DNA of 64,000 bases from Pedinophyceae sp. YPF-701 (taxonomy: Eukaryota; Chlorophyta; Pedinophyceae): assembly GCA_916048055.1 (NCBI GenBank), contig CAJZHL010000029.1, positions 481,001 through 545,000 of the forward strand, in the 5' to 3' direction. Below the pieces are notes generated by a model that did no database searches, had not been told where the DNA came from, and saw only the letters and a list, made by a program, of their open reading frames with translations. The translations under genes and the position numbers were made by a program. Positions 1 to 64,000 of the stretch are shown in pieces. How positions within the stretch are numbered: position 1 is the first letter of the stretch; each line of letters starts with the position of its first letter.

Positions 1-63
1 GCTACGGTGGGGAACGTTCGGCACAACGCTTGACCAAGCAGGACAGCACAGTCCAGGTGAGCT
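1..63 (+). repeat. Direct repeat, copy 1 (about 560-bp spacing)
   Basis: The first 63 bases recur with small changes at 560-624. Both copies contain the core CTTGACCAAGCAGGACAGCA and end in CCAGGTGAGCT. The window edge cuts this copy, so the unit may be a roughly 560-bp tandem repeat that continues to the left. Confidence 0.8.
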
Positions 64-244
64 CCACGCAAGCGGATCGAAACACTTGTGCTTTCGCTGT
101 CGCTGCGCACGTCGCGGCGGGCGGTCAGGGCAGCTGGTCACACGCAGTGGTTGAATTACTTTCAGCAAAGCGAACGAGCTTGCTGATGGCCGTCGGAAAT
201 CTAGATTAGCGGTGTGTTTTTGCTGTTCGCTGTGATTGTTCTCA

Positions 245-298
245 GACCTACGGGCGCCCCCCGACCGCGAGGATGCTTGAGCGACCGAAGCGGTACGT
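245..298 (+). repeat. Dispersed repeat family A, copy 1
   Basis: Core ACCGCGAGGATGCTTGAGCG preceded by ACCTACGGGCG and followed by ACCGAAGCGGT. Related copies lie at about 668-694 (left half only), 1900-1965 (with a G-run insertion) and 8527-8586 (near full). All four are in the same orientation and all lie in gene-free DNA. Confidence 0.75.
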
Positions 299-559
299 TT
301 GCGTTTCCTTTGTTTGTACTTCGCTGACCTACAGGCAGGGGCACGGGTGCAGCGGGCCTTTGCATACTTCCGTGCATTCGAAGGGGTGCGTGGAGTACGC
401 GTCGCAGAGAGCAAGCGCGGACCATCACTGGCGCATAGGGGCACGTGGCAATTTCGGTGCGGGTCCATATCCCGCCAACCCCATGCGAGGCCGCCGGCCA
501 CATTCCTGGCATGCCGGTATCGCGGTCAGGCCAGTGAGGCACCGGTCATGCGCGTGGTC

Positions 560-624
560 GCTACGGTGGGAAACTTTCGGCAAAGACGCTTGACCAAGCA
601 GGACAGCACAGTCCAGGTGAGCTT
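560..624 (+). repeat. Direct repeat, copy 2 (about 560-bp spacing)
   Basis: Second copy of the repeat at 1-63, nearly identical apart from a few indels in the first 30 bases. It runs straight into the 20-bp doublet at 623-662. Confidence 0.8.
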
Positions 625-662
625 AGTTCTTCGCTATAGTAGTTAGTTCTTCGCTATAGTAC
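623..662 (+). repeat. 20-bp tandem doublet
   Basis: Two head-to-tail copies of TTAGTTCTTCGCTATAGTAG (623-642 and 643-662, the second ending in AC). This is a small AT-richer patch that abuts the larger repeats. Confidence 0.85.
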
Positions 663-667
663 TTTGC

Positions 668-694
668 TGACCTACAAGCACCCTCACCGCGAGC
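668..694 (+). repeat. Dispersed repeat family A, partial copy
   Basis: Left half of family A: TGACCTACAAGCACCCTCAC followed by CGCGAG, after which similarity stops. It lies just upstream of the family B copy at 733-788. Confidence 0.65.
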
Positions 695-732
695 GAGACG
701 CCGCGGAATACGTGCACGGCACAGCGAATCCT

Positions 733-788
733 GAACGATCCCCGCAGTGTCTCACCGTCGTGCATGAGGGCTCACATTGTCTATCCTG
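733..788 (+). repeat. Dispersed repeat family B, copy 1
   Basis: Begins GAACGATCCCCGCAGTGTCT and ends TTGTCTATCCTG. The reverse complement of 8596-8649 matches along its whole length with only scattered differences. Family A copies neighbour both B copies, but the relative orientation of A and B differs between the two loci. Confidence 0.75.
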
Positions 789-1899
789 CTTGTGAACGAT
801 CCCAGGTGTGTTGCTGGCCTCGCGTCGGCTGCGCTAGCCGGCGATCGAGGTGGTACGTGGACAGCAGGGCAGAGGCACGGCAAATTGATATGAAGAAAAC
901 CACGGGGGGGGGCTGCTCGTCAACGGCGGTGAGCTTCAGATCAATATGGCACGGGATGTTGCTGGGCAACCGGCCGGCGCGTTGCACGCACGGGCACCTC
1001 CGGGCATCGTGCGCCCGGACCGCGCGCCCGCAGAAGCACTCGTGTCTCTGGAAGGCTGTGGGTTGCGTTGATATAGTGACGGGCTGGATGCAGCGACGTG
1101 CCTTCGGGCGCCGCAGGTGGCGGCCTGAGGGACAGCCGCGGTAGCTTGAAGGGCCTGAAAGCGGCTCTTGGCCAGAGGGGAAAGTCAGGGGAGGCGTGAG
1201 GAGGTGCTGGCTACTGACCGCTGCGGGGGGTCTGACGCAGCCAGCACCACGCCTCGCAGGGGCGCAGAGGCGTCGCGCGAGCCGCCGAACACGGTCGCGG
1301 TCTCCGGGAGTACAGAGTGGAGATACATAGCAGCCGAAGCGCATCGCAGACAATCTGCGGAGGGGGGAAGGGGGGTTGCTTGACAGCTCACCCACCGGGC
1401 CTTGACAGCCCACTGTGCGCGGGTCAGCGTCCGCGGGTCTCTGCCGGCGCACGGCCTGCGGCAACTGGAAGACATACGGCGCAGCGGCTCCCACGGTTTG
1501 TGCGGCACCAGGCGGGGGGGGTGGGGGAGGGACTCCAGGCTCGGAGCGAAGGAGTCGCTGCATGGGTCGCCTGGCCGTGGTTTGCCGGGAGCAGGGGGGA
1601 GGGAGGGAGGTCGCTGATTGCATCAGATGTCAGTCGGTCCAACGCTACACTCGACAGCACGTTCGGGGGATGAGGCGGTTTGCATGTGCCCGCCAGGCGC
1701 CAGGTGCGATTCGCCGCCACTGCGGCAGCGTGCCACCGATCGCAGCCGGTCCTGCCGCAGGGCATGCGTCGAGGCTGACGCGGGAATGGCCATCGCCGCG
1801 CGTTCTGCGGTCTAGAGCGTGCCCGAAGCAGGGTGGGGGCAAAAATGCGACGTCGCTCTGATGCAACACGTCAGTGTCGCGTGGGGTGGGTTTCGATTG

Positions 1900-1965
1900 T
1901 TCGCTCCTACAGGCGTCCCCCGACCGCGAGGATCGGGGGGGGCTTGAGCGACCAGAACAGTATGG
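1900..1965 (+). repeat. Dispersed repeat family A, diverged copy
   Basis: Contains CTCCTACAGGCGTCCCCCGA, then CCGCGAGGATC, a run of eight G, then CTTGAGCGACCAGAACAG. The G-run splits the core shared by the other copies. Confidence 0.65.
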
Positions 1966-2553
1966 CAGACAGGTGCGAGCGAGCGCGAACGGGTCTCGAG
2001 TGCGCTTGCGTCGCGGGGGCGGCAGAGTGATGCCGTGCGACCCGGCCGCGGGTCCGAGACGCATCGAGGCGTGGACAAAAACGACACGGCAGCCGCGACG
2101 GTGGCGGCGGGAATGGTGCACAGAGTTCGGGCCGGAGCGGTGCGAATGCACGGGGGCTCGGGAGCCTCCATTCCAATGATGGAGGCCCCACACGTGCGAT
2201 CAGGACTCTGGGAAGAGAGTCCGGGTGAACGGGACGCATCAGGTCTTCGAACGAAGGGGAGAGGAGGGAAGGGGGGGAAGGGAAGGGCGGGGGCTGGGGC
2301 GGGGAGGGGGGGGAGAGGGGGGGAGGCGTTGAATGAACAGCGGAGGGGGAGTAACGACGTCGGTGGATCCGGAGATCGGTGATGGGGGGCACTCCCCGGG
2401 GAGGGGGGGGGCTCGAATAGTGCGTTCGATTCGGAAAGCGTGGTTCCGCGCCCGCACTGCGTGCGGCTGCGTCGGAGGTGTGCCCTGCGTCGATGTAGTA
2501 GTAGCGCTGCGCGTGCATTCGCCTGCTCGTGTTAAACTAGGGGGGGGAGCGCC

Positions 2554-3872
2554 TCACGCCACGCGGCTGCGCTTGCGCTGCTGGACATTCGGGTTGCTGG
2601 CCTCCGTGCTCCCGCTCTCCGCGGACAGGTCGTTCGGGAGCTTCGCGGCCTCGCGCGCCTGCAGCGCCTTGGCGCCAGCAGCAGCGTCGCCGCCGTCCTT
2701 CAGCGCGCCCTGGGCCTCCTGCGGCGCCTCCTTCCCGCTGCCGTTGCCGCTGCCGTTGCCGCTGCCGTTGCCCGACGCGCGGTTGCCGCTGCCCGTGCCC
2801 GTGTTGGTGAGCGTGGTGCCCGTGCCAGCCATCATGTTCGTGCCGTTGCCCGAGCCGCCGTTGCCGTTGCCCGAGTTGCCGTTGCCAGAGCCGTTCGCGC
2901 CGCTGCCGCGCGTGGCCTGCGTGTCCGCGCCGTTCTGCGCCGCCCCGGCGCGCCCGGCGCCGCCGTCGCGCGCGGCTGGCATGTTGCGCCCCTGCCGCGC
3001 CGTGCGCTGCGACGTGTGCTGACCGCCGCTCCGGGGCCACGCCGGCAGCGGCTCGAGCTGCGGCGACTCGTCGCGCGGGCGCTTGTGGCCGCCCTCGCCT
3101 GCCTGCCCGCCCGGCTGCGCTGGCCATGGGAAGCCTGCCTGGGCCATTGGCGGGCCCGCGGGCGCCGCCGGCCTGCGGGCCCGGCTGCGGCTGCGCGGGC
3201 GGGGGCATCTGGCCCTGCTGCGCCTGCGGCGCCTGCCCGAGCTGCGGCGGCAGGTTGGGCGGCGGCGCCGCCTGCTGCTGTGCCTGCTGCTGCTGCAGCT
3301 GCATCGCCGCGAGGAGGGCGGGGATGGACGCCATGGAGGGGGGACTGGAGCCGTGCGCAAACGCCGGAACCTGCTGCATTGCCTGCAGGATGGCGTTCCA
3401 CTGCGCCGCGGGCACTGAGGCCTGCGGCTGCGGTGGCTGCGGCTGCTGCGGCTGCGGTGCCTGCTGCTGCTGCTGCGGATGCTCTTGCGCAGGACGCGGC
3501 ACTGGAGGCGGCATCGACTGCTGCTGCTGCTGCTGCGCCGTCGGCACCCACGTCGTTTGCGGGGACGACAGTCCTGGTGGTTGTGCGAAGACGTGGTGCT
3601 GCGGGGGCGGCTGGTGCGCGTGCGCCTGCGCGCGCTGGACCTGCGCGAGCGACGACAGCAGCCAGAGCACCGAAGTCAGGCTCGACCACGAAGGCGCGAG
3701 CGGCGGCTGGCTGGGCGGCACCAGCGGCGGGGCGCTGGGAGGCGCGACGAACGGTCCTTGGGCGCCCGTCGGCGGCTGCGGAGACGACGGAGTCTGCTTG
3801 CCCTGCTGCTGCACGGGAGCCGGCGACTGCTGCTGCGGCTGAGGCGACGCCTGCGGCTGCGGCTGCGGCTGT

Positions 3873-3923
<51 letters not shown>

Positions 3924-5062
3924 GGCTGCACCGGCGGCTGCTGCTGCTGGTGGTGGTGGTGATGCTGCTGCGTCTGTGCCACCTGCAGCAGCGACGCCAG
4001 CAGCAGCTGCAGCTGCTCGGGCGGGATGTTGAGGAGGCCCTGCTGCGGCGGGTGGTGTGCGGGGTCCGGCGCCGCGTTGTACGCCTGCCCCGCCGCTGCG
4101 TCCTGCGCCAGCGGCTGGTGCGGGTACTGCGGCGGGTGCTGCGCCTGGAACTGCAGCGCGAGCTGCGGGATCCGCGACAGCATGTGTGCCGTGAGCGCCT
4201 GCAGCCGCTGCGCGTCCACCCCCGGCGCCTGCTGCCCGTCGGGCCCGGGCGCAGCCATCACCGCGTCGCCGGGAGCCGCCGCGGCGTTTCCGGCGCCGCC
4301 CGCGCCCGGCGGGACGTTGCCGGGCGAGCCCGGCGGGCCCGCCTGCGCGCCGGGCACCGCAAGCTGCGACGGCGGGGCGGTCGTGGTCGCTGCCGCGCGC
4401 CGCGCCGACCGCTTCTGCTTCCCGAAGCCCTCGCCGCCCTGCTGCCGCTCCCAGTCCGCGGCGCCGCCCCCCGAGAAGGCCTTGGCCACGCCCGTCAGCG
4501 AGTGCAGGTTGGGGGGCGCCGCGGGCATGCCCCCGAAGGCCGGGTACGTCGACGGAAGCGCTCCGAGGTACATGTTGCTGTAGTTCTCGAAGGTCCGGAG
4601 GTTCCCGAGGTTGGCCTGGTCCGGCCGCGGCGCCACGGGGTCGGCCTTGGCGGGCGCGCTCGGGGCGTGCTGGGCGCTCGCGGCCGTCTTCTTGCGCCGC
4701 CGTCCGGCGCCCGGCGGCACGTTGCGGAGCGTGCCTCCGGCGGTCCAGTACCTCTGGCAGCCCTGCGCGACGCACGTGGGTCCCGGGGCGGGGAGCGAGG
4801 GCGGTCGGTGCCTGCGGGGGGTTGGCGGGGCGCGCTCGGCACGCGAGCGGCCGTGGCGGGGGCGCGCGGCGTGCGCGGGACGTGGCCGGCGGCGTCTCAC
4901 CTTGCAGAGGTACCGCGGCTGCTTGGTGTTGTAGTTGTTGAAGTAACAGAACTTGGTGTTGGTCGAGGCGCAGCGCGGGCAGGGCAGGCGCTGCGGCGGC
5001 TTGGGCTTCTCCCGCGCGGCCGCGGTGCCCTTGCTTTCCCCGCCCGCAGCGTCCGTGGACAT
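2554..5062 (-). CDS. Dof zinc-finger transcription factor
   Basis: Plant-type DNA-binding factor that should act in the nucleus on AAAG-type sites. The Dof finger sits near the N-terminus: Cys28, Cys31, Cys53 and Cys56 in the C-x2-C-x21-C-x2-C pattern, followed by CQRYWTAGGTLRNVP and a basic GRRRKK tail. An intron at 4763-4900 (138 bp, GTGAG...GCGCAG) splits the finger between Lys54 and Gly55. The rest, to about 789 residues, is low complexity: Gln-rich blocks including about 16 pure CAG codons, then Gly/Ser/Asn repeats and a basic end. The reading frame changes by one base near 3150-3190, in GC-rich sequence with no plausible intron. Removing one nucleotide makes both ends in-frame, so this is either a sequence error or a real disruption. 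The start chosen (5062) is the first Met before the finger; the open frame continues upstream, so the N-terminus is uncertain. The family is certain; the exact ends are not. Confidence 0.88.
3874..3922 (-). repeat. CAG/CTG trinucleotide run encoding polyglutamine
   Basis: About 16 uninterrupted CTG units on the plus strand (CAG on the coding strand) inside the Dof gene. More interrupted Gln codons lie on either side. Confidence 0.95.
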
Positions 5063-6213
5063 GGACAGCTCGCCGTCGCCGTTGTCCGCCTGCTTCGCTC
5101 CGCGCTCTGCTAGGAGAGGAGCAGCATCTGCGTCGGGCGGTCCCGCCGCGGAAACTCCGCCCGCCTTGGTGTTCGCCCGGGCCGTAGTTTCCCTCCTCTT
5201 CGAACCGCCAGCCGTCGCCCTGGACGCGGAAGTGCCCCTGCGGCGCGGTCGGGCGGAAAGGAAGCCAAGTTGCGCGTGCGCAACCGTTGCGGGAGGGGGG
5301 CCCCGATAGACTGTGCGCGGCGCGCATTCGCACAAAGTCCTCTCCGTGAACGATTGCGCACCTTCTCGGCCGCTGGACGCTCTTCGCGGACGAGCAATCG
5401 ACGCTGCTGCTGCGCTGGTGGCCTTGGCTGCGCGCCTGGTGGCCGTCCGCCGCCGCGCCGCGCTGATCGTGCTGCATTGCGGGGAATTTCGAGGGCGCTT
5501 TTCGGTGAGAGACTGGCCCGCGCGCGGGGGGCAGGCGGGGCACCTAGCTTCGCTCAAGGCAACGCCCGCGTCGCACGGCGCCCGGGGCGTGACGCGGGCG
5601 CGAAACTCCACGCGAGCACACAACGAACGCGAGGCAATCCAGAGGGTCGGCGTTCACGGCCGATGCGGCCCCGCACGGGGAGCGGAGCCCCCTAGAGCTC
5701 GGCTGCCCGGTGCGAGCGCCCCGCGCACCTCGGCGGGCCCCGACTGGGCGCGTGCGGCCTGCTCCATCTGCGAACTATCATCCGTCCTCCCGACGGGCGG
5801 CGGCGACGGTTCTGCCGGGCCACCCGCCGGAGCGTCAGCGGGTTTCTCTTTCGGCATTTAGTTGCGCGTCATTTCTCTCGCGTGCGGACGCGGGGGGCCA
5901 TGCTTGGCTGGTTGTCGTCCTTTGCAATTTGCAGACGCGGCTGAAATTGGCGCGACGGGGCCGAACGCCGCCCAAAGCGACCCGCGCAAAGTGGTACCGG
6001 CCGGGGGGAGGAGTGTCAGCTCTGCCCAGTGCCGTACTGGACCTGGCCAGTGCGCGTGCCGACCCACCCCCGCTCGCGGTTCGGGCGCGGCGCCGCTCCC
6101 AGCCCCGTCCGGCCCCCAGCCGCGACCCGCCCGCGCTCGTCCGACGTCCGCGGAGCGGCCCAGCGCGCGTTGCAAACATCACACGACACAGCGACCACTC
6201 CCGCGGCCAGCCC
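5063..6213. other. Upstream region of the Dof gene
   Basis: No recognisable gene. It holds the likely 5' UTR and promoter of the minus-strand Dof gene and the 3' flank of the STPGR gene. A further coding exon of the Dof gene here cannot be excluded, since the frame stays open to 5623. Confidence 0.45.
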
Positions 6214-7818
6214 TCACCAGGCGTAGTACGAGCCGGGTCCGGGCACCTCCGACTTGGGCATGCCCATGCGCATGGAGGACCCGAAGCCCGACGACGGCGC
6301 CGTCTTCACCCGCGAGTCCCCCTGCTTGCCAAACGCTGTGGGCGCGTTGTACGTCCCGGCGCCCGGGGCCGCGCGGCCGGCGAACTGCGTCTTCGACGCC
6401 CGCGTCCCCATGAACACCTTGCTCGCGCCGTCCCGGTCGACGTTGCCGAACGAGTGGCTGGGCGCCGTGGGGCGGTGCGACGGGGCCTGCTGGCCGATCG
6501 ACGCCGTGTTCTCGTACTGCCCCGCGCCGGGGTTCTCCCGCCCGCGCCGCTCGTAGTCGTACCTGCGCGCGCGAGACCGACGGGGCGCGTTCGCGGCGTC
6601 CCGGGCGCAGGCTGCCGCCCGCTTCACTGGGCGCGACACGCCCCGCAGGGAGACTGATGCGGCCGAGAGCGGCGGAACGGCGGAGCCGGCGCACGCCTAC
6701 GGCCCGCGCGGGAGCAGCGCGGCGTCGCAGCCCGCGGTCGAGGGGCGCGTGCGGGCGCCGCCATGCACGGCGTGCATGCCGGGGGGAGGGGGCGCACTTG
6801 AACCGCTCGCCGCCCGGCATCTTCCACGACGGCGCTGTCGACTTCGTGGCGTCGACGCTCTTGAACAGCGACGACGGTGGCTGGTACGTGCCGGGTCCGG
6901 GCGAGCCTCGGGACGCGTACTGCGCGGGACAGCGTGGCGGAGGGCGCGCTGGGCGGGGCCGGGCAGCGCGGCGCCGGTGCTCCGGCGGGGGGGCGAGCGT
7001 CGCGATGGACGGTGCCAGCGGGGTTCGGGGCGGCGCGGGGAGCGGCCTGCGGGGCGGGATCGGCCCGTCGGCGGCTGCGAGCCGGGGCGCTCGCGGTGGG
7101 CCAGCTGCCGTCGATCGCGCACCTGCTTCTTCTCGTGGCGCGTCGACACGAACACGGAGGCGGCCTGGTCGCGCGTCGTGGTTCCGAAGCCGGTCTTGGG
7201 CGGGCTCTTCATCGTCGACACGGTGGCTCCGTGCAGCGTCTCGATGTGCGAGTAGGAGCCCGGCCCTGCGCGCGCACGGGGGCGGTCGCAGGTGGCAGTC
7301 AGCGGCCGGGACGCGCGGGAGCCGGATGTGTAGGCGAGGTGCGATCAGATCAGGCGGTGTCGTCGGCCCGGGCCGGACGCTGGGGGCCGTGCGCCGGGGG
7401 CCCGGGTTGCAGGGGCTGCTGGGCGGGGGAAAGAGGGCTCGCGGGGCCGGGGCTGGGGTGCAGGGCGGCGGGCGGCAGCGGGGTGTGGAGCAGGCGCACC
7501 TGGCACGGCCGACTTGGGCCGGACGAGGCGCTCGGACTGGCCGAAGCCGTAGGACGGGGCGTCCTTGGCGGTGGATGCAACATGCTTGCCGAACGACGAG
7601 TTTTCGGGGTTGTACGCCCCGGGACCGGTGCCGTAGTTGCCCCCCTTGGAGTTCCTGTTGGACTTGTCCACCGCGGGAGACGCGTAGGTGCGCGCAAACT
7701 GGTCGCGAGTGGAGGTGCCAAAGCCAAACGAGGAGGAGCTCTTCATGTTGCTAAGCGGCTGCTTCGCGAACGAAGTCCGTAGCGACATGACGCGAAATCG
7801 ATCCGCTTCCGACGGCAT
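6214..7818 (-). CDS. Sperm-tail PG-rich (STPGR) repeat protein
   Basis: A 310-residue protein of four exons: 7818-7500, 7265-7123, 6919-6798, 6562-6214. All three introns (234, 203 and 235 bp) start GTGCGC and end CAG, and the phases join cleanly. It is built from STPGR repeats, visible as GTGPGAYNPE, VPGPGSYSH, SPGPGTYQPP, NPGAGQYEN, APGAGTYNAP and VPGPGSYYAW, each followed by Phe-Gly or Ser-Phe-Gly elements. Proteins of this family bind along axonemal microtubules, several of them inside the tubule lumen, so a flagellar or cytoskeletal role is inferred. Start is the first Met of the open frame. A second, non-identical STPGR gene is at 43680-45123. Confidence 0.85.
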
Positions 7819-8526
7819 CTTGATCGATCGCGCCCCTCGCCTCGCGCTAGTTCACGTACACCTCACGGGCCCGACCTCGCAGGGCAGCCGCACGCCGTTC
7901 CGCCGGCCCTGTCGATTTCAAGCCGTGCGTGAACGGTGGAATCTTTGCCCGTACGCGCGCATCGCGCCGCCATGGATCCCCGCGGTGGCCAGGCGCCCCA
8001 CAACGACATGACGCAAGTCGCTCCGGCGAAATGCAACACCCCGCCCCGACTGGGCCGTCGGCATCGCGCCCGTGCGGCGCAGACGCGCGGCACACATGCA
8101 GGGGGACTCCGCCAACCCAGTGGTTCGGACTCCGTGCGCCGCTGCGGCTGCCCTGCGACGTGCCAACCGCCACGCAGCTGAGGGGCCTAAGGCGATCGGC
8201 GCTGCTCCGCGCAACGACCCCAGCCGTCCACGCCGGCCGCCTCATCTCGAGCCTCCCGCGCAGCGAGGGCCGCCGATGCGCGCGCCGCCCGCGCGACATG
8301 CGAGCGATCACGTGATGATGTTGCAGCGCAACTAGCCCCACGGCGGCCCAGCCTGGCGACGCGGGCCAGGCCGCCCCAGCGCTGGCGAGAGGCATCGCTA
8401 CGAAGGGCGCCATGTGCTCCAGCTTGCTTGTCATCGGCGTGCGCACTGGGGGCGGCGTTGACTTGATTGTTGGCCCACACGTACGTACAGCGCATACGGC
8501 ATGAGCAAGGGCTGGCCGCGGTCTGT

Positions 8527-8586
8527 GATTCGCCGACCTACAGGCACCCTCACCGCGAGGATGCTTGAGCGACCGAAACGGTGCGG
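8527..8586 (+). repeat. Dispersed repeat family A, near-full copy
   Basis: Contains GCCGACCTACAGGCACCCTC then ACCGCGAGGATGCTTGAGCG and ACCGAAACGG. It matches the copy at 245-298 along its length and is directly followed by an inverted family B copy. Confidence 0.75.
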
Positions 8587-8595
8587 CACACCACA

Positions 8596-8649
8596 CAGGA
8601 TAGACAACGTGAACAGTCATGCACAACGGAGACAATGCGGGGATCGTTC
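8596..8649 (-). repeat. Dispersed repeat family B, inverted copy
   Basis: On the minus strand it begins GAACGATCCCCGCATTGTCT and ends TTGTCTATCCTG, matching 733-788 in inverted orientation. Confidence 0.75.
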
Positions 8650-9201
8650 AGCGTGCTGCGTGAGTCTCTGCACGACCCCAGGTGACGACGGTCCTTTGTG
8701 CCTCGGTCCAGCAGCACGTCCAGAGTCCGACCGACATGAGTCAGTGCGAGTTTACAGAGTTCCCCCGCCGGGGGGTGTGTTTCCACGCTGCCACCGCACC
8801 CGCCGCAAGGTTGCCGTGAGTCGCGGCATCAACGGTTGGATGCGCAATCACGTAACACAGTGCCGCCTCGTCATGCAAGTCCCTAGAGCTGCTGCTTCTG
8901 GGGCCGGGGTGACCTACAGCGCACCGCCGCCTACGGGCCGGCACGGGTGGTTCGACAGAAAGGGCTCCTAGCGCCTGCGTGCATCGGCATCTCTCTCCGC
9001 GCCAGTGGGGCGGCGGAGTCGGTAGTGTAAGCGTGCTGTAGGCACTCCCCCGCGCCGGTGGCAAGCGGTCGACCGGGTCGCTTCTCCCGGGCGACGCTTC
9101 CCTCTGCGCCTAGATAGATCCCAGTCGCGAGAGGAGTGCCCCGCGGGGCGGGTCAAACGCCCGTCGCGGGTCCCGCCGCGGCGCGTCGACCGCCTCGTCA
9201 G

Positions 9202-11811
9202 TCAGTCCCCCCGCCTGAGAGCGTCCCACAAGTCCTCGGGCACGGGCAGGTCCGGCATCTCCAAATCCACGGCGGCGAAGAGGTCGTCCTCGCCCCCCTG
9301 GCCATCCTGCGACCACCGAAGACCCCGCAGCGCCCCGAGGCCCTCGGCCGAGGGCTTGTTCTCCAGCGGCGGCTCCGCGGGATCGGGCGCGGGCGCGGGC
9401 ACGCCGGGCGCGCCAGGCTCTGGGGGTTCCAGGGAAACTCCGCGGAGAAGGTCGTGCGACGCAGCTTGAACAAGCGGCGCGCCGCCCGCCGCGTCGCCCC
9501 CTAGCTGGGACGCGCGGGCCACGTGAAGGGCCGCGTCGCCGCCGGGGTGGGAGAAGCGCGTCAGCGCCCCCGGCTGCGACATGCGCGTCGCCGCCCCCGT
9601 CAGCGAGTCGCGTGCGGTGTTTGCGTCCCCGGAGCCGTGCGTAGCCTGCAGTTTGCCCGACCCAGTCAGCAGCGCGACGCCGTTGTCCGCCCCCCTGGCG
9701 TGCGCGTTCCACACCAGGTGCCCCGACGACATCCGCTGCACGTCGCCCTTCGCGAAGCCATGGTCCGTCGTGCGGTCGCCCGTCTTGGGGCTGTGCGGCT
9801 CCAGCGCCGTTGCCAGCGACCTCAGCTCGTCCTGCTTCGCGGCCAGGTGCTGCCGCCGCGGCCACCGCGCGATGCCGAACCGCCGGCACGCGCGCTTCAG
9901 CGTCGTCGGGCACACCCCGAGGTCCGCCGCGGCCTCCTTCAGCCCCAGGTGGAAGTGCGCCTCCAGGTCGGCCAGCGTCAGCTTGCGGCCCGTGCCCTGC
10001 CGGCGCCCGAGCGAATCCACGCGCAGCTGGTCCGCCGAAACCGCCTCGGGCTGCGGCGTGGGCGCCGCGGCCTGGGTGCGCGGGCGCAGGCTGCGCCGCT
10101 TGGAGCCGCCCGAGCCACGCCCCGATGCGGGCGAGCCGGTGCCGGGCGTCGCCGTCTCGCTGGCGACCCCCGCGGGCTGCCCGTCCGAGCCCCGTGCTCC
10201 GTCGTCGAGCTCCAGGTCACCGGGGGCGTCGTCTGCGTCGCATCGCGGGGGGGGAGGCGAGGGGGCTCTTGCTCTGGCGGCGGCATCAGCACAGGGCTGC
10301 GGCGCGGCGCGGGTGCGGGTGCAGGGGCGTTTGGCGGGCGGGCGCGAGCGTCGCGGGGCGGTGTGCGCACCGTGCATCCTCCGCGTGAGCAGGTTCCGCC
10401 GCAGCGACGTGGTGGTGGTCATGATGGGAACTTCGCGCGCCCCAACCAGCGCGGGGTCCTCGCCCGGGTGCCAGCTCTCGGGAATGCTCATCTGCGCGGA
10501 GATGCCCCCCGTCGACTCGACCCCCCCCGAGGACTGCCGCGACAGCGCGATGCCCCCCAGGCCCGCCATGAGGCTCTCCGAGACCGACAGCGCCCGGCCC
10601 CCGATCCCGAAGCTCTCCGAGCGGTCCGACATCACGCTGAAGTCGCGCGTCACGCGCGCCTTGCGCGCCAGCATCGCGTTGGCGCCGGGCCCGAGGCCGG
10701 TCGCTTCGGCAGCCTCGTGCGCCATCAGGTCCCCCGTCGGGGAGCGCCGCCGCCGCCGGCCCGACGCAGACGGCCCCACGTCGCCGTAGAGGTCCCACAC
10801 GTCGCCCGCGCCGCCGTTCGGGCTGCTCGCGTTCGGCGCGCCCCCCGGGTGCGCCCCCGCCGGGTCCTCGCCGCCGCTGCCGCGCCCCTCCCTCGACGCA
10901 TCCTTGCCGTCCGACGGGAGGCGCTCGCGGCTGGCGCCGCCCGCGCGGGAGCCGACGAGGCTGTGGCCGACCTCGTTGCTGTTCGTGGCGTCCGACTCCC
11001 GGACCACGCCGAGGCCCGGGAAGAAGCACAGCCCGGGCCCGTAGTCGTTCATGGGCGCCCCGAGGCCGCCCTGGGCCAGGCAGCTCGCGAGGCGCGCCAC
11101 GAGCGCCTGCGGGCGGATCGTCGGGTCGCTGGAGACCACCTCGACGACCGCGACGGGGCCGCCGCCGAGGCCGGTGGGGTCGAACACGGGCATGAGCACC
11201 GCCGACAGGACGCCGCACCGGCGCGCCTCCTCGACGCGGCGGTAGCTCGCGACTGTGTACCCCGCGAGGTGGCTCGTGTACTCGGTCGCGGCGCGCAGGA
11301 ACACGCGGCCGACCTCGCCGACGGCGACCGCGGGCCCCTGCACGGCGTACTCGGTGCGCACGCACGACATGCGGAACTGCGTGAGCATGTCGTCCTCGCC
11401 CGCGACGTAGAACGGCGCGCCGCGCGTGTGGAGGAAGACCTCGTCGTCCGCGCCCGCGCGGCTGTCGTGCGCGCTCGTCCCCTGCTCGGAGTGGTGGCCC
11501 GAGTCTGTGGCGCCCAGGCGGGGCCCGGGGAGCCACATCTGGCCCAGGACGCCGACGTGGGGCATCCCCGGGGTGTAGATCGACGTGAGGGAGTTGATCG
11601 CCGCCCCGACGCGCTGCTTGACGCTCGCGACGGCGTCACGGGCGCTCCGCAGGGCCTGCAGGTCTGCAGACGGCAGGGGCGTGGGCTCCGGGGCGAACGA
11701 CACCTTGCCCGTGGAGACATCCTCGGATTGGGCATGGTAGCTCAGGACTGCCGTGAAGTGCATGTTTGCTCTCCCGGCGTGCTGCGCAGGAAGCTTTGCT
11801 GCAGGTGGCAC
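9202..11811 (-). CDS. RWP-RK transcription factor (NLP/NIT2-like)
   Basis: Plant and algal regulator; relatives control nitrogen responses or gametogenesis. The RWP-RK motif lies at about residues 570-615: LADLEAHFHLGLKEAAADLG, then VCPTTLKRACRRFGI and ARWPRR. The N-terminal 260 residues resemble the GAF-like sensor region of NIN-like proteins (segments QMWLPG, YVAGEDDMLTQFRMSC, GRVFLRAATEYTS, AVLMPVFDP, VAVVEVVSS). The C-terminus after the motif is acidic and disordered, and I see no PB1 domain. One in-frame intron is proposed at 10233-10370 (138 bp, GTGCGC...GACGCAG, pyrimidine-rich 3' end); removing it gives 823 residues. Without it the frame stays open but adds an Arg/Pro-rich stretch. 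A second Met at residue 17 could also be the start. The ligand or nutrient it responds to cannot be read from sequence. Confidence 0.87.
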   Translation of the reverse strand: MPPAAKLPAQHAGRANMHFTAVLSYHAQSEDVSTGKVSFAPEPTPLPSADLQALRSARDAVASVKQRVGAAINSLTSIYTPGMPHVGVLGQMWLPGPRLGATDSGHHSEQGTSAHDSRAGADDEVFLHTRGAPFYVAGEDDMLTQFRMSCVRTEYAVQGPAVAVGEVGRVFLRAATEYTSHLAGYTVASYRRVEEARRCGVLSAVLMPVFDPTGLGGGPVAVVEVVSSDPTIRPQALVARLASCLAQGGLGAPMNDYGPGLCFFPGLGVVRESDATNSNEVGHSLVGSRAGGASRERLPSDGKDASREGRGSGGEDPAGAHPGGAPNASSPNGGAGDVWDLYGDVGPSASGRRRRRSPTGDLMAHEAAEATGLGPGANAMLARKARVTRDFSVMSDRSESFGIGGRALSVSESLMAGLGGIALSRQSSGGVESTGGISAQMSIPESWHPGEDPALVGAREVPIMTTTTSLRRNLLTRRMHGAHTAPRRSRPPAKRPCTRTRAAPQPCADAAARARAPSPPPPRCDADDAPGDLELDDGARGSDGQPAGVASETATPGTGSPASGRGSGGSKRRSLRPRTQAAAPTPQPEAVSADQLRVDSLGRRQGTGRKLTLADLEAHFHLGLKEAAADLGVCPTTLKRACRRFGIARWPRRQHLAAKQDELRSLATALEPHSPKTGDRTTDHGFAKGDVQRMSSGHLVWNAHARGADNGVALLTGSGKLQATHGSGDANTARDSLTGAATRMSQPGALTRFSHPGGDAALHVARASQLGGDAAGGAPLVQAASHDLLRGVSLEPPEPGAPGVPAPAPDPAEPPLENKPSAEGLGALRGLRWSQDGQGGEDDLFAAVDLEMPDLPVPEDLWDALRRGD

Positions 11812-12837
11812 CGGCGCGGGCGGCGACGTGAGGGGCTCGGCGGTCAGCGGTGCCTGCTGCGGGGCTTTCTCACGGCCGGAACTTGCGAATGCGGGTCGTG
11901 CTGGGCGTGCAGCGCCGCGGAGCTGCGCGTGTGGCGGCCCAACTGATCATGCGGGGCACCCGCGCCTAGCAGCTGCGGGGGGCGGCCGGCAGGCGGTGCG
12001 CGTCGCTTTGCGCAGGTGCGATGTCGCGCGCAGCCCCCGCGTACCTGCGGGATGCCCGCACGCCCGAGCGCGACGGCCCTTGAGACCTGGGCTGCAGTAC
12101 TCCTGTAGATCAGGAGGGCAACCGCGGAGTGGCCCGCGCGGCTCCGTTCATGCCCCGTGGTCGCGACGCATATGATTCTTTGATGTGATCTCTGATCGTG
12201 CGTGCGCTGTGCGGCGTGGCAGCTTCCCGGCGACGCGGAGAAACCCGTCGCTAGCCTCGTTTCCGTGGCGCCCGCCCGCGTCCGCGCAGATTCGGCACCG
12301 CAAGGCACTGGAGTCCTCAAGCGCTTGGAGAACCCCAGCAGCAACGGCTCGTCGCGGGCCGCAGGCCGGGAGTTGGCGCGCCCGTCCACGCCTCTCACCA
12401 AACAGCAACTACGCGGAACAGGCGGACTTCGGGCCCGCCACGCGTGCCCGTGATGCGCAGTCGATGTGGAGGGCGCGAAGACGGCACGGGCCCTTCGATG
12501 CGGGGCGCCAGGCAGCGGCGGGCCCGGGGCGGGACGCGCCACACAACTCACGCCCCTGTGCTACTGACGCTGGCCCACCGCGGCGGCCCATAGGCGGCGA
12601 ACGGAGGCACGCCGCCCCACATGGTACCCGCAAGACTTCGAAGCGGAGGCAATCGCATTGGTTCGTCCGCATTCAGGGCGTGGCGAGGCACATTCCACCC
12701 CTGGCAACCGGCAGCTGCTCGCGGGAGCTTGCACCTCGCCCGGTCCCGCGCGAAATCAGTGCGCCTCGCGGCATCCTTGCTCGTGCGACGTTCGAGCGCG
12801 CGACTTCCCGGCGGCGGATCCGCGAGGCGGCGGCTGC
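11812..12837. other. Divergent upstream region, RWP-RK / COA4-like
   Basis: No supported gene. It lies between two genes transcribed away from each other, so it should hold both promoters. I see no clear motif. Confidence 0.5.
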
Positions 12838-13059
12838 ATGGCGCACCACGGCACGTCTGCGGCGGACATCGACCCGGAGACCTCGCTCGCCCCCGCGTGT
12901 CGCGCACCGTACCTCAAGCTCGAGGACTGCCTCGCCGACAACGACCGCGACTGGCGACGCTGCCAGGAAGCCGTCAAGGCGCTCCGGGAGTGCACGAGCG
13001 CCCGTGGTGGCGCTGCACCTGGCCGTGCCGCGCCGGTCGCGCCTGGCAAGCAGCAGTGA
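12838..13059 (+). CDS. Twin CX9C mitochondrial protein, COA4-like
   Basis: A 73-residue protein with two exact C-x9-C motifs (CRAPYLKLEDC and CQEAVKALREC) separated by a short acidic loop with DWRRCQ. Twin CX9C proteins are imported into the mitochondrial intermembrane space by Mia40 and mostly assist respiratory-complex assembly. The spacing and the C-x6-DWRxC segment resemble COA4/CHCHD8, a cytochrome c oxidase assembly factor; another twin-CX9C subfamily is possible. Single exon, started at the only nearby Met (preceded by GGCGGCTGC). The stop is only 65 bp before the start of the LYR gene on the same strand. Confidence 0.75.
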   Translation: MAHHGTSAADIDPETSLAPACRAPYLKLEDCLADNDRDWRRCQEAVKALRECTSARGGAAPGRAAPVAPGKQQ

Positions 13060-13124
13060 AGCAGCGCCTCCGCCCGTGAGGCGTCGGCGAGCTCGCTCGC
13101 TGCCGCCCGTAGTTTTTTGGGAGG

Positions 13125-13580
13125 ATGATCGCGGCGCGTCGCCTGACGGGAACCCTACCGGGGTGTGCGGAGCGCGCGTTCGGCAGCAACGTGCCCGCGG
13201 CTGCCGCGGACCCCTTCTCGCTGGACGTCCTGTCTCTGTACAGATCCATCATGCGCTCTGCGAGGTGGGTCCCGCCCCGACGCAGCGCCCGCACGCCGCT
13301 GACTGTGACGCAGTTGGCGGCATCGCTCACTGCGCGACGGCGCGGGGCGTGGGCGCGCAGGAACTTCCCGAGCAGCAACCGGGCGGGTCTCATCGAGTCG
13401 ATACGGCAGGACTTCCGCGACGGGGCCAAGGTGACGGACAGGGAGGAGGTTGCCAAGCGGCGCCAGTCGGCCGTGACGGGGCTCCGGCAGCTGCAGGCGT
13501 TCTCCGAGGCGGCCAGTGCCAGAGGCGGTGAGGGCTCGGTGTTCCTGGGCGGCAACGCCAACGACAGCTGGTGGCAGTGA
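13125..13580 (+). CDS. LYR-motif (Complex1_LYR) protein
   Basis: A 119-residue protein of two exons (13125-13264, 13361-13580). The 96-bp intron is in-frame, but splicing it (GTGGGT...GCGCAG) restores the family signature VLSLYRSIMRSARNFPSSNR followed by IESIRQDFRDGAKVTDREEV. LYR proteins are small mitochondrial matrix adaptors for Fe-S cluster transfer and complex I/II assembly, usually bound to acyl carrier protein. The exact paralog cannot be set; the NFPSSNR and VTDxE features fit the general LYRM group. It sits 65 bp after the COA4-like gene, and both products are probably mitochondrial. Confidence 0.8.
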   Translation: MIAARRLTGTLPGCAERAFGSNVPAAAADPFSLDVLSLYRSIMRSARWVPPRRSARTPLTVTQLAASLTARRRGAWARRNFPSSNRAGLIESIRQDFRDGAKVTDREEVAKRRQSAVTGLRQLQAFSEAASARGGEGSVFLGGNANDSWWQ

Positions 13581-13900
13581 GGGGAGTCTTAGGAGGTGTT
13601 GGTGCAGGCCGAGCCGGGGCCGGTGCACGTGGCGACTGTAACAGAGCCACGGCACGCATACAGTGGCGCAACTCGTGCTCCCTTCGACGGGCAGAGGCGC
13701 GACGAGAACGCAGCACAACACCATAGCATTGGCGAGTTGCGCGTGACCACCTCCCGGCCACCGTGCGCCCGTGCCGCCCTCAAGGTGCGCGGTTCGCTCC
13801 GCTCATGATGCGTCACATCGCCGCTGCCACGCAATCATCGAGGGCTCAGGACAGTGGCCGGCGGGTGACAGCAGCAGACCAGGCTGCGCGAGCTCGCTCG
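13581..13900. other. Convergent 3' region, LYR / UBL3-like
   Basis: A 320-bp gap between the stop codons of two converging genes. I see no gene or obvious hairpin terminator here, and none is expected for eukaryotic genes. Confidence 0.6.
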
Positions 13901-14657
13901 TCACTGCACGACGCAGCAGCTCCGCGACCGGCTTCCGTCGCCGCTTCCGTCGTCCTTGCCCCCCTGCTTGCCCGCCTTGCCGTCTTCGCGCACTACTGCA
14001 TGCAACGTGACCACCGGCACGTCCCCAGGGTCCCCGCCAGAAAGCATCTGCCACGTCGGCTCGAGGCTGCCCGACGGCTCCATCGTTCGACCTGCACACT
14101 CGCGGGCGGCGCGGGCGTGGCGCCGGCATGAGCAGGGCTCGTGCGATGCGCGTGCCGCGGCGAGCACCGGCGGCGCTGTTCAAGGCCACTTCGGGGGGCG
14201 CGTGGCTCGCACCGTTCAGAATCAGCCGCAAGCACGCGGCGTTGGCGGGGGCGTGCGCGGCCAGCGGGCCCTCTGTGGGCCAGTGGCTGATGGCCAGCTG
14301 CCGCGCTGCAGCGCCCGTGAGCGTCGCTGGCTGCTCGCCGAGGTCGATGTCCCCATCGGTGTGCCTGCGGACGGGCGCGGACGCAATGGTCGCGCTCCAT
14401 CATCGAACGGCGACTGTGCGAGCACTGGCTCGACTCCAGCAGCTGCTGATACGCGCACACTGTGTCAAGTGGGGCCGCATGGCTGCAGCGCGAGACGCCG
14501 GACGGATCCAGGCAAAGGCAGGGCACTGCCGGATGCGGCCAGCAGGGCTGCGAGCAGGTGAGTCTCGTCCCGCCCTGCGCGAGCCCTCCGGTGACAGCAG
14601 AACCCTGCTCGCGCACCTCAGCTTCAGCTTCACCGTGGCGGCAGAGAACTTGGGCAT
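13901..14657 (-). CDS. Membrane-anchored ubiquitin-fold protein (UBL3/MUB-like)
   Basis: A 146-residue protein rebuilt from four small exons: 14657-14617, 14482-14426, 14364-14213, 14091-13901. Introns are 134, 61 and 121 bp, with GT-AG ends and matching phases. The middle resembles the UBL3/MUB beta-grasp fold: an ARQLAISHWP helix like the A.HVYDNWP segment of UBL3, then ACLRLILNGRTM like NILRLIYQGRFL, then VPVVTLHAVVRE like the TTVMHLVARE strand. It ends in a Gly/Ser/Lys linker and CCVVQ, a prenylation CaaX box whose final Gln favours farnesylation. Plant MUBs dock E2 enzymes at the plasma membrane. The ATG is only 6 nt after the stop of the KxDL-like gene and in the same frame. Confidence 0.78.
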
Positions 14658-14663
14658 GCTCGT

Positions 14664-15613
14664 CTAGTCTTCTGGCTCTCGCTCGTCCGGGAACAGCTCC
14701 TCCGCTTCCGCGATCAAGTCGGGGTACCTGCGTGGGTGGCGACGCACGGACGCGCACACATGGGCGGCACTGGCCAGCGCAGTCCGTGCTGCCGGCAACA
14801 GGGCGCCGAGACGCTGTGTACACGACGCAACTACGTGATACGAAACGTCAGCCTGCTGCGGTTGGGTGCGGGTCGCTGTCGTTCCGCGGCGCGGGGGCAC
14901 AGGACGTGAGAGCATAGCAACGGCGCTGGGGCCGCACAGCACGCGGACAGCGGGAGGAGGCCTGATCGGCCGCAAGCTCGAGACCATGGATCTGCCCCGT
15001 GGTATCGGACAGTGGGTTGCGGCTGCTGGCGGCACCCAGCGCTCAGCGCGCATTAGTTGGCACGCTCGCACACGGGCCGTGATGCGTGGTGCGGTGTCAG
15101 GGACGCCTCACGCGGGGTGCGCCGCTCGGCGTCGGCCTCGGTGAGCTTAGCACTCACCTCGTGGTCAGCTTCTTCCTGATGGAAACGAGCGCCGCGAACA
15201 CGGCGTAGAGGTCGGTGCTGATGCCCTTGAGGAGCTGCGCTTTGTGCTTCAGGCTCTCGAGCAGATCTCGATGCTCATCAGACGTCTTGTTCAAGCCTTC
15301 GAGAGCCTGCAACGAGCGTGGTCCTCGGCTCCGTCGCGGCGCACCGCTGGGCGCCCTCGAGCCAGGTCGCAGGGGAAACTAGGCCGTTGCCGCCCCGCGC
15401 AGAACACGCACGCGCTCCCGCCCGCGGCGCGACCGGCCGCCTGCTCGGACGAGGGCCGGCGGGAACCGCCCGCGACTGTCTCACCTGGATGACCGCGGCG
15501 AGCTCCTTGAGCGCCTCGGCCTGTGAAGCCCCTAGGTCGCCTGGGCCCCGAGTGACGCCGCGTTCGGACGGCAGACCTCCACGACTTGAGCCCGGGCCTT
15601 CGCCCTCTTCCAT
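14664..15613 (-). CDS. KxDL-like small coiled-coil protein
   Basis: A 113-residue protein of three exons: 15613-15485, 15306-15158, 14727-14664 (introns 178 and 430 bp, GTGAGA and GTGAGT donors). Two short helices (AEALKELAAVIQ, then DEHRDLLESLKHKAQLLKG) precede STDLYAVFAALVSIRKKL and TTRYPDL, which align by pattern with the KxDL domain (K-x-D-L followed by I-R-x-L-x-x-K-L and QYP/QHP). The first Lys of the motif is not conserved. It ends in an acidic tail. KXD1 is a BORC/BLOC-1 family subunit that positions lysosomes or endosomes, so a role in organelle traffic is possible. The family call is moderate; the gene structure is firmer. Confidence 0.6.
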
Positions 15614-16537
15614 ATACGTCACCGCGCGCGCTCGTCTGCTCCCGCGGTCCCCCTCACACGGCAAACAACGGTGCGTCCGGGTCTGCAACTGCACGGGAGC
15701 CACCAGCCCGGTGACAGGGGGGGGGAACTGTGCCTCTCGCTCCTGCACAAGCCGAGTCACTGACGGCTGTCGTTTTCGCAGCTGATGCCGCCCGGTGCGC
15801 CCGTCCAGGACGGCCCTGGCGGGTGTGTGTTTGCGGTTGGTCCGACTGCCGTCATCCCGGAGGGGGGGTTGGCTCGTGATGCCCTCAGCGGGACGACCGC
15901 CGCCGGCCAGTCGTGGTCCGCCGACCCCTGAGCGGCTCCGCAGAATGCCCAGTGGGGATGCGCAGTCACCGAAGCAACCCTACAGGTGCTGCCAAGACGC
16001 CCATTGTACAGCTCCTACGGCGATCATGCAACTCCGGGGGTGCAACGTGAGACTGATTCTTCCTTTCAGACAAGCGGGAAAGGGACAGAAGGCCGAAAGT
16101 GCCTTGGCCGCAAGTGTGCAGCAACACACAAGGATACTGGATCATACTGGTCCGCGGGAGGGGCGTCCGCGCAGGCGAGTCCGCCGGCGTGCTGGCGAGG
16201 CAAGTCGTGAGACGCACCCGGCAGATTCGGGAGGAGGAGATCCTCAGTTCGGAACTCAGCCCGGAGTTCAGACGCCCGCCACAGGCTGTGAGGGGCTGCG
16301 GGGTTTCAGTTGTGCCCGAGGGGCCGGGCACCCCCCGCCGGAGGGCTGATGGCAGGTGGGAGAGGGGGCGAACGGACTCCGGCGCCGACATCAACTCCCC
16401 TCCCCTGAGTCCCTGCCGTCTGTGGTCCGACTCCTGACAGTGTCAGACACACGTTGGTCGCACCGCCGACTCGACGGCCGTCGCAGCTCGGGCGCCAGGG
16501 CAGTGCGGCGCCTGGCGCAGGGCCGTGAGAGTCCAGC
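15614..16537. other. Divergent upstream region, KxDL-like / RAD54B
   Basis: No supported gene. It contains the likely promoters of both flanking genes. Short open frames on both strands show no domain. Confidence 0.5.
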
Positions 16538-19500
16538 ATGAAGAAGTGGAAGCCACCTCGTATGCTCAACCAGCCTGCGGGCGACGGCGAGGGCGCGAGC
16601 GTGAAGCGCGCCGCGCAGCCACTCGACGCGAAAGTGACGAAGATTGCGCGCCGTCCGCTGCAACCTCACGCGGCTCCCCAGGTGCAGGCTGCGCGGCCTG
16701 CGGACTCGAGCAAGCGCTGCTTTCGGGTGCTGTACACGAAGCGCTCGAGCAAGCTGCGGCGAAACAAGACGTTCGACGATGGAATCCTCGTCGTACAGGT
16801 GCGCTTCCGCGAGATGACGTGCGCCATGCAAGCGCTTCGCCCACGGGTGTGACGCCCGCGCTCGAGGCCTCAAACTCCTGTGACAGCTGGGCTGAACCGC
16901 GCGCTCGACGATGCTTGTTCGCGCGTTTGGCGCGAAGTAGCACCTCTGATACGTGACACGCCCGGCGGCGGCGCGTTTCATCACCGTGGACCACGTGGGG
17001 CGACCGCGGAGGCACAGCATACCTCAGCGCAGGAGCTCTCACCGACGAATGCCTCCCGTGTCCCGCAGGACGGCACGCAGTGCACGCTGTATGACGATTC
17101 CGGCAAGCAGGTCACGCGTGGGCGATGCGCGGCGGCGGCCAGCCTCGCGAGCGACTCCGAGCTGGCCCTGGGCAGCTGGGAGCTCGAGGTGGACGCCGCG
17201 CTGCCGGTCGAAGACTTCATGTCCGGGTCGTGCTTCCTCCCCGGGACCACCGTCTCGCCCGGGAAGTCGGCGGGGCCGTCCGCCGCGGCCCGCGCCCCAC
17301 CTCGCGTCGGCGCGTCGCTGCTCTCCGCGCCCCCCGCCAAGCCAAGCACCGCGCTGTGCCCGGGCCGCGCCAACGCGCCGCGGCCGCCGCTGCACGACGC
17401 GAATGCGCCCGACGCGGTGGTCCTGAACAAGGCCGGGTACGACAGCGGCCGCGACCGCAGCGCGGTGGTGCTCGATCCCTTCCTAGTGCGCAAGCTGCGG
17501 CCGCACCAGAAGGAGGGCGTCCAGGTGCGCGCGCCCCGCGCGCGAGCGAACGAACGCCGCAGCCGTCGCAGCGGCGTTTCGTCACCGACGCTCCCGCCCC
17601 CCCGCGCCGCAGTTCTTGTACGAGTGCGTGATGGGTGTGCGGGCAGCGCACGTGACCGGGGCGATCCTCGGCGACGCCATGGGCCTCGGGAAGACGCTGC
17701 AGATCATCTCGCTCGTGTGGACGCTGCTCCGGCAGGGCCCCTCCGGGCGCCCCGCGATCAAGAAGGCCGTGGTGGTGGTGCCGAGCAGCCTGGTCAACAA
17801 CTGGCGCGACGAGTTCCGCAAGTGGCTCGGCGACACGCGCCTGCGCACGCTGACCGTCACGCCGGGGGAGGACGTCGCCGCGACGGTCCACGACTTCCGC
17901 GTGTCCCCCATCTTCCCCGTGCTCATCCTCAGCTACGAGATGGCGCGCAAGCTCTCCGGGTCGCTCGCGGGCGCCGCGTCCGGGCCGCCCGTGGACCTCC
18001 TCGTGTGCGACGAGGGCCACCGCCTCAAGGCGGCCGGCGGGAACCAGACCATCGCCGCGCTGCTGTCCCTGGGGTGCAAGCAGCGCGTGGTGCTCACGGG
18101 CACCCCGCTGCAGAACGACCTCGCGGAGCTCTGGGCCGTCGTCGACTTCGTCAACCCCGGGTGCCTCGGGACCCTGCGCTCCTTCCGGGACGTGTTCGAG
18201 AAGCCCATCACGCGCGGGCGCGAGCGAGGGTGCACGCCCGCGGAGCAGGGCGTCGCGCAGGAGCGCGCCGCGGAGCTCGCGCGGCAGCTCGGGGTCTTCT
18301 TCCTGCAGCGCGGCGCGGAGGTCAACGAGCGCTTCCTGCCGCCGCTCACGTCTGTCGTGGTCGTGTGCCGGCCCACGCCGCTCCAGGTCGCGCTGTACGC
18401 GGCCCTGAACCGCGCGGGTGGGCCCTGGCGCCTCGACGGCGGCGAGGTGCCCGCCACGGACGTCCTCGAGAAGCTCGCGGTGCTGAAGAAGATCTGCAAC
18501 CACCCGGGGATGCTGTGGACGCCGGGCGCGGGGGGCGCAGAGGGCGCGGGGGGCGACGCCGCCGCCGCCGGTGACGCCGGTGACGCCTTCGACCTCCGCG
18601 GGTGCTTCCCGGACGACTTCCAGCCGGACGCGCCGGACGGGTCGAGCAAGATGGTCTTCCTATCCGCGCTGCTGCGGGAGCTCAAGGGCGGGTCCGGGCA
18701 GCCGGAGTCAGCGCGTGCGGACAAGGTGGTGGTGGTGTCGACGTCCACCAAGCTGCTGGACGTCGTGCAGGGCCTGTGCGGGAACCTCGGCCTCACGACG
18801 TGCCGCATCGACGGCGGCACGGACGCGTCGATCCGGAAGGACATCGTGGACCAGTTCAACACCCTGAGCACGGCGCGCGTGTGCCTCCTGTCGTCCCGCG
18901 CCGGTGGCGCAGGCCTGAACCTGATCGGGGCCAACCGCCTGGTGCTGCTGGACGGAGACTGGAACCCCGCGATCGACGCGCAGGCGATGGCGCGCGTGTG
19001 GCGCGACGGCCAGCGGCAGCCGTGCACGGTCATGCGGCTCCTGGTCGCGGGCGCGCTGGACGAGAAGGTGTACATGCGGCAGCAGATCAAGGGGCAGAAC
19101 ACCGCGCTGGAGGGGTGCGGCGGCGCGGGGGCGCGCAGGGGCGGACCGCGGTTCACGCGCGAGGAGCTGCGCGGGCTGTTCCGGCTCGCAACGAACACGG
19201 ACTGCGAGACGCGGGACGTGCTGGCCAGGGGCGGGGCGGAGGCGTGGGTGGACCGGCGCGGTCAGACGGGCGACGCGGTGCTGGACGCGGCGGTCGCCTC
19301 GTCGGAGGTGGTGTCGTTCGTGCACGTGGACGGGCGTCGCGGGGCCGGGGTGGAGCCCGAACAGCGCACCCTGCCGGAGGTGTTTGCGGCGGCGGTGCAG
19401 GGGGGTAGTCTCGGCGCGACGGAGCGCGCGGGGGCGGCGACGATGAAGGGCGTGCGGGAGTGGAGCGACGACGAGGACGAGGCTGTGGGAGCGCGCGACG

Positions 19501-19583
19501 GCGGGCGCGTGTCTGACGGGGGTGTCAGTGTGGGGGGGGGCTCCAGCGTGGGATGGGCGGACCTGGAGGATGACGACGCGTGA
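16538..19583 (+). CDS. RAD54B: SNF2-family DNA translocase, RAD54B-like
   Basis: Nuclear ATP-driven double-strand DNA translocase that assists RAD51 in homologous recombination. 895 residues in three exons: 16538-16798, 17069-17524, 17613-19583, with GTGCGC donors at both introns. The N-terminal part (RCFRVLYTKRSSK, GILVVQ, SGKQVTRGR, EDFMSGSCF) follows the RAD54B-specific N-terminal domain rather than RAD54. The helicase core is complete: RPHQKEGVQ then LGDAMGLGKTLQ (Walker A), VVPSSLVNNW, CDEGHRLK (motif II), LTGTPLQND (III), and in the C-terminal lobe SSRAGGAGLNLIGANRLVLL and RVWRDGQ (V-VI). An Ala/Gly-rich insert (about residue 550) and an acidic tail are extra. Converges on the deaminase-fold gene 348 bp downstream. 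Confidence 0.93.
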
Positions 19584-19931
19584 TGGTGAGTGGTGGGGCG
19601 GAAGCGGCAGGACTGGGAGCGGTGAGCGCGGGAAGCAAGGAATAGGGGCGGGATCTGCGGCGGAGCGAGGGAAGGAAAACACCACAAGAAGGAGAGACAC
19701 AAATATCGAGACACATAGATATACATAAGGGAGCTCGGGGCGCCAGCGCTGTGATAAGACCGCGATGACACGAAACGCGCGGAGCTGCCCAGCCGAGCGA
19801 TACCCGTGGCCACGCAGGAGTGCGGCTGACACCCTGCTGGCAGTGTCCAGGGGGGGGTGTCAGTGGCTGCCGGCCACTCCGTCCGCCGTTACACGCGGCG
19901 CGCGCATCGAGACGAGCATGTCAGCGCGCAC
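19584..19931. other. Convergent 3' region, RAD54B / deaminase-fold gene
   Basis: A 348-bp gap between converging stop codons. It includes a purine-rich, AT-richer patch at about 19670-19730 but nothing that looks coding. Confidence 0.6.
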
Positions 19932-21084
19932 TCAGCTGGAGCAATGGCTGCACGTGCTGCTGCTTCGAATGACGGTGCGACACCGTTGCTGCGGCGACGT
20001 GCTTCCTTGCCGCCTGTCCAGCTGCAACAACTGCCCCATCGTCGGCTTGCTCTCAGGAGCGTCCTCATCGTCTAAGCGGCCCCGAAACACCCGCTGCGTT
20101 CATCACGTCGACATACGGGGACGTCAGGGAGGCCAACGCCACACACATGGTGTTGTTCGTACGATGCGCACTGCAGTGCCACACATGCAGACGCAGCGAG
20201 CCCGTGATCGATACGGCGGCGTGAAAGGGATGGCGTGCGATCGTTCAGTGGAGCCGTGGTGGCAGCGGCGCGGTGCAAGCACGACGGAGGCGGTGTGCAA
20301 CACAGGTGGCACGCTGCGGGGGCACAACGCAGGTGCGACTCACCTCCGGGTCGAGGGAGCAGGTGACTCGCAGTCCGATGTTCAGCAGCTCTTTCTTGCA
20401 CTCTGGACACGGCACGGCGGTGCCCGGCAGCCCGTCGCGCGTGAAGCGCCACACCTCGAGCCGCCCCTTCGTCTTCCGGCGGATCCAGCTGTTCATTTGA
20501 TGACTGCAGAACGGGAGCTATCGGAGTCGACGTCAGCGAATCGCAGTCAGCCGCGCAGACCCGCAGGATCGAGGCTGCGCGCAAGTGCACCTAGCAAGTG
20601 GAGCACTCGGGCAAGTCAGGGGCACTGGCTGCACAGGGCTCGAGGATCCGGGCCTTGGCGGCCCCACGCATCATCATCATTCGGATTATCGTGGAGGACA
20701 ACGAACACGTGCGGCGACGACGGCGGGGTGGCGACCCGTGACTGACCTGGGCACTTGGTGGCGCATTGCTTGCTGTCGTAGTCGTTCTAGTACTCTACGT
20801 TCCGCGCATAGTAGGTTCGTGCTCTCCATGAAGATGCCTGCACCGCATCGCGAGCATGACCGCGGTCAGGGCCGCGTCAGAGAGCACCAGCCCTCCCCAG
20901 CAGCAGACGTCCACGTCGCGCGCAGGGCCCACGCAGAACTCCGGCGCGCCAGCGGAGCGCAATCTGCGCGACTCCATCACCACACGCGTCGCGCCTCACC
21001 TCCAGCCATGGCGATGACAGCCTTGCTGGACGCGTGGGCGTTGCCCGCTTGACAAGGGATGCTGCTGACAGGCTCGACCGGCAT
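19932..21084 (-). CDS. Cytidine-deaminase-fold protein (CAE ... PCxxC)
   Basis: A 165-residue protein rebuilt from four exons: 21084-21000, 20837-20747, 20503-20344, 20093-19932; introns of 162, 243 and 250 bp with GTGAGG, GTCAGT and GTGAGT donors, all phases fitting. The first half holds HASSKAVIAMAGG, then ESTNLLCAERRVLERLR, giving the (H/C)AE zinc and proton-shuttle motif. The second half holds KGRLEVWRFTRDG and then VPCPECKKELLNIG, giving the PCxxC zinc motif. Together these are the hallmarks of the cytidine/deoxycytidylate deaminase fold, on nucleosides, nucleotides or nucleic acid. The substrate is unknown. The last exon (RVFRGRLDDEDAPES...) is polar and may be disordered; it is the least certain part. 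Confidence 0.68.
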
Positions 21085-21934
21085 ACAGGGACCGGACGCC
21101 TGGCGGGGGGCCCTCTCGTTCGGACCCGTCAAGGCGCGCGCGGTGCTGTTCGCGTCGCGAGGGCGGACCGCGAGAGCTCGGCGAGCGCTGCAGAAACCAC
21201 ACACACCGCACGGGGACGCGGGAAGACGGACGATCACGCAACGCCAAGTAGGTCGCCAACAGTGGCCTAGGCAGACTGTGCCTGCGCAGCGCGCCTCGCG
21301 ACGCACAAGCCGGGTGCAAGCCAGTTCCAAACACCTCTGGGGGGTGTCAATCGGGACTGACGCGGGCACCTCGCGGGGGCACAGCCGCCTCTGCGCACTG
21401 CGCGGTCCCACCCCGCAGCTCTCCAGCACACGCACAATCGTGCGGCCCCCCGCGCGCGGCTCGCCGCGAAGGTCCCACTGCCGACAGGGCAACGGTGCCA
21501 CCTCGCTACCCCGGGCCGGCGCACCACACGCACAGCAGCGCAAAAGCGCCTCGGCTGCTGGTGACGGTGACTGTCTGTGTTGCGACAGCCGGCGCGTCCG
21601 CCTGGCGCCGTCCAGCGCAGCGCGATTGTGGTGCAGATCACACAATGCGGCGCTCCTCGCGCAGGGGCGCGGGCAGCGCGATGTCGCCGTGTCGCGTGCT
21701 ACGCGGGCGTCCGCGCGCTCCGGGCGGCTGCGACCACCCGCCGACAAAGCGAGGCAGTGGCGGCCGCCACCGCGCAGACACGTGCGCTCCGGCCGGGACC
21801 GCGCCTCCACGCGCGAGTGCGCTGCGCGCGGTCAGGCGGCGGCACGTTCCGGGGCCGGGCGCGCGCGCGCCGGGTCCGGCGGGTCGCGGCGAGTGGAGGA
21901 TGCGTTGCAGGCAGGTGCTGGCCCCCGCGGTGGA
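21085..21934. other. Gap upstream of the deaminase-fold gene
   Basis: No supported gene in 850 bp. It is the promoter side of the deaminase-fold gene and the 3' flank of the Rab gene. Confidence 0.5.
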
Positions 21935-23210
21935 TCACGAGCAGCACTTGGACTTGTCGGCGGCCTTCTTCCGCGCGCCGGCCCCGTTCGCGCCGATGGT
22001 GACCACCCCTGGGTCCGCGGGCGGCGCCTGGTCCGCTTGCGCCATGCGCTTGAGGACCTTCTTCCCGACCCCGAGGAACGCCTCCGCGACGTTCTTGTTG
22101 TCCTTCGCGCTCGTCTCGAAGAACAGGATGCCGAACTCGTCGGCGAGCGCCTGCCCGCGCGCCGTGCTCACCGCCCGGTCCGCCTCGCCATCGCTCTTGT
22201 TGCCCACCAGGATGCGGTCCACGTTGCCCGCCGCGTGCTGCTCAATGTTCTTCACCCAGTGCCGGATGTTCTCGAACGACCGCTCGTCCGTTATGTCGTA
22301 AACCATAAGAATGCCTTGCGCCCCCCTGCGGGAGGACGACACGAGTGCGCTGCACTTCAGCGGCCCGCGATGGGCGCGCCGGGGCGCCGAGCGCCGCGGA
22401 GGCGATGCCGAGCCGGAGGGTGCGCGTCCGGCCCGCGCCGAGGAGCCGCCCCGGCCACACGGGGGGCGCCCCAGCGCCGGAAAGGCGCGTGTCCTCCAGG
22501 GAACCTGGCCAGCAGCGGGGCGTGCCCTGACGCGGGGCTGGGCGCCCTGGCGGCTTGCGGGGGGCGGAGTGGCCAGAGGGGAGCGTGCGGCGGTGCCGGG
22601 CGGGCGGATGCGTGCAGCGAGTGGGAAGCGGGGCCGCGCGGGAGGAGCCTCTGTGCAAGAGGCCAGCTCCGCGCCAGGGGGCTCCGCGGCCCGCCCGGGC
22701 GGCGGGTGGCAGTCGGCTCGAAGGCCCAAGAGGTTCGCCATGCCAGCTCGCGGTGCGAGGCGAGCCGGCCGCGCGCCGCCCGTGCGGCAGGGGGCGGAGA
22801 ACTGGTCAGGGTGCAGCGGCAAAGCCTCCAATCGCGTGCGGTGGCCGCTTGCGACGCATCGGGGATCGGCGTTCGTCCCCCGACGGACAAGGGAGCTGGC
22901 ATGGCGGCTGGCAGCGAAAGCTGGCGGCTGCGCCGCTCGTTGCGGGGGGGCAGCGAGAGAGCCGTGAGGGCACGCGCCTGTAGTACGCTGAGGTGATCGT
23001 ACGGAAGCGCTCTTGGCCCGCAGTGTCCCAAATTTGCAGCTTCACGCTCCTGTTGTCGATATTCACCACCTTGGTCTTGAAGTCGATCCCTATGGTCGTG
23101 ACAAAGCTCGACTGGAAGCTATTCTCCGTGAAGCGCAAGAGCAGGCATGATTTGCCCACTCCGCTGTCGCCGATCAAGAGGAGGCGCACGAGGTCATTCG
23201 GCTCCGCCAT
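21935..23210 (-). CDS. Rab GTPase, Rab8/RabE-like
   Basis: Small GTPase of post-Golgi secretory traffic, 207 residues, two exons (23210-22978, 22325-21935). All G motifs are present: [14 protein letters not shown] (P-loop), [10 protein letters not shown] (switch I), [20 protein letters not shown] (switch II), VGNKSD (G4) and ETSAK (G5). The end KSKCCS carries the twin Cys for geranylgeranylation. [14 protein letters not shown] and the switch region fit Rab8/RabE best; Rab1 is the next candidate. The 652-bp intron (22326-22977) appears to use a GC donor: only TACTACAG/GCGCGT joined to CCGCAG/GGGGGCG gives the invariant YYRGAQGIL, whereas the nearby GT breaks the frame. Confidence 0.92.
22326..22977 (-). 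other. Apparent GC-AG intron in the Rab gene
   Basis: Exon 1 ends TACTACAG and the next bases are GCGCGTGCC. Cutting before GCGCGT and joining after CCCGCAG restores the universally conserved Rab sequence. Using the GT four bases further on shifts the frame. It is also among the longest introns in the window. Confidence 0.7.
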
Positions 23211-24217
23211 TTTCGACCCCCGACGATCTAGCAATCCTTGGCGTTCGCTGACCTCAAACGTCGGCCCCTCACGCCGCAACAGCGGTGCGTTGGGAGGCCA
23301 GCGGCGCCGCTAGACCGGCCTGTGCGCCGTGGGCTGTTGCTAGGCTGCGCTCGGGCAGAACGATGCGACCGTGGCCCCCCTCCAGCGAGCGCGCGGACCA
23401 ACCTCGCTGACCCTGCTTACGCTTTCGCACAATCCAAGGCGCGCGATTACGGCCGTTGCACAAAACTGCGTCAACCTAAGTTCCCGGTTCTTGCTCGATC
23501 AAATTTGCCACCGACGGCGAGCTCCACGGCCCAACATGGCGGTCTCGTGGCGTGCCCAACGACCCCAGCGCCCTGTCCGACTCAGGCCCGTGCCCATTCC
23601 TGGGCAGGGAACGGCGCGACGACATGCCGCGGCATCGACGGGGGCCGACGGCGCAAGGTTGCGTCGTTGCGGGTGTCGCCGCGCTCCTCGCGGCTGTGTG
23701 TAGGTCGCGCTCCTGCAGGCCCTCCCGTGCTGGGCGGGGCTGGCCGTCGCTGGGGCTGCAAGCTCGGCAGTAAGACCGCAGTGCACGTGACAGGGCGGCG
23801 AGGTGCTCTGATCTGCGCCGACCCATGACTGAGAGCGCACGCCATGCATGTGGGAGGCGTCTGCGCGCAGCCGACGCGTGGCTCTGTCGCTGGATTCGGA
23901 GCAGCCGGACGGACCTCGCAGCACTGGAAAGGGCGACAGGGCGGCGGCGGCGTGGGAAGCGAGATCAGCGGGCCGGGACAGCTGCCTCGGCGAGCCAGCC
24001 CGAGGATATCGTCTCACACGGAAGAGTCGCGCGACAGTTGGGCCCGCCGAGCTTCGCTTGTCGACGGCAAGCGCGCGCATGCAGAGCTGCAAGCACCGCC
24101 GCCCTCCGTTCTTGACGATGGTGGCGGGAATGTCATCCTGCTTTCAGCCAATGGTAATAGTTGTCCACCTCGGAAAGATAGCGCACGCCACGAGTCCTGA
24201 CAGCCGCGTACCGCGGC
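23211..24217. other. Upstream region of the Rab gene
   Basis: No supported gene in about 1 kb. It should contain the Rab promoter and 5' UTR, and the 3' flank of the coiled-coil gene. Confidence 0.5.
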
Positions 24218-25761
24218 TTACTTCTTCAGCTTCGCGATGGCCTCCTGCGTCTCGGCGATCTTCTTTCCGAGCATGGTCTGGTCGGCCTTAATCTTGTTGA
24301 GCTTTTCCGTCGCCACCTGGACGCGCACCTCCGCCATGGTGAGCTCGCGGTCCAGGTTCTGCGTGAGAGCGGACAGGAGCGCGTGGCATCAGCGACGACG
24401 ACGCCGGGACTGCCAGGTCGTCCTAGCCGCACACACGCACCGCTGCTGCTGAGCAGCGCCTCCCTGGCCGTCGAGTGCGAGGCGCCAGACCAGAAAACGC
24501 TCACCTCGATCCTGGCATTCAGCCGCGCGAGCGCCTTGACGTCGAGAGAACCAGTCAGCTCGGCCCTGCGCTGATCGAGCTTCTGCAGAATCTCGGCGTG
24601 CTTCGCATTAGCCTCGTTGAGCTCCTCCTCGGCGGCCTCGCGCCTGCCGTTCAGGCCGTGCAGATCGTCCTCCAGGCTGGCCAGGTGGTCCTCCGCCTCC
24701 TTCAGCTGCATGTTTTTGACCTTCGCCTGCTTCGCGGCCTGCTGCGTGTAGCGCTCGTGCCTGCCCTTCAGAATGTCGTAGAAGGGCAGGTTCACGACCT
24801 CGACCTTCCCTTTCTGCAGTGCAGCACGCAGCGCATGTGCGTCAGGCTGCGCGGCATCACGTGCCAAACTGCCGCCCTTCAGTACAGTGTGTGCCGCCGA
24901 GGGGATTTCATACCGGCGTCGCCACGGACTTCGTCTGCTGCTCTCCGTCCGTGGGCGCCCCGGCCTTGTACCTCTTGAACAGGATGTCGATCTTCTTGAT
25001 CGGCTCGCCGAGCTCCGTCTCCAACGCCTTCGCCGTGTCCTCGTCGACAGCCTTGATCTGGTTGATCTTGAACTCAAGGTCCGCGATCTTGAAGGCGGTG
25101 CCGATATTGTTCTGGAGCTGCGTGTCGCGGAACGTCAGGCCCGTTGCGCCAGACGGAGCGGACCTGCAAATGAAGCAGTGCCAAGGGTGCGCGGCAGATC
25201 CCGTTGGTGCTCGCGGGCGATGGCCGCAGGCGGATACGAGGGGACCTTGCCGTCCCGGCCGGCCAGCGTCCGCATTTGTGTACGTTTGACGCCACGCACC
25301 TGATGTCCTTGTTGACCATGTCCAGCATGATCTTGCCCAGCTCCGACTGCACGAGCTGCAGTACCCAGTGGCTGCCGGGCAGCACCTCGGGGTGCGTGCC
25401 GAGAGCATCCACGACGGACGTCTGCGTGTCAACGAGAAAACACACCCCTCGCGTCAGCCATGAATGACGGTCTCTATCGTCACCACTCTGCGACGGCATC
25501 GACGTCGCGAGTTGCCGGAGAACGATGCGTTTCAGGGGCGCGTCGGGTGTTGCTGCCCGTCACGCTGTCGCTGCGACGCGCAATGTCTAGAGATGAGCCA
25601 CGCGTCGTAGCCGCGCAGGCACTGCCTGCCTGTCCGCAGACACAGTACTGCGCCTCCCGGCCTGATGGCGTGCGGCTGGAGCGCACCTGGCCGTCAACCT
25701 CGACGGTGGCGTGGCATCCCTGGTTGTAGGGCTTCGCCTGGGCCTCGGGGGCAGGGGCCAT
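24218..25761 (-). CDS. Unrecognised coiled-coil protein
   Basis: A 298-residue protein of five exons: 25761-25687, 25421-25300, 25163-24914, 24813-24505, 24358-24218; phases fit throughout (0, 2, 0, 0) and the stop is TAA. The N-terminal part is globular-looking (LPGSHWVLQLVQSELGKIML, GTAFKIADLEFKINQIKAVD, EPIKKIDILFKRYK). After a short linker, VEVVNLPFYDILKGRHERYT leads into a long Glu/Lys/Ala-rich coiled coil from about residue 170 to the end, finishing AIAKLKK. I do not recognise the family and see no signal peptide, membrane segment or catalytic motif. The long coiled coil suggests a structural or scaffolding role, possibly cytoskeletal, but that is a guess. Confidence 0.75.
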
Positions 25762-27019
25762 CTGCGAGGCACGCCGGTCACACAAAGTTCGCTTTTCTTG
25801 TGCGTGACGGGATGATCGAAATTGAATTGACCCGAACGAGCCGCAACATCGATTTGACTGCGCGCATGTGACCGCGCCGCGCCCTCGGTCGTAAGGTCGC
25901 GCAGTGGGGATAGGTCGGTGGTTGACCCGGCCACACGCGCTCGTCCGGCCACGTCGCTACATACAACGGCGCGCTTTCAGTGGCCTATCTTAATGATATT
26001 CGTGTCAGCGACCGCAATCATCCCGGTCGGCCCGCCTCGCCCCGCTCCACGCACAGAAGTCCATCAGTCGGTAGGTGGGCATCAAGCGAGCGGAAAAACG
26101 CGGCGCTCCCGACCCTCAGGGCGCGACGCGTTCATTTCGACCACATCGACACCGAATCGCGCCCTCGCGCCCGCGTGCACGCTCCCTGCGCTCGCGGTCG
26201 TCGGTGTCGTCGAGCAGCGCACCGTGTCGCTCTTGGGTGCTTGGAGGAAGGACAGAGACAAGTCGCGCGGTTGTTCCGTGTGAGCAGCGGCGAGTGTGCG
26301 GTAGGGCGGCGTGCAGGAGCCATGAGCTGCCCCAGCGGCGCCCGCACGGCAACGTGACAGTCGGTCAGCACACCCCCACACATCACCCCCCCACGGCGCA
26401 CCACACACACAAGTGCCCGCGTGGCAGGGCAGCGCGGGACGGGCGGCTTGGCGGGGAGACAGGAACGTGGGATGCCGAGCGCGATGTTGGCGCGGCCCGA
26501 CAGCGCAGGCGGCGGCCAGTATCAACGCATGGCGGTGCGTCGATGCGCACCTGCAGCGGTGCGCAGGCGCGCCTCGAGCGCGGCGGAGCCGTTGAGCGGC
26601 CGCGCGCCAGAGCATGCACGAACAAGGACCCGCGCTACGCCCGGCGTCTCGTGCCTGACGCGCTGTGCGGAAGCGCTGCGTGGGTGATCATGTCAGGTCG
26701 TTGTTCAGTTGACACATGGGTGGCAGCACCACCACAGCGGCGACATACGTGCTTGCCCAGCGGGACGCTGAAGGACCAGATGGACGACTGGGCGGAGCGA
26801 CGGGGGTGGATGTCACAGGCAGGAGGGCGGCTCGCCAGAGACGCGGGCAACCGTCACGCCAGCCCCGGTGACACGCAGGTCAGGGCGACGACGCACGCTC
26901 TCGCCACTTCGCCCATGCGGCTGTCGCCCATGCATCTCTCATCCGTATGTACCGCGGCATCCGGTCACGACATCGCGTGGCGGCCATTGTGTCGGACGCC
27001 GAGTGCACAGGGTCTGCAA
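25762..27019. other. Gene-poor stretch upstream of the coiled-coil gene
   Basis: No supported gene in about 1.26 kb. It includes a C/A-rich simple-sequence patch around 26370-26410. Overlapping long frames here are GC-bias artefacts. Confidence 0.5.
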
Positions 27020-28645
27020 CTAGACCGGGAACGTGGCCGCGAGCAGCGCGGTGCCGACGACGGACCCGCCCGAGACAGGCTTCAGCTCGGCCTTCTGGCA
27101 GCCCAGCTTGTTCAGCCCTTCCCGCATGGTCACTGCAAACAAGGGGGTGTTGTGATAGAAAGCTCCCTCGACTCCGAGCACAGCCGGCGTCTTCCCGTCC
27201 CACCCGATCTTCTTCAGCACCGCAGCCGCTCCAGCAGCAGCCACGAAACCTGCAGCACGAGGCCCGCCGACGACGCGCGGTCAGAGACAGCAGAGCGATG
27301 GTTCGCCCGCACGCGGCGCGTCCCGCCGCATCGGTGCAGCGCCTGGCATGCCTGCGCCGCGCTCGCCTTGCGACGGCGACGCCAGCTGCGCACCTGCCCG
27401 CCTCGCCGCCAGCCGGCACACCTCCCGCACTGCCTCCCTCTCCTTCCGCCCGACCCGCCGCTTGTCGACCCCGAACTTCCCCTCCACCATCAGCCCCACG
27501 CGACTGAGGTCGTGCGAGTAGTCCCCGCACGCGAAGCTCGCCTCCTTCGCGCTCAAGCTCCCCTGCCCCACCCCCCCCAGCATCGGCGACCCCTCGCCCG
27601 GCCCGAAGATGTGCGCCCGCTCCTGCAGCCGCGCGATCAGCCGCCGCGACACCTCCCCGTAGAACGCCCCGCTCGTGAGCTTCTCGAACCTCCCCGCGCC
27701 CGGGTTGTGGCTCGCCGCGTCCACGTACACGTCCTCCTCCACGAGCGGGAGCGTCTCCGAGAAGAAGTTCGCCCACTCGCTGTTGATCACCATGCCCCCC
27801 TCCGAGCGCCCGCGCCGCCCGCCGCCCTCCAGCTTCACCACCCGCTCCCGCCGCTCCATGTAGGCCATGTTCGTCCCCGTCCCAAAGATCATGCCCGCCG
27901 CCGCCGGCCTGCCCGGCTCGCTCGCGGCCACGAGCGGCCCGAGGCAGTCGTTCACGAGGCACACGACGCGCGCAGTGCTCCCCGCGCGCCCCAGCGCGTC
28001 GCTGAACAGCCGCACCACGTCCTTCCCCACCGCCCCCGCACACGCATACCCCTTGGTCCAGTACATCAGGATGCCCGAGTCCACCGAGGCCTGCTCCATC
28101 GGGAAGCTGAACGAGAACCCCACGCGCGCCGGCCGCGAGGGGTCGCCGTGCCGCGCGATCATGCGTTCGAGGGCCATGGCCAGGAAGTCAAACAGGTGCT
28201 CCACGGGCTCCGTGAGCAGGTGCTTCGGGACCTCGCGCGCCTCGATCGTCGGCTCGCCCTCGAGGCGGCCCTCGCGGACGACGACGCGCGCCACGCGCAG
28301 GTTTGTGCCGCCCAGGTCCACGGCGTACGCGTCGCCGGTGTCCGTCTCGCGCGGCAGCTGCGCCACGTGCGTCGGCAGCATGTGCATCGGCCGGCCGCGC
28401 TCCCGCAGGCCGGCCTCCATCTCCTCGATCATCGCGTCGCGGATGGCCCGCAGCTGCCCCGCGTCGAGTTCGAGCTTGCTTTTCAGGACCGCGATCTCCT
28501 GCTGCAGGACGCTGCTGTGCTTCGAGCGCGCCCAGGCGCTCCAGCCGTACGACAGCGCCACGGCGGCGGCGGCCAGAGCCGCGCACTGGGTCGCGGCCGA
28601 GTACCGGCCGACGGAGGCGCCCCTGCTCTGCGTCGCAACCTCCAT
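27020..28645 (-). CDS. Hexokinase with N-terminal membrane anchor
   Basis: Phosphorylates glucose and related hexoses at the start of glycolysis. 493 residues in two exons (28645-27394, 27249-27020; 144-bp intron with a GTGCGC donor). Motifs: phosphate-1 AYAVDLGGTNLR (about residues 106-117), sugar-binding GFSFSFPMEQ (176-185), TKGY (197-200), VNDCLGPL (231-238; the catalytic Asp is 233), GTGTNMAYME (255-264), NSEWANF, and the C-terminal GGSVVGTAL. Residues 21-38 form a hydrophobic Ala-rich helix after a short polar start, as in plant type B hexokinases tethered to the outer mitochondrial membrane; a plastid location is the alternative. The usual plant T after VND is Cys here. The stop is TAG. 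Confidence 0.93.
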
Positions 28646-29414
28646 CGTCTCGGCCCCTGCGTCCGTACGGGGCGAACGGGGCCGCGTCGGCGCGTGCGTG
28701 CACGGTCCATGCTACGTGATTCGCGTCTGCGTGGGCCTGCTCGAAACCGTCGAGGAACCGTGCGGACGGGATCGGTGGGTTGGCAGCTTGCCGGGCGTGG
28801 CATGCGTTCCGAGCGGCGACTGCCCGACATTCGATGAGTGGCGGCCACCTTGAGAGACATTGGTGGAGTCGGCATGTATCGAGCCGGAAGCACAGGACCT
28901 CTCAGAGTCCCGCGGGGCCAGGCAAGTCGTTACAGCACAGACAACGGCCCGTGGAGACGTCCAACGGAACGGGAGGCTGCTTTCCTCACCTCTGAGCTCA
29001 ATGAGACGGAAACACGCCAGGGACCGCGCAGGGGTGCACTCGGGGCGCGATTGCGGCGCCTGGAGCGATCGTAGACTGTATGGGCAGCAGCGGACGTGCT
29101 GGGGCCGACGGTCTATCACGCCTCTTGCTCCATCGCGACAACGCGTGGCAGCGTCGTATGCATGTGCCTGACACGTCGTGCCTCGCCAGTTTGAGGACGT
29201 GACGCGCCCGGAGGCGGAACACTCCCGCCGGAGGCGTCACCGACGCGTCTGGCGGGTGTCGGGCCCCTGCTTCGCCCGCAGGCCCTCGACGCTGGCACCG
29301 CGCGACGGGCGGGGTGACTTCTGGCCGCAGGGGTGCGGTTTCGCCCCGCTGCAAGCACCGCGATGACCTTGTGTGTAGGTTGAGCTTGGCCTCGAAGTTC
29401 CTCAGGATAGCGGC
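28646..29414. other. Divergent upstream region, hexokinase / nuclease
   Basis: No supported gene. It is a shared 769-bp region between two divergent starts; no motif stands out. Confidence 0.5.
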
Positions 29415-31109
29415 ATGGATAGCGGCGATGAGGGCGTCGAGGACGGGCTGCATGGAGTCGAAGGCGAAGTGCCGAACATCGCGTTCCGTGCGGTCGACCC
29501 CGGCACGCTGCGCGACCACCCACGCATGATCGCCAGCACAGTGTGGGCCCGCACGGCTGGAGCTGACGCCGCTGACAGCACGGACCCCCGCACATGCTGG
29601 CGGTTCCCGCAAGGTACGGAGCCACGGCACCACTCGACTGTCTGACGCTCCGTACTGCGGTGTTTCGCGCGCAAAGAGCCCGCGAGCAACTCATGCTCAC
29701 ATCTTCCCGTCATGCCCCCGATTTCAGAACACTTCCGCCCCACCTTGACCTCCCAGTGCTTCGCCGCCGTCACAGGGACGGAAGACTGGCGCAAGGCTCA
29801 TGCAGGCGTGCTCACCTCTGGTCTTTTGAAGGAGAGTCTTGGTGTCTACGAGGCAGACGCCCGCAAGACCCTGGGAATCCGATCCGGGAGGTCAGGGGGT
29901 GGGTCCGTCTCGGCAGCGTCCGCGACGCTGCGCAGCGGCGCCGTGTTGTCTGCGGCCGACCTTCGCGGCACGTGGGAGGTTCCAAACGTCGCGCAAGACG
30001 AGGCTGGGCCTTTGTCAGACAACCGTTCGACCGAGGTCGCGACGTGGCTCGATGCCATGATCGCTACCAGCCACGTGGCCGCCGCGAAGGGCCAGCACGA
30101 CGTAGCCTGCGCGTTCGGCAACGCTCAGGAGGGCGCAGCGCTGGCGTGCGTGCTTGAGGGCGACCCTGACGCGCTGATGCTCGTACCGGGGCTGGTCATG
30201 GTGCACCCTGCGGCGGTCGAAGCCCTCGGCGTGCGCTCGGACGCCCTGCCTCCCCTTGGGGCCTCCCCTGACGCGATTGTGCTGCGCATGCGACAGACTG
30301 GGGACGCAGAGACCCCCCTGCCGGCAGCCGCCGCGCCAAGCAGCGCGGCGGACGCAGAGAAGCGGGGCGGCGAGGCTGCGGACGCGGAGTGGGTTCGGGC
30401 GCTCCAGCGCGCAGCGGGGATGGGCAGCGGCGCAGCAAGACGCAAAAAGCGACGGCGTGCTGGGAAGCCGGTGGGCGGCGGCACAGTCGCCTGCATGGCG
30501 GAAGTGTGGAGGCGCGGGGCCGACGCCGCTTCGGACGCGAGCGGCCTGCCTGCGGAAGAAACACGGCGGTGTTTGGAGGAGGAGGCGCGTCGGCGAGGGC
30601 TGCCTGTTGGCGCGCCGGGGGCGGCTGTCGTGGCCGAGGTCGTCGAGGTCAAGACGACGTGCCCATTCATGGAAGCGCGGGGCGGAGGCGGGCGTGGCCG
30701 GCGGGGGAGGACCCCCCCGGGGTACGTTTTGCGGGACCGGGGGCCCTTCGAGCAGCTCCCCGCAGTGCACGTGCTCCAGCTCCAGCTCCAGATGCTTGCG
30801 ACGGGCACCTCGTCCGCAGTGCTGGTCAGCCGCTCGGCGACGCGTGGCACGCGGGCGTGGAGGGTGAGGCGGGACGACCAGCTACTGTCGCACGTTCTCC
30901 AGGCTGTGTCGCACTGGTGGCAGGTCTGCGTGCGCGACAGACAAGACGCCGCGCTTCTGCGTGGCAGCGACGGCTGGCGGGGCCGCGCTGCGGCGCTGCA
31001 AGGGCTGCGTCGTTGTGCGATTGCCGCCGAGGAGGTCGTTTTCGCGTCGAGCAGCGCGGGTGCTCGCGGGCCGCAATCCGGTCCGCAGAGTCAGCCGTTC
31101 CTGCGGTAA
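29415..31109 (+). CDS. YqaJ/lambda-exonuclease-like PD-(D/E)XK nuclease
   Basis: A 526-residue protein of two exons (29415-29613, 29728-31109; 114-bp intron, GTACGG...TTTCAG, phase 1). Nuclease residues appear in the expected order: Glu in NAQEGAALACVL (about 201), GASPDAIV (Asp about 248), VVEVKTTCPF (Glu and Lys about 373 and 375), then QLPAVHVLQLQLQMLATG, the Q-x-Q-x-Q-M helix typical of the YqaJ family. This family includes phage and virus alkaline exonucleases that resect DNA ends for single-strand annealing, and host-borne copies. Inserted between the Asp and Glu-x-Lys motifs is a roughly 120-residue Ala/Arg-rich segment with RRKKRRR, a possible nuclear signal. The intron and local GC content argue for an established nuclear gene. 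Its cellular role is unknown. Converges on NOB1, 182 bp away. Confidence 0.75.
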
Positions 31110-31291
31110 CATATCGCAGGAGCCATCTATCCGCGAGCCGCTGCGCGGGTCTCGGCCGGCGCGCGCAGAGCACGTACGAGATGCGGGCCACCTGGCAGCT
31201 GCGCATGACGATTGCGCGATGTGAGGCCGCCTCGCAGCGCGTTGTTGCTCACACGCGGACCGCCGGAGCCGCGGCGGCGTGGCGCGCCGTG

Positions 31292-33346
31292 TCACCGCCG
31301 CCGGTTCGTCCGCCTGTTCTGCCGCTCGTTGGGGTTGTGTTTCCACGACGCATTCAGATACGCCAGACCCTTCTCCTGCCCCGCCACGCCCTGGTTCACC
31401 GCGAACCACGAATCCTCGTTGAACTCCGGCGCGAACGCGTCCACCGCGTCCCCGCGCCGCGCCCCGGCGACTCCGTTGCGCCCCCTGCGCTGCCGCTGCA
31501 TCAACACGTCCTCGCGCAGCACCGGGTCCTTGCCGCCCTTGCCTCCGCGGGGCATGGGCAGCGAGTACTTCGTCCCTCGCGTGATGTGGCGCCGCCGGAC
31601 CCCGATCTGCTCCGCGCCGTCGGGGCCCACGCGCACCTGCACCTTGTCCAGGGCCTGGTTGCCGCACCGCGGGCAAAACAGGCGGGACATGTCCCGCACG
31701 ACCGCCGCGCACGCCGTACACCGCAGCGCGTACGTCGCCAGCTCCCGGATCCGCCGCCCGTCCGGCGTCACCAGCCGCAGCCCCATCTGCACAATCACGT
31801 TCTGCATGGCGAAGTCCGCCGTCGCGATGCACACCGACGAGTCGAACCCGAGCGACGCGACGCTGTCCTCACTCCCGGACGCCGCGCCGTCGTCGCCCCC
31901 GAAGTCGTACTCCGAGGGCCCGTCCGACTCCCCCCCCTGACCGTCGCCTTCGTCCCCGCGCTCCTCCGTACCCGCCTCCGCCGCCATCAGCGCCAGCTCC
32001 CGCTGCGCGCGCTCCCGGGCCTCGCGCTCCAGCAGCTCCGCCTCCTTCATGCGGGCCTCACGCCGCTGCTTGCGCCGCCGCGCCGCTGTGCTGGTCACCG
32101 CCTCCCATTCCTCGCCCTCGCCCCCCGAACCCGCATCCTGCGCACGCTCCTCGCGCTGAGCCTGCGCGCCGCCGACGGCAAGACGTTCCAGGCGCTCCGT
32201 CGCACCGTCAACCCCCTTGGAGTCGTTCGCTGGAGCCCCGGTGTCAACCTGCGGCGCTGGCGCCTGATCGAAGCTCGCCTGGCCCTCGGGTCCGATCGTG
32301 GCGGTCGTGTGGGCGATGCGCGAGCCCGTGGCGCCCTCGGGCGCGTCCCCGTCGGCCTCCTCGACCTCCCGCCACGCGTCGAGGTCGGCAGTGTTCTCGT
32401 CGCCCCACCCGGGCAACTTGTCCGCGCGAGCGCCCTTCCCGCGCTTGATCTTCGCCTGCGCGAACGTGCGTGCGAGGTCGGACGTCGGCGCAGCTCGAGG
32501 GTCGGGACCGGCGCGGACGGACGTGGTACAAACAAGGCGCAACAACGAGAAGGGGAGATGACGGTGCGCACGGCCCGGCGCGAGTGCGTGGGCGACTGCG
32601 GCGCACCTTGATCGGCTTGGTGCGCAGGTGCGTCGCGCCGTGTGCCTGCTCCTCGAGCATGCGCGCCAGGGCGATGAGGCGCAGGTCGGGCCCAGAGAGG
32701 GAGAAACTGTCGCCGGTGGCCGTCGCGAACTTCCGCGTGGCGATCATCGCGTCCTCGGACGGGTCGAGCACCTCGATGTCGAACGGAAGCATCTGAAGGA
32801 ATTGCCTGCGGGAACGTACGACGCAACCGTGGTGCTTCGCGGGCACTGCTGCGGGCGGCCCGACACGCTTTGCACACTGGGCGTGAAGCGGAGTTGGCAG
32901 ACACGGGGATCACGCAGCACGGCCCTCGTGCCAACCGATGGACGCGCCGCGCCCAAGCCGGCCGCCCAAGCGAACTGCCTACCGGGGGTGCAGCAGCCGT
33001 GCCCGCCACGCGACATGCCGCCGCCAGACACGTGTATAGCGATGCCAACGGCTCGACATCGCTGATTCGTTCGATCTCAGCCAGACTCGCTTGCTGTTGC
33101 GGCGGGGGCGCCCCGGACCGGGGAGATTCCTGCAGCGTTCGCCGGCCGCCCGCACCTGGACTGCTTGTCCCGGACCTCCTCCAGGACCGACTTCACGGTC
33201 ACGATCCTCTCCCCCAGCTGTTCCAGCTTCACGGCATTGATGATGGTGTTGGCGTCCACCACGGCCGTCGGCCGAGACGCTGTGGCCGGCGACGGCACCG
33301 ACGGGTCCGGCGCGCTCTGCTTGGCGACGTTCGCCCAAGACGTCAT
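31292..33346 (-). CDS. NOB1: NOB1 endonuclease of 40S ribosome maturation
   Basis: PIN-domain endonuclease that trims 20S pre-rRNA to mature 18S in late 40S biogenesis. 517 residues, three exons: 33346-33156, 32805-32607, 32455-31292, GTGCGG and GTGCGC donors. The PIN domain starts with AVVDANTIINAVKLEQLGER, VEEVRDK-type VLEEVRDKQSR and continues in exon 2 with PFDIEVLDPSEDAM, FATATGDSFSLSGPDLRLIA. A long acidic linker follows, then the zinc ribbon CTACAAVVRDMSRLFCPRCG, and the conserved RGTKYSLPMPRGGK and GLAYLNASWKHNPNERQNRR tail. Complete. Start is the Met directly before SWANVAK; an upstream in-frame Met would add 22 residues. Confidence 0.95.
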
Positions 33347-34509
33347 GCTTCCCGCCTCTCTCTCGGCCTGCAAGACGGTTCCGCAGCAGCTTTCCGATGC
33401 AGTTCGCGGCACACGCCGTCAGCGAGCCCGCAGAGAGGCAGCGCGGCTCCTGGTGCGCACACCCAAGCGCGGCAGTCGCCCGGGAGAACGAGGGAGCAGC
33501 TGGCTTGCGCCGCGTCGCAGGTAGCGGCCCGCAGCTATGAGCGGCGGCGCCTGAGCGGGCGTCGGGCGTCGTCAGCGGGGTGTCCAAGCGCACTGGTGTC
33601 GGTGCGCTCCTAGTCAGAGGACTCCGCGTCGCAGAGGCGGCCTCGTGTGCGCGCGCGGCCGGGGCCGCCTGGTAGACGCGACGAAGTCGAGCTCAGACTG
33701 GTTGAGCCGGGAATTGCTTTCGCGCGCTGTCAAAGACTGGGTGTGGCTGCCTTCAATCACGAACCTGTCGAAGCTGCCTTGTCTGGGAGGATTCAGCGTC
33801 GTTCCCCGCGGCAGGGGGAGCTCAGTCTAGTGAACAAGATGGCGCTTTACTCCAGGCCGGCGGCCTGAGCGCGCACGCGGCCAAGGGTCAGAGACAAGTT
33901 GGGGCGCACCTCGTCCCGCACACACGGCGCGCCGCGCGTGCATCCGTTCCCACAGGCCGCAGAAATGAGGTTCGGTAGCAAGAGATCGGCTTCGCACGAA
34001 ATCAAGAAGCCCGACGTGAACACGTGAGTCGCCCCAGCGCGCTGCTGCTTGGCAGTGACCGCGCAACCGCCAGGCTGCTGTACGGCCGCACGATGCAGGC
34101 GTCGCGGTGATCCGTCCGGCCGCGCGCACAACCTGCGAGACTGCACTTGCTCGACCCCGCCGCCGACGGAGTGCCGCTCCCGCACCTCGGCATCAGCGCG
34201 GGCTATTTGTCACGTAGTGCCTCCGCCCGCAGTGCCTCGCTACGCGCGCTTCGTCGATCTGTGGACGCTATCATTTGTTCGAGACGATTCGACTGCAACG
34301 CGGGTATCGCTGCGGGCCACCTGCGACTGCCGCGGTTGCCCCGACTGCTCCGTTGGGTTCGCTTCGCGTCGTCGAGGGCACGATACACGGGGCCTCGCAG
34401 TCGCCGAGCGTTGCCTCGTGCTTGCCACGCAATCCTGCACCGCTCGGGGCTCATCGACGGACGTCCGCGCGTCTTTCGCAGGGCAAGCAATGCTGGGAGG
34501 AACTCAGGG
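33347..34509. other. Region between NOB1 and the TRPV-like gene, possible small gene
   Basis: Contains the divergent promoters. Two pieces look possibly coding. On the plus strand 33956-34023 reads AAEMRFGSKRSASHEIKKPD and is flanked by CCCACAG and GTGAGT, good splice signals. On the minus strand about 33800-33680 reads GSFDRFVIEGSHTQSLTARE. I could not assemble either into a full gene, and they lie on opposite strands, so I make no gene call. Confidence 0.3.
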
Positions 34510-37500
34510 ATGTTCGCGCGCAGGGCGGAAAACAACGTGGCCGAGCAGGCCCTGCTGCTCAACCAGGCCGACTCTCCCTGGTACGCCGCAAAGACGGGGG
34601 CCTTGGAGGTGAGCGCGCGCCCCGCAGCCCGCAAGTCCACCCGTGCTCTCATCGCGCTGCCTCTCGCGCGGCACCGCCTTCCGACCGCCGTTCCGCCCCG
34701 CAGCCGCTCCATCCACCGACTTCCCTGCTGCCAGTCACGGAATCGCTCCGCGTGCGCACGTCCAGCGGCCCGTTCGCCTCCACGCACCCAGCCCGGCCCC
34801 GCCCCCTCCGCCCCGCCGCGCCGCAGAAGATCATGCAGCTGTTCCCGGGGCAGAACGTGTACGAGAAGGGTCCCGTGGGCGACAACGTGTTCCACGTGGC
34901 GATGCTGGTGAACACGCCGTCGTCGCTGGCCATCGCGCGCTACCTGGTGCAGCTGTACGGCACGGAGCTCATCAACTGCCCGTACCAGGAGCGGACGCGG
35001 TACACGGACCCGCCCGGGCTGTACGAGGGCGAGACCGCGCTGCACATCGCGATCGTGAACCGCGACTTCGACATGGTCAAGTACCTGGTCCAGAACGGCG
35101 CCGACGTGCGTGCGCGCGCCTTTGGCAAGTTCTTCGCGCGCGGGCGGCCGTGCTACTACGGCGAGTACCCCGTGTCGTTCGCGGCGAGCCTGGGCCTGCA
35201 CGACATCTGCGCGTACCTCAAGCGGCACGGCGCGCACGTGAGCGACCGCGACAGCTACGGCAACACCGCGCTGCACCTGTGCGTCTTCCACAACCGCCAG
35301 GAGACGTACGACTACCTCGTCACCTACCTCGGCGCGCGCGAGGACCTCCGCAACCACGACGGCCGCACCCCGCTCCTCCTCGCCGCCGAGCTGGGCCACC
35401 GCGAGCTCTTCCAGCACATCTACACGCGCTCGCGCAAGCTCCTGTGGGCCTACGGGCCCGTCAGCGCGTGGTACCAGCCGCTGCGGGACATCGACACCGT
35501 CGTCGACGAGGCCCAGACCGCGCACATGTCGGCCGTCGAGGCCGTGTGCCACAACTGCCACGTGCACATGCTGCAGGACTTCGTCATCCAAATGGTCGTC
35601 GAAACCAAGTGGAAGAAGTTCGCCGGGGCCCTCGCCGCGCTCGTGTGCCTCGGCCGCGCGGCTCTCGCCGTCCTGCTCACCGCGCTCGTCGCGCTGCACG
35701 GCTCCTCGCGCTGGGAGACGCGCGCCGCTGACGGCCTCGAGCACGCCCTGCTCGCCCTCTTCGTGCTCTTCGGACTCCTGCTCATCCGCCGCTACATGAC
35801 GTGGCTCGGCTCCAGGTGCGCCGCTGCCCCCGCCCGCGCGACGCCGCGACTGCCCCTCGGCGCGAGCACTCACGCCCACGCGAGCCAGCACCCGTGCCCC
35901 GCTGCCGCAGCATTCCGCGCATCCGCGAGGCGCGTCCGCGGTCGGAGATCATCCCGCTGTACGCGATCCCCGGGGAGAACATCGGCGTCGAGGACCGCGG
36001 GGGCCTGTTCTCGGGCATCCGCAAGGCAGTGAAGCGGCTCTCGGCCGAGTACACGGGCGGGCGGAAGAGCCTCGACAGGGACACGCTCAACAACCCGGGC
36101 GGGGGCAACACGCTCGCGCTCGCGAAGGCGACCGAGGCGCACCGGCGGCGCGTGCAGGCCGAGCAGAGCGTCAGCGCGCACAGCCGGGGCGCCTCCAAGG
36201 CGTCCGTCGAGGCGTCCTCGCTGTTCGCGACGACGGCGCAGGGCGGGGCGATGCGGCAGGGCGCGGAGAAGAGCTCCGCGGGTGGCTCGAAGCACGCGGG
36301 CACGGCGACGGGGGGCGCGCAGCTGGTGGAGGCTCCTTCGGCGCTGGTGCTGCAGCCGCAGCGGCCTGTGCGCGGGCGGATGAGCGGGCGCATGCGCGAC
36401 GACAGCGGCGCTGGGCAGCACGAAATGGGTCAGGGCGACGTCGACAGGGTCCTGTCGGCCACGTCGTCGGTGCGCAGCGGGCAGCGCAAGTCGCACGGGG
36501 ACATCCCCCTGCCCGGGCACCACCACGAGATCGCGCCGGCCGTCGATGGGCCGAGCGGGGCGCGCGCGCGGCTCGGGGCGCGCCAGACGGAGACGGACGA
36601 GGGCGGCGGGCGGCAGCGTCTCGGGCTGCGCGGCGCCACCATTGCGGGCGGCGGCGGCGCGGCGGCGCTCGGCCGCGTCGCCTCGCACCGCCTGGTCAAG
36701 CGGACGCCGTCGCAGGGCGCCTCGACGTCGCAGCGCGCGCTCGAGCTCCGCCTGCACAGCTCCATGGCCGGGCTGGACGACCCGTCGAACCCGCTCGAGG
36801 CCACCGAGCAGCGGCGGGAGAGCGGGCAGCTGTCCCCGCTGCCGTCCGCCCCCTCCGCGCCCATGGCGCCGCTGACGACCCTGCCGAACCTCAACCCGCC
36901 GCGAGGCCGCGGCGGCGGCACGGACGTGCTCGGCGCGGAGCCGGAGGCGGCGCTCACGGGCAAGCTGGCGGAGCCGTCGCGGGCCCCGGTGGACACCGAG
37001 GAGCAGACCGCGACGCCGCTGGCGTCGGCGTTCGTGCATGCGCACAGGGACGCGCTCCGGCATCGCAACGAGGTCGTCGCGGCGATCGTCGACCTGGCGA
37101 TGATGGCCACGTTCCTGGCGCACTACGGGATCTGGTTCGCCGACGTGAGGGACCTCGGCGACGCCGCGGCGAGCGCCGGAGGCATCTCGTCGGCGACGGC
37201 GTCCGCGCAGGACGCGCTCCTGGCGGTCGCCACGCTGCTGTCGTACCTGATGATCCTGTCGTCGCTGCAGGCCTTCCTGTCGCCCGCGTACGTGATGGCG
37301 CTGCTCGAGTCCGCGTTCAAGCGCCTGCTGCGCTTCGTGGCGGTGTACCTCCCCATCAACGTCGGGTTCGCGGTGGCGTTCTACGCGCTGCACAACGGCC
37401 TGCACGCGCGGTACTACGCGCTGCCCACGACGGGGTCGGCGCGCCTGGACGACATCCCGGGCGCGATGGTGTCGGTGTTCCGCATGCTCTGGTTCGACGT

Positions 37501-37927
37501 GACGTACGAGGACGTGATGCAGGTCAACTCGGACGGCCTCCGCGTCGTGGCGTGCGCCATGTGGGTCGTGTACATGGTCGTGGCGTGGCTGCTCGTCCTC
37601 GGGGTGTTCAACGCGTGCCTCGTGAAGCTGGTCTTCGACGGCAGCGCGCACGCCAGCGCCGGCAGCAAGGCGCGCCTCGCGCACGCGCGCGCCGTGCTCT
37701 CGCTGGAGCGTATGCTGCCGCGCTCTCTGCAGCAGCGCTTCCGCCTCGGGGACGCGTTCCACGACCCGCGCGTGGACTCGACGGTGTACTGGCTCATGTA
37801 CGAGACGGTCAAGAAGGACGGGCGGAGGGAGGCGCCGAACCTCCCGCGCACGCACTCGGGGAGCGGGGTCTCCGAGCCCACCACCGCGCCGGTCGGCAGC
37901 GCAGGCAACACCGCGAGCGAGGCGTGA
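34510..37927 (+). CDS. Ankyrin-repeat TRPV-like cation channel
   Basis: A 1034-residue membrane channel of three exons: 34510-34608, 34827-35815, 35911-37927. Residues about 45-250 form ankyrin repeats (GETALHIAIVNRDFDMVKYL, YPVSFAASLGLHDICAYLKR, GNTALHLCVFHNRQETYDYL, GRTPLLLAAELGHRELFQHI), the arrangement typical of TRPV channels. Hydrophobic helices follow at about 298-324 and 338-353, then after an approximately 390-residue low-complexity stretch at about 750-772, 795-815 and 830-855, a pore-loop-like AMVSVFRMLWFDVTYED, and a last helix at about 905-933. That is six helices plus a pore loop. A soluble tail follows. Algal TRP channels act in mechanosensation or flagellar calcium signalling, so such a role is possible. 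The long loop is unusual and is described as a finding. Confidence 0.82.
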
Positions 37928-38676
37928 GGGCTGGGACGCGCAGGCGGAGCCGCCGAGATCGTGCGGCCTCGCGGACGCGGCGCGACCAGTGCCTGGCTGA
38001 TGTTTGCACGTTGCCAGTTGCCGTCCATGCATGTCGCACGTTGCTCGGAGCCGTGGTGGCCTCCAGGCTCGGTGTAGGCACGACGCGCCGCGAGGACATT
38101 GGGGTGCTTCGCTGGCAGTGGGCACGGCGGTTGTGACCTCGAAGCATGCTGAAGTGCGCAGTGCGGTGCCGTCTTCGCCAGGGGGGGGGGTTGCGCGAGC
38201 CCTGCGCGATCTGTCGCCGGCCAGCTAGCCACTCAGTGTCCTGTTCCAGCGCGGCACGTGTCGCAAGAGTTGTTGCGCCAGGGCACGAGGGTGTCGAGCG
38301 ATGTGGCGGCTACGCACAGGAGCGAGCATGTCCGGCCGCGTGATTCAAGCCTGTCTGCTGCTTGGATCGACAGGTCGCGTTAAGGGCAAGGTTTCCGCGG
38401 CGAGTACGGCGATTGTTTCCCCGCAACGCCCCCCTCCTGACGTGATGTGGCCTGCTTGGCAGACGCGCCCAAGGCCGAATGGGGCAGCCAGGACGACAGC
38501 TGGACACTTCGGAGACATTTCGTTCGTCGACCTGAGGAGTGTGTCAGCCGACGTCCTCGCCTCGAGGCAGCATAGGACCGCGGTGACGCCCGTGCGCACA
38601 CCACCAGGCCTGACCGTCTCGCGCACAGCCTGTCCGCGGATCGCCCGCCGCTCGGGCGGGCGCGGAATCAGTCACG
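37928..38676. other. Gap between TRPV-like and TAF12 genes
   Basis: No supported gene in 749 bp. It should hold the TAF12 promoter. A run of nine or more G lies near 38180. Confidence 0.5.
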
Positions 38677-40185
38677 ATGAGTCACTCAGGATGGCGCGGG
38701 CAAGGGCCTCAGGGGAACCTGCCGCAGGGATCGCAGGTGCGCACCCGCTCGACTGTCGGATGGCTGGAGGGCGCTTGGGTCTCGCCTGCGCGCGCTCCAC
38801 CGCGGCACCGGGCGCGCGATCAATGTTCAAATGGACAGTAAACAGTATGGGGACCGTACGACAGCATGTGGTCGCGGTTTCGTGTCGGCGGGCGCCCCGG
38901 GCGACGTGATGGCCCTGCGAGGTGCACTCCTCCTCGACGCGTTCGCCAGCGGGTGACGCTCGCCGGCAGACTGCGAACCTGAGGGCGGTCCTTTGTGTGT
39001 ACTGCAGGGTCTGACTCAGCAGCAAATGTATTACATCCAGAGTTTGCCGCCAGAGCAGCAAGCAGCAGTACGCGCATCCATACAAATGCAGCAGATGCAA
39101 GCGCAGCAGCAAACGTACGCGCATCCGCAGATGGCGCAGCAGCAGCAGCAGCACATGCAGGCGCAGCAGCAGCAGCAGCACATGCAGGCGCAGGCGATGG
39201 CTATGCAGCAAGCAGCTGCGCAACACAGCCACATGCAGCGGAGAGAGTACCGGCCTAAGGCCGGCATGACCGCACAGCCGGCCACGCGCCCGCCGGTCTC
39301 GTCCGCGCATCCGGGCGCGCATCGGGCGGCCCAGGCGCAAGCGGCGGTGGACGCGCGGGCCAAGAACCGGGTGGCGATGGCGGCGGCGCAGCAGCAGCAG
39401 CTGCAGCAGAGACCCGCTGCCGCCGCGACGCAGGCCGCGCCACGCGCGCCGTGGGACCACGACAGCGCGCCGTGGCAAGCGCAGCGCGGCGCCCCGCCGG
39501 CCGTGCTGTCTCAACGCAGGTGCGGGACCCCCCCCTGGCCCTCTGATGCCCCCCCGCGTCCTGCCCGCTACTGCCCCCGCCCTGCCCGACCGGCTGAGCG
39601 AGGTGCGTTGGCGCGGCGCGGGCGGAACTCATCGGGGGGCGCGTGGGGTGTTGTTGCAGCGTGAAGGAGTTGCTGACGTCGATGGGGGAGGAGTACGCCG
39701 CCGAGGCCGACCGGATGGAGCCGGAGGTCCTCGACGCGCTGGAGGAGCTCGCGGGGGAGCTCGTCGCGGACCTGGCGGGGGTGGGGTGCGAGGTGGCGCG
39801 GGCGTGTGGGGCACAGAGGCTTGAGGGCGGGCACATGGCGCTGCACGCGGAGCGCAAGTGGGGCATCCAGGTGCGGCGGCGGCGCGACGATGAGGACTGA
39901 GCATTCGATAGATTCGCTCCTCCCGCGTCCCGTCTGCTCTCCGTCCTTGTCTCTGTTCTCACCGACGTGTGCCGCGGAATCACGGCAACGCAGGTTCCCG
40001 CACAGGGGCTCGGCATGGGCGCGAACGTCGGGGCGGACGGGCTGGCGGTCGACGTGGCGCACACGGACCGGGACGCGATGGCGGTGGCGCAGCAGGCGCA
40101 ACGGGAGCGGATTCAGCAGGCGCAGGCGGCGGCGCAGGCCACCAGAGACGCGGCGGCGCAGGCGGCGGGCAGGGCGCCGCAGTAG
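38677..40185 (+). CDS. TAF12: TAF12, histone-fold subunit of TFIID/SAGA
   Basis: Subunit of general transcription factor TFIID and of SAGA, paired with TAF4 or ADA1. 324 residues, four exons: 38677-38736, 39008-39519, 39660-39870, 39994-40185; donors GTGCGC, GTGCGG, GTGCGG; all phases fit. The first exon (MSHSGWRGQGPQGNLPQGSQ) and second are Gln-rich (QQQMYYIQSLPPEQQ, then several Q runs). Exon 3 is the histone fold: VKELLTSMGEEYAAEADRME, LDALEELAGELVADL, ARACGAQRLEGGHMALHAER and KWGIQV, matching the TAF12 pattern that ends in LHLERQWN. The last exon is a helical Ala/Gln tail. Exon 1 is inferred from its Q/G bias, phase 0 donor and good start. Confidence 0.87.
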
Positions 40186-40784
40186 CGGCGCGCGGCGTGC
40201 GTTTCGAGCGCCCGGCCGCCGGTGCACGACAGGTCAACAACACTGCTCGCTGCGCGTCCTCGCGGCGTCACACGAGCGCTGCATGTGATTGCCAGGCCCC
40301 GCGCTGGGCCACGCAGGCGTTGTCCGCGACCCGTGGAGGGGGCATTTCGTTTCTTGCGCAGGTGGTCAATCACTTCTTGTTGCAGAGTTTGCTGCGCGCT
40401 GCCGGTCGCTGTGCGCCGCCCGTTTGTCCCGACATTGCACCGCAAATGCCTCGCAGATCTCCTGCGACCCCGTGTGCTCGCGTCCGACTCTGCGGCTGCG
40501 CGTCGCTGCGCGGCCGCGGGGCCTCGAACGTTAGGGCACGGCCGCCCTTATTTCCGCGTCGGGCAGCGGGGCGGTGACTCGAACACGGACGCGGCCGCCC
40601 TCGCGGGATCGTTCAGAGCGACAGGATCCCCGTGGCGGTGCCGGGGCGGGCGCGTGCGGTCGGACAGCCACGGGTTTCGGTGCTTGAGGGAGGGCCTCAG
40701 AGCCGCATGACGGGCGCGGGGGGGGCCGTCTGCGGGCCACAAGGGGGCGGCGTGCGGCCGCGGGCGGGCAGCTGTGTGGTCACG
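40186..40784. other. Gap upstream of the desaturase gene
   Basis: No supported gene in about 600 bp. It is the likely desaturase promoter and 5' UTR. An in-frame ATG at about 40707 is an alternative desaturase start. Confidence 0.5.
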
Positions 40785-42707
40785 ATGTTCGCCCAGGCCG
40801 TTTCCTCTTCGCCGATCTGCACCGTGCGCGCCACCAGCGCGGCGTCGCGCCCGGTGGCGCGCGTGGGGGTGCGCCCGCTGCGGCGCTCGGTTGTGAGCCG
40901 CGTGGCGTCCGTGGAGGCTCCCGCCACGAACAGCCCCCACTGCGACGAGGCCAGGACCGGCAACTTTGCCGCCCCGCCGTTCACCCTCAAGGACATCCGC
41001 GATGCCATCCCTGGTGAGTGCGGGCACCACAGCTGCCGGGGACGCCTCGTCCCCGCCCCTCGCGTTGCGGCACGGAAAACACGACGATTCTTACTCGAAT
41101 CTCACGAGAATGATCGGTGCACCCGAGCTGGGCGCCACTATCGACTGGGACGGAGCGATCGCCCGAGCTTCGCTGCTTGCACCAGCTGCCTGCCATCGAT
41201 GGCCTGTGTGTTGCCCCTCCCTCGCACACAAGCGGAGCATCAGATACCCATCTTGCTTTTCGACCGGCTTGCGGCCATGTCGGGCAGCGATGCCGGCCGC
41301 AGCGGGCAACCGCGGCTCTCGCCCTCCATCCGCGCTCGCCGATCGCTCGAGCCAGATCCCGCTGTGGGATCCGTCGCAAGCGGACACTCGACATTTCCAC
41401 TCCCCCATTCCAGCGCGCCAGCGCCCCTCGCGGTCGGGCCACGCCGGATTCCGCCCACACACGTTCCCTCTCCCGCGCACCACCACCACTTTTACACCTC
41501 GCCCCGGCGCCCAGGCACCGCGCCAACGCCCCAATCAACGCGGCCTCTCGCCGACACCGCTCAGCGTCCTCCTCCCGGGCCGCCGCTCCGTGCGCGCGGG
41601 CGGCCGGGTCCCGCCCATCGCGCACCTGTTGCATCTCTGGCCCACCACGCTTGGCGGCCCGCATCCGTGTCCGCAGACCACTGCTTCGAGCGCGACAGCT
41701 GGCGGTCGATGGACTACCTGATCAAGGACGTGGTGGTGGTGGCGGCGCTGGCGTACTTCGCGGCGACGGCCAACTCGTGGCTGGTGTGGCCGCTCTACTG
41801 GCTGGCGCAGGGCACCATGTTCTGGGCGCTCTTCGTGGTCGGGCACGACTGCGGGCACGGCTCGTTCTCCGGCAACTCGGCGCTGAACCAGTGGATCGGC
41901 CGCATCACGCACACGTCGATCCTGGTGCCGTACAACGGGTGGCGCATCTCGCACCGCACGCACCACGCCAACCACGGGCACATCGAGAACGACGAGTCGT
42001 GGGTGCCGATGACCAAGTCGATCTACGACAAGCTGCCGTGGACGACCATCATCGGCCGCTTCACGCCCATCAACCTCTTCGCCTTCCCGATTTACCTGGC
42101 CCAGGGCGCGCCGGGCAAGGAGGGGTCGCACTACGACCCGAACAACCGCCGGCTGTTCAACGCGGAGGAGGGCAAGATGGTGAGCTTCGACAACAAGCTC
42201 CAGCTCGCCTTCCTCGGCCTCCAGGGCGTCCTCGCCGCCACCCTCGGCATCGGCACTATGTTCAAGCTCTACTGGATGCCCTGGCTGGTCTACGTCGCGT
42301 GGCTGGACTTCGTGACCTTCATGCACCACCACGGCGCGGCGGACGAGGAGGACGTCGTCCCGTGGTACCGCGGCGAGGAGTGGTCGTACCTCCGCGGCGG
42401 CCTCTCGACGCGCGACCACGACTACGGCATGTTCAACAGCATCCACCACGACATCGGCACGCACGTCGCGCACCACCTCTTCCCCACCATCCCGCACTAC
42501 AACCTGCGCGAGGCCACCAACGCCATCAAGCCCGTCCTGGGGGACTACTACAAGGAGCCCAAGAAGGCCCCCGGACCCTTCCCCTTCCACCTGATCAAGG
42601 AGTACTTCCGCTCGCTCAAGCAGGACCACTACGTCGTCGATGACGCCGAGGTCCTGCGCCAGCAGACGGACCCCAACATCATGAAGCGGGCCAACCCCAC
42701 GGCCTGA
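40785..42707 (+). CDS. Plastid membrane fatty-acid desaturase (FAD7/8-like)
   Basis: Membrane di-iron desaturase, most like the omega-3 type that makes 16:3/18:3 in plastid galactolipids. 419 residues, two exons (40785-41013, 41677-42707) around a 663-bp intron. The first 60 residues are Ser/Ala/Val/Arg-rich with few acids, as in a plastid transit peptide (MFAQAVSSSPICTVRAT). Then FTLKDIRDAIPDHCFERDSW, the family opening. Three His boxes: HDCGH in VVGHDCGHGSFSGNS, HRTHH in WRISHRTHHANHGHIENDES, and HVAHH in HHDIGTHVAHHLFPTIPHYN, the last characteristic of omega-3 enzymes. Regiospecificity cannot be proven from sequence. The splice point (CCTG/GTGAGTG ... CCGCAG/ACCAC) restores IPDHC. Confidence 0.93.
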   Translation: MFAQAVSSSPICTVRATSAASRPVARVGVRPLRRSVVSRVASVEAPATNSPHCDEARTGNFAAPPFTLKDIRDAIPGECGHHSCRGRLVPAPRVAARKTRRFLLESHENDRCTRAGRHYRLGRSDRPSFAACTSCLPSMACVLPLPRTQAEHQIPILLFDRLAAMSGSDAGRSGQPRLSPSIRARRSLEPDPAVGSVASGHSTFPLPHSSAPAPLAVGPRRIPPTHVPSPAHHHHFYTSPRRPGTAPTPQSTRPLADTAQRPPPGPPLRARGRPGPAHRAPVASLAHHAWRPASVSADHCFERDSWRSMDYLIKDVVVVAALAYFAATANSWLVWPLYWLAQGTMFWALFVVGHDCGHGSFSGNSALNQWIGRITHTSILVPYNGWRISHRTHHANHGHIENDESWVPMTKSIYDKLPWTTIIGRFTPINLFAFPIYLAQGAPGKEGSHYDPNNRRLFNAEEGKMVSFDNKLQLAFLGLQGVLAATLGIGTMFKLYWMPWLVYVAWLDFVTFMHHHGAADEEDVVPWYRGEEWSYLRGGLSTRDHDYGMFNSIHHDIGTHVAHHLFPTIPHYNLREATNAIKPVLGDYYKEPKKAPGPFPFHLIKEYFRSLKQDHYVVDDAEVLRQQTDPNIMKRANPTA

Positions 42708-43679
42708 GCCGCGACGCCTGCATAGTCTCCTAGCTCGTGCGAAGTGATAGCGCGGACGCCCGGGCGCCCGCCGGGCGTCCTGGTAGCGTCGGCGGCGCGC
42801 CGCTGCCGCGTCGGGGGGGTCCCCGCGCGCTCGGCGGGCGGACCGGGTCGGGTTTTCCACCTTTCCGACTTGGGGTGCGCGCCGGGTCGCGGGCGGACAC
42901 GAGGGGTCGCGGGGACGCGGGGGGCGGCGAGGCCGTCGTTTGGTCTGGGCGGACCGCACAGGTGACTGCGCGATAGCGCGTCAGTCTGTGTGTGCGTGGA
43001 AATTCGTGTGTGACTGCGACAAACGATGACGGCTCACGCTGAACAGTTGCCTGAGGCGCCTGGGCGACCTCGGCGCGTGTGTCTCGCCCCCCTCGCTGCG
43101 CCCGGCGCATGCTGTTGGCGTGAGGCAGCCGTGGGCCACACGATCATGTAGCAGCTGGCTGCGGCAGCTTTTGCCTGCCGCGCGACGGCCGGTGGCGCGC
43201 ACGAGCGAGCGGGTTGGAGGCCTTGCCTGCCATGGCACAAACGCGATCGCTGCGCACGGTAGCGTGGCGACATTCGACGGAGCGAGCCAGCAACGGCTGC
43301 CCTTGGCATGTAGCGGACCCACATGCGAGCACCCGCGGCAGGACGGCCAGTGCGGGCCGCAACTGTCCTTCTCTCCGCCCATCCATCCTACTGGATCTTT
43401 GGGAGATGCGCCGCGGCCGGCCCGGGGCTTCTCTGGCCCGACGCGGCGCGGGTTCTAACACGGCCACCTTCCCCCCCCCTGCAGGACTCAAGGGTGCGCG
43501 CCGCCGTCGCAGCGCGGCAATTCGGACGTTGATTGATCGTTTTGGTTTACGTCGACATCAAGCTACACTTTCTGCTGATCCAGAGCACTCGAGGCGAGCC
43601 GTGGTGGGCGCAGCGGCGCTGTGACCCCTGCGGTGGCTGCACCTGCCCTGCGCGGGCGTCGGCCAGCTAGCACGCAACC
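42708..43679. other. Gap between desaturase and second STPGR gene
   Basis: No supported gene in about 970 bp; probably 3' flank of the desaturase and promoter of the STPGR gene. Confidence 0.5.
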
Positions 43680-45123
43680 ATGACGGCCCCGATGGAGTAC
43701 CTCACCGCCGGCACGCGCTCCATGTTTGGCGACCAGCTCGAGAGCCACCGTGCCACGGCGCCGAGCACCGCCTTCAGTGCCAACCCACAGGCACGGTTCA
43801 TCGACACGTACAGCAGGCAGAAGCTCAACACGGCCTCGCCTGGATTCACACACAACTACGAGAGCAGTATAGGCCGCCAGGTGAGACATCGGACCCTCCA
43901 CGGCGCCCCACGCGCCACGGAAACTGGCAGCCCGAGGGCTGGTGTGCCCCTGCGCCGAGGCGCGCTGGTGGCCGGACGAGGCATCGCGCGGAAACGCACC
44001 TGTCGTAGAGAAGGTGCCGACGCCGGCGCGATGAGCTTTGGCTTTGCACCTGGGGCAGGCGCTCGCAATGCCCAACTGCACCCTCGCGACCCTCGCCTTT
44101 GGCCTGTGCGCGCGGACTTTCGGACGAGAAGTCGCAGTGCCGCATCCAGCGGACGGCGTGCCGCACCTGCGCGGGGCGTCGAGAGCAGCTCGAGCGCTTC
44201 CTCGCCGCGCGGGTGGGTGGTCAAGGCCTTGGGGCTCCCCGCTGCTTCCCGACGTCGCCCGTGCGTTTCGTGCCATCGGAAACGCCCGCCTCGCCCCCTC
44301 TCGCCGCAGTCGCAATCCTACAAGAAGACGCAGCCGTCTTGGACCGTGGGCGCGCGCGACCACCTCGCCTCTGGCGCCATGATCGGGGGGCCCGGCCCAG
44401 GGCAGTACAGCAGCTGCCGCAGCTCCATCGGCCCGCAGATCGTGTCGAACGCACGTACGAGCACCGCGGTCGGCAACCGCACCGGCAACAGGTCCGCTGC
44501 GGCCCCGCCAGAAACCCCCGCGCCGGTCCTTCGCCCCGCCGCCCCGCGCGCCGACCGCGGCCGGCCCCGCCCCCGCGCGCAGGTGGTCGTCGTACCGCAA
44601 CGAGTACTACGAGATCCCCGCCACGCCCGGCCCGGGCGACCCGGTCAGCTACATCGGCACGGGGGGGCCCAAGTACTCCATGGGCGGCACCGCGCCGCGG
44701 TACGACTTCGGCGTGGGCGGCACGAACAAGCGCAGCCCGCCCAGCTACATGGACGACCCGGCGCCCGGGTCCTACTCCAGCACGGTGTCGTTCGGCCCGC
44801 AGCTGCTCGCCACAAAGAGCACGTCGCCCACCACCAAGTTCCCCTCCACCACGCGGAGCGCCGCCGCGCGCGTGTACATCAGCAAGGACCACGAGCGCGC
44901 CATCCTCGGGAGCGCGTCGCCCGGGCCATCCAAGTACCGGGCCTACTCGAGCATCGGCAGCCAGTCGGTGTCCCCGCGCAAGACGTCGCCCTCCTTCGGG
45001 TTCGGCTCGGGCGGGCGCTTCTCGGACTACCAGCCCACCAAGGCGCGCACGACGCAGCGCAGCCTCAAGGACGACCTCGGCGCCAGCGCCGTCATGCCCG
45101 GCCCCGGAGCCTACCGCGTCTAG
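43680..45123 (+). CDS. Second sperm-tail PG-rich (STPGR) repeat protein
   Basis: A 307-residue protein of three exons (43680-43880, 44310-44491, 44583-45123). Repeats include GGPGPGQYSS, TPGPGDPVSYIG, DPAPGSYSSTVSFG, SPGPSKYRAYSSIG and MPGPGAYRV, with SPSFGFGS between. Like the first STPGR gene (6214-7818), it is probably an axoneme- or microtubule-associated protein. The second intron uses GTCCGC, a weak donor, but the joint NR/WSSYRNEYYEIPATPGPG is coherent. The stop is TAG, 82 bp from the converging aminotransferase stop. Confidence 0.83.
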
Positions 45124-45205
45124 GCTGGCGCAGCGTGTCTGCACGCGGTGGCGCCCTCGACACCGGATCGGCAAAATATCGCGCAGGACGTGTTTCGCTG
45201 TGATC

Positions 45206-46869
45206 TTAAATGCTTGGCGCGTCTCGCCTCGCCGCGAGGAAGTCCTGCAGGACCTCGAGACCGGTCCCAAAGTTGCTGCGCCCGAGACCGATGCGGAAGT
45301 GCCCCTGCCGCGTGGCGTCGGGGTCGCCGTACACCGTCGCGGGCAGCAGCAGGACCCCGCACGCGCCCACCACCTCCTCGCAGAACGCCCCCACGTCCTG
45401 GCCCGTGGTCAGCCGTGGGAATGCGACAGGGCCGGCCTGGGGCGGCTGCAGCGCGAAGCTCTCCGGGAGCCCAGCGAAGAACTCCTCGGCACGCTGCTTG
45501 TTTGCTCGGACCAGGTCTCTCCTCCGCCCCAGAAGCGTGTCCTGAGCTCGCAGCGCCATCAGCGCCAGCACCTGCGGCGGGCCACGCGGGACGGCGAGCG
45601 CGGTGGGCGGGCGGCGCGGGCACAGAACGGGGCCGGAGCAGCGCCGCGTGACGCTCACCTCGCTGGGGGCGCTCGAGCAGATCGTCGTGAAGTCTTTGAG
45701 CTCGAGCATGCGCCGGATGACATCGCCGTCCCTGCAGGCGATCCAGCCGATGCGCACGCCCGGCAGCCCGATCGTCTTGGACAGTCCCGACAATGACATG
45801 CCCTTGTCGTACACCTCGACGGCCCCGGGTAGTCTGCGCGGAAGGGGCGCAATGCCTGTATGTGGCGACACAGGCGGCACTCGACCGCTTCGCCGAAGCG
45901 TCCGGCGGACGGCCACGCACGCCGCGCAACGGGCTGCCCCTCACCTGTCGCTCTCGTCGAACTCCAGGAGGCGGTACATCTCGTCCGAGAACAAGTACGC
46001 GTTCGCCCCGCGACACACGCTCACCACTTCGTCCCACGCGTCAGCCTCTAGGGTGAGGCCCGTCGGGTTGTGAGGGAAGTTGACGACGACCATCTTCGTG
46101 TGCTCGTCGACGAGGTCGGCCAGGTCGCTCGCGTCGAAGCGCAGCTCCCCCTGCCCCCATCCCGTGGGGCGCCAGAGACGCACACAGCACCCGATGTTCT
46201 CCGCGACCTCCGTGAGGCTCTGGTACCCCGGCGACGTGGCCACGACGGTGTCGCCGGGGCGCAGGACGGCGTGCATGGCGAGCAGGATGGCCTCCTGGGG
46301 CGCGGAAACGACGACGTCTTCCCTGGCGACGGCGCCCGCGTAGCCTGCCGCGATCTGCTCGCGCAGCTCCGGCAGGCCCTGGGTCTCCGTGTACCCCAGC
46401 GACAGGGTTCGCCACATGTGCGCGGCGTCGTCGTCGGCCAGCTCCAGGATTTCCTGCACAGCAAAGGGCGCGCGGCAGTACTGCCACTTGGGTGCGGCTA
46501 CCGAGGGTGTGAATGCGGAACCGGAGGAGGCGTGATCCAGATGTCGTGTCGTATGTGATGAGTGCCGGATTCTGACAGTCTGGCGGAAAATGCGGGGCGC
46601 TGTGCGCGGGCCGGAGGGTCGCTGGACAGGACTCGCACCTGCATCGTGGCAGGCTCACAGTCCGAACAGCACAGCAGGTGTGGTGCGCTGAACTCGTACT
46701 TGGCGAAGAATCGTTCCAGATCGAACGGTCTGATTGCTCCGAAATGCGCACCTCCCCCTAGTGACGCCGCCGAGGCCCGGACCGCGCTCCTCGCGCAGGG
46801 TCCACTGGCCTGAAATGTGGCCCTCCGAGGAACCGATGATCCGCACATCCTACACACAGATGATGACAT
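45206..46869 (-). CDS. PLP-dependent aminotransferase, class I/II
   Basis: Fold-type I aminotransferase of about 426 residues in four exons: 46869-46639, 46453-45945, 45833-45659, 45571-45206; phases fit. Landmarks: SLGYTETQGLPELREQIAAG near the N-terminus; VVSAPQEAILLAMHAVLRPG; YQSL (aromatic that stacks on PLP); VVVNFPHNPTGLTLE (Asn); YLFSDEMYRLLEF (Asp and Tyr contacting PLP); SLSGLSKTIGLPGVRIGW with the Schiff-base Lys; and FRIGLGRSNF with the substrate-carboxylate Arg. Substrate not known. The first 35 residues (MSSSVCRMCGSSVPRRATFQ...) are Ser/Arg-rich and could be a plastid or mitochondrial leader, but the true start could lie in an unseen exon. The stop is TAA. Confidence 0.87.
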
Positions 46870-47208
46870 GCCGCCTGTCGCAGAATCACCGGCAACGCCC
46901 CCTGTGGGGCTGTGCTACGGGACCAACTGCAACACAGCACTTGACACCGGCCCTCGTCGCGCGTCGCCACGGAACTGTCAGACCACGGCCGCCCACGACA
47001 ACGAACAAGGCTGCGCACGTGCGCCGCCGCAATGTGTGGAGCTCGGGCCCTGCCAGAATCGGCATGACTCAGTCCTGACATCATTTGCCACGTCAGGCAC
47101 GCGCGACCGCAGTGCCGGCGCATTCCGCACAGGCACGGTCCGGGGCGTCCGGGGCGCTCACGCCGGCCGTGGTTGCGCGCTCACACTCCGCGTCGAAGCG
47201 CGCGGCCG
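46870..47208. other. Short gap between aminotransferase and RimM genes
   Basis: No gene seen in 339 bp; promoter side of the aminotransferase gene. Confidence 0.55.
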
Positions 47209-48198
47209 TCAGTTGGCTGCCCTCCCGCCCTGCCGGCTCTCACGCGCCGCCGCCGCCTTGTCGCGCTTCTTGCTCCGGCCGCCCTTCCGCGCGCGCGACC
47301 GCCCGTCCCTGCGCCGCCCGCCCTGCCACGGCCCCTTGGTGACGAGGTCCAGCAGCCCCTCCGGGGGAGTGATGACCATCACGTTGTCCTCCAGGTCCAC
47401 GTACGGCACGATCTCCTTGGCGAACGGGATCAGCGTCGTGCGCTCCTCCCCGGCCTCGTCCGACTCCACGCGCCGGATCCGCAGCACGTCGTGCGTGCCC
47501 GTCCCGTCGCACACCTCCACCACCGTCCCGACCTTGGCGCCCACCACGTCCGGGTCCTCCGCGTTCTGCAGGTACACCTCCATCCCCACGAGCTCCTGCA
47601 CGTAGAACAGCCCCTCCTCCTCGATGTCCTCCCGGTCCGCCACGTGCACGTACAGCGACTGCCCCGACAGCGCCTGCGCCGCCTCCCGCGTCTCGACGCC
47701 CTCCAGCCGCACGATCCACGCCTCCGCGCCCTTCGCCAGCACCTTGCGGCCGCCCAGCAGGTTGACCTCCCGCGGCGGGACCAGCTTCGACTGGTACCGG
47801 CGCGAGTCGGGCCCCAGAAAGCGCGGACCAGGCTGGCCGAAGCGAAGCTCGGGGGCGTCCGTGATCGGCTTGACCTTGAGCTCGCCCGACACGCCGTGCG
47901 CGCCCATGATCCCACCGATGAGCGCGAGGTCGTCCTGCGCGATGGGGTCGCCGTTGAAGTCCAAACCTGCGCGCGTGAGTGGCACAACCAATGGCCGCGT
48001 GGCGGTGACGGCGCGGCGGCGGCGCTGGGGGGCAGGGGAGCGATGTTCGGCGCTGTCGCGTGCGGTACGACGGTGCCGCGCGGGCAATGCGCGTCCGTCG
48101 ACGGAGGTTCGGAGGAGGGAAGGTACCAGGCTCACTAGCAACGAGCTCCTCCGGGCCTTCCGGGACGAGCTCCCCCTGCGACGCGGGCGTGACGTCAT
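47209..48198 (-). CDS. RimM-like 16S rRNA processing factor, probably plastid
   Basis: Assists 30S head maturation by binding protein uS19. Up to 329 residues. The RimM domain begins LALIGGIMGAHGVSGELKVK, PITDAPELRF, and continues WIVRLEGVETREAAQALSGQ and LYVHVADRED. The PRC-barrel follows: GLFYVQELVGMEVYL, GAKVGTVVEVCDG, TTLIPFAKEIVPYVDLEDN, VMVITPPEGLLDL, then a basic tail. The N-terminal 70 residues are Arg/Ser-rich (MTSRPRRRGSSSRKARRSSL), as in an organelle transit peptide. A pyrimidine-rich stretch ending CACGCGCGCAG before GTTTGG suggests an intron just upstream of the domain, but its donor is unclear and the frame is open without it. Confidence 0.88.
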   Translation of the reverse strand: MTSRPRRRGSSSRKARRSSLLVSLVPSLLRTSVDGRALPARHRRTARDSAEHRSPAPQRRRRAVTATRPLVVPLTRAGLDFNGDPIAQDDLALIGGIMGAHGVSGELKVKPITDAPELRFGQPGPRFLGPDSRRYQSKLVPPREVNLLGGRKVLAKGAEAWIVRLEGVETREAAQALSGQSLYVHVADREDIEEEGLFYVQELVGMEVYLQNAEDPDVVGAKVGTVVEVCDGTGTHDVLRIRRVESDEAGEERTTLIPFAKEIVPYVDLEDNVMVITPPEGLLDLVTKGPWQGGRRRDGRSRARKGGRSKKRDKAAAARESRQGGRAAN

Positions 48199-49215
48199 CC
48201 TGCGATGCTGGGGGGACTCGTTTTCTCGTGAGTCGTCCCCGCAGACAAGACAGCGGTGCGCGGCGACGAGCAGCTGGCTGGCTTGGTGGCTGACAGGCGC
48301 GGCGGGCGGCACACCGCGTGCATGGCGTCCTCGCCGCGGCTGCTGATCCATGACTTCGATGCACGTGCGGAGATCGCCCGTTCGACGCGGCGCGGCACGT
48401 TCTGGGCACGAGGGCGCCCCCCGGGCCGCATGCAACCCCTCGCAGCAGCCGTGCACCGCTGGCGCGCGCATGATTCCCGCACGCTCTGCCCCGACCAGCG
48501 GAGAGTGTGGTGCGCGAGCGGCATCGCGCCCCCCTGTGCGCGTGTGCGACGCACCAAGCCCTGCGACAGCGGCCTCTGCGGCAGCGCAACACGAGACCCG
48601 CCGAGGTGCGCGCACGGACGAACCGGTCGAGCACAGCTGGCGCCGACGATCGTTCTTCGCATGGCCGTGGCCCCGCCGGCGCCTCGAGCCTCGCGGGCGC
48701 CGGGCAGCGTCCGACGCCGCATCGGCCCGACGCCGTCGCGCGTGTGACTGGTGATTATACCCCACAGGATGGTGACGCTTGGACCGGCTCTCTTGCACGG
48801 CCTGGGCGGGCTTACACTCCATGTCTGAACCACACGCGGCATCCCGATGGAGCAGCATCAGACGTAGGCCCCTGCTCATGAGGGTGGGCTAGCTCCTCGT
48901 CGGTCCTCCCCCCCGTCAGCACGGTGGCGTCGTGTGCATGAGGACGGAAATGTCCCAACCCTCATGCAGCCACGCGCGGCGCCTGGGTGGTGTGCGACTG
49001 CGGGGGGGGGCGGGTCCTATTGTTGTTATTATTATCATAGTTCCCTGTCTTCTGTGTAAGGTCCCGTCGTCATCAGGAGCACGGCCTGGGCGGCACGTCC
49101 GCGGCGCCGGTTCGGGTGCAGCGCTGCGCTGGCGCAGGCGGCCTTCCAGTGCACAGGCGCGGGTGGGTGTGGCGCTGGCTGCGTGCGACATGCAATGCAG
49201 GGGGCGCTGTGCGGC
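48199..49215. other. Gap between RimM and CENP-X genes
   Basis: No supported gene in about 1 kb. It contains a short AT-rich island at about 49019-49045 (TTGTTGTTATTATTATCATA), striking in this GC-rich setting, close to the 3' end of CENP-X. Confidence 0.5.
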
Positions 49216-49572
49216 TCAGAAGAAATCCAGCATCAGCTGCGGGAGGATCATCTCCACGTGGCGGTGCCCGATCTCGCCGTCCCCCTCGAGCTCGCGCGCC
49301 GCGTCCGCCCGCTTGACGGCCTCGCGAAGCATGCTCTCCAGCAGCAGGGACGCTCCCCGGGCGGCCTCCGCTTTCACTGCACGCACCGCGCCCCGGCAGC
49401 CCTGTCGGCCTCACTCGTGCTCCGCAGCGCGCGTCGTGGGCGTCGCGGCGGCCGCAGCGTCCCGCGGCGCACCTGCTGTGATGCGCCTCTTGTCGCCCTC
49501 CGCGTGGTCTCCGGACGACGCGCTGCGAAGGAACTCCCCGATGTTCTTCGAGCAGATCGCTGGGCGGCTCAT
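49216..49572 (-). CDS. CENPX: CENP-X / MHF2 histone-fold protein
   Basis: Small histone-fold protein that pairs with CENP-S/MHF1 at kinetochores and with FANCM at stalled forks. 86 residues in two exons (49572-49473, 49376-49216); the 96-bp intron has a GTGCGC donor and phase 1. The sequence ICSKNIGEFLRS opens helix 1; ITAVKAEAARGASLLLESML and REAVKRADAARELEG form the long helix; and GHRHVEMILPQLMLDFF matches the family's ending (EKVLPQLLLDF in human). Length agrees with the family (about 80 residues). An upstream in-frame Met at 49629 would add 19 residues. Its divergent neighbour is SMC6. Confidence 0.85.
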
Positions 49573-50709
49573 CACGGCGCCAACCCGCGCGGGAGGCGTG
49601 CAGATGCCCCCGGGCAAGCTGCTGGGCACGCCCAGCGCGCTCGAGCCTCTGCGCGGCGGGAAGCTGTCTGCGCCGCTCGCTTGCTAGACAGTGCAGCCAC
49701 GGGGCACCTCCGCATCGACTGCAGTCACGCGCACGCATCGCGCTGACATGGTGGGCCCTGCGAGCGCCGCGGCGGGAGGTCCGACTCACGCCCGACTGGA
49801 GACTGGAGTCTCCGTCCCTGGACTGGAGACTGGAGTCTCCGCCCTGGAGGGCGCGAGCTGCGGCGCCGTGCGGGGTCCAGGGCGCGGGCCGCTCGCGCCC
49901 CTCGGCATTCCCGAGCGTACAGCGGAGGCGTCCAGGCGCTGGAGCCTCCCGTGGCAGCGTGACTGCATCTGCAGGGCAACCACCTCGCCCACGTTGGCTT
50001 CGCGCGCCGCTGTGCCGGCGTTCGAAGCTCCCTTGAAGCCGACTGCCCTCGCAGTACCTGCGACACGGCGTTCTGCTCGCTCGCACGTCCATCCAGCGCG
50101 CGACGGCCACGGCAGCGCAGCCCAGCACGCAAAGCAGGGACGACGAGTTTTTCCGCCTGCAAGCGTCGCGGAGCCCGGAACGGAAATCCGGAGGCGACGC
50201 CCCGTGCAACGAACGCGTTTGCTCGCGCCCAGGCCGAGTGGGATGTCCGTGGAGGACCTCGTCACGCCGAGAGGCCGGCCGGCTGAGCGATCCCGGAACG
50301 TTGACAGGTATGCTGCGTGCGCCGCGCCGTCGCGTGCCTCGAGTCGCGGCGCGGCTTCTTCATCGGAAGAGGCGGCGCAGCGATGCCGCTCGGACGCCGC
50401 TCGGTCGACGCGGGCTGCGGCATTGCCCCCCCGAACGTTCATTGCCCGTGCCGAACGTCCAGTTCCGCGGGACATCGCGCCAGGGCGATGCAGGGCGGAC
50501 TCTCTGAATACTCCTGCAGCGAACCCGTCGCGTTTCCGGCGACGCGCCCCCTCCCAGTGACGGCGTGCGCTCTGTCATTTGAGTTTCAGGGCTGGCACTC
50601 GAACTTCGCGGCCGCAGCCGGGCAGAATGCGGATCCTAACAAACCTGGTTGGGATCCTCGTGGTCGCAGGAGCGCTTCCGCCGCCGCACTGGCCGCGAAA
50701 GACACCCAG
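49573..50709. promoter_or_regulatory. Divergent CENP-X / SMC6 upstream region
   Basis: A 1.1-kb region between two genome-maintenance genes transcribed apart. It holds a tandem palindrome at 49794-49841. A minus-strand frame from 50475 to 49786 is open for 229 codons with mixed-looking composition, but no domain is visible and it runs through the palindrome, so I do not call it a gene. Confidence 0.4.
49794..49841. repeat. Tandem 27-bp repeat with palindromic core
   Basis: Two copies of GACTGGAGACTGGAGTCTCCG at 49794-49814 and 49821-49841, spaced 27 bp. Each contains the inverted repeat GGAGACT-gg-AGTCTCC, which could fold as a hairpin or be a dimeric protein site. Confidence 0.85.
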
Positions 50710-53700
50710 ATGCCCCCGGCAACGCTCGCCTCGGACGACGCGGCAGGAGACGACGCGCGCACGCAGGAACTGCGCGCCCGCAAGGCGCGCCGGACCGACG
50801 AGGACGACGTGGACGGCCGCGTCCTCGAGGATGCGCTGCAAGAGGGCGCGAAGGTGATGCCCCGCCCACGTTTGCCCGCCTCCCGCGCCCAACCCACTGC
50901 CAAAGAAGCTCGCCGGTGCGCGGCCGCAGCGCGCCCGGGCCGCGACAGACCGCCCGGGGCGACGCGCAGCGCATCCTCCTGCGTGCGCTGTGACGGTCAC
51001 CAGCGCCGCTGCCCGGCGCCGCGGCCTCGTTCCGACGTCTCCCTGCCCCCCGCTTGATTTTCGCAGACCCAGAAGCGGACGAAGCGCAAGCAAGTCGACT
51101 CCGAGGTCGAGGACGACGACTCCGACTGCGACATGATCGTGGACGAGGACTACGAGGCCGAGCGGACCCAGGTGCGCGCGCGCCGCCCTCGTGCACTGTG
51201 CTTTGGCAGCCCGTCCCCCGCACCGCCCCCCGGCGCGCTCCGCGGCCCTCCGCCCCCGCCCCGCGCGCTCCCTGCTCCGTCTCCGACCGCGTCCGCCCTG
51301 GTTCTGCGCCCGCTGCGCCCCGCAGAAGCAGAGGCGGAGGGAGAAGGAGAAGCCCGCCAAGAAGCACAAGAAGCACCGCGCCGGGGCCGGTCCGAGCGCG
51401 GGCTTCGGCCCGGCGGTGGAGAACGTGAACCCGCTGCTGTCCGGCAAGGGGCTGGCGGGCCAGATCAAGCGCGTGCGCGTGATCCACTTTATGTGCCACG
51501 AGAACTTCGTGGTGGACTTCGGGCCGTACCTGAACTTCGTGTGCGGCAGCAACGGGTCCGGGAAGTCGTCGGTGCTCGCGGCGATCCAGATCTGCACGGG
51601 CGCGACGGCGCGCGACACCCGCGGGTCGGCGAAGCTGTGCGACCTGATCATGTACGGGCACGACAAGGCGACGGCGCTGGTGGAGCTGTGGAACACGGGG
51701 ACGGACGCGTACCGGCCCGAGGTGTTCGGGGAGGTGATCGGGATCCGGCGCACGATCAAGCGGTCGGGCGCGTCGGGCACGTCGACGGTCGACCTCCTGG
51801 ACGCCAACGGCAACGTGGCGCAGCGCTCGGTCAAGGTCGCGGAGCTGACGCAGATGCTCAACGCGCTCAACGTGGACGGCGCGAACCCCGTACAGGTCCT
51901 GACGCAGACGACCGCCAAGGAGCTCCTCATCGAGGGCGACCAGGCCAAGCTCTACCAGCTGTGGCAGTCGGCCATGCAGGTGAGGGCGCGGGGGCGCACG
52001 AGCACCGCCCGCCTGTTCGCATGTGTGTGCGTGTGCGTGCGTGCCCGTGTGCGTTTGTCTGCGCGGTCCTGGAGAGAGAGCGCTGGGCGGCGGTCGCGCT
52101 GCGCTGTGCGTTGCAGATCCCGCGCATCCGGGAGGACATTGCGCACACGTACAAGCAGATGGCGGCGGTGAAGGAGGCGGCGCGGGGCATGGAGGGGGAG
52201 CTGGCGGAGGCGGAGGCGGACAAGCGCGCGCTGAAGAAGAAGGTGGTGGCGATGGAGACGGCGCTGGAGGCGCACAAGAGGCGCGCGGACATCGAGAAGG
52301 CCTTCCGCTGGGAGGCGGTGATGCAGTGCCGGAAGAAGGTCGAGCAGTGCGGCGCGCGCGTGGGCGAGGCGGAGGCCATCATCGAGAAGATCGACGCGAA
52401 GAAGGTCGAGATCGAGGCGGCCATCAGCAAGTACGAGGACAGCACGCGCGCCGCAGACAGGTGAGACGAGGGAGGGGGGGGGCTGCGGGGGCAGGGGGCG
52501 ACGCGCGTGCGCGGGTGTTGCCGCTGTGGCGTGCTTGCGTGACGCGTGTGCGCCCGGGTGCGCTTCCCGTCCGTCGCAGGGAGCTGAAGCAGCTTGCGGA
52601 GGAGAACAAGAGCCGGGACACCAGGAGCCTGCTGAAGGAGCGGACGGACCTGGGGCGGAAGAGGCAGAATGCGGAGGGCAAGGCGAAGCGCATCCGGGAG
52701 CGCGAGGCGGACCTGCAGTTCCAGATCAACTGCTTTGAGCAGAACCGGGAGCGCGACAACGCCGAGCGCAACGCGCGCATCGAGGCGGCCAAACGCCGGG
52801 CCGTGGAGCTGCGCCACAGCCACGAGGCGGCCCTGCAGCGGATGCGCGAGGCGGTGCAGGCGGCGGAGCAGCGGCGGCAGGAGGTGGCGCGGGCGCGGGG
52901 CGACGCGCAGAGCGCCGACGCGGACGTGGCGCGGCAGAAGCAGGTGCTCACGGACCTGCGCAAGCGCGTCGCGGAGGAGAAGGCGGCGTCGGGGGGCAAC
53001 ATCAACGAGCGGTGCGCGCCGCACGGGCAGGGCCGCGTGATGCGCGCCATCGTGGAGGACGCCGCACGGGCGCACGGCGCGGGGCGGCTGCGGCAGCCCG
53101 CGATCGGCCCCCTCGGGCGGTTCCTGTCTGTGGACGACGAGCGGTGGCTGACGGCGGCGGAGTCGGTGCTCAAGTTCACGATGTTCGCCTTCGTGGTGGA
53201 CAACGACGCCGACCGGCGGGCGCTGATGCAGATCGCCAAGACGCACTTCCGCGGCGGCCTCCCGCACTGGTTCCAGATCTACCAGACTTCGTTCAACCGC
53301 CCCGCGATCGACGTGACGTCGCGCGACGCGGTGCCGCAGCACCTCAGGACGCTGATGCAGGTGCTGCACGTCGACGAGGCCGCACTGCGCGGCATGCACG
53401 CGGCCGGCCCGACCGTCGTGCGCAACATGCTGATCGACCAGTGCCGCGCCGAGCGCGTCGTGCTGGCGGAGTCGGAGGAGGAGGCCACCCACTGGGCCTT
53501 CCGCAGCCCCGAGGCGCGCCGAAGGGTGATCAACTCGGTGTACACGGCCGAGGCGCAGTTCAGCCTGCGCGGCGTGGTGGAGTCGCGCCGGCAGCTGCGC
53601 CCGGACGAGCGCCAGAACAAGCTGGCCGTGGGCGCGCCGGGGCAGGTGGACGTCCAGCAGGTCATCGCGCGGCTCGAGCACCAGGTGCGCGGCGAGGAGG

Positions 53701-55112
53701 GGAACCTCCGCGCCGCGCAGGAACGCGCGCGCGCCGCGCAGGGGGCGGAGAAGCAGCGGGCGGCGGACCTGCGCGCGGCGGAGGCGGCGGCGCGGCAGGC
53801 CAACGACGCCGAGGCGCGGCTGCGGGTCGAGCTCGAGGACGGCGGGCCGGAGGAGCAGGCCGGGCCCGCGGCGGGCGAGGACGACGACGCGGGCGCGCTG
53901 CTGCAGCTGGAGCGCGACCTGGATGCGGCGCGCCTGGAACGGGGCCGCGTGGAGGAGGAGATCCGGGAGATCGAGACGTCGGTGGAGGCGCTGCAGGGGA
54001 CAATCCAGGGCCTGATGAAGGAGCTGGCGACGCGGAAGGAGGCGATGTCGAAGCTGCAGGAGCGGTACGAGGAGGAGCTGAACATGCAGAACCAGTGGCG
54101 GACGCGGCTGGCCAAGGCGGAGAAGGCGCGCGGGGAGAAGGAGGCGGACCTGCGGGAGCGCCGGAAGACGCTGGAGCGGATGTCGCGGACGTGCGAGGGC
54201 CTGGAGCGGCAGGCGGCGGCGGCGTGCGGGGAGGCGGAGGGCGTGGCGGCCATGGAGCGGTGCAAGGCGGTGCTGCAGGAGGGGCAGCGCGGGTCAGGGT
54301 CGCGCGGGGGGGGCGCGGGCGCGGGCGCGGCGGACGCGCTGGACGTGGACAAGAAGCTGGAGCTGCTGCAGCGGCGGCAGGCCGGGAAGGTCCGGGCGAT
54401 CCTGGCGGAGGCGGGCGTGGACGGGCAGAACCTGCACGAGAACGAGGGCGAGGTGGAGCGGCTGCTGCGGCGCACGCAGGCGAAGCACATCCAGGCGAAG
54501 ATGCGGCACAGCGAGCTGGCGGACACGCTGAAGGACGCGATGGAGCCGTGCTTCGAGCTGGAGCACACGGTGGCGGCGCGCGAGGAGAAGCTGGAGCAGC
54601 AGATCGTGGGGTGGCAGCAGCTGTGCACGAACAAGTTCAGCGACTTCATCAAGCGGCGCGGGCACAAGGGGTCGCTCGGGTTCGACGACGACGCGGGCAT
54701 GATGACGGTGGAGGTGACGATCAAGGGGCAGAACAAGGCCGCCACGGAGCTCAAGACGCTGTCCGGGGGCGAGCGCAGCTACACGTCGCTGTCGCTCATC
54801 CTCTCCATGGGCGAGCTCGTCGACGCGGGGTTCTACGCGCTGGACGAGTTCGACGTCTTCCTGGACGCGCAGAACCGGCGCATCGCCATCGGGAACATCA
54901 TCCACTTCGTCGCGGAGATGGCCGGGCTGGGCACCGGCGGGGGCGTGCCGGCGTGGATGGGGAAGAACGTGCAGATGCTGCTGCTCTCGCCGCAGAAGAT
55001 GTCGGCCATCGAGGACGCCAGGAACGCGTGGGTGAACAAGTACAACGGCGGCAAGCCGCTCCCGGACAGCTTCATCCACATGTGGCAGCTGCAGCCGCCG
55101 CGCGAGCGGTGA
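50710..55112 (+). CDS. SMC6: SMC6, ATPase subunit of the SMC5/6 complex
   Basis: DNA-entrapping ATPase for recombination repair and replication-stress tolerance. 1259 residues, five exons: 50710-50853, 51067-51171, 51326-51979, 52117-52460, 52580-55112. After an acidic then Lys-rich leader, the head begins GQIKRVRVIHFMCHENFVVD, with the Walker A VCGSNGSGKSS at about residue 155 and QICTGATARDTRGSAKLCDL. Two long coiled coils flank a hinge-like region around IGPLGRFLSVDDERWLTAAE to FSLRGVVESRR. The C-terminal head has the signature KTLSGGERSYTSLSLILSM (about 1140) and Walker B FYALDEFDVFLD (about 1170), then LLLSPQKM. SMC6 rather than SMC5 is favoured by the CHEN/F motif and the GxNGSGKS(A/S) plus CTGxxARDT region. 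Complete. Confidence 0.93.
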
Positions 55113-55528
55113 GGCGGGCGGCGAACGGACACGGACGCGCCCACTGCCACGTATGGACGAAGCCGGCGCGCGCGGGCGGGCCGGTGGCGGTACTCGTGCG
55201 CGGGACTAAGCAGGGACTAAGGGAGACATGACAACATGATGGGGTTGGAGGGCGCGCACGGGAGCGGGCAGGCGGCGCCGACGCGGCCTGCTGATGTTGG
55301 GCCCCCACTTCGAGCGGGGTCGAGGTCAGCCGGCGAGCACACCTAGGGCGGGAACATGTAACTGGTGCACAGATGTGTCATGATGAGCCGCCACACGAGT
55401 TGCGGCCTGCGTCGCACCGACCGCGCACGACGCCGCGCCCGCATTGAGGTGAGGTGCAACATTCCTCGCGTCGTCAGCAACAAGGCTTCGGGACCTGAAA
55501 AGATCATCCGACTAGGTGGCGAGTCATG
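55113..55528. other. 3' flank of SMC6
   Basis: No gene seen in about 416 bp between the SMC6 stop and the small minus-strand ORF. Confidence 0.55.
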
Positions 55529-55849
55529 TCAACCCTCCACCGTCATCGTAGCGACAGGTTCGGCAGCTGTGACAGAGTCAGCTTGTAGCAGATCCTCGAT
55601 GCCGCGAGCGAAGATCGCCATGCCTCGCTGATTCGGCAGGTGCTGAAGATGACGCACGGCAGCGTTGGCAGCGGCTTCCGAGTCGAGTGCTGCGGCACCG
55701 TGCAGGTCCTCGAGGTGTTGGCGCAGCCGGCGTTTGAGAGCGAAGCGGCGGCGCTGCCCAACAGTTGCCGTGGCCGACAGAGGCGCGTCAGCAACGGGCG
55801 GAGACGGCAGCAGAAAGTGCCCACCGATCTGTGACGCCCCGCGCCCCAC
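55529..55849 (-). CDS. Possible small hypothetical protein
   Basis: A 106-codon open frame with an ATG start and TGA stop, without introns. The central part (FALKRRLRQHLEDLHGAAAL, then NAAVRHLQHL and GMAIFARGIEDLLQADSV) could form two helices and has lower codon GC bias than neighbours. I recognise no family. It lies 46 bp downstream of the extended-synaptotagmin gene on the same strand, so it might be part of that gene's 3' UTR or an independent short gene. Confidence 0.3.
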   Translation of the reverse strand: MGRGASQIGGHFLLPSPPVADAPLSATATVGQRRRFALKRRLRQHLEDLHGAAALDSEAAANAAVRHLQHLPNQRGMAIFARGIEDLLQADSVTAAEPVATMTVEG

Positions 55850-55894
55850 CGATCTGCGTCGTCTCGACTCCGGGTCACATCACGAGCACTCGCA

Positions 55895-58390
55895 CTAGGT
55901 CAGGCTCGCCTCGGCCACCCTCTTGAGGGTCTCGTCCGACGGGTGCGCGAGGCTGTCCTTCTCGTACCGCTCGAGGTCGACGCGCACCTCCGTCCACGTC
56001 AGCGTCACCACCACGCGCCCGCTCTGCACCTCCTGCAGCGGGAAGTCGTCCTTGATGCGCCCGTTGCGCGACACGTCCTTCACGGGGATCGTGCAGCGCC
56101 CCATGAAGACGTCCTTCCCGCTGCTCTTGAGCTTGAGCTTCAGCAGGTTCTTCGCGCGCTCCGACCCGGTCGTCTTGTCCCACACCTCGAGCTTGAGTTG
56201 CGACAGCGCGCTGACGGCCACGAACTCGAACGTCTCGTCGAACCGCGGTTCGCGGTCGTTCATGATGACCTTGCTCTGCTGCTGCATCGGCCGCGGCCGG
56301 TTCGGGTCCACCAGCGACAGCACGACGTACGGGTCGCACCCGCCCGTCGCGTCGTCCAGCGCAATGGCCGAGTGCAGCTTGACCGTGAGTACGCCCTTGG
56401 TGCGCTGCATGTCCCGCACCCCGCCGTGCTGCGCGCCCCACTTGAGCACCGCGCCGATCTGGGCCATGCGGTTCTTGGCGACCTTCTTCAGCGCGGCGGC
56501 GTCCTCCGGCGCCAGGCTGTCCTCGCCCACGTCGCGCACGTCCTTCGGGTCGTACTTGCCGCTCTCCATCTCCTTCGTGGACACCACCGTCCGCCCGCCC
56601 TTCGTGACCGCGTCCTTGTCTTCCGTCTTCTTCTTCTGCTTGAACGGGATGTACTTGATGTCGACCGTCACGTTGCCCTTGCCCTTCGTGGCCTCGACCG
56701 TCAGCGTGAACCACTGGCCGGGCGCCTGGACGCACTTCAGGCCGTCCCCGGTCGTCAGCGGGACGCGCAGCTCCCCGAGCACGTCGTCGTGCCCGGCGCC
56801 GAAGTCGTCGTCGCAGATGCGCAGCGTGAGCACGTCCTCCTCCTTGTTGTGCACCAGGATGTAGAACTCCTCGTCCCACACGGGGTTCGAGTCGTTCTGC
56901 TTCGTCGTCGTGCGCGTGCGGCGGTCCTTGCGCGTCCACATCGACACGTACGGGTCCTGCTTCAGCGCGCCCAAGTTGATCCCGCGCTTGAGGTCCTTCC
57001 CGCGCCTCACGACCACGTGCAGCATGCCGTGCGCGGGCTCCTCGCGCCCGCCGTTCGGGAGGATGTCCGAGGAGTGGCTGTTCGGGTACACGACCATTTC
57101 CTGCAGCACCCCCTCGATGGCCTGCCGCGCCAGGTACCCCACGAACGGGAGCGACATGACGTCCGTGTTGCCCAGGATCTTGACGTCGAAGTCGATGTAC
57201 GGCTGCTCGAGCAGCGACACGTGCACCGCGCCCAGGCACGGGATCGTCTCCGCCAGCGGCGAGAAGGTGATGCGCACCAGGCTGTTGATCATCAGGTGCG
57301 ACACCTCGACGGGCGCGTAGATCGAGACCTTGCCCGCGCGGATCGTGGCCGCGGCGCGCACGTGGATGCCCGACCCCCACATGAGCGGCGTCTCCATCAC
57401 CAGCTCGTCCTCGTTCGACTCGTACACCTTCATGCCGCCCAGCCGGGGCGCGCGCTTCCCGAGGTCCAGCTCCTCGATCGCGATGGCCTCGATGAAGTCG
57501 ATCTTCCCCACCTGCTGCTCGAGGATGTCCGGAAGCATCTCGAGCAGCTGCGTGCGGATGGCCACCGCGTAGTGCGGCCAGAGGCGCTCCAGGATGGTGT
57601 TGACCCACCCCGTGCGCTGGAAGTCCGGGAACCTGCGGGCTCGGGGTGCTCGGGGCGGCGAGCGGGTGATTTCGAAGCGGGGGGGGCGTCGCAGGCACCC
57701 GCGGGAGTCCTGCGGAGGGCGGCGCACCGGGTCCAGAGGGGCGCCATGGCAAGGAAGCGCTTGAGAGCCTTGTCGTGGACGTCCGAGATCACCACGTCCT
57801 GGACGCCGGACTTTGGCTCATTTGCGAAGTCGAGCTCGTCGAAGAGCTCCTTCATGCGCGGCGTGGGCTCCGCCTTGACGATCTTCTCGGAGAGCATCCA
57901 ACCGCCTGCGCGCACCGCAATCTGGGAGCGCTCGCGACGCGACGGGGCCGCAAGCGAACCACGTAGACACGAGACCCGGCGGTGCCTGGTCATGCCGGCG
58001 CAGAGGTACGACAGCGAGCACCGCGCGGAACAGCTGGCTGGACAACGAGGCGCGCGTGCGCCCGTGCCGCGCAAGCACCGCGGCAGTTCGGCGACGTAGC
58101 CGATCGTTCTGGACAACAGCGATGCGTTGCGCGGCCTCGAAACCTCCCGGAGCAAACCGCGTGACCCCAGCGGCCTGCTGGGACTAGAGATCAGTCACGG
58201 ACGGGTACACCGCCGCCCCTGAGGCAGCGGCGCCGGGCACCTCGCCGCAGGCATGGTCGTGGCCGAGATCTGCGGCAGGCGGGCAGGATGCACGTCCAAG
58301 CGGCCTGGGCGGCCTCCAGACTGAGACACGAGGCGAGGGCTGCGCACCAGCCACGCCCAGGGCGGCCCCGATGATCGCCCCGAGCACCAT
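55895..58390 (-). CDS. Extended-synaptotagmin-like tether (SMP + two C2)
   Basis: ER-to-plasma-membrane tether and lipid-transfer protein of the plant SYT / E-Syt type. 652 residues, three exons: 58390-58348, 57905-57728, 57632-55895; GTGCGC donors at both introns. The 43-nt first exon encodes MVLGAIIGAALGVAG, a hydrophobic N-terminal segment that joins in phase to GGWMLSEKIV and may act as the membrane hairpin. Then the SMP domain: RTGWVNTILERLWPHYAVAI through VYPNSHSSDILPNG. C2A spans about HGMLHVVVRRGKDL to the KYIPFK strand with CDDDFGAGHDDVLGEL; C2B starts KGVLTVKLHSAIALDDATGG and continues to QEVQSGRVVVTLTWTEV. Ca2+-loop Asp residues look more complete in C2A than in C2B (WDKTTGSER). 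The linker between C2 domains is Lys-rich. Confidence 0.87.
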
Positions 58391-58973
58391 GCTGCCCCTC
58401 GCCGCTAGTTCGCAACTCTACGCAGCCGCCTGTCGCGCCAAAGTGGCACCAGCGCGCGCGCCACGCACACACGTCCACGGGCCGACGACCGCCCTGGGTG
58501 GTACAGGGAGGGCGCTCAGCGAGGTCTGGAGTGCCGACACAGACGGGTTGGGACTGGCCCTGGAGCCCTGTGAGATCTCTCGGCCACTGTGTACCTCCAC
58601 CGGCGTGCCGGAAGGCCTTGAACGGCGGCAGTGTGTGGCGGTCATGATGCGTGGGGGGGGTCGGTTCCCCGCCCACAAACAGACCGTGTCGCGGACCACT
58701 CTTGGCTGCACGACGCCAGGCACAGCGAACAGACGACAGTGGGCGGTACTCACGTTCCAGCAAGGCGCCCATCTCCCGGATTCCGTACCCGAGAGCACCC
58801 GAGAGCTGGTCACGGTCCGGTGCGGCCCGCGCGAGAGTGTCTTGGGCCCCGCGCGAAGGCCTGGCGCCCTGACGATGCAGTCCTGTCTCGCCAGGGCGAC
58901 GCATGTGCGCCATTTGTGTAGGTCCTGGGCAGTCTCGCGACCTCTAGCAGCACCACACACCTCCTTCGCCAAG
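58391..58973. other. Divergent upstream region, E-Syt-like / DCC gene
   Basis: No supported gene in 583 bp; shared promoter region of two divergent genes. Confidence 0.5.
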
Positions 58974-59645
58974 ATGGGGGCGCGGAGACGGCACGCAGCC
59001 ACAGGTACCGTCGTCCCAGCCGACTGTCACGTACTGAAGCGGCGCGTAGATGGCTCTGGCCCTGCACGGCGACCACGAGGCCCACGCGCGCTGATACCTG
59101 CCCCTGAGAGGCCCGCGCTCACTCGGCCGCGGCGCGTGCGCTGCGTCGCAGGAGCGTCCCCGGCCTCGGAGCAGGCCACTTCCCCACGTCCCGAGGCGCG
59201 CGCTGAGGCGACGGTGGCGGACCCGTTCGCCGCCGACGAGCGGCCCATCGTGCTCTACGATGGCGTGTGCAACTTCTGCAACGGCGGCGTGAACCTCGTG
59301 CTGGACCTGGACCGCAACCCCAGGGGCTCGGTGCGCTTCGCGGCGCTGCAGAGCGACGTGGGACGCTCCCTGCTCGAGCGCTGCGGGCGGTCGCCGGACG
59401 ACATCTCCTCGATCGTGCTTGTGGAGAAGTCGGCCTTCTACCTCAAGTCCGACGCGGTGCTGCGCATCGGCGTGGCGCTGGGCCTGCCGTGGAGCGCCAT
59501 GGGCAACCTCGCGCTCCTGCTGCTGCCGCGCCTCGTGCGGGACCCCGCGTACGACGTCGTCGCCGCCAACAGGTACCGCCTGCTCGGCATCCGCGACGAG
59601 TGCCGCCTCACCGACGGCCGGTATGCGGACCGCTTTCTTGCGTAG
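58974..59645 (+). CDS. DCC-family (DUF393) thiol-disulfide oxidoreductase-like protein
   Basis: Single-exon 223-residue protein. The DUF393 signature lies at about residues 88-105: VLYDGVCNFCNGGVNLVLD, with the D-x-x-C-x-x-C motif that names the family. Then VRFAALQSDVGRSLLERCG, SIVLVEKSAFYLKSDAVLRI, and ANRYRLLGIRDECRLTDGRY, all typical. Homologs are common in bacteria and plastids; the activity is inferred from the CxxC thioredoxin-like fold. Residues 1-80 are Arg/Pro/Ala-rich and could be a plastid transit peptide; the exact start in this open frame is uncertain. Confidence 0.8.
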   Translation: MGARRRHAATGTVVPADCHVLKRRVDGSGPARRPRGPRALIPAPERPALTRPRRVRCVAGASPASEQATSPRPEARAEATVADPFAADERPIVLYDGVCNFCNGGVNLVLDLDRNPRGSVRFAALQSDVGRSLLERCGRSPDDISSIVLVEKSAFYLKSDAVLRIGVALGLPWSAMGNLALLLLPRLVRDPAYDVVAANRYRLLGIRDECRLTDGRYADRFLA

Positions 59646-60285
59646 CCACAACAGCGCAGCAGGGGGTGCAAGCGCCGCGCGGCACACGGGACCTGGATGA
59701 CAGCGGGGATGGGCTCAGCGAAGGCCGCGCTCTCGAGCGGCGGGCGCGACTCGAAGGCGGGCGGCAGAGCCCAGGTTACAGGGCTTGCCGTCGCAAGCTG
59801 TAACAGCCTCCGAGTTGAGGTCTGAGTACCAGAGCATCGCGAGGGGGCACTTGATATATTTGACCCCCCTGACAGCAGCCACCTCCCCCTAGACGTCGTG
59901 GGCCGCACCGAGCAATCGCACGGACGAGGCCGCGAGGGGCGCGGTGCTGGCGCGCGGTGGCGGTCGCGCGCGTGCATGGTGCTGCGCTGCAGGGATCCAG
60001 TCGCGTGGCAGCAGTCTTGCGTGATGTGTGTGCCGCCCTGTTCGCGCGTCAGCGTGCGCGGTCACGTGCGCACAGATCCAATCGCTCACCGACGTCTCAG
60101 CGGACGCAGCATCGGAGGCGCGCCGGCATGGGAGCTTGGCTGCAACAACAGCGGGAGCACTGTGTGCCGCAAGGGCGCCCGGACGGGGACGGAAGAGCGC
60201 GGCCAGACACGACGCGGGCGACCATGACGCGGGGCTTCACACGGGCCGTCGTCCGGCATCCTTCAGCAGGACCGCAGGCACCTCG
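59646..60285. repeat. 3' flank of LRR gene 1, duplicated unit
   Basis: From about 59865 to 60260 this matches about 62548-62935 with indels, for example CCCCTGACAGCAGCCACCTC and GTGCGCACAGATCCAATCGC followed by TCA and (G/C)CGACGTCTCAGCGGACGCAG. It therefore belongs to the tandem duplication that made the two LRR genes. No gene of its own. Confidence 0.75.
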
Positions 60286-62007
60286 TCATTCACGCACCTC
60301 CTCCATCCCCTCCGGCAGCACCAGCCCGCTCCCCTGGACGTTCCACCGACACAGACGGTCCGCGACGCTCTGCTCCAGCTTGCCCGTCAGATGCTCGCAC
60401 TTTTCAACGAACAGCTCCTCCAGCGCGTGCAGTCCCACCGGGAGGCTCTGCATGTCGCCACCACGCACATCCAGCACCTGCAGCCTCGCAGCACCGCCCA
60501 GCGCCTCCGCTGCGTCCTCCCAGTCCAGGTCTATACACCAATCCACATACAGCTCCTCCAGCGCATCCATGCCCCTCGGCAGCTTCCGCACGTTGCTGTG
60601 CGAGGCTCTCAGCACCCGCAACCCCGCAGCATACGACGCGGGCAGGAACGCCTCGCCGTCCAGGTGCTCGCAGCCACTCACGTCGAGCTCGTCCAGCGCC
60701 GTCAGCCCCTCCGGCACCCTCCTCACTGCACGGCACCAGCGGACACTCAGCCCACGCAGCCTCTTAGAGATCGACGCCGGGAAGAGGCCTTCCGGGATTT
60801 CCCCCGGGAAGCCGCTCAGGTCCAGCTCCTCCAGCGCCGTCAGCTCCTCCGGCACCCTCCGCAGTCCAGCGCTGTTCACCTTCAGCACGCGCACTGTGGG
60901 AGCGTTGCGTAGCGATGTTTCGTCCAGCGACTTGCAGTGCTTCACGTTGAGCTCCTCCAGCGCCGTCAGCCCCTCCGGCACCACCCGCATCGCCGTTTTG
61001 GGAGCATTCAGCACCCGCAGCTCCGCAGCGCCCGTCAGCGCAAGCTCAGGCTGCAGATTCTTGCACCCGCCCACGTGGAGCTCCCGCAGCGCCCGCATGC
61101 CCGCGGGCAGCCTGTGTAGGTTGCTGAAGCCGGCGCGCAGCACACGCAGCCCCGCCGCGGACGACGCCGGCAGGCACGCCTCGTCCAGGAACCTGCACTC
61201 GCGCACACTGAGCTCCTCCAGCGCGCACATCCCCTCAGGCAGCCTCCGCAGGCTGCTGCAGGTGGCCCTGAGCACCCGCACACGCCCCGCGCTCGACGCC
61301 GGCAGGAACGTCTCGCCCTCCAGCTCCCAGCATGAGCTGACGTCCAGGACCTCGAGCGAGACCATGCCCTCCGGCACGCGCTTCAGCCTCGTCCCGCACA
61401 CCCTCAGCCCCGTGATGCCCGCCGCCACGCCCGCAGGCAGCCACTCCCGCCCCCACACACCCTCCATGTCCAGCCCCTGGCACGCCATGCGTACGTACCG
61501 CAGGCCCGTCATCTCCGCCGTCACCGCCGGCGCCGACGCCAGCTCACGCCGGCCGGCATCCGTCCGGGCTAGGGCCCGCAGCAGATCCCGATCTCCGGCT
61601 TCCAAGCGCACCACCGCGGACGGCACACCCACGTCGCACGTGCCTGCGCGGTGATACACCACCCACTCCCCGCGCCCCGTCGCCCACCCGACCAGCGACC
61701 TCGTCTCCTCCGACACCCGCCCCTCCAGCCGCCGCGCCACCGTCCGCCCCACCCGCCGCTCCGCACGAGGGCTGCGTGCGTCCCCTGACCACCACCTCGC
61801 GCCGTCGCAGCTCTCCAGCACCGCGGCCATCATCGCCGACGACGTCGCCGCCAGCGCGATGCGCGACTCGCGCGGCAGCTCACGGATCACGCGGGCCAGG
61901 GGACCGTCCCGCCCGCACTGAATGTCTTCCAGCTGATGCTGCTTGGGCCGTGCGCGTTTCGAGCGCCCGGACGCGCCCATGTCGCTGCGCCGTCCCCGTG
62001 GCATCAT
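60286..62007 (-). CDS. F-box-like / leucine-rich-repeat protein, copy 1
   Basis: Single-exon 573-residue protein. Residues about 35-70 (LARVIRELPRESRIALAATS and SAMMAAVLESC) look like a diverged F-box. From about residue 180 to the end there are roughly 15 LRR units of 21-24 residues, with the recurrent frames LPEGMCALEELSVRECRFLD, RVVPEGLTALEELNVKHC and SAAGLRVLRA. If the F-box is real, it would be the substrate receptor of an SCF ubiquitin ligase; otherwise a plain LRR protein. It has no signal peptide and no membrane segment. A paralog follows in tandem at 62956-64000 on the same strand. Confidence 0.8.
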   Translation of the reverse strand: MMPRGRRSDMGASGRSKRARPKQHQLEDIQCGRDGPLARVIRELPRESRIALAATSSAMMAAVLESCDGARWWSGDARSPRAERRVGRTVARRLEGRVSEETRSLVGWATGRGEWVVYHRAGTCDVGVPSAVVRLEAGDRDLLRALARTDAGRRELASAPAVTAEMTGLRYVRMACQGLDMEGVWGREWLPAGVAAGITGLRVCGTRLKRVPEGMVSLEVLDVSSCWELEGETFLPASSAGRVRVLRATCSSLRRLPEGMCALEELSVRECRFLDEACLPASSAAGLRVLRAGFSNLHRLPAGMRALRELHVGGCKNLQPELALTGAAELRVLNAPKTAMRVVPEGLTALEELNVKHCKSLDETSLRNAPTVRVLKVNSAGLRRVPEELTALEELDLSGFPGEIPEGLFPASISKRLRGLSVRWCRAVRRVPEGLTALDELDVSGCEHLDGEAFLPASYAAGLRVLRASHSNVRKLPRGMDALEELYVDWCIDLDWEDAAEALGGAARLQVLDVRGGDMQSLPVGLHALEELFVEKCEHLTGKLEQSVADRLCRWNVQGSGLVLPEGMEEVRE

Positions 62008-62955
62008 ATTGAGATAGCCTCAGATCGCCGTGCCGCGCTCCCGCGCCCGTGCGCCGCCTCCTGCGCGCGCACGGAGACACGAAGGTGAGAGGTCACATCC
62101 ACTGGGCCCGCAACCACGTTGAGCGGCGACAGCGACGCGCGACCGACATCATTCCGCGTTCTTCGGATACTCAACGTCGTAGCGCCACGCTTGACATCCG
62201 CCTCCAACGCGGCACCCGCACGCGGCAGCGCGCCAAGCACCCAGGCTGCGCTGCATCGCCTGCGGTGCCGCATGCAGGCGCGTCCCGGACACGCATACGC
62301 AGCGCCGCACTGCCAGCTACACACACGTCACGCACCTGTCCACGAAGACACCTGTTGCCCGCCTGCAAACGCACGGAGAGCCGACCCCTGCTGCTCCTCG
62401 CTGCTTGACGCGTGCTGCTGCCAGCGACGTCGAGTGCGGTGGCGTCGGTGAGTTGCGAGTTCACGTCGTGGCCGTGACGCTGGACGCTCCCCAGTGTACG
62501 CGGCCGGCGCGGCGAGGCACCCATACCGGCTTGCTCGGCCGAGGACACACCCCCCCTGACAGCAGCCACCTTCCCCCCAGACGTCGTGGGCACCGACCGA
62601 GCGCACGAAAGAGGCCGCGAGGGGCGCGATGCTGGTGCGAGGTTGCGTGCGTGAATGGTGCCGCGCTGCAGGGGCCCAGTCACGTGCACGTGGCGGTGGT
62701 CCTGCGTTGTGTGTGGCACTCTCCATTCGCGCGTCAGCATGTGCGGTCACGTGCGCACAGATCCAATCGCTCAGCGACGTCTCAGCGGACGCAGCGTCAG
62801 AGGCACCGGCACGGGAGCTTGGCTGCAACAACAACACTGTGTGCCGCAAGGGCGCCCGGACGGGGACGGGAGAGCGCGGCGAGACACGATGTGAGCGACC
62901 ATGACGCGGGGCTTCACACGGGCCGTCGGCATCCTAAAGCAGATCCGCATCCACC
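62008..62955. other. Gap between the two LRR genes
   Basis: The part from about 62548 to 62935 repeats the 3' flank of LRR gene 1. The remainder, about 62008-62545, is promoter-side sequence of LRR gene 1 with no gene seen. Confidence 0.6.
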
Positions 62956-64000
62956 TCACCCATAGTGCGTCTCCTCCATCCCCTCTGGCAGCACCAGCCG
63001 AGTCCCCCTAACGTCCCACCGACGCAGACGGTCCGCGACGCTCTGCTCCAGCTTGCCCGTCAGACTCTTGCACCCATAAACATACAGCTCCTCCAGCGCG
63101 CACAGCCCCTCCGGCAGCCTCCGCATGTCGCTATTGCGTGCCTGCAGCACCCGCAGCCTCGCAGCGCCGCCCAGTGCCTCCGCCGCGTCCTCCCAGTCCA
63201 GCTCTTCGCAACCGCCCACGTCCAGCTCCTCCAGCGCGTCCATGCCCCTCGGCAGCTTTCGTATGTTGCTGTGCGAGGCCTTCAGCACTCGCAGCCCCGC
63301 AGCGGACAACGCGGGCAGGAACGCCTCGCCGTCCAGCTGCTCGCAGCCACTCACGTCGAGCTCCTCCAGCGCCGTCAGCCCCTCCGGCACCCTCCTCACG
63401 GCAGGGCACCAGCTGACACTGAGGACACGCAGCCTCGCACAGATCCGCGCCGGCAAGAGGCCCTCCGTGATCTCTCCGTCGAAGTAGCTCAGATCCAGCT
63501 CCTCCAGCGCCGTCAGCTCCTCCGGCACCCTCAACAGCCCAGCGCTGTTCACCCCCAGCACGCGCACCCTGGGAGCGTTGCGCAGCGAGCTCACGTCCAG
63601 CGACTCGCAGCCGCTCACGTCGAGCTCCTCAAGCGCCGCCAGCCCCTCCGGCACCACCCGCATCCCCGTGCCCAAAGCATTCAGCACCCGCAGCTCCGCA
63701 GCGCCCGTCAGTGCAAGCTCGGGCTGCAGATTCTCGCACCCGTACACGTGGAGCTCCCGCAGCGCCCGCATCCCCGCGGGCAGCCTGCGCAGAGCGCTGC
63801 CCTCTGCGTACAGCACCCGCAGCCCCGCCGCGGACGACGCCGGCAGGCACGCCTCGTCCAGGCTCCTGCAGTCGCACACACTGAGCTCCTCCAGCGCGCA
63901 CATCCCCTCAGGCACCCTCCGCAGGCTGCTGTAGTCGGCCGTCAGCACCCGCACCCGCCCCGCGCTCGACGCCGGCAGGAACGCCTCGCCATCCAGCCGT
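62956..64000 (-). CDS. Leucine-rich-repeat protein, copy 2 (5' end beyond the window)
   Basis: The minus-strand frame is open from the window edge (64000) to the stop at 62956, giving at least 348 residues, so the N-terminus is missing here. It aligns with the C-terminal 60% of LRR copy 1 repeat for repeat: RVPEGMCALEELSVCDCRSL, AAGLRVLYAEGSALRRLPAG, RVVPEGLAALEELDVSGCES and LPRGMDALEELDVGGCEELD. Differences concentrate at exposed positions within repeats, as expected for diverging recognition surfaces. Whether it also carries the F-box-like start cannot be seen. Confidence 0.82.
   Translation of the reverse strand, partial: RLDGEAFLPASSAGRVRVLTADYSSLRRVPEGMCALEELSVCDCRSLDEACLPASSAAGLRVLYAEGSALRRLPAGMRALRELHVYGCENLQPELALTGAAELRVLNALGTGMRVVPEGLAALEELDVSGCESLDVSSLRNAPRVRVLGVNSAGLLRVPEELTALEELDLSYFDGEITEGLLPARICARLRVLSVSWCPAVRRVPEGLTALEELDVSGCEQLDGEAFLPALSAAGLRVLKASHSNIRKLPRGMDALEELDVGGCEELDWEDAAEALGGAARLRVLQARNSDMRRLPEGLCALEELYVYGCKSLTGKLEQSVADRLRRWDVRGTRLVLPEGMEETHYG

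Follow-up and report, generated by a model that had tools for sequence, protein, structure and literature searches.

Two short, unrelated protein-coding ORFs of the nuclear genome meet inside one exon on the minus strand of the window, the 64,000-nt stretch of Pedinophyceae sp. YPF-701 contig CAJZHL010000029.1 analyzed here. The host strain is placed among the core chlorophytes by NCBI and received the name Akinorimonas japonica in a 2025 description (PMC12574857). The upstream ORF1 (15613-14664) spans three exons and 342 nt and encodes a KxDL-like protein of 113 aa, while the downstream ORF2 (14657-13901), also in three exons, comprises 384 nt and encodes a UBL3/MUB-like protein of 127 aa. 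Both models were rebuilt from the minus strand and contain the following features:

15613-15485, minus strand: ORF1 exon 1, with the start codon at 15613-15611
15306-15158, minus strand: ORF1 exon 2, the core of the KxDL-like helix, containing the sole internal ATG of ORF1
15157-14728, minus strand: ORF1 intron 2, 430 nt, the roomiest site for a separate ORF2 promoter
14727-14664, minus strand: the part of exon 3 that belongs to ORF1, ending with the stop
14727-14617, minus strand: shared exon, 111 nt, holding the ORF1 end with its TAG, the 6-nt gap, and the ORF2 start
14666-14664, minus strand: ORF1 stop codon TAG
14663-14658, minus strand: inter-ORF spacer ACGAGC, 6 nt
14657-14617, minus strand: ORF2 exon 1, with the start codon at 14657-14655
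14364-14213, minus strand: ORF2 exon 2, ubiquitin-like domain
14091-13901, minus strand: ORF2 exon 3, ending with CVVQ and the stop

At 430 nt, ORF1 intron 2 exceeds the other three introns, which measure 178, 252, and 121 nt. The ORF1 stop and the ORF2 start lie in one frame, and the shared exon is symmetric, with phase 2 at both flanking junctions, so that its skipping keeps the frame. An earlier note on this DNA had given the positions of the TAG, the spacer, and the ATG at 14657, together with their common frame, and the rebuilt models bear these out to the base. All four introns have GT…AG borders, and the UBL3-like model is identical to a deposited protein. Common frame and common phase together have a chance of about 1 in 9. 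The exact 6-nt gap is by itself weak evidence; an ATG shortly after a stop is presumably not rare. Two coding regions, each with its own family match, are nevertheless unlikely to meet inside one exon by chance.

ORF2 is identical residue for residue, over its full length and with the same start, to a 127-aa protein deposited for Pedinophyceae sp. YPF-701, so the annotators, too, arrived at this splicing and this start. At an E value of up to 0.001, a search with the ORF2 sequence returned only this deposited copy of itself. ORF2 shares with the UBL3/MUB family the Rad60-SLD_2 domain (Pfam PF13881, 35.8 bits against a cut-off of 23) and the C-terminal CVVQ, which we take to be a CaaX box, a prenylation signal. 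It is distant from its closest solved chain, 1se9_A (E 0.018), and a single-sequence structure model (mean pLDDT 42.9) is too poor to judge the ubiquitin fold. In animals, UBL3 is reported to be a membrane-anchored, prenylated modifier in multivesicular bodies and vesicle sorting. A second ubiquitin-like ORF occurs on the same contig (L005, G000:C29:339680-342853, around 1501-1674), with a Rad60-SLD_2 score of 21.0 bits, under the cut-off of 23.

In animals, KXD1 is a subunit of BORC with a role in positioning lysosomes. The best Pfam match of ORF1 is to the KXD1/KxDL family (PF10241) at 26.4 bits, just below the gathering cut-off of 27.2, and ORF1 is therefore named KxDL-like only; a weak Med9 match was found besides. 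The KxDL score is 13.7 bits for exon 2 alone, 20.3 for exons 2 and 3, 19.1 for exons 1 and 2, and reaches its full value with all three. The K-x-D-L tetrapeptide is altered to S73-T74-D75-L76, with serine replacing the lysine, while 9tqb_E, a solved KxDL-domain protein, has KTDL at the equivalent place. ORF1 shares the TDL…YP pattern with 9tqb_E but differs from the family in S73 and in its sub-cut-off score. The alignment with 9tqb_E (E 0.099) spans the exon 2-3 join, and three unrelated chains outrank 9tqb_E in the same structure-chain search through repeated weak matches.

ORF1 is very probably a real gene, and it is highly doubtful that its exons are merely 5′ leader or noise ahead of UBL3. 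Such a reading could draw on the Pfam score and on the poor codon-use support of exon 1, as well as on the low specificity of the KxDL profile, which also scores coiled coils and gives 30.0 bits on a 208-aa fragment of an unrelated long coiled coil in the same genome. A search of the deposited proteins also failed to find ORF1, both among entries about 62-198 aa long (38 candidates, none reaching E 0.001) and in the longer range set by a 243-aa query (0 of 209), a result that could also mean that ORF1 is no gene. Against it stand (i) the growth of the KxDL score with every exon join, (ii) the five shuffled versions of ORF1, all of them without a Pfam match up to E 1, (iii) the exon 2-3 join, which recreates the TDL…YP pattern, and (iv) the in-frame codon score of -3.5, far above the -47.4 or lower of the other five frames, a gap that arises partly by construction because stops are penalized.

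The coiled coil mentioned above (L003, G000:C3:2064078-2067245, 1396-2274) yielded its fragment above the KxDL cut-off among 102 families matched at E up to 1. Further KxDL copies were sought in the genome, and the two matches (L003 and L004) were rejected, both lying inside long coiled coils. Neither ORF1 nor ORF2 of the window was recovered by the genome-wide family searches, presumably because introns split them.

The start contexts of the two ORFs differ at both positions considered. ORF1 begins in the context ACGTATATGG, with T at -3 and G at +4, and ORF2 in the context ACGAGCATGC, with A at -3 and C at +4. The -3 bases fit a weak-first, strong-second pattern, whereas the +4 bases run opposite. 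The species reference consists of the seven recognizable H3-type starts out of 21 histone matches, the other 14 being omitted; two of the seven (L019 and L020) lie close together and have identical contexts. These starts carry a purine at -3 in six of seven cases and G at +4 in all seven.

Upstream of ORF1, no ATG begins within 241 nt of genomic sequence, a stretch that need not coincide with the true leader. The internal ATG in ORF1 exon 2 is out of frame, opens nine codons, and ends well before ORF2. It is the only ATG in the 348 nt that follow the ORF1 start, compared with 3.7 expected by base composition and 1.3 expected from codon shuffles of ORF1 (P 0.59); the scarcity of ATGs is thus no greater than the codon make-up of ORF1 gives. 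Given this null result and the opposite +4 bases, the locus alone permits leaky scanning without proving it.

Other gene pairs of the same genome have a similar architecture. A CDC26 ORF of 68 aa, spliced by hand (PF10471, 29.7 bits against a cut-off of 24.5), lies upstream of a TTM3-like CYTH gene (L008, G000:C11:63761-67018; 904-957, 1231-1335, and from 1443). The TTM3 ATG, at 1459, falls inside the last CDC26 exon in a different frame, giving an overlap of 32 nt; the interval from one start to the other is free of ATGs. The CDC26 start context is weak (CATATGT) and that of TTM3 strong (GCCATGG); an out-of-frame ATG 17 nt before the CDC26 start is a blemish. This design resembles that of KxDL-UBL3, with an overlap in place of the 6-nt gap. 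CDC26-TTM3 is a conserved bicistronic locus known in land plants and Chlamydomonas (PMC11291117). Its pairing is deeply conserved according to the same source, whereas the KxDL-UBL3 pairing is known here from one genome.

A second candidate bicistron within the window, CHCH-LYR, adjoins KxDL-UBL3 and converges with it:

12838-13059, plus strand: twin-CX9C (CHCH) ORF, CHCH score 26.4 bits, under the cut-off of 27.2
13125-13264 and 13361-13580, plus strand: LYR-family ORF, 46.7 bits

Its two ORFs are separated by a 65-nt gap, with no ATG between their starts, and an upstream ATG is found at 12621, 217 nt ahead of the CHCH ORF. Pooled over the three pairs, one ATG lies between the starts compared with 7.2 expected (Poisson P 0.006), a statistic that is illustrative because the pairs were knowingly picked after the fact. 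Within the second ORFs of the three pairs, TTM3 being counted in part, seven ATGs occur against 10.3 expected. At -3, the first ORFs have T, C, and T (purine in 0 of 3) and the second ORFs A, G, and A (purine in 3 of 3).

Bicistronic nuclear loci have been documented in two green algae, Chlamydomonas reinhardtii and Auxenochlorella protothecoides (PMC11291117), and the earlier note was right to liken the present locus to green-algal polycistrons. In the published loci, the inter-ORF medians are 183 and 40 nt, with some ORFs overlapping, while the median distances between colinear monocistronic genes of the two algae are 3,415 and 2,518 nt (PMC11291117). The KxDL-like and UBL3-like ORFs are colinear on the same strand, only 6 nt apart in a single exon. 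They resemble the published bicistrons in their single orientation, short ORF1, and short gap, here at the level of DNA. The purine at -3, missing at ORF1 and present at ORF2, would also fit but is offset by the bases at +4, and the ATGs before ORF2 are few by base composition though not by codon shuffle. With 342 nt, ORF1 is intermediate between the two medians reported for first ORFs (357 and 291 nt); ORF2, in contrast, is only slightly longer than ORF1 and far short of those reported for second ORFs, 1113 and 1185 nt (PMC11291117). In A. protothecoides, the weaker the ORF1 start context was, the higher was the ORF2 output, and when an ATG was reintroduced into the first ORF of a synthetic reporter, the second ORF fell to background, from which the authors conclude that leaky scanning operates (PMC11291117).

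With two ORFs in one exon, six bases apart, a single mRNA is probable. The gene models, the shared exon, the spacing, the AUG contexts, and the colinear, overlapping CDC26-TTM3 pair are features of the DNA itself. It is an inference that both ORFs share one transcript, that leaky scanning operates, that prenylation takes place, and that the two proteins are co-expressed to serve membrane traffic. It is likely that ORF1 and ORF2 are the cistrons of one dicistronic nuclear mRNA and that ORF2 is reached by leaky scanning. A promoter upstream of 15613 would give rise to a single capped, spliced, and polyadenylated nuclear mRNA carrying both ORFs. Part of the scanning ribosomes would start at the ORF1 AUG, with its T at -3, and produce the KxDL-like protein. 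Others would bypass this AUG and the one internal AUG and start at the ORF2 AUG, with its A at -3, and the ubiquitin-like product may then be prenylated. The dicistronic mRNA proposed by the earlier note thus stands as the best reading, while the translation routes offered there, reinitiation and readthrough, left out leaky scanning, which fits the sequence better than either. The probabilities given here to this reading and to its rivals are not strictly exclusive because leaky scanning and reinitiation could act together.

The same DNA could instead hold two overlapping monocistronic genes, with an ORF2 promoter in ORF1 intron 2 or exon 3 and an ORF1 mRNA that ends inside the ORF2 gene. The earlier note had held that a promoter cannot fit between the ORFs, which is too strong, as ORF1 intron 2 could hold one; this intron is the longest of the four, and only ORF2 was found among the deposited proteins within the length ranges searched. 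We still consider such an arrangement unlikely. The 3′ end of ORF1 would have to fall in ORF2 introns or exons, and transcription of ORF2 from any point upstream of 14761 would leave its leader with one or more intron ATGs. The poly(A) signal TGTAA does not occur on the minus strand in 12.0-17.5 kb, although its absence is a weak test because TGTAA is not enriched in the window as a whole (12 observed, 10.0 expected). Distinctly unlikely is a dicistronic mRNA on which ORF2 is translated by termination and reinitiation after ORF1, aided by the 6-nt gap and possibly beside leaky scanning. Gaps of a few bases are accompanied by higher reinitiation rates (PMC11291117), and yeast has been made to reinitiate by an 80S route; ORF1, however, is long for reinitiation at 113 codons. 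The A. protothecoides data also run opposite to the prediction, a stronger ORF1 context having lowered ORF2 output (PMC11291117), and the CDC26-TTM3 ORFs of this same genome overlap, so that the second start precedes the first stop.

A KxDL-UBL3 fusion protein could arise by readthrough of the TAG, by skipping of the shared exon, or through splicing to the AG at 14660-14659. The ORF1 stop is in frame with the ORF2 start, skipping of the phase-2/phase-2 exon keeps that frame, and the AG would join exon 2 to the complete ORF2 in frame. The deposited ORF2 protein, however, begins at its own ATG, the putative acceptor reads GAG with no pyrimidine tract in the preceding 12 nt, and exon skipping would drop the first 13 residues of ORF2. 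We know of no evidence that ACG after a stop is a strong readthrough motif, and nothing in the analysis shows the readthrough fusion that the earlier note had listed among its options; a fusion is extremely improbable. Very improbable, too, is that the shared exon acts as a switch, with normal splicing giving two proteins and readthrough or use of the AG at 14660-14659 giving a prenyl-anchored KxDL-UBL3 fusion. If such a switch existed, the fusion would tie a lysosome/vesicle-positioning subunit to membranes.

The observation is real, and the locus probably represents a dicistronic gene, a type for which green algae already offer examples although it is rare in eukaryotes. The present locus would extend green-algal bicistronic genes to the Pedinophyceae, a class missing from the main text of PMC11291117, the one searched on this subject, in which the terms KxDL, UBL3, ubiquitin, and pedino are absent. 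The overlapping CDC26-TTM3 pair is added for the same class. Among the matches listed for KxDL/bicistronic, KXD1/UBL3, and pedinophytes/polycistronic, no title or abstract opening reports a KxDL-UBL3 pair, and no earlier account of bicistronic genes from the Pedinophyceae emerged there. ORF1 is proposed as a gene that annotation may have overlooked because pipelines tend to retain one ORF per transcript, as we understand them. Should this architecture turn out to be frequent in the compact genome, its protein set could lack first ORFs on a wide scale. Judged from sequence, co-expression of two endomembrane proteins is plausible, and a pair whose members both have links to membrane traffic would point to co-regulation.

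Several further pairs and families were looked for in the same genome. For TOM22-SDHAF3, the one LYR match was rejected, as it looks by eye like a different LYR protein. For REX1S-REX1B, REX1B was found, and inspection by eye revealed no REX1S upstream. Four BLOC1S2 matches below the cut-off were discarded as coiled-coil-like by eye. BLOC1S1 gave two matches below the cut-off, one of them coiled-coil-like and the other rising above the threshold only once its exons had been joined by eye. The latter, a GCN5L1/BLOC1S1-like gene (L011, 973-1737; G000:C4:136149-136337), then scores 30.9 bits, and a GCN5L1-like gene is thus probably present in the genome. GCN5L1 is a subunit common to BLOC-1 and BORC.
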